Source: Verrucomicrobiota bacterium
GTDB lineage: Bacteria; Verrucomicrobiota; Verrucomicrobiia; Verrucomicrobiales; DEV007
DNA: 15,519 nt
Direction of reading: 5' to 3'
Assembly (NCBI GenBank): GCA_027618625.1
Contig: JAQCER010000010.1
Location: forward strand, 1 to 15,519
In this document: positions 1-15,519 of the stretch, in pieces
Layout: each line of letters starts with the position of its first letter
How positions within the stretch are numbered: position 1 is the stretch's first letter
The notes under the pieces: generated by a model
Told to the model about the DNA's origin: nothing
The model's database searches: none
What the model saw: only the letters and a program-made list of their open reading frames with translations
Made by a program: the position numbers and the translations under genes

Positions 1-1
1 A

Positions 2-70
2 GCCGAAAAAGTGGCCCGCGCCTTGCAAATGAAGCCTTTTGCTGCGTCTCGCTACGATCTTCATGAATAG
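2..70 (+). CDS. C-terminal tail of an unidentified protein (partial)
   Basis: Reading from base 2 gives 22 uninterrupted codons ending in TAG at 68-70. The peptide starts AEKVARALQMKPF and ends SRYDLHE, which looks like the amphipathic C-terminus of a soluble protein. Of the two + strand frames I compared here, this one has the more natural composition. The gene enters from outside the window, so its function cannot be named. It converges on the lipoprotein-like gene on the other strand, with only 6 bp between the two stop codons. Confidence 0.4.
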   Translation, partial: AEKVARALQMKPFAASRYDLHE

Positions 71-76
71 CCCAGG

Positions 77-1249
77 CTAGTGTCGTCGCTGCGCAAGAAT
101 CTGTGCCGACTCACCCCTGTTAAACTTGTAGCCAACGCCGAAATCCATAGGGCGGATATCGCCCGCTCCAGTGGAGTAGACCTGTGCGAGGTCCTGCTGG
201 TAATATTTCTGAAAAATGTCCAAGACTCCAGAGTAGTTTCCGTAGAACGTTAGCCTCCAGCGCTGAGTATCAAACCCACTGAGTGGGATACCGGAATCGT
301 CCTGCAGAATGGCGACGCTCCGATCAAGGATGGCGTTGCGAATGGTAGAGAAGCTTGGCTCATGGAGCAGGTAGGAAGCACTCTTCAGATAAGTGACTGG
401 CGTTCCCTGTCTGCTGAGAAATCGGAGAAACTGCGTGTTCTTCTTTTGCTCGCCGTTGCGGAGGTCCTCTTTGAAGTAGTAGATCGTGTTTGCGTTGCCT
501 CCACGTCGAGCCACGCAGGAAATGCGAAGCCCGGAATTCCCCTGCACGACGTTTCCGTTCGCATCCAGGCTGACGGGTTCCACCTGAGTGATCCGGTTCC
601 CTGTGCGGGCGAGGAAGATCGATAGGACTGGAAGGACTCCGCTCATCTTGGTGCGATTCAGATCGACGCGCATGTCCTTCGTGATGAAGTAGCTGAAGTT
701 GAGCGCGGTCGTCAGTGATTCGTGGAGGCCTGACAGGATGCCTTCCTTTTCGCCGTCGTTAAGCTCGGCAAAATCCGGCATTAAGTCGGGCGATTCCAAT
801 CCACACAAAACGTAGGTCCTTGCATCGGGGAAAAATGCATCAGCAAACAAAAAATCTGGTCCGCTGAACGGATAAAACACCAGCGGATGGGATGTGAGGC
901 CGCCGAGTTCCCCCTGTCTCCACTCCCGGATTTTGCTGAGACGGTCATCTTCGACACGTTCCCAGAGGCTGTTCATTTTCCAATGATGATCCTGCCATGC
1001 TGGAGATCCCCGAAGCGCGCGGTAAGGAGAGTCTTCTCCGCCTGGCATGCCGGCCAGCAGTCGCGCGTAGTCGTTTAGCGGATCCCAGCTGGCTCCGGGC
1101 ACGTATGCGTTCGGTGCCACGGGTTCTGCCGCCCTCACTTCGATCTGGGCAGGAGGCCCGGGGACTTGATTGCACGACAGCGAAAACACCGACCACAGAG
1201 TTGTGCTCAGTGCAAGGAACAGGGAGAACGGTCGGGTGCAGGGCTGCAT
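77..1249 (-). CDS. Putative lipoprotein of unknown function, 390 aa
   Basis: I do not recognise a characterised family. The N-terminus has a basic residue at 6, a hydrophobic stretch at about 8-24, and FSLSC ending at Cys26, an imperfect lipobox. Export and lipidation are therefore likely but not certain. A distinctive aromatic block lies at about 125-141 (FYPFSGPDFLFADAFFP), followed by a hydrophobic strand to about residue 151. The C-terminal half is mixed alpha/beta and ends in a basic tail. The frame is open upstream to 1669, but I chose the ATG at 1249. Only this start places a signal peptide at the N-terminus, and the upstream extension is rich in Arg and Pro and looks non-coding. The gene is divergent from the LamG-oxidoreductase gene, with a 119-bp spacer. 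The stop is TAG. It could be a secreted binding protein or an enzyme; the sequence does not decide. Confidence 0.75.
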   Translation of the reverse strand: MQPCTRPFSLFLALSTTLWSVFSLSCNQVPGPPAQIEVRAAEPVAPNAYVPGASWDPLNDYARLLAGMPGGEDSPYRALRGSPAWQDHHWKMNSLWERVEDDRLSKIREWRQGELGGLTSHPLVFYPFSGPDFLFADAFFPDARTYVLCGLESPDLMPDFAELNDGEKEGILSGLHESLTTALNFSYFITKDMRVDLNRTKMSGVLPVLSIFLARTGNRITQVEPVSLDANGNVVQGNSGLRISCVARRGGNANTIYYFKEDLRNGEQKKNTQFLRFLSRQGTPVTYLKSASYLLHEPSFSTIRNAILDRSVAILQDDSGIPLSGFDTQRWRLTFYGNYSGVLDIFQKYYQQDLAQVYSTGAGDIRPMDFGVGYKFNRGESAQILAQRRH

Positions 1250-1258
1250 AGGCCGCCC

Positions 1259-1285
1259 ATTATAGACGGGCGAACGGATTTTCAA
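1259..1285 (-). promoter_or_regulatory. Possible promoter for the 390-aa lipoprotein-like gene
   Basis: On the minus strand a perfect TATAAT occupies 1264-1259. A TTGAAA lies upstream at 1285-1280, with a spacer of 15 bp, shorter than the ideal 17. The -10 box ends only 9 bp before the ATG at 1249. If it is used, the transcript would be nearly leaderless, which fits the absence of a Shine-Dalgarno sequence. Seen in sequence; use as a promoter is inferred. Confidence 0.35.
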
Positions 1286-1368
1286 AGTGCAATGCGGGGC
1301 GATCGGCTGTTCACTTTGCCGTGCGAATAGGCTTTCCTGAGAGCGGGCAAACGGCGTAGATTCCCGAT

Positions 1369-3159
1369 ATGAATCAACATTTCCTTTCCTGGTCAGGTTT
1401 TTCCTTTGCAGTTTTGCTTTTGCCTGTCGCTTCCCCTCGATCCGTGGCGGAGGACAATTGGCAGCAATCGATGACATTCCTCGCCTCCTTCGATGGCCCG
1501 TCGGCGGACGCAGATCACGCTGTCGGCGATGGGAAGATCTACACCTTGGTGAAGGACGGGGACGCGCCATCCAAGCCGGGTCTCCATGCTGATGGGAAGA
1601 CGGTGCTGGTTCCGGATCAAGGTTTGGGCGGCAGTGGTGCTTTGCGTTTCGATAAGCGGGACGCACCATGGTTGTTCTACAAAGCTGAGGAAAACGTCCC
1701 TTACGCAGAGAAGAATTGGTCGGGAACCGTGTCTGTCTGGTTGCGTCTCGATAGCGCTGACTTGGACCCGGGATTCAACGACCCGATCCAGCTGACGACC
1801 CGTGCCTGGAACGACGGTGCGATGTTCATTGACTTTGACAAAGAGGGAAGTCCCCGGGATTTCCGGCTTGGTGTGTATGCTGATCTCGCCGTGTGGAATC
1901 CCGATAACAAGGAGGTTCCCGACGAGCAACGCCCACTTCTCAAAGTTGCCAATCCGCCGTTCTCTCGGGAGAGCTGGACGCACGTGGCGTTCACTTGGGA
2001 AAAGTTCAATAGCGGTGACAAGTCGAGCGTCGCCACGTTTTACCTGAATGGAAAGCGTCAGGGGAGCATCGATGGATGGAACCAGACCTTCACCTGGAAA
2101 GCCGATGAGGAGAAGCGCCTCTACATTGGACTCAACTACCAGGGACTGATGGATGATCTTGCCTGTTTCGGCAGGACGTTGAGTGAAGATGAGATCGCGG
2201 CGGTTTTCGCCAGCAAGAGTGGACTGAAAACTCAGATTCCCAAGAAAGAACCGATTCGCATTGGAATGATCGGCCTCGATACCTCCCACGTGATCGCTTT
2301 TACAAAAATCATTAATGCCACGGATGCGCAGGGGGAATTGTCCAACGTCAGGGTCGTCGCGGGATTTCCGGGCGGCAGCGACCTGCCGGACAGCATCGCC
2401 CACGTCGATGGCTACACCACACAACTGCGGGATGAAATGGGCATCGAGATCGTTGATTCCATTCCTGCACTTCTGGAAAGAGTGGATGTTGTCATGTTAG
2501 AGTCTGTGGATGGTCGACCTCATTTGAAGGAGGCGCGTCCCGTGATCGAAGCTGGAAAGCGGCTCTTCATTGATAAGCCGGTAGCCGGATCTCTGGCAGA
2601 TGCGATTGCGATTTTTGGGTTGGCGAAAAAACACGGTGTGCCCTGCTTTTCAAGTTCGGCACTTCGGTTCTCAACGGACGTCGCCGGGCTGCGTGGGCGC
2701 GATGATGTTGGCGATGTCCTTGGCTGTGTTGCCTGGAGTCCATGCACGATCCACGAAACCATGCCTGATCTCTTTTACTACGGCATCCATGGAGTAGAAT
2801 CTTTGTTCACCATCATGGGCAGTGGCTGTGTGAGCGCGAGCCGGACTCACAGCGAAGGGGCAGATGTGGTGACTGGGATCTGGAAGGACGGAAGGATCGG
2901 GACATTCCGTGGTCTTCGCGCTGGCCAGACCGCATTTGGTGCCACCGTATTCGGGAGCAAGGGCATCGCGCACGGTGGTGCATTCACCGGTTACGAGCCA
3001 CTGGTGCACGAAGTCGCCAAATTCTTCCGCACGGGTGAAGTCCCGGTCACTGCCGAGGAGACACTGGAGATCTTCGCGTTCATGCAGGCCGCTGAACAGA
3101 GCAAGCGTCAGGGAGGTGTGCCGGTGAAGCTGGCGGATGTGATGGCGGAGGCCAGGTAG
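1369..3159 (+). CDS. Exported LamG-type plus Gfo/Idh/MocA oxidoreductase fusion, 596 aa
   Basis: Residues 1 to about 27 form a Sec-type signal peptide (hydrophobic core FSFAVLLLPVA) with no twin arginine. About residues 30-285 look like a concanavalin A/LamG-type beta-sandwich, with the typical stretches 'WSGTVSVWLRL', 'ESWTHVAFTWEKF', 'FYLNGKRQG' and 'LYIGLNYQGLMDDLACFGRTLSEDEI'. From about 296 a Rossmann domain begins (IRIGMIGLDTSH). It carries the lysine motif D402-K403-P404, equivalent to the EKP motif of the Gfo/Idh/MocA family, and a GIHG motif with His474 near the usual active-site position. The C-terminus (about 545-596) matches the end of the family's substrate domain. Gfo/Idh/MocA enzymes usually oxidise or reduce sugars or inositols with NAD(P). 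The exact substrate cannot be read here. The fusion suggests a carbohydrate-binding oxidoreductase outside the cytoplasm. The nucleotide motif G-x-x-G-L-D is not the classic GxGxxG, so cofactor use could be altered. Confidence 0.88.
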   Translation: MNQHFLSWSGFSFAVLLLPVASPRSVAEDNWQQSMTFLASFDGPSADADHAVGDGKIYTLVKDGDAPSKPGLHADGKTVLVPDQGLGGSGALRFDKRDAPWLFYKAEENVPYAEKNWSGTVSVWLRLDSADLDPGFNDPIQLTTRAWNDGAMFIDFDKEGSPRDFRLGVYADLAVWNPDNKEVPDEQRPLLKVANPPFSRESWTHVAFTWEKFNSGDKSSVATFYLNGKRQGSIDGWNQTFTWKADEEKRLYIGLNYQGLMDDLACFGRTLSEDEIAAVFASKSGLKTQIPKKEPIRIGMIGLDTSHVIAFTKIINATDAQGELSNVRVVAGFPGGSDLPDSIAHVDGYTTQLRDEMGIEIVDSIPALLERVDVVMLESVDGRPHLKEARPVIEAGKRLFIDKPVAGSLADAIAIFGLAKKHGVPCFSSSALRFSTDVAGLRGRDDVGDVLGCVAWSPCTIHETMPDLFYYGIHGVESLFTIMGSGCVSASRTHSEGADVVTGIWKDGRIGTFRGLRAGQTAFGATVFGSKGIAHGGAFTGYEPLVHEVAKFFRTGEVPVTAEETLEIFAFMQAAEQSKRQGGVPVKLADVMAEAR

Positions 3160-3357
3160 GGTAGTGTGTCGCCAAGCAAGTTAAGCTAACGAGGCCTGAT
3201 ACCGAGCTCGAAGTCTGGGAATGCGAGACCGTGCGTCCCGCCGGCATGCAATTCCAGATCAGCACCTCATTTTGCCCTCGAAGTGATCGTCGATTTTCTG
3301 GTGATTGTGCTCTCAGTGCCCTTGTCAGTTCTCAGGTTTTGAGGCAGGTTCCGGACG

Positions 3358-6300
3358 ATGAAACCCTCCCACTTGTCCTCCATAGCGGTTATGTTGGGCC
3401 TTGCCGCGAGTCCGTCATGCGATCGCGGAGTGAACCCGGGTCAGTCGGCAAAGGCTGAGGCAGTTTCTGCGCCTGCAATCGTAGGATCGCCTTTGCCACA
3501 ACAAACGTCTGGTTTGAGTGGCGGCAGCTTGTTTGCACGCCTGGATCCAGCGGCTTCTGGTGTCGATTTCGTGAATCCGATCAACAACAACCATCCGCTG
3601 CGCTACTTGTATGCGTCGGCGATGGGGTGCGGGGGTGTGGCTGTTGGAGATGTTGACGGCGATGGACGGCCGGACTTGTATTTCACCGGGGGTGCACGAG
3701 CGAATGCCCTCTACAGGCAGGCTGGTGATTTGAAATTTGAGGACATCACTGCCGCAGCAAACGTTGACAGCAAGCTGGCCTGGAGCACTGGCGCAGCGTT
3801 GGTAGACATCGACAACGATGGCGATCTGGATATCTACGTCTGTAATTACGTCTCGCCCAATCAGCTTTACCTGAACGATGGCAAGGCGATGTTTACGGAG
3901 AGCGCACGAACTTTCGGACTCAATTTTGTAGGAGCAGGGCACACTCCCGCATTTTGTGACTACGATCTTGACGGTGATGTTGACCTTTATTTGATGACCA
4001 ATTTTTACTACGATCCGCGTGGCAAGCGAGAGGAGCCGATCGTTGCAATGGTCGAGGGCAAGCCGGAGGTGCTGCCCCAGTTCAAGAAATACTACGAAGT
4101 TGTCGGTGTCCGTCCGAATGGTGCTGATGGAAACGTCAACGTCGAGCATGACGCTGCAGGGCAACCAGACCGGCTGGTGCAGAATAATGGCGACGGGACC
4201 TTCACCGAAGTAAGCAAGCCTGGTCAGTTTCGCGGCAAGGGCAATGCGATGGTCTGGTGGGATCCGAACGAAGATGGCTTGCCTGATATATATGTGGGCA
4301 ATGACTTCAAGGATCCAGACACCTATTTTGAGAACAAGGGGCAGGGGCAGTTTGAAAATGTGATCAGCGAGCGGGTGCCGCACACTACTTGGTATTCGAT
4401 GGGAGCAGACTCGGCGGATCTGAATGGTGACGGTCACGCTGATTTGATGGTCGCCGACATGTCTGGCACCAATCACTTCAAACAGAAGGTGGGGATGGGC
4501 GCGATGAGCGCCAACGCGGATTTTCTCAACACGGCCGTGCCGCGTCAATACATGCGCAATGCGGTCTACATCAACTCCGGGACAGGAAGGCTGCTTGAAG
4601 CCGCACACTTGACCGGAATGGCGAACTCTGACTGGACGTGGACGGTGCACCTTTCTGACTTCGACAATGATGGCAAAGTGGACGTGTTTCTTACCAACGG
4701 CATGGCCGTGAACCTGAACGTGGCCGACAGTCCAGCAGCGGTCACGGCACTACCCGGCGAGACTGAGTGGGACAAACACATGCGAGCGGGCACCGCGCCA
4801 CTGAAGGAACAGAACCTGGCATTCAACAACAAGGGCGAGCTTGAATTTGAGGATGTGAGCAAGGCCTGGGGCCTTGATCACGTGGGCATGAGCTACGCGG
4901 CTACGGCGGCTGATCTCGACCGTGACGGAGACCTGGAACTCATTGTGACGAACCTTGAGGAACCAGTCGGTATTTACCGGAATGATTCGAGTGGGGCGAA
5001 CCGGATCCTGGTCGAACTGCGCGGCACCCAGAGCAATCGGCGTGGGATTGGTGCGACTGTCAGGGTTAAGACGGCATCTGGCCAGCAGGTGCGGTATCTG
5101 ACGCTGAACCGCGGCTATATGGCAAGTGGAGAGGCAATCGTGCACTTTGGTCTTGGCGACGACGCGCGCATCCAGCGCCTCTCGGTCGACTGGCCGGGTG
5201 GCGGACAGCAGGTGTTTGAAGACCTCGCAGCCAATCAGCATTTTGTGATCACCGAAGCCACGCATGCAGTGCCGCCGCCTGTCGGGGATGAGGTGCTGCC
5301 GATGTTTGCCAAAATGAAGACGACACTCGCCGGAGTGAAGCACCGCGAAACGAACTTCGACGACTACGCCCGGCAGCCATTGCTCCCGCACAAGCACTCA
5401 CAGTTGGGGCCGGGATTGGCGATGGGAGATATCGATGGTGATGGCGACGACGACCTGTTTGTCGGCGGGGCAAAGAGTGATGCCGGCAAGCTGCTGCAGA
5501 ACATGGGTGCGGGCAAATTTGCTCTCGTTGCTTCCGCTGCCCTCGCTCAAGATTCCGATCGCGAGGACATGGGTGCCGTTTTTTTCGACGTGGACAGCGA
5601 TGGAGATCTCGATCTATACGTGGCCAGCGGTGGGGTCGAGTGTGATCCGGGCGACGCTTCGTTGAGGGATCGACTGTATCTGAATGACGGTGCTGGGGAA
5701 TTCTCCGCCGCTGCTCCCGATGTGGTTCCTGACCTTCGCGACAGCGGCTCAGTGGTCACAGCGTGTGACTTTGATATGGATGGTGATCTCGACCTTTTCG
5801 TTGGTGGTCGTGTCATTCCCGGTAGCTACCCGATGCCCGCCCAGAGCCGAATTCTGCGGAATGACGAGGCTCGATTCATTGATGTCACCGATGAAGTGGC
5901 ACCCGGCTTACGTGAATCCGGTCTGGTGACCAGCGCGCTCTGGACGGATGCGACTGGCGACGGAAAGCAAGATCTGATCGTCACTTATGAGTGGGGCCCG
6001 GTTCGGTTGTTCGTGAGCACTGACAGGCAGCTGGTTGATAGTACCGAGCAGGCTGGCCTGGCGGAGCTACAAGGGTGGTGGAATGGTATCGCGGGGAGTG
6101 ACATCGATCATGATGGCGACATCGATTACGCGGTCACGAATCTTGGCTTGAATACCAAGTATCACGCGAGCCCCGAGAAACCGTTGCACCTGTACTACGG
6201 TGATTTTGATGGCTCTGGAGTAATGCAAATCATCGAAGCAGAGTATGAGGATAGTACACTTTATCCGATCCGTGGCCGCAGTTGCTCGTCCTCCGCGATG

Positions 6301-7059
6301 CCCTTCCTGCTTGATAAGTTCGATACTTTCAGCGGCTTTGCCATGGCCTCCGTGCAGGAAATTTACACGCCTACTTCACTGGCAGCTGCGCACGAATTCA
6401 CGGCAAAGGAACTGCGGTCTGGAATTTTGATCAACGATGGTGCGGGAGGGTTCGAGTTTCGACCGCTGCCCCGCATCGCGCAGATCGCACCGGGGTTTGG
6501 TGCCGTCCCCATTGATGTGAATGGTGACGGGAACCCCGACTTGTATATCGCTCAGAACTTCTTCAGCCCGCAAGCGGAGACTGGGCACATGGCAGGTGGT
6601 GTCAGTCAACTTCTCCTGGGCGATGGCAAAGGGCACTTTGCCGCAGTCGATGCCCTGCACAGTGGTCTCGTGGTTTCGGGCGATGCGAAGAGCCTGGTGC
6701 AGGCGGACCTCGATGGCGATGGCAGGACGGATTTTATCGTCGGTGTGAACGACGCTGCCTTGGAGGTGTTTCAGCGGACCGGCAGCGCTACAGGAGCAGA
6801 TCCGATTGCGATTCGGTTGGTGGGGAAGGCTGGCAATGCAACAGCGGTCGGTTCCCGCGTTTCCGTGAAGACTGGGGAATTCACCCAGACTGCCGAAGTT
6901 TACTCCGGATCTGGCTACCTTTCGCAAGGTTCGGCCGCGCTGACGTTTGTCAGGGTGGGGAATGGGCAGCCACAGATTGAGGTGCGCTGGCCCGACGGCA
7001 ACACGTCTGTGGTGGACAGCCCTGAGGGGATTAATATCGAAATCGCACAGCCGGAGTAA
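3358..7059 (+). CDS. Double CRTAC1-type FG-GAP/VCBS protein with two ASPIC/UnbV domains, 1233 aa
   Basis: The N-terminus has a hydrophobic stretch and a cysteine at residue 21 (ASPSC-D), an atypical lipobox, so it is exported and possibly lipid-anchored. About fourteen calcium-binding-type loops (DxDxDGxxD) recur, for example near residues 98, 151, 201, 302, 355, 435, 520, 691, 744, 804, 864, 916, 1053 and 1118. This is the signature of FG-GAP/VCBS blades of beta-propellers. An ASPIC/UnbV domain lies at about 543-631 (ending in strands such as 'VDWPGGGQQVFEDL'). A second, more diverged one closes the protein at about 1146-1231 (RWPDGNTSVVDSP). The architecture is two CRTAC1-like units in tandem, seen in large exported proteins of Bacteroidota and PVC bacteria; no enzymatic role is established for them. 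The gene follows the oxidoreductase by 198 bp, with no clear promoter or ribosome site in the gap. The ATG at 3358 is supported by the signal sequence. Stop TAA. Confidence 0.9.
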   Translation: MKPSHLSSIAVMLGLAASPSCDRGVNPGQSAKAEAVSAPAIVGSPLPQQTSGLSGGSLFARLDPAASGVDFVNPINNNHPLRYLYASAMGCGGVAVGDVDGDGRPDLYFTGGARANALYRQAGDLKFEDITAAANVDSKLAWSTGAALVDIDNDGDLDIYVCNYVSPNQLYLNDGKAMFTESARTFGLNFVGAGHTPAFCDYDLDGDVDLYLMTNFYYDPRGKREEPIVAMVEGKPEVLPQFKKYYEVVGVRPNGADGNVNVEHDAAGQPDRLVQNNGDGTFTEVSKPGQFRGKGNAMVWWDPNEDGLPDIYVGNDFKDPDTYFENKGQGQFENVISERVPHTTWYSMGADSADLNGDGHADLMVADMSGTNHFKQKVGMGAMSANADFLNTAVPRQYMRNAVYINSGTGRLLEAAHLTGMANSDWTWTVHLSDFDNDGKVDVFLTNGMAVNLNVADSPAAVTALPGETEWDKHMRAGTAPLKEQNLAFNNKGELEFEDVSKAWGLDHVGMSYAATAADLDRDGDLELIVTNLEEPVGIYRNDSSGANRILVELRGTQSNRRGIGATVRVKTASGQQVRYLTLNRGYMASGEAIVHFGLGDDARIQRLSVDWPGGGQQVFEDLAANQHFVITEATHAVPPPVGDEVLPMFAKMKTTLAGVKHRETNFDDYARQPLLPHKHSQLGPGLAMGDIDGDGDDDLFVGGAKSDAGKLLQNMGAGKFALVASAALAQDSDREDMGAVFFDVDSDGDLDLYVASGGVECDPGDASLRDRLYLNDGAGEFSAAAPDVVPDLRDSGSVVTACDFDMDGDLDLFVGGRVIPGSYPMPAQSRILRNDEARFIDVTDEVAPGLRESGLVTSALWTDATGDGKQDLIVTYEWGPVRLFVSTDRQLVDSTEQAGLAELQGWWNGIAGSDIDHDGDIDYAVTNLGLNTKYHASPEKPLHLYYGDFDGSGVMQIIEAEYEDSTLYPIRGRSCSSSAMPFLLDKFDTFSGFAMASVQEIYTPTSLAAAHEFTAKELRSGILINDGAGGFEFRPLPRIAQIAPGFGAVPIDVNGDGNPDLYIAQNFFSPQAETGHMAGGVSQLLLGDGKGHFAAVDALHSGLVVSGDAKSLVQADLDGDGRTDFIVGVNDAALEVFQRTGSATGADPIAIRLVGKAGNATAVGSRVSVKTGEFTQTAEVYSGSGYLSQGSAALTFVRVGNGQPQIEVRWPDGNTSVVDSPEGINIEIAQPE

Positions 7060-7144
7060 ATCTCGAATAGTCGAGGCGTGGAACGATCACCTCATAGCCT
7101 GCCTCCAATGACGAATGATCTCCCTCAGGTCGGTACCCACGTGC

Positions 7145-9670
7145 TCAGGAATTCGCCTCCGGCCGGAGGTGCGGAGCTCCTGAATCGAGGGCGTCGGTCT
7201 CCAGATCACGCAGCATGCGATCGAGGCGGGTGGTGAAATCTTCTGTGGAAAGGTGGGAGGAAATGCCGTCGGCCCAGAGCGGGAAGGCCATGGGCGTCAG
7301 GCGTTGGCAGTAGACTTTGATGATGCTGCGGGTGGCCATTGCTTCCATGGTTGCCTGCATGCGCGTGATCTCCAGTTGGCGCTCGAGGATCTCCCGCTGG
7401 GACTGCGCCAGCAGCAGGTTTTCTGGATCGTAACGCTCGAAGACATCGTACAGCAACGACGTCGAGGCTTGCAGGGAACGGGCGGTTTTTGAGTTCCCGG
7501 GGTAACCTTGCATCACCAGGCCGGCAACACGGGATACTTCGCGAAATTGATTCCGCGCGAGTTCCGCCGTGTTCATGCACTCTAACAGATCAACCAACAA
7601 ATGGTCGGTGCTCAGCAACTTCCGCCAGCTCGTCTCATCGACGAACAGGTCACTGCGAGAGTGCAGCTCGAATCCGTAGTCGTTGTAAGTAACCTGAATC
7701 GACTTCGGATCGTCCCGGGCAAATCGGTAAGCTACCAATGTTCCGAGCCCTTCATGGACGATGCGCCCGGCGAAGGGATAGATGTAGACGTGGTTACCAT
7801 CGCGCGTTCGCGTCTCTTCGATAAGCAATTGCGTGCTGTCAGGAAGATGTGACCACGCCTGCTGCAGCGCCAGCACGGGCGCGACTGCCTGAAGCTCGGA
7901 TTCCGCCTCTGGCGGCACACCGCTTCGAGCCGAAGCAAGTTTGTCGCAGACCGCCTGCGCAAGTTCTGTCGACAACGGACTCTTGCTGCCGTTCCACGTC
8001 GGCACCTGACCCCGCACGCCTTTGCGAGTAGCCGGCTTGACGGTGGCTACGAGGTCGCGAAACATTACAAGTTGGAGGCGCTTGCCGGCAAAAATGAAGT
8101 GGCCGTTTTTCTTGATCCGACCGATGAATCCTTCTTCAACGGTGCCGAGTTTCCGGCCATTCGCATAGCGGACCGAGACGGCGGAATCGGCGGTGATAGT
8201 GCCAATGCTCATCCTATGCAGCCGGGCCATGCCAATGTCCGTGACTACATGCAGGCCGTTTTCTACGACGACCTTTTTATACTGCGGATACGCTGCCAGC
8301 GCCCGCCCACCGGTGGTGACAAACGCCAGCGCCCAGTCCCATTCGTCGTCTGTGAGATCGGCAAATGCAGCGGTGCTGGTGATCTCATCGCGCATGGCGA
8401 GCGCCTCGAATCCACCACCGAGCGCCGCCGTTACCAGATGCTGTACCAGCACGTCCAGTGTGCGCGTAAGTGGTCGCCGCGCCTCCACTTGCCGACGATT
8501 CAACGCATCCCGTGCGGCAGCGAACTCCACCAGCTCGAACGCATTCGTGGGCACGCCGATCACCTTGCTCGCCGCGCCCGGCCGATGTCCCGATCGCCCA
8601 GCGCGCTGCAACAACCGTGCGATGCCCTTTGGACTGCCCACTTGCATGACCTGTTCCACGGGAGAAAAGTCGACACCGAGATCGAGACTGGACGTGCATA
8701 CCACGCACTTCACGCTGCCGTCGCGCAGGCGTTCCTCCACTTCCTGCCGCACCGGTTTGTCAAGCGACCCATGGTGCATCGCCAGCACCGGTTCCCAGTC
8801 CGGCTTCATATCGACCAGCGCCTGAAACCACATCTCCGTCTGCGAACGCGTATTGGTAAACAACAACGTGGTGCTGGCCTGATCGATTTGCTCAACCACC
8901 TGCGGCAACATGCGCAGTCCGAGATGGCCCGACCACGGGAACGTGTCCATTTCTGCAGGAAGCAGCGTTTCAATGATCACCGATTTGGGCTCCTGACCAG
9001 TGATCACAACGCCATCCGCGCTCTTGTTCCCTAACAGAACACGCATCGCCTCATCAAGGTTTCCGATCGTCGCAGAGACCCCCCACTGGCGCAGCCCAGG
9101 CAACCACGCACGCAGGCGGGCCAGGCACAGCTCCGTCTGCACACCACGCTTGGATCCGAGCAGCTCATGCCATTCATCGACGATCACACAACGAAGATCG
9201 GCGAAGCGTTCACGACTATCATCGTAGGTGAGAAAAAGTGACAAGCTCTCGGGAGTCGTCACCAGCACCGATGGCAGCCTTTTGCGCAACCGCGCGCGTG
9301 CCGATTGCTTGGTATCGCCAGTGCGACTATCCACCGTCCATGGAGATCCCACACCTTCCAACGGCTCCTTCAATGCCTCCGTAGAATCCGTGGCCAACGC
9401 CCGCAGCGGAGTGATCCACAGCACCCGCAGGCCATCACCCTTGTCCCCCGAATCCATTGCCTCCATCACTGGCCCCAGCCATGCCGCAAGCGTCTTACCG
9501 ATCCCGGTCGGCGCATGAATCAGCCCACTCCTGCCATCGCGGTAAGCCTGCCACGCCTGCCGTTGAAAGGCAAACGGCACCCACTCCCGCTGCGCAAACC
9601 AGGCATCGACCCGATCAGAAGCGGAAGGTGAGTGTGGAAGCAGTGAAGGTTTTCTGGCCACGTTACGCAT
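7145..9670 (-). CDS. Lhr-like DEXH-box helicase, 'ligase-associated' type, 841 aa
   Basis: All superfamily 2 helicase motifs are visible. Walker A is APTGIGKT (53-60, with Ile where Ser is usual). Motif Ia lies around 86-94 (ITPLRALAT). TTPES is at 138-142. Motif II is DEWHEL (165-170), followed by the LGSKRGVQTE signature typical of ligase-associated Lhr-type enzymes. SAT is at 199-201, motif V is CTSSLDLGVDF (325-335) and motif VI is QRAGRSGHRPG (355-365). After the two RecA domains come the winged-helix and Lhr-core regions, giving about 840 residues. This matches the short Lhr-core class rather than the roughly 1500-residue E. coli Lhr. Such helicases translocate on single-stranded DNA and usually sit beside an ATP-dependent DNA ligase, a metallophosphoesterase and an exonuclease. 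None of these partners is seen here. The gene faces the 1233-aa gene (85-bp gap) and is divergent from the operon. It ends in TGA, showing that TGA is used as a stop in this genome. Confidence 0.93.
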   Translation of the reverse strand: MRNVARKPSLLPHSPSASDRVDAWFAQREWVPFAFQRQAWQAYRDGRSGLIHAPTGIGKTLAAWLGPVMEAMDSGDKGDGLRVLWITPLRALATDSTEALKEPLEGVGSPWTVDSRTGDTKQSARARLRKRLPSVLVTTPESLSLFLTYDDSRERFADLRCVIVDEWHELLGSKRGVQTELCLARLRAWLPGLRQWGVSATIGNLDEAMRVLLGNKSADGVVITGQEPKSVIIETLLPAEMDTFPWSGHLGLRMLPQVVEQIDQASTTLLFTNTRSQTEMWFQALVDMKPDWEPVLAMHHGSLDKPVRQEVEERLRDGSVKCVVCTSSLDLGVDFSPVEQVMQVGSPKGIARLLQRAGRSGHRPGAASKVIGVPTNAFELVEFAAARDALNRRQVEARRPLTRTLDVLVQHLVTAALGGGFEALAMRDEITSTAAFADLTDDEWDWALAFVTTGGRALAAYPQYKKVVVENGLHVVTDIGMARLHRMSIGTITADSAVSVRYANGRKLGTVEEGFIGRIKKNGHFIFAGKRLQLVMFRDLVATVKPATRKGVRGQVPTWNGSKSPLSTELAQAVCDKLASARSGVPPEAESELQAVAPVLALQQAWSHLPDSTQLLIEETRTRDGNHVYIYPFAGRIVHEGLGTLVAYRFARDDPKSIQVTYNDYGFELHSRSDLFVDETSWRKLLSTDHLLVDLLECMNTAELARNQFREVSRVAGLVMQGYPGNSKTARSLQASTSLLYDVFERYDPENLLLAQSQREILERQLEITRMQATMEAMATRSIIKVYCQRLTPMAFPLWADGISSHLSTEDFTTRLDRMLRDLETDALDSGAPHLRPEANS

Positions 9671-9781
9671 TCAGTTTTGCAGACTCATCCACAAAGTAGA
9701 TCGTTATTGCAATCCGTTAAAGAATTACGCTCCATGGCGGCGCGACGATCGGGTGCCGCCCACCACGTGGCCACGATGTCT

Positions 9782-9802
9782 GGCGTTACGCCGCGTTATG
9801 CC
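9782..9802. repeat. Small palindrome with a tandem copy, possible operator
   Basis: GGCGTTACGCC at 9782-9792 is a perfect inverted repeat around a central base. The ten-base unit GCGTTACGCC (9783-9792) is repeated directly as GCGTTATGCC (9793-9802), with 9 of 10 bases equal. It sits about 20 bp upstream of the -35 box of the predicted operon promoter and within the divergent spacer, a natural place for a regulator site. No regulator is identified, and chance is a real alternative. Confidence 0.25.
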
Positions 9803-9821
9803 GCGCTCGTGAATCGTCCAC

Positions 9822-9849
9822 TTGCCCGGTTTGTAAAGTGTAGTATAAA
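9822..9849 (+). promoter_or_regulatory. Probable sigma-70-type promoter of the CRTAC1/TPR/SGNH operon
   Basis: TTGCCC (9822-9827) and TATAAA (9844-9849) are separated by 16 bp. The region around the -10 box is AT-rich inside a GC-rich spacer. Transcription would begin near 9857, leaving a leader of about 65 nt before the ATG at 9922. This is the only convincing promoter-like match I see in the 251-bp spacer on this strand. Confidence 0.5.
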
Positions 9850-9921
9850 TTCGGCTAGCGTTTCCTCGCTCGACATCGATGCCGGGATTCTTCATGATCC
9901 AACACGTAATTCCGTTCTAAA

Positions 9922-12348
9922 ATGTTTCTGATGAAACGCACTCAGAACAACACCAGCCAACGAGATGCGACACTTTCCAACCGCCTTCTTCGAGGGGCGG
10001 TGTTGAATGTTCTGCTGTTGGTTTCGACGGTTGGCGTGTTGAACTCGGCGGCTCAACAACCCTCCTCTGGGGCTGCCACCGATCAAGTCCTGGACGAGGC
10101 AAAGCAGAAGGCGATCTGGGATGCTGAACATGTGACCTTTGAAATCGAGTGGCGCTTCGGCAAGCCCTTTCTGGAAGCGCTGAAAGCGAGAGACGAAAAG
10201 GCGGCCGCAAAGTGGTTTCACAAGAATTTTCGCGGGGCGACGATTTCCAACCCATCCGAAGTGCAGACTCGGAGGAAAGGCGAGGTGGTTGAAATCAGTC
10301 GCGGCGCGGATTCGAAATCTGCTGCGGATGCCAGCGTGGCTGACGTGATGGCTGCGCTTCTGGCACAGATCAAACCTGTAGCGGAGATCGAGCGGGCGGG
10401 GTTGCGCGTTCTCTATATTAACAACGAGGGTGGCCAAAAGTGGTCGACCAGCATTCTTCTGAGCGCTTCCGGAAAGAGTGGCGATGGCGGGCTCATTGCA
10501 GTCGACAGCAAGCACCAGGTGGTTTTTGAGATCGAGGATGATGCCGAATTTGTCACCGGTCCATGCATTGCCACGTGGAAGATAAGCAGTGAGCGCCAGT
10601 GGACATCTCCGACGCAGTTGATGGAGGAAATTACATCGACGAGCGGACTGACACTGGCTCCCGTCGTAGACAACTGGAAACTCCCCAAGGGTAAAGTCCG
10701 CCGCCAGTTTCCGTCCCAATTAGCCGTAGAAGATTTTGATCGCGACGGTTTTCTAGACATCGCGATTGCGACCATCGACGGGCCGAGTGCGCTGTTCCGA
10801 TCAGTGGACGGAAAGCAGTTCAAAGTTGTGAACGTGCCTTTCAAAGTGAAGCCGATGAGCACGCGCAAGATGCGTTCGCTGGCGACGTGGATTGATTTCA
10901 ACAACGACGGATTCCCCGACCTTCTGCTGGGCGATCGCGTTTACCGGAACGACGGCGGGAAGAGCTTCGCTGACATTACGGCAGAATCAGGACTCAAGTT
11001 TCCACAACACCAGATGGGTGCTGCCGTCGCCGACTACGATGGCGATGGATTGCTCGACCTTTACATTTTATATCAATACTCAAGCGAAACCAGTCCCGGC
11101 GATCCTGGGATATTGCCATGGGTCGGTGATGCGATTTCCGGTGCGCCCAATGCGTTGTGGAGAAATCTTGGAGACGGTCGCTTTGAGGATGTCACAGAGA
11201 AGAGCGGGGCTGGCGGAGGTTTGCACAATTCGTTTGCAGCAGTGTGGCTGTATGCCGACGATGATCGGCATCCCGATCTCTATGTAGCGAATGACTTTGG
11301 CAAAAACAATCTGCTGCGAAATCGTGGTGATGGCACCTTCGAAGACATTTCTGCCCAGTCAGGAGTCGCTGATTTTGCCACCAGTATGGGCGTGGCTGCC
11401 GGGGACATCGACAATGATGGGCGGACCGAAATCTACGTCGCCAATATGTATTCGAAAATGGGGCGTCGCATCATTGCTCACGTTGGCGAGGCTGACTATG
11501 CGGCTGGGATTTACGAGCAGATCAAAGGAGCCTGCGCCGGAAATCGCCTTTACAAGCGAGACGCCAAGGGCGGCTATTCCGAATGGAGCGAATCCTGGGG
11601 GATCAACGATGTCGGCTGGGCATATGCGCCGGCGATTGCGGATCTCGATAATGATGGCTTGCTCGACATTTATGCCACCACGGGCTTCATGAGTTTCGAT
11701 CGCAACAAGCCTGACGGATGAACGTGCATGTGGCGGGCTGTCGTGTCACAGCCCTTAAACAGACAAAGCAGCATCGAAGCGCTTGGCGATATCGACAAGG
11801 AGGCGGGAGAATTCTGGGTCGAGAACCCGTTTATGATGCCCGAGAACGGCGAGAATCTGAGCGCTTATGAGCGAAACCGCACGTTTCTCAACGTGGATGG
11901 CAACTCGTTCATTGATGTTTCGTTTGCTTCGGTTGCAGATATCGATTCGGACTCCCGAAGTGTCGTTGCCGCAGATTTCGATCGCGACGGTGCCACCGAC
12001 TTGCTGGTGGGATCGGTTGGCGGTGGGCCGTTGCGGTTGTTCCTAAATCGCTATCCGAACGGCAACCACGTTCGTATCCAGCTGGTGGGCAACCAAAGCA
12101 ATCGACCAGGAATCGGTGCAAGACTGATCGCGAAAGCCGGATCTCGCCAGGTGGTGCGCGATGTTTTTCCAGCCAATGGTTTCAAGGGGCAGGGGCCGGT
12201 CGATACTGTCATTGGACTAGGAGAGGCAAAGCGTATCGAGAATCTTGAAATCCTCTGGCCAAGTGGGCTGGTGCAGAAATTGAATGATCTCCCTGCCGGG
12301 ATCGGTATCACCATCACGGAAGGCCAGAGCGAGTTCCATGTTAAGTAA
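9922..12348 (+). CDS. Candidate selenoprotein: CRTAC1-type FG-GAP/ASPIC protein, 808 aa with Sec600
   Basis: Residues 1-45 carry basic residues, a hydrophobic core (about 23-37) and an A-x-A-like cleavage region (NSAAQQ), a Sec signal. Residues 50-260 are a mixed domain I cannot name. FG-GAP calcium loops follow near 271, 325, 371, 446, 495, 574 and 685, and an ASPIC/UnbV domain closes the protein (about 714-803). One in-frame TGA (11719-11721) falls at codon 600, after 'FMSFDRNKPDG' and before 'TCMWRAVVSQ'. The same frame then runs on for 208 sense codons with full family similarity, so no frameshift is involved. A hairpin with bacterial SECIS geometry follows the TGA. I infer that TGA encodes selenocysteine, giving a U600-T-C602 motif. 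If not read through, the product would be a 599-aa protein lacking its ASPIC domain, and 11728-12348 would be an orphan tail. Alternatives are a nonsense mutation or a sequencing error. The start could also be the ATG at 9931; neither start has a clear ribosome site. The 3' end overlaps the next gene by 11 bp. Confidence 0.78.
11719..11721 (+). other. In-frame UGA codon, candidate selenocysteine insertion site
   Basis: The TGA is preceded by GAC GGA and followed by ACG TGC ATG TGG, giving D-G-U-T-C-M-W. A cysteine two residues downstream makes a UxC motif, a plausible redox pair. This is the only in-frame stop across 808 codons, and reading continues in the same phase. The genome evidently also uses TGA for termination (the helicase gene at 7145), which argues against a reassigned genetic code. 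Confidence 0.72.
11735..11754 (+). promoter_or_regulatory. Candidate bacterial SECIS hairpin
   Basis: GGGCTGT (11735-11741) pairs perfectly with ACAGCCC (11748-11754) around the loop CGTGTC (11742-11747). The loop has G in its second position, matching the conserved loop guanosine of bacterial SECIS elements. Twenty nucleotides separate the TGA from the loop, inside the spacing range I recall for the family (about 16-37). A short lower helix is possible between TGT (11729-11731) and ACA (11759-11761) across an internal loop. A competing pairing, TGTG 11729-11732 with CACA 11747-11750, is weaker. No T-run follows, so it is not an intrinsic terminator. Confidence 0.7.
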
Positions 12349-14629
12349 TTCTGCGAATTCTACGAGTAAGGTGTCCTCCGTGGGAGCTGCACTTCTCATG
12401 CTGCTCAGCATCAGTTGTGACTCTGGCGTGACCAAGACGGCATCGGAGGAAACGAACGAAAATCCGGCGCTGGCTTCGCATCAGAGAATGGTTCGCGCTT
12501 TGGCGAAGATCGCGGAAGAGGATGCTCGCCTGAATCCTTACTACAGTGATCTGCGTGTGCGGCGATTGACTGCGGCCCTGGCAGGATTTCCCTCTGCAGC
12601 GACGGCGATGGAGAAGGCGCCGATCCTTGCCAGCCTGGGATTGGCGCAGATGGACTACGGCCAATTGGACGAGAGTATCGCCAACTTGCGCAAGGCGTAC
12701 GATGCCTTTGCTTCAAGCCCGGATCCTGGCCGGACTTTAGGTGAAGTGGCGTTCGCGCTGGGAGTTGCTAATCTCCGCCTCGCAGAGACCGAGAATTGTT
12801 GTGCCAATCACACGCCCGACAGTTGCATCCTGCCGATCCAGGGCGACGCAATTCACAAAGTGAGACGGGGGTCGGAGGCGGCGATCAAATATTTTGCCGA
12901 GGCGATTGAAAACGAGAGCATGCCTGAGCGAAGCAGGCAGAAGAGCACCTGGTTGCTGAATCTCGCCTACATGACACTCGGCGAGTATCCAGCGAAAGTG
13001 CCGCCACTCTATCGCCTGCCGGAGAATGTTTTCCAGTCGGGTATAGCGGTTCCGAAGATGCCAAACGTTGCCGGGAAACTTGGCTTGGACACTGACAGCA
13101 TGTCGGGTGGTGTCGCGATCGACGACTTTGACGGCGACTTGCTTCTTGATGTAGTAGTGTCGAGCTGGGATGCATCTTTCCCGATGAAATATTTTGAGAA
13201 TCGCGGCAAAGACGGCTTCGCGGAGCGTTCCAGGGACGCGGGTTTCGAGGGAATGCTTGGGGGGTTCAATTTGATCACAGCCGACTACGACAACGACGGG
13301 GATGTGGACATCTATGTTACTCGGGGTGCCTGGCTGGGTGAGCTTGGGAAGCGACCGAACTCGCTTCTGCAAAATCAGGGAGACGGCACTTTTCTGGACG
13401 TGACTTACATGGTTGGGCTGGGTGAAGACCACTACCCGTCACAGACTGCTGCCTGGGCGGATTATGACAACGATGGCGATCTCGATCTCTTCGTCGGCAA
13501 CGAGCACAAGGACGGTGAGCTGGAGCTTGACGGAGGGATCGAAGGTACAGAAGAAGTGATCGCGCCCTGTCAGTTGTTCAGGAACAACGGTGACGGCACT
13601 TTCACCGACGTTGCCGAAGAGGCTGGCGTGACTAATCTTCGCTTCACCAAGGGCAGTACCTGGGCGGACATCGATGGCGATCGCTTTCCTGATCTGATCC
13701 TGTCGAACCTATCCGGCGAGAACCGGCTTTTCCACAATCAGCAGGATGGCTCGTTCTTCGATATCGTTGCCCAGGCCGGGATTCAGGAACCGTACGTAAG
13801 CTTCCCTGTATGGACCTGGGACTTCGATAACGACGGTGTGGTCGACATTTTCATCTCCTCATTCCGCGGCTCCACTGACAGTTACATGATGCATGCGCTG
13901 GGGCAAAAATATCCCATGCCGTCCGGTCATTACCGCGGAAATGGCGATGGCACCTTCACCAATGTGGCGGAAGAGCAGAAGCTCGATGCACCAATGCTGA
14001 CCATGGGGGCCAACTTCGGCGATATCAACAATGACGGCTACCTCGACTTCTACGTCGGCACTGGCCAGCCGGACATTTCCATCCTCGTTCCCAACATGCT
14101 GTTCGTGAATCAACACGGGAAACGCTTCCATGATGTGACCATGGCGAGCGGGCTTGGGCACTTACAAAAAGGACACGCGATTGCCTTCGCAGATCTGGAT
14201 CAGGATGGTGATCAAGATATCTTTGCACAGATGGGAGGTGCCCGGCGCGTCGACAGTTTCCGCGATGCGCTCTACGCGAATCGCGGCGGTACCCCAAATC
14301 GATGGATCACAGTGAGGCTGGTCGGAGTCACGTCGAACCGCTCAGCAATCGGTGCCCGTCTCAAAGTGACGATTACCGAGAAAGGGGAGCAACGTGCCAT
14401 CTACCGATGGGTCAACACCGGTGCCAGCTTTGGCGCAAATCCATTGAGGCAGCACATCGGAATCGGCACTGCCAGCGCAGTCGATAGTCTGGAAGTCTAC
14501 TGGCCGACTTCTGACACGACGCAGGAATTCAAGAACCTTCCCGTTGGGAAAATGATCGAGATTCATGAGGACAGTGACGCTGTGAAGACGATAGATCTGG
14601 AGTCGTTCCCCTTTGTTCCGAACCTTTAA
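12338..14629 (+). CDS. TPR plus FG-GAP/VCBS plus ASPIC (CRTAC1-type) putative lipoprotein, 763 aa
   Basis: The N-terminus has a hydrophobic segment and LSISC-D with Cys27, a lipobox-like site, so lipid anchoring is likely. About residues 45-225 are helical and TPR-like, for example 'LASLGLAQMDYGQLDESIAN' and a later 'WLLNLAYMTLGEYP'. Inside lies a Cys/His cluster: C154, C155, H158 and C163 in 'ENCCANHTPDSCILPI'. FG-GAP calcium loops follow near 262, 316, 375, 444, 495, 562 and 619, then an ASPIC/UnbV domain at about 654-745. The frame is open to an earlier ATG at 12284, but the ATG at 12338 puts the signal peptide at the N-terminus. It overlaps the upstream stop by 11 bp, so translational coupling with the candidate selenoprotein is likely. 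The Cys/His cluster could bind a metal or form disulfides; that is inference. No enzymatic residue set is evident. Stop TAA. Confidence 0.88.
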   Translation: MLSNSANSTSKVSSVGAALLMLLSISCDSGVTKTASEETNENPALASHQRMVRALAKIAEEDARLNPYYSDLRVRRLTAALAGFPSAATAMEKAPILASLGLAQMDYGQLDESIANLRKAYDAFASSPDPGRTLGEVAFALGVANLRLAETENCCANHTPDSCILPIQGDAIHKVRRGSEAAIKYFAEAIENESMPERSRQKSTWLLNLAYMTLGEYPAKVPPLYRLPENVFQSGIAVPKMPNVAGKLGLDTDSMSGGVAIDDFDGDLLLDVVVSSWDASFPMKYFENRGKDGFAERSRDAGFEGMLGGFNLITADYDNDGDVDIYVTRGAWLGELGKRPNSLLQNQGDGTFLDVTYMVGLGEDHYPSQTAAWADYDNDGDLDLFVGNEHKDGELELDGGIEGTEEVIAPCQLFRNNGDGTFTDVAEEAGVTNLRFTKGSTWADIDGDRFPDLILSNLSGENRLFHNQQDGSFFDIVAQAGIQEPYVSFPVWTWDFDNDGVVDIFISSFRGSTDSYMMHALGQKYPMPSGHYRGNGDGTFTNVAEEQKLDAPMLTMGANFGDINNDGYLDFYVGTGQPDISILVPNMLFVNQHGKRFHDVTMASGLGHLQKGHAIAFADLDQDGDQDIFAQMGGARRVDSFRDALYANRGGTPNRWITVRLVGVTSNRSAIGARLKVTITEKGEQRAIYRWVNTGASFGANPLRQHIGIGTASAVDSLEVYWPTSDTTQEFKNLPVGKMIEIHEDSDAVKTIDLESFPFVPNL

Positions 14630-14652
14630 CAATTCAGCCCTGCTCCTCTCCT

Positions 14653-15519
14653 TTGTCCAAAGCAAAACCAGGCCCTGCGAAAGAATCCCGCCTCTCTGCG
14701 CGGAAGAAAGTGCTGTTTTCGATGGTGACACTGCTGCTATTTTTCGGTGCGCTTGAACTTGTCCTTACCGCGGCAGGAGTGAGGCCCTTGCTCTACGACG
14801 AGGATCCACACGTGGGATTTGTCTCCAGCGTGCCCCTTTTTGTCGAAGGAAAGAATGGCGAAATGGCCACGGCGCCGAACAAAATTCGCTGGTTCAACAA
14901 GCAACACTTTGCGCGGCGCAAGCCGTCCGGGGTGGCGCGTGTTTTTTGCGTCGGTGGATCGACAACTTACGGGCGGCCCTATTCGGATTCGACCTCATTC
15001 TGCGGTTGGTTGCGCGAGTATCTGCCGAAAGCGGATCCCGAGAAGAAATGGGAGGTGATCAATGCCGGTGGCATCAGCTATGCGAGTTATCGCGTAGCAA
15101 AACTGATGGAAGAACTGGCGGACTACGAGCCGGATATCTTCGTGATCTACTCCGGACACAATGAGTTCCTTGAAGAACGCACCTATGCGGGAATCATCAA
15201 GACTCCCGAAGCCGTGCGGGGGCTGCAGGCGGCGCTTGGTCATACGCGCACCTACAGTTTCATGGCAGGACTATTGCGACGGGACAATGGCGCGGAAAAT
15301 GCATCAGCGACACCCGTATTGTCGAAAGAGGTCGACACCATCCTCGATAAGAGCGCAGGACTTGACCGCTACGTTCGCGACGAGAAACTGGAAGCCAGCA
15401 TCATGGCGCACTATCGGTTCAACCTCTCACGCATGGTAGATATCGCACAAGCTGCCGGTGCCAGGGTGGTATTCGTTACGCCTGCTTCGAATCTGAGGCA
15501 TTCATCGCCTTTCAAGAGC
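14653..15519 (+). CDS. SGNH/GDSL hydrolase-like membrane-anchored protein (partial, 3' end outside window)
   Basis: The frame is open to the window edge (289 codons). A basic N-terminal stretch (KAKPGPAKESRLSARKK) precedes a transmembrane segment at about 20-42 (FSMVTLLLFFGALELVL), giving an N-in anchor with the rest outside. SGNH blocks are visible: block I with the nucleophile in VGGSTTYG (Ser103), the glycine block NAGGISYASYR (G139-G140), and the Asn block YSGHNEF (Asn170). The catalytic Asp/His block would lie beyond the window. SGNH proteins hydrolyse or transfer acyl groups, often acetyl groups on polysaccharides; the substrate here is unknown. The start is uncertain. TTG at 14653 keeps the basic stretch and lies 23 bp after the previous stop; GTG at 14710 or ATG at 14722 would give shorter forms. 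It is the third gene of the operon. Confidence 0.85.
   Translation, partial: MSKAKPGPAKESRLSARKKVLFSMVTLLLFFGALELVLTAAGVRPLLYDEDPHVGFVSSVPLFVEGKNGEMATAPNKIRWFNKQHFARRKPSGVARVFCVGGSTTYGRPYSDSTSFCGWLREYLPKADPEKKWEVINAGGISYASYRVAKLMEELADYEPDIFVIYSGHNEFLEERTYAGIIKTPEAVRGLQAALGHTRTYSFMAGLLRRDNGAENASATPVLSKEVDTILDKSAGLDRYVRDEKLEASIMAHYRFNLSRMVDIAQAAGARVVFVTPASNLRHSSPFKS

Follow-up and report, generated by a model that had tools for sequence, protein, structure and literature searches.

Selenocysteine (Sec) is very probably the residue encoded by UGA 600 of a CRTAC1-like gene from a Verrucomicrobiota bacterium, judging from the conservation of the codon, the RNA that follows it and the selenium genes of the genome. 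The gene lies in a stretch of 15,519 nucleotides, called the window here. A stop codon seems to split the gene in two, but the two parts very probably encode a single selenium-containing protein. The selenoprotein interpretation of the original prediction, which was made from the DNA letters alone, is supported by a conserved TGA, by a hairpin that fits the bacterial SECIS (bSECIS) and by tRNA-Sec, selA and selD. We have high confidence that a family of Sec-decoded, CRTAC1-like propellers is the best explanation overall.

The gene and its conserved TGA

The features of the gene are as follows, with their basis in brackets.

9922..12348, + strand: candidate selenoprotein gene, CRTAC1-like FG-GAP propeller plus ASPIC, 808 residues, Sec at residue 600 (ORFs, Pfam, orthologues)
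9922..10074, + strand: N-terminal region with a hydrophobic stretch, a putative export signal (sequence, by eye)
11719..11721, + strand: in-frame TGA, putative selenocysteine, residue 600, motif KPDG-U-TC (orthologue TGA, tRNA-Sec/selA/selD)
11735..11754, + strand: bSECIS hairpin, 7-bp stem GGGCUGU/ACAGCCC, loop CGUGUC, loop start 20 nt past the UGA (bSECIS model, codon conservation)
11722..12345, + strand: 208 post-TGA codons including the ASPIC/UnbV domain, residues 730-792 (frame, Pfam, dN/dS)

An open reading frame of 599 codons (9922-11721) ends at the TGA at 11719-11721. The same frame continues past it for 208 sense codons and is closed by a TAA at 12346-12348. Pfam identifies FG-GAP repeats and, in the post-TGA part, UnbV_ASPIC (730-792), all above cut-offs. 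The single in-frame TGA, the same-frame extension and the ASPIC domain beyond it were all features of the original prediction and are borne out by the ORFs and Pfam. NCBIfam has no model that scores above its cut-off for the window protein. The predicted model of the protein has the CRTAC1 fold when compared with 9etn_A. Murine CRTAC1 (PDB 9etn), of the CRTAC1/ASPIC-UnbV FG-GAP type, and the window protein share the FG-GAP repeats, the ASPIC domain and the predicted fold. In contrast to murine CRTAC1, the window family is bacterial, carries Sec as the opening residue of a predicted helix and includes many paralogues with further C-terminal domains. Viral NTF2-like and polyketide-cyclase-like proteins also match the model weakly (E of 1e-3 or higher), perhaps through the N-terminal part that precedes the propeller. 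Several orthologues carry a lipobox-like Gly-Cys near the N-terminus, as seen by eye. The window contains three CRTAC1-like genes in total; the two further FG-GAP/ASPIC genes, at 3358-7059 and 12344-14629, are without an in-frame TGA.

The TGA is conserved across orthologues. A DNA scan of genome contigs yielded 24 loci, and TGA occupies the site in all 21 orthologous loci that span it. The other three gave no orthologous site: L037 ends short of it, L039 is distant, and in L038, on a Fuerstiella contig, a window-type orthologue is broken between frames around the Sec site. The L038 contig also bears a TGA-containing paralogue of the UL group, which is defined below. When identical DNA stretches are counted once, which leaves out L021, there are 22 distinct sites including the window. 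The frame after the TGA extends for 201-219 codons in 21 of these and for 168 codons in a partial match, L041. For the post-TGA part, six of nine orthologue pairs give dN/dS ratios of 0.07-0.12 (for instance L018-L020: 0.020/0.249), and the other three pairs are near saturation. Judged by sequence comparison, purifying selection acts on both sides of the TGA. A pseudogene or a sequencing error would account for a stop within an otherwise complete domain architecture. This is hardly credible in view of the selection, the presence of the TGA in every orthologous locus of two phyla, and the many other TGA-bearing members among the matches listed in one genome (17, as described below).

The region could alternatively hold two genes, one for a 599-residue propeller and one for a short ASPIC protein that begins at about 11728. 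An ATG is indeed present at 11728, and database entries begin or end near the TGA site. The best 120 database matches listed for the window protein reach at most 74% coverage, so its C-terminal part is either missing from them or listed apart. However, the start codon is not conserved, as the codon at this position is ATG in just 3 of the 22 distinct sites, window included. The frame and the residues between the TGA and the ATG are conserved in the alignment, and 11 homologues (within P0122-P0135) exist in one piece. The original prediction also held that no ribosome site supports a separate gene at 11728. There is none before this ATG, but the gene's own start at 9922 also has no Shine-Dalgarno-like stretch, and the absence thus does not discriminate. 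Taken together, the unconserved start, the conserved frame and the one-piece homologues make a pair of genes very improbable.

Several in-frame TGAs within one genome might also reflect a genome-wide reassignment of UGA. The chance of this is negligible, because each listed copy has a single TGA and the lhr-like gene of the window uses TGA as its final stop. The orthologues end with TAA, TAG or TGA. The final stop of L022 and L025 is TGA, which indicates that TGA remains a working stop.

No shared neighbourhood of the orthologues was seen in 15 loci, viewed as ORFs with their first residues. Near three orthologues lie ORFs with at least six CxxC motifs (L024:2710-3861, L025:8586-9752 and L026:6290-7450), which are perhaps multihaem cytochromes; the other 12 loci viewed are without them.

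The bSECIS hairpin and the selenium machinery

A SECIS-like hairpin at the right distance from the UGA had been predicted, and the hairpin agrees with the published bSECIS constraints. Its loop begins 20 nt past the UGA, its stem has 7 bp, its loop is CGUGUC and its energy is -11.1 kcal/mol, all within the limits set out in section 5 of PMC13188914. In our own implementation of these limits, 57 of 76 family sites pass, window included, and 19 miss the strict thresholds. Among the controls, 4 of 137 ordinary TGA stops pass, and synonymous shuffles pass at rates of 3.6%, 5.7% and 6.1%. The TGA sites form groups that are named here by motif, with names coined in this analysis: UG (DGUTC, the motif of the window), UL (DLUSFFWR and like) and UV (VDLUS or LDLUS). 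The test is passed by 16 of 22 UG, 33 of 45 UL and 8 of 9 UV sites.

The hairpin is directly visible in the near-frozen choice of codons that overlie it. In UG, codon 7 after the UGA is GTC and codon 8 is GTG in 22 of 22 sites, and codon 10 is CAG in 20 of 20. The 54 UL and UV sites likewise use GTC (50/52), GTG (44/44) and TCG (27/27) after the UGA. Codon variation from codon 11 onward is similar to the background. The restriction lies partly outside the hairpin, since all 51 serines at codon 1 in UL and UV are encoded by AGY.

Covariation is evident in the UL stem (45 sequences), where 98.1% of cells are paired and 29 double changes occur, compared with 3.2 on average in the shuffles. When this stem is slid, 19-65% of cells pair. 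Two of five measures for the UL stem are often matched by shuffles, namely covarying pairs (95/500) and pair types (355/500). The UG stem is nearly invariant and its covariation is weak, with two double-change cells and a score of 0.154 in a slid version versus 0.090 for the stem itself. The fold energy of the window site does not differ significantly from that of dinucleotide shuffles (z -0.34). Against synonymous versions, the mean z values are -1.1 and -1.5, and the 5% level or better is reached at 7 sites out of 22 and at 14 out of 54. As the energies are only moderate, the case for the hairpin relies on the frozen codons, the covariation and the full bSECIS test. Rfam gave no match in the window at the gathering threshold. 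A model of the UL SECIS matches L163 (G000 C60:4641-4673) with an E of 5.9e-4. No TGA-bearing family gene was seen around this locus, and the match is probably due to chance; the 12 better matches to the model are TGA family sites, some of which were used in building it.

In the genome of the window, tRNA-Sec scores 62.3 bits against a cut-off of 47 and is also called by ARAGORN. The genome further contains selA (482 bits) and selD (263 bits, within a 765-residue frame). The original prediction called for a check of selA, selB, selC and selD; all except selB are present in the genome itself, and selB is present in a genome of the same genus (G001, 283 bits). A profile search found no selB in the window's own assembly, which is 71% complete. 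The matches to the selB profile in the window's genome are all below cut-off, and one of them, L011, appears to be IF-2 by sequence. Among 20 genomes with TGA copies, 17 have selB, and the other three are 71%, 80% and 85% complete. The distribution of selA follows that of the TGA copies. It was found in 20 of 20 genomes with listed TGA copies versus 6 of the 37 others (p 1.9e-10 by Fisher's test, ignoring kinship), where the selA of two TGA genomes, G008 and G024, consists of fragments below cut-off. Across 387 genomes of the phylum, selA is present in 27. A strict pattern for the site matched three of the 387; two have TGA, and both of these have selA, and one (G159) has GTC.

On contig C775 of the window's genome (G000; L130, L071), selD is followed on the same strand by three TGA-bearing CRTAC1 genes and by an 896-residue ORF that is LamG-like by eye. 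The selD region of this contig is a candidate selenium gene cluster.

The UGA could also be read through without selenium, by insertion of another amino acid or as a programmed event, with the hairpin as a readthrough stimulator. At this column, relatives that lack Sec tolerate residues such as Asn, Ser and Gly, and Sec chemistry may therefore not be needed there. However, the family sites have TGA alone and never TAA or TAG, the TGA copies co-occur with selA, the hairpin fits the bSECIS spacing and loop, and the genome has tRNA-Sec. Readthrough of this kind is accordingly very unlikely. Decoding as Sec would proceed by the ordinary bacterial SelB/tRNA-Sec route, steered by the bSECIS hairpin within the coding sequence.

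Family size and relatives without selenocysteine

The family search covered 57 related genomes, and each listed copy carries exactly one TGA. Among the matches listed, the window's genome has 17 single-TGA members out of 22 matches at E 0.001, while the same-genus genome has 12 and G034 has 14. When the codon at the site was left free in a DNA pattern, 73 matches were obtained in the 57 relatives versus 12 for a reversed-pattern control. The free codon is TGA in 67 of the 73 and is never TAA, TAG or a Cys codon. The six remaining matches have GAA, GGC, TCA, TCG, CAG and CAA, and at their loci no tblastn match across the site was found at 1e-10. These results point to a selenoprotein family, rich in paralogues and present in both Planctomycetota and Verrucomicrobiota, whose members are truncated by gene-calling programs. 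In G010, where selA is present, the match (L059, L146) is confined to the post-Sec part and is without an internal stop.

An alignment across the site has 76 TGA rows and 16 Cys rows at the column; four more rows (two Glu, one Asn and one Gly) represent earlier repeats, and another 208 fall short of the column. In a tree of 98 rows, the UL, UV and Cys groups each occupy one side of a branch, and UG is intermingled with relatives without Sec. The window's gene is placed with Verrucomicrobiota rows, and the remaining UG rows are from Planctomycetota. The tree was made by a quick method with a midpoint root, and rows with fewer than 330 residues before the Sec or 190 after it were excluded.

The original prediction proposed that homologues be aligned across the TGA, where Sec or Cys should appear in the same column. 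The orthologous loci uniformly have TGA, as described above, and Cys occurs in one separate subfamily (16 sequences with DYC[TS]xFW and like). Homologues with neither Sec nor Cys were to count against the prediction, and these are found in part. In the 11 closest full-length, stop-free homologues (among P0122-P0135), the column holds G, S, E, A, V, A, D, A, S, S and D and no Cys, and the fused family has mostly Asn or Ser. For the latter, the 120 matches listed of 4608 comprise Asn 39, Ser 27, Leu 15, Gly 8, Cys 7, Asp 7, Ala 5, Glu 4, Met 4, gap 2, His 1 and Gln 1, with the Leu and Met rows mostly aligning poorly. This sample appears to lean toward non-Sec forms, because Sec forms would seldom be whole in a protein collection defined from stop to stop. 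With Asn, Ser or Gly in this place, a simple Sec/Cys story loses support, but Sec decoding does not. The Asn and Ser forms would make the family a good case for the gain and loss of selenium dependence.

Compared with the known bSECIS selenoproteins in Table 1 of PMC13188914, the family is alike in its UGA, in a bSECIS within the 16-37 nt range and in selA, selC and selD (selB in relatives). It differs from them in that, among the database relatives seen, Cys takes the place of Sec less often than Asn, Ser or Gly does.

The CxxC domain, a proposed role and known systems

Many Sec paralogues are fused to a further domain, as is evident from their sequences. Pfam places a redoxin/AhpC-TSA domain after ASPIC in three of five UL proteins scanned, TPRs in four of these five, and a redoxin in one of three UV proteins scanned. 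Past ASPIC, 44 of the 45 UL proteins and 4 of the 9 UV proteins have a CxxC; the one UL protein without it is truncated by a contig end. The Pfam result and the frame show no redoxin with CxxC after ASPIC in the window gene, which stops after ASPIC.

The CxxC is retained together with Sec. Once aligned, the CxxC is intact in all 32 Sec proteins versus 21 of 98 relatives without Sec (kinship ignored). This comparison omits 11 of the 109 database proteins, which lack the sequence motif, and 13 of the 45 UL proteins, which are too short. Sorted by column residue, the CxxC is intact in 0 of 39 proteins with Asn, 7 of 27 with Ser and 3 of 7 with Cys. The relatives without Sec include CRTAC1-redoxin-TPR proteins, some of them labelled Acidobacteriota. 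They share FG-GAP, ASPIC, often redoxin and TPR, and a DLxSFFWRQVV motif with the Sec proteins; they differ in a column that is mostly Asn or Ser and in the infrequent CxxC. Cys 602 (of UxC) and Cys 538 are present in all aligned Sec orthologues and in 4 and 5, respectively, of 11 non-Sec relatives.

From these features we infer Sec insertion, export, an electron relay and a reaction, as follows. A single protein would comprise a calcium-loop beta-propeller and ASPIC, with the UGA-encoded Sec opening a predicted helix (motif UxC in the window protein). The protein would be exported, and Sec would be its redox residue, acting on an oxidized substrate outside the cytoplasm. A thioredoxin-like domain would re-reduce the Sec. 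Most paralogues carry this domain fused. The window protein is without it, and its reductant would presumably act in trans. The co-retention of CxxC and Sec is read as a relay, and this redox-relay role of Sec is put forward tentatively, at somewhat less than an even chance. The link between Sec and the CxxC domain offers a direct test of the role of Sec on the propeller.

A broader picture seems about evenly balanced between right and wrong. It describes a large selenoproteome of one family, in which exported Sec propellers, mostly fused to a recharging TlpA-like thioredoxin domain, would reach at least 17 copies in one genome. Loss of selenium use would lead to Asn or Ser at the column and to decay of the redoxin site, and the redox module would be located on a beta-propeller and not on a thioredoxin fold.

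The 2026 inventory of prokaryotic selenoproteins, in section 7 of PMC13188914, has 119 families and subfamilies, none of them FG-GAP, CRTAC1 or ASPIC; the sources of the table in that paper include PMC12013261 and PMC9879109. A search of a limited paper collection, main texts only, found no literature on Sec in FG-GAP, CRTAC1 or ASPIC proteins. The architecture was originally proposed as possibly undescribed, in keeping with its absence from that section of the inventory, and the family is undescribed in the literature searched. If true, this is a selenoprotein family on a fold that the 2026 inventory does not contain, with many paralogues per genome. According to PMC12013277, the largest bacterial selenogenome examined by deep-Sep has at least 46 selenoprotein genes. 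The 17 listed members of one family outside the inventory, in a single genome, suggest that selenogenome totals may miss this family.

The DUF3179 selenoproteins, listed in Table 1 of PMC13188914, are related to the family through four proteins (P0129, P0130, P0133 and P0136) in which DUF3179 follows ASPIC; a Pfam rerun covered P0129 and P0136. The DUF3179 selenoproteins differ from the window gene, which is without DUF3179, in having a different domain and their own Sec motif in that table. The four protein records start past the Sec site and run from ASPIC to DUF3179, and the whole genes may be fusions of propeller, Sec, ASPIC and DUF3179.
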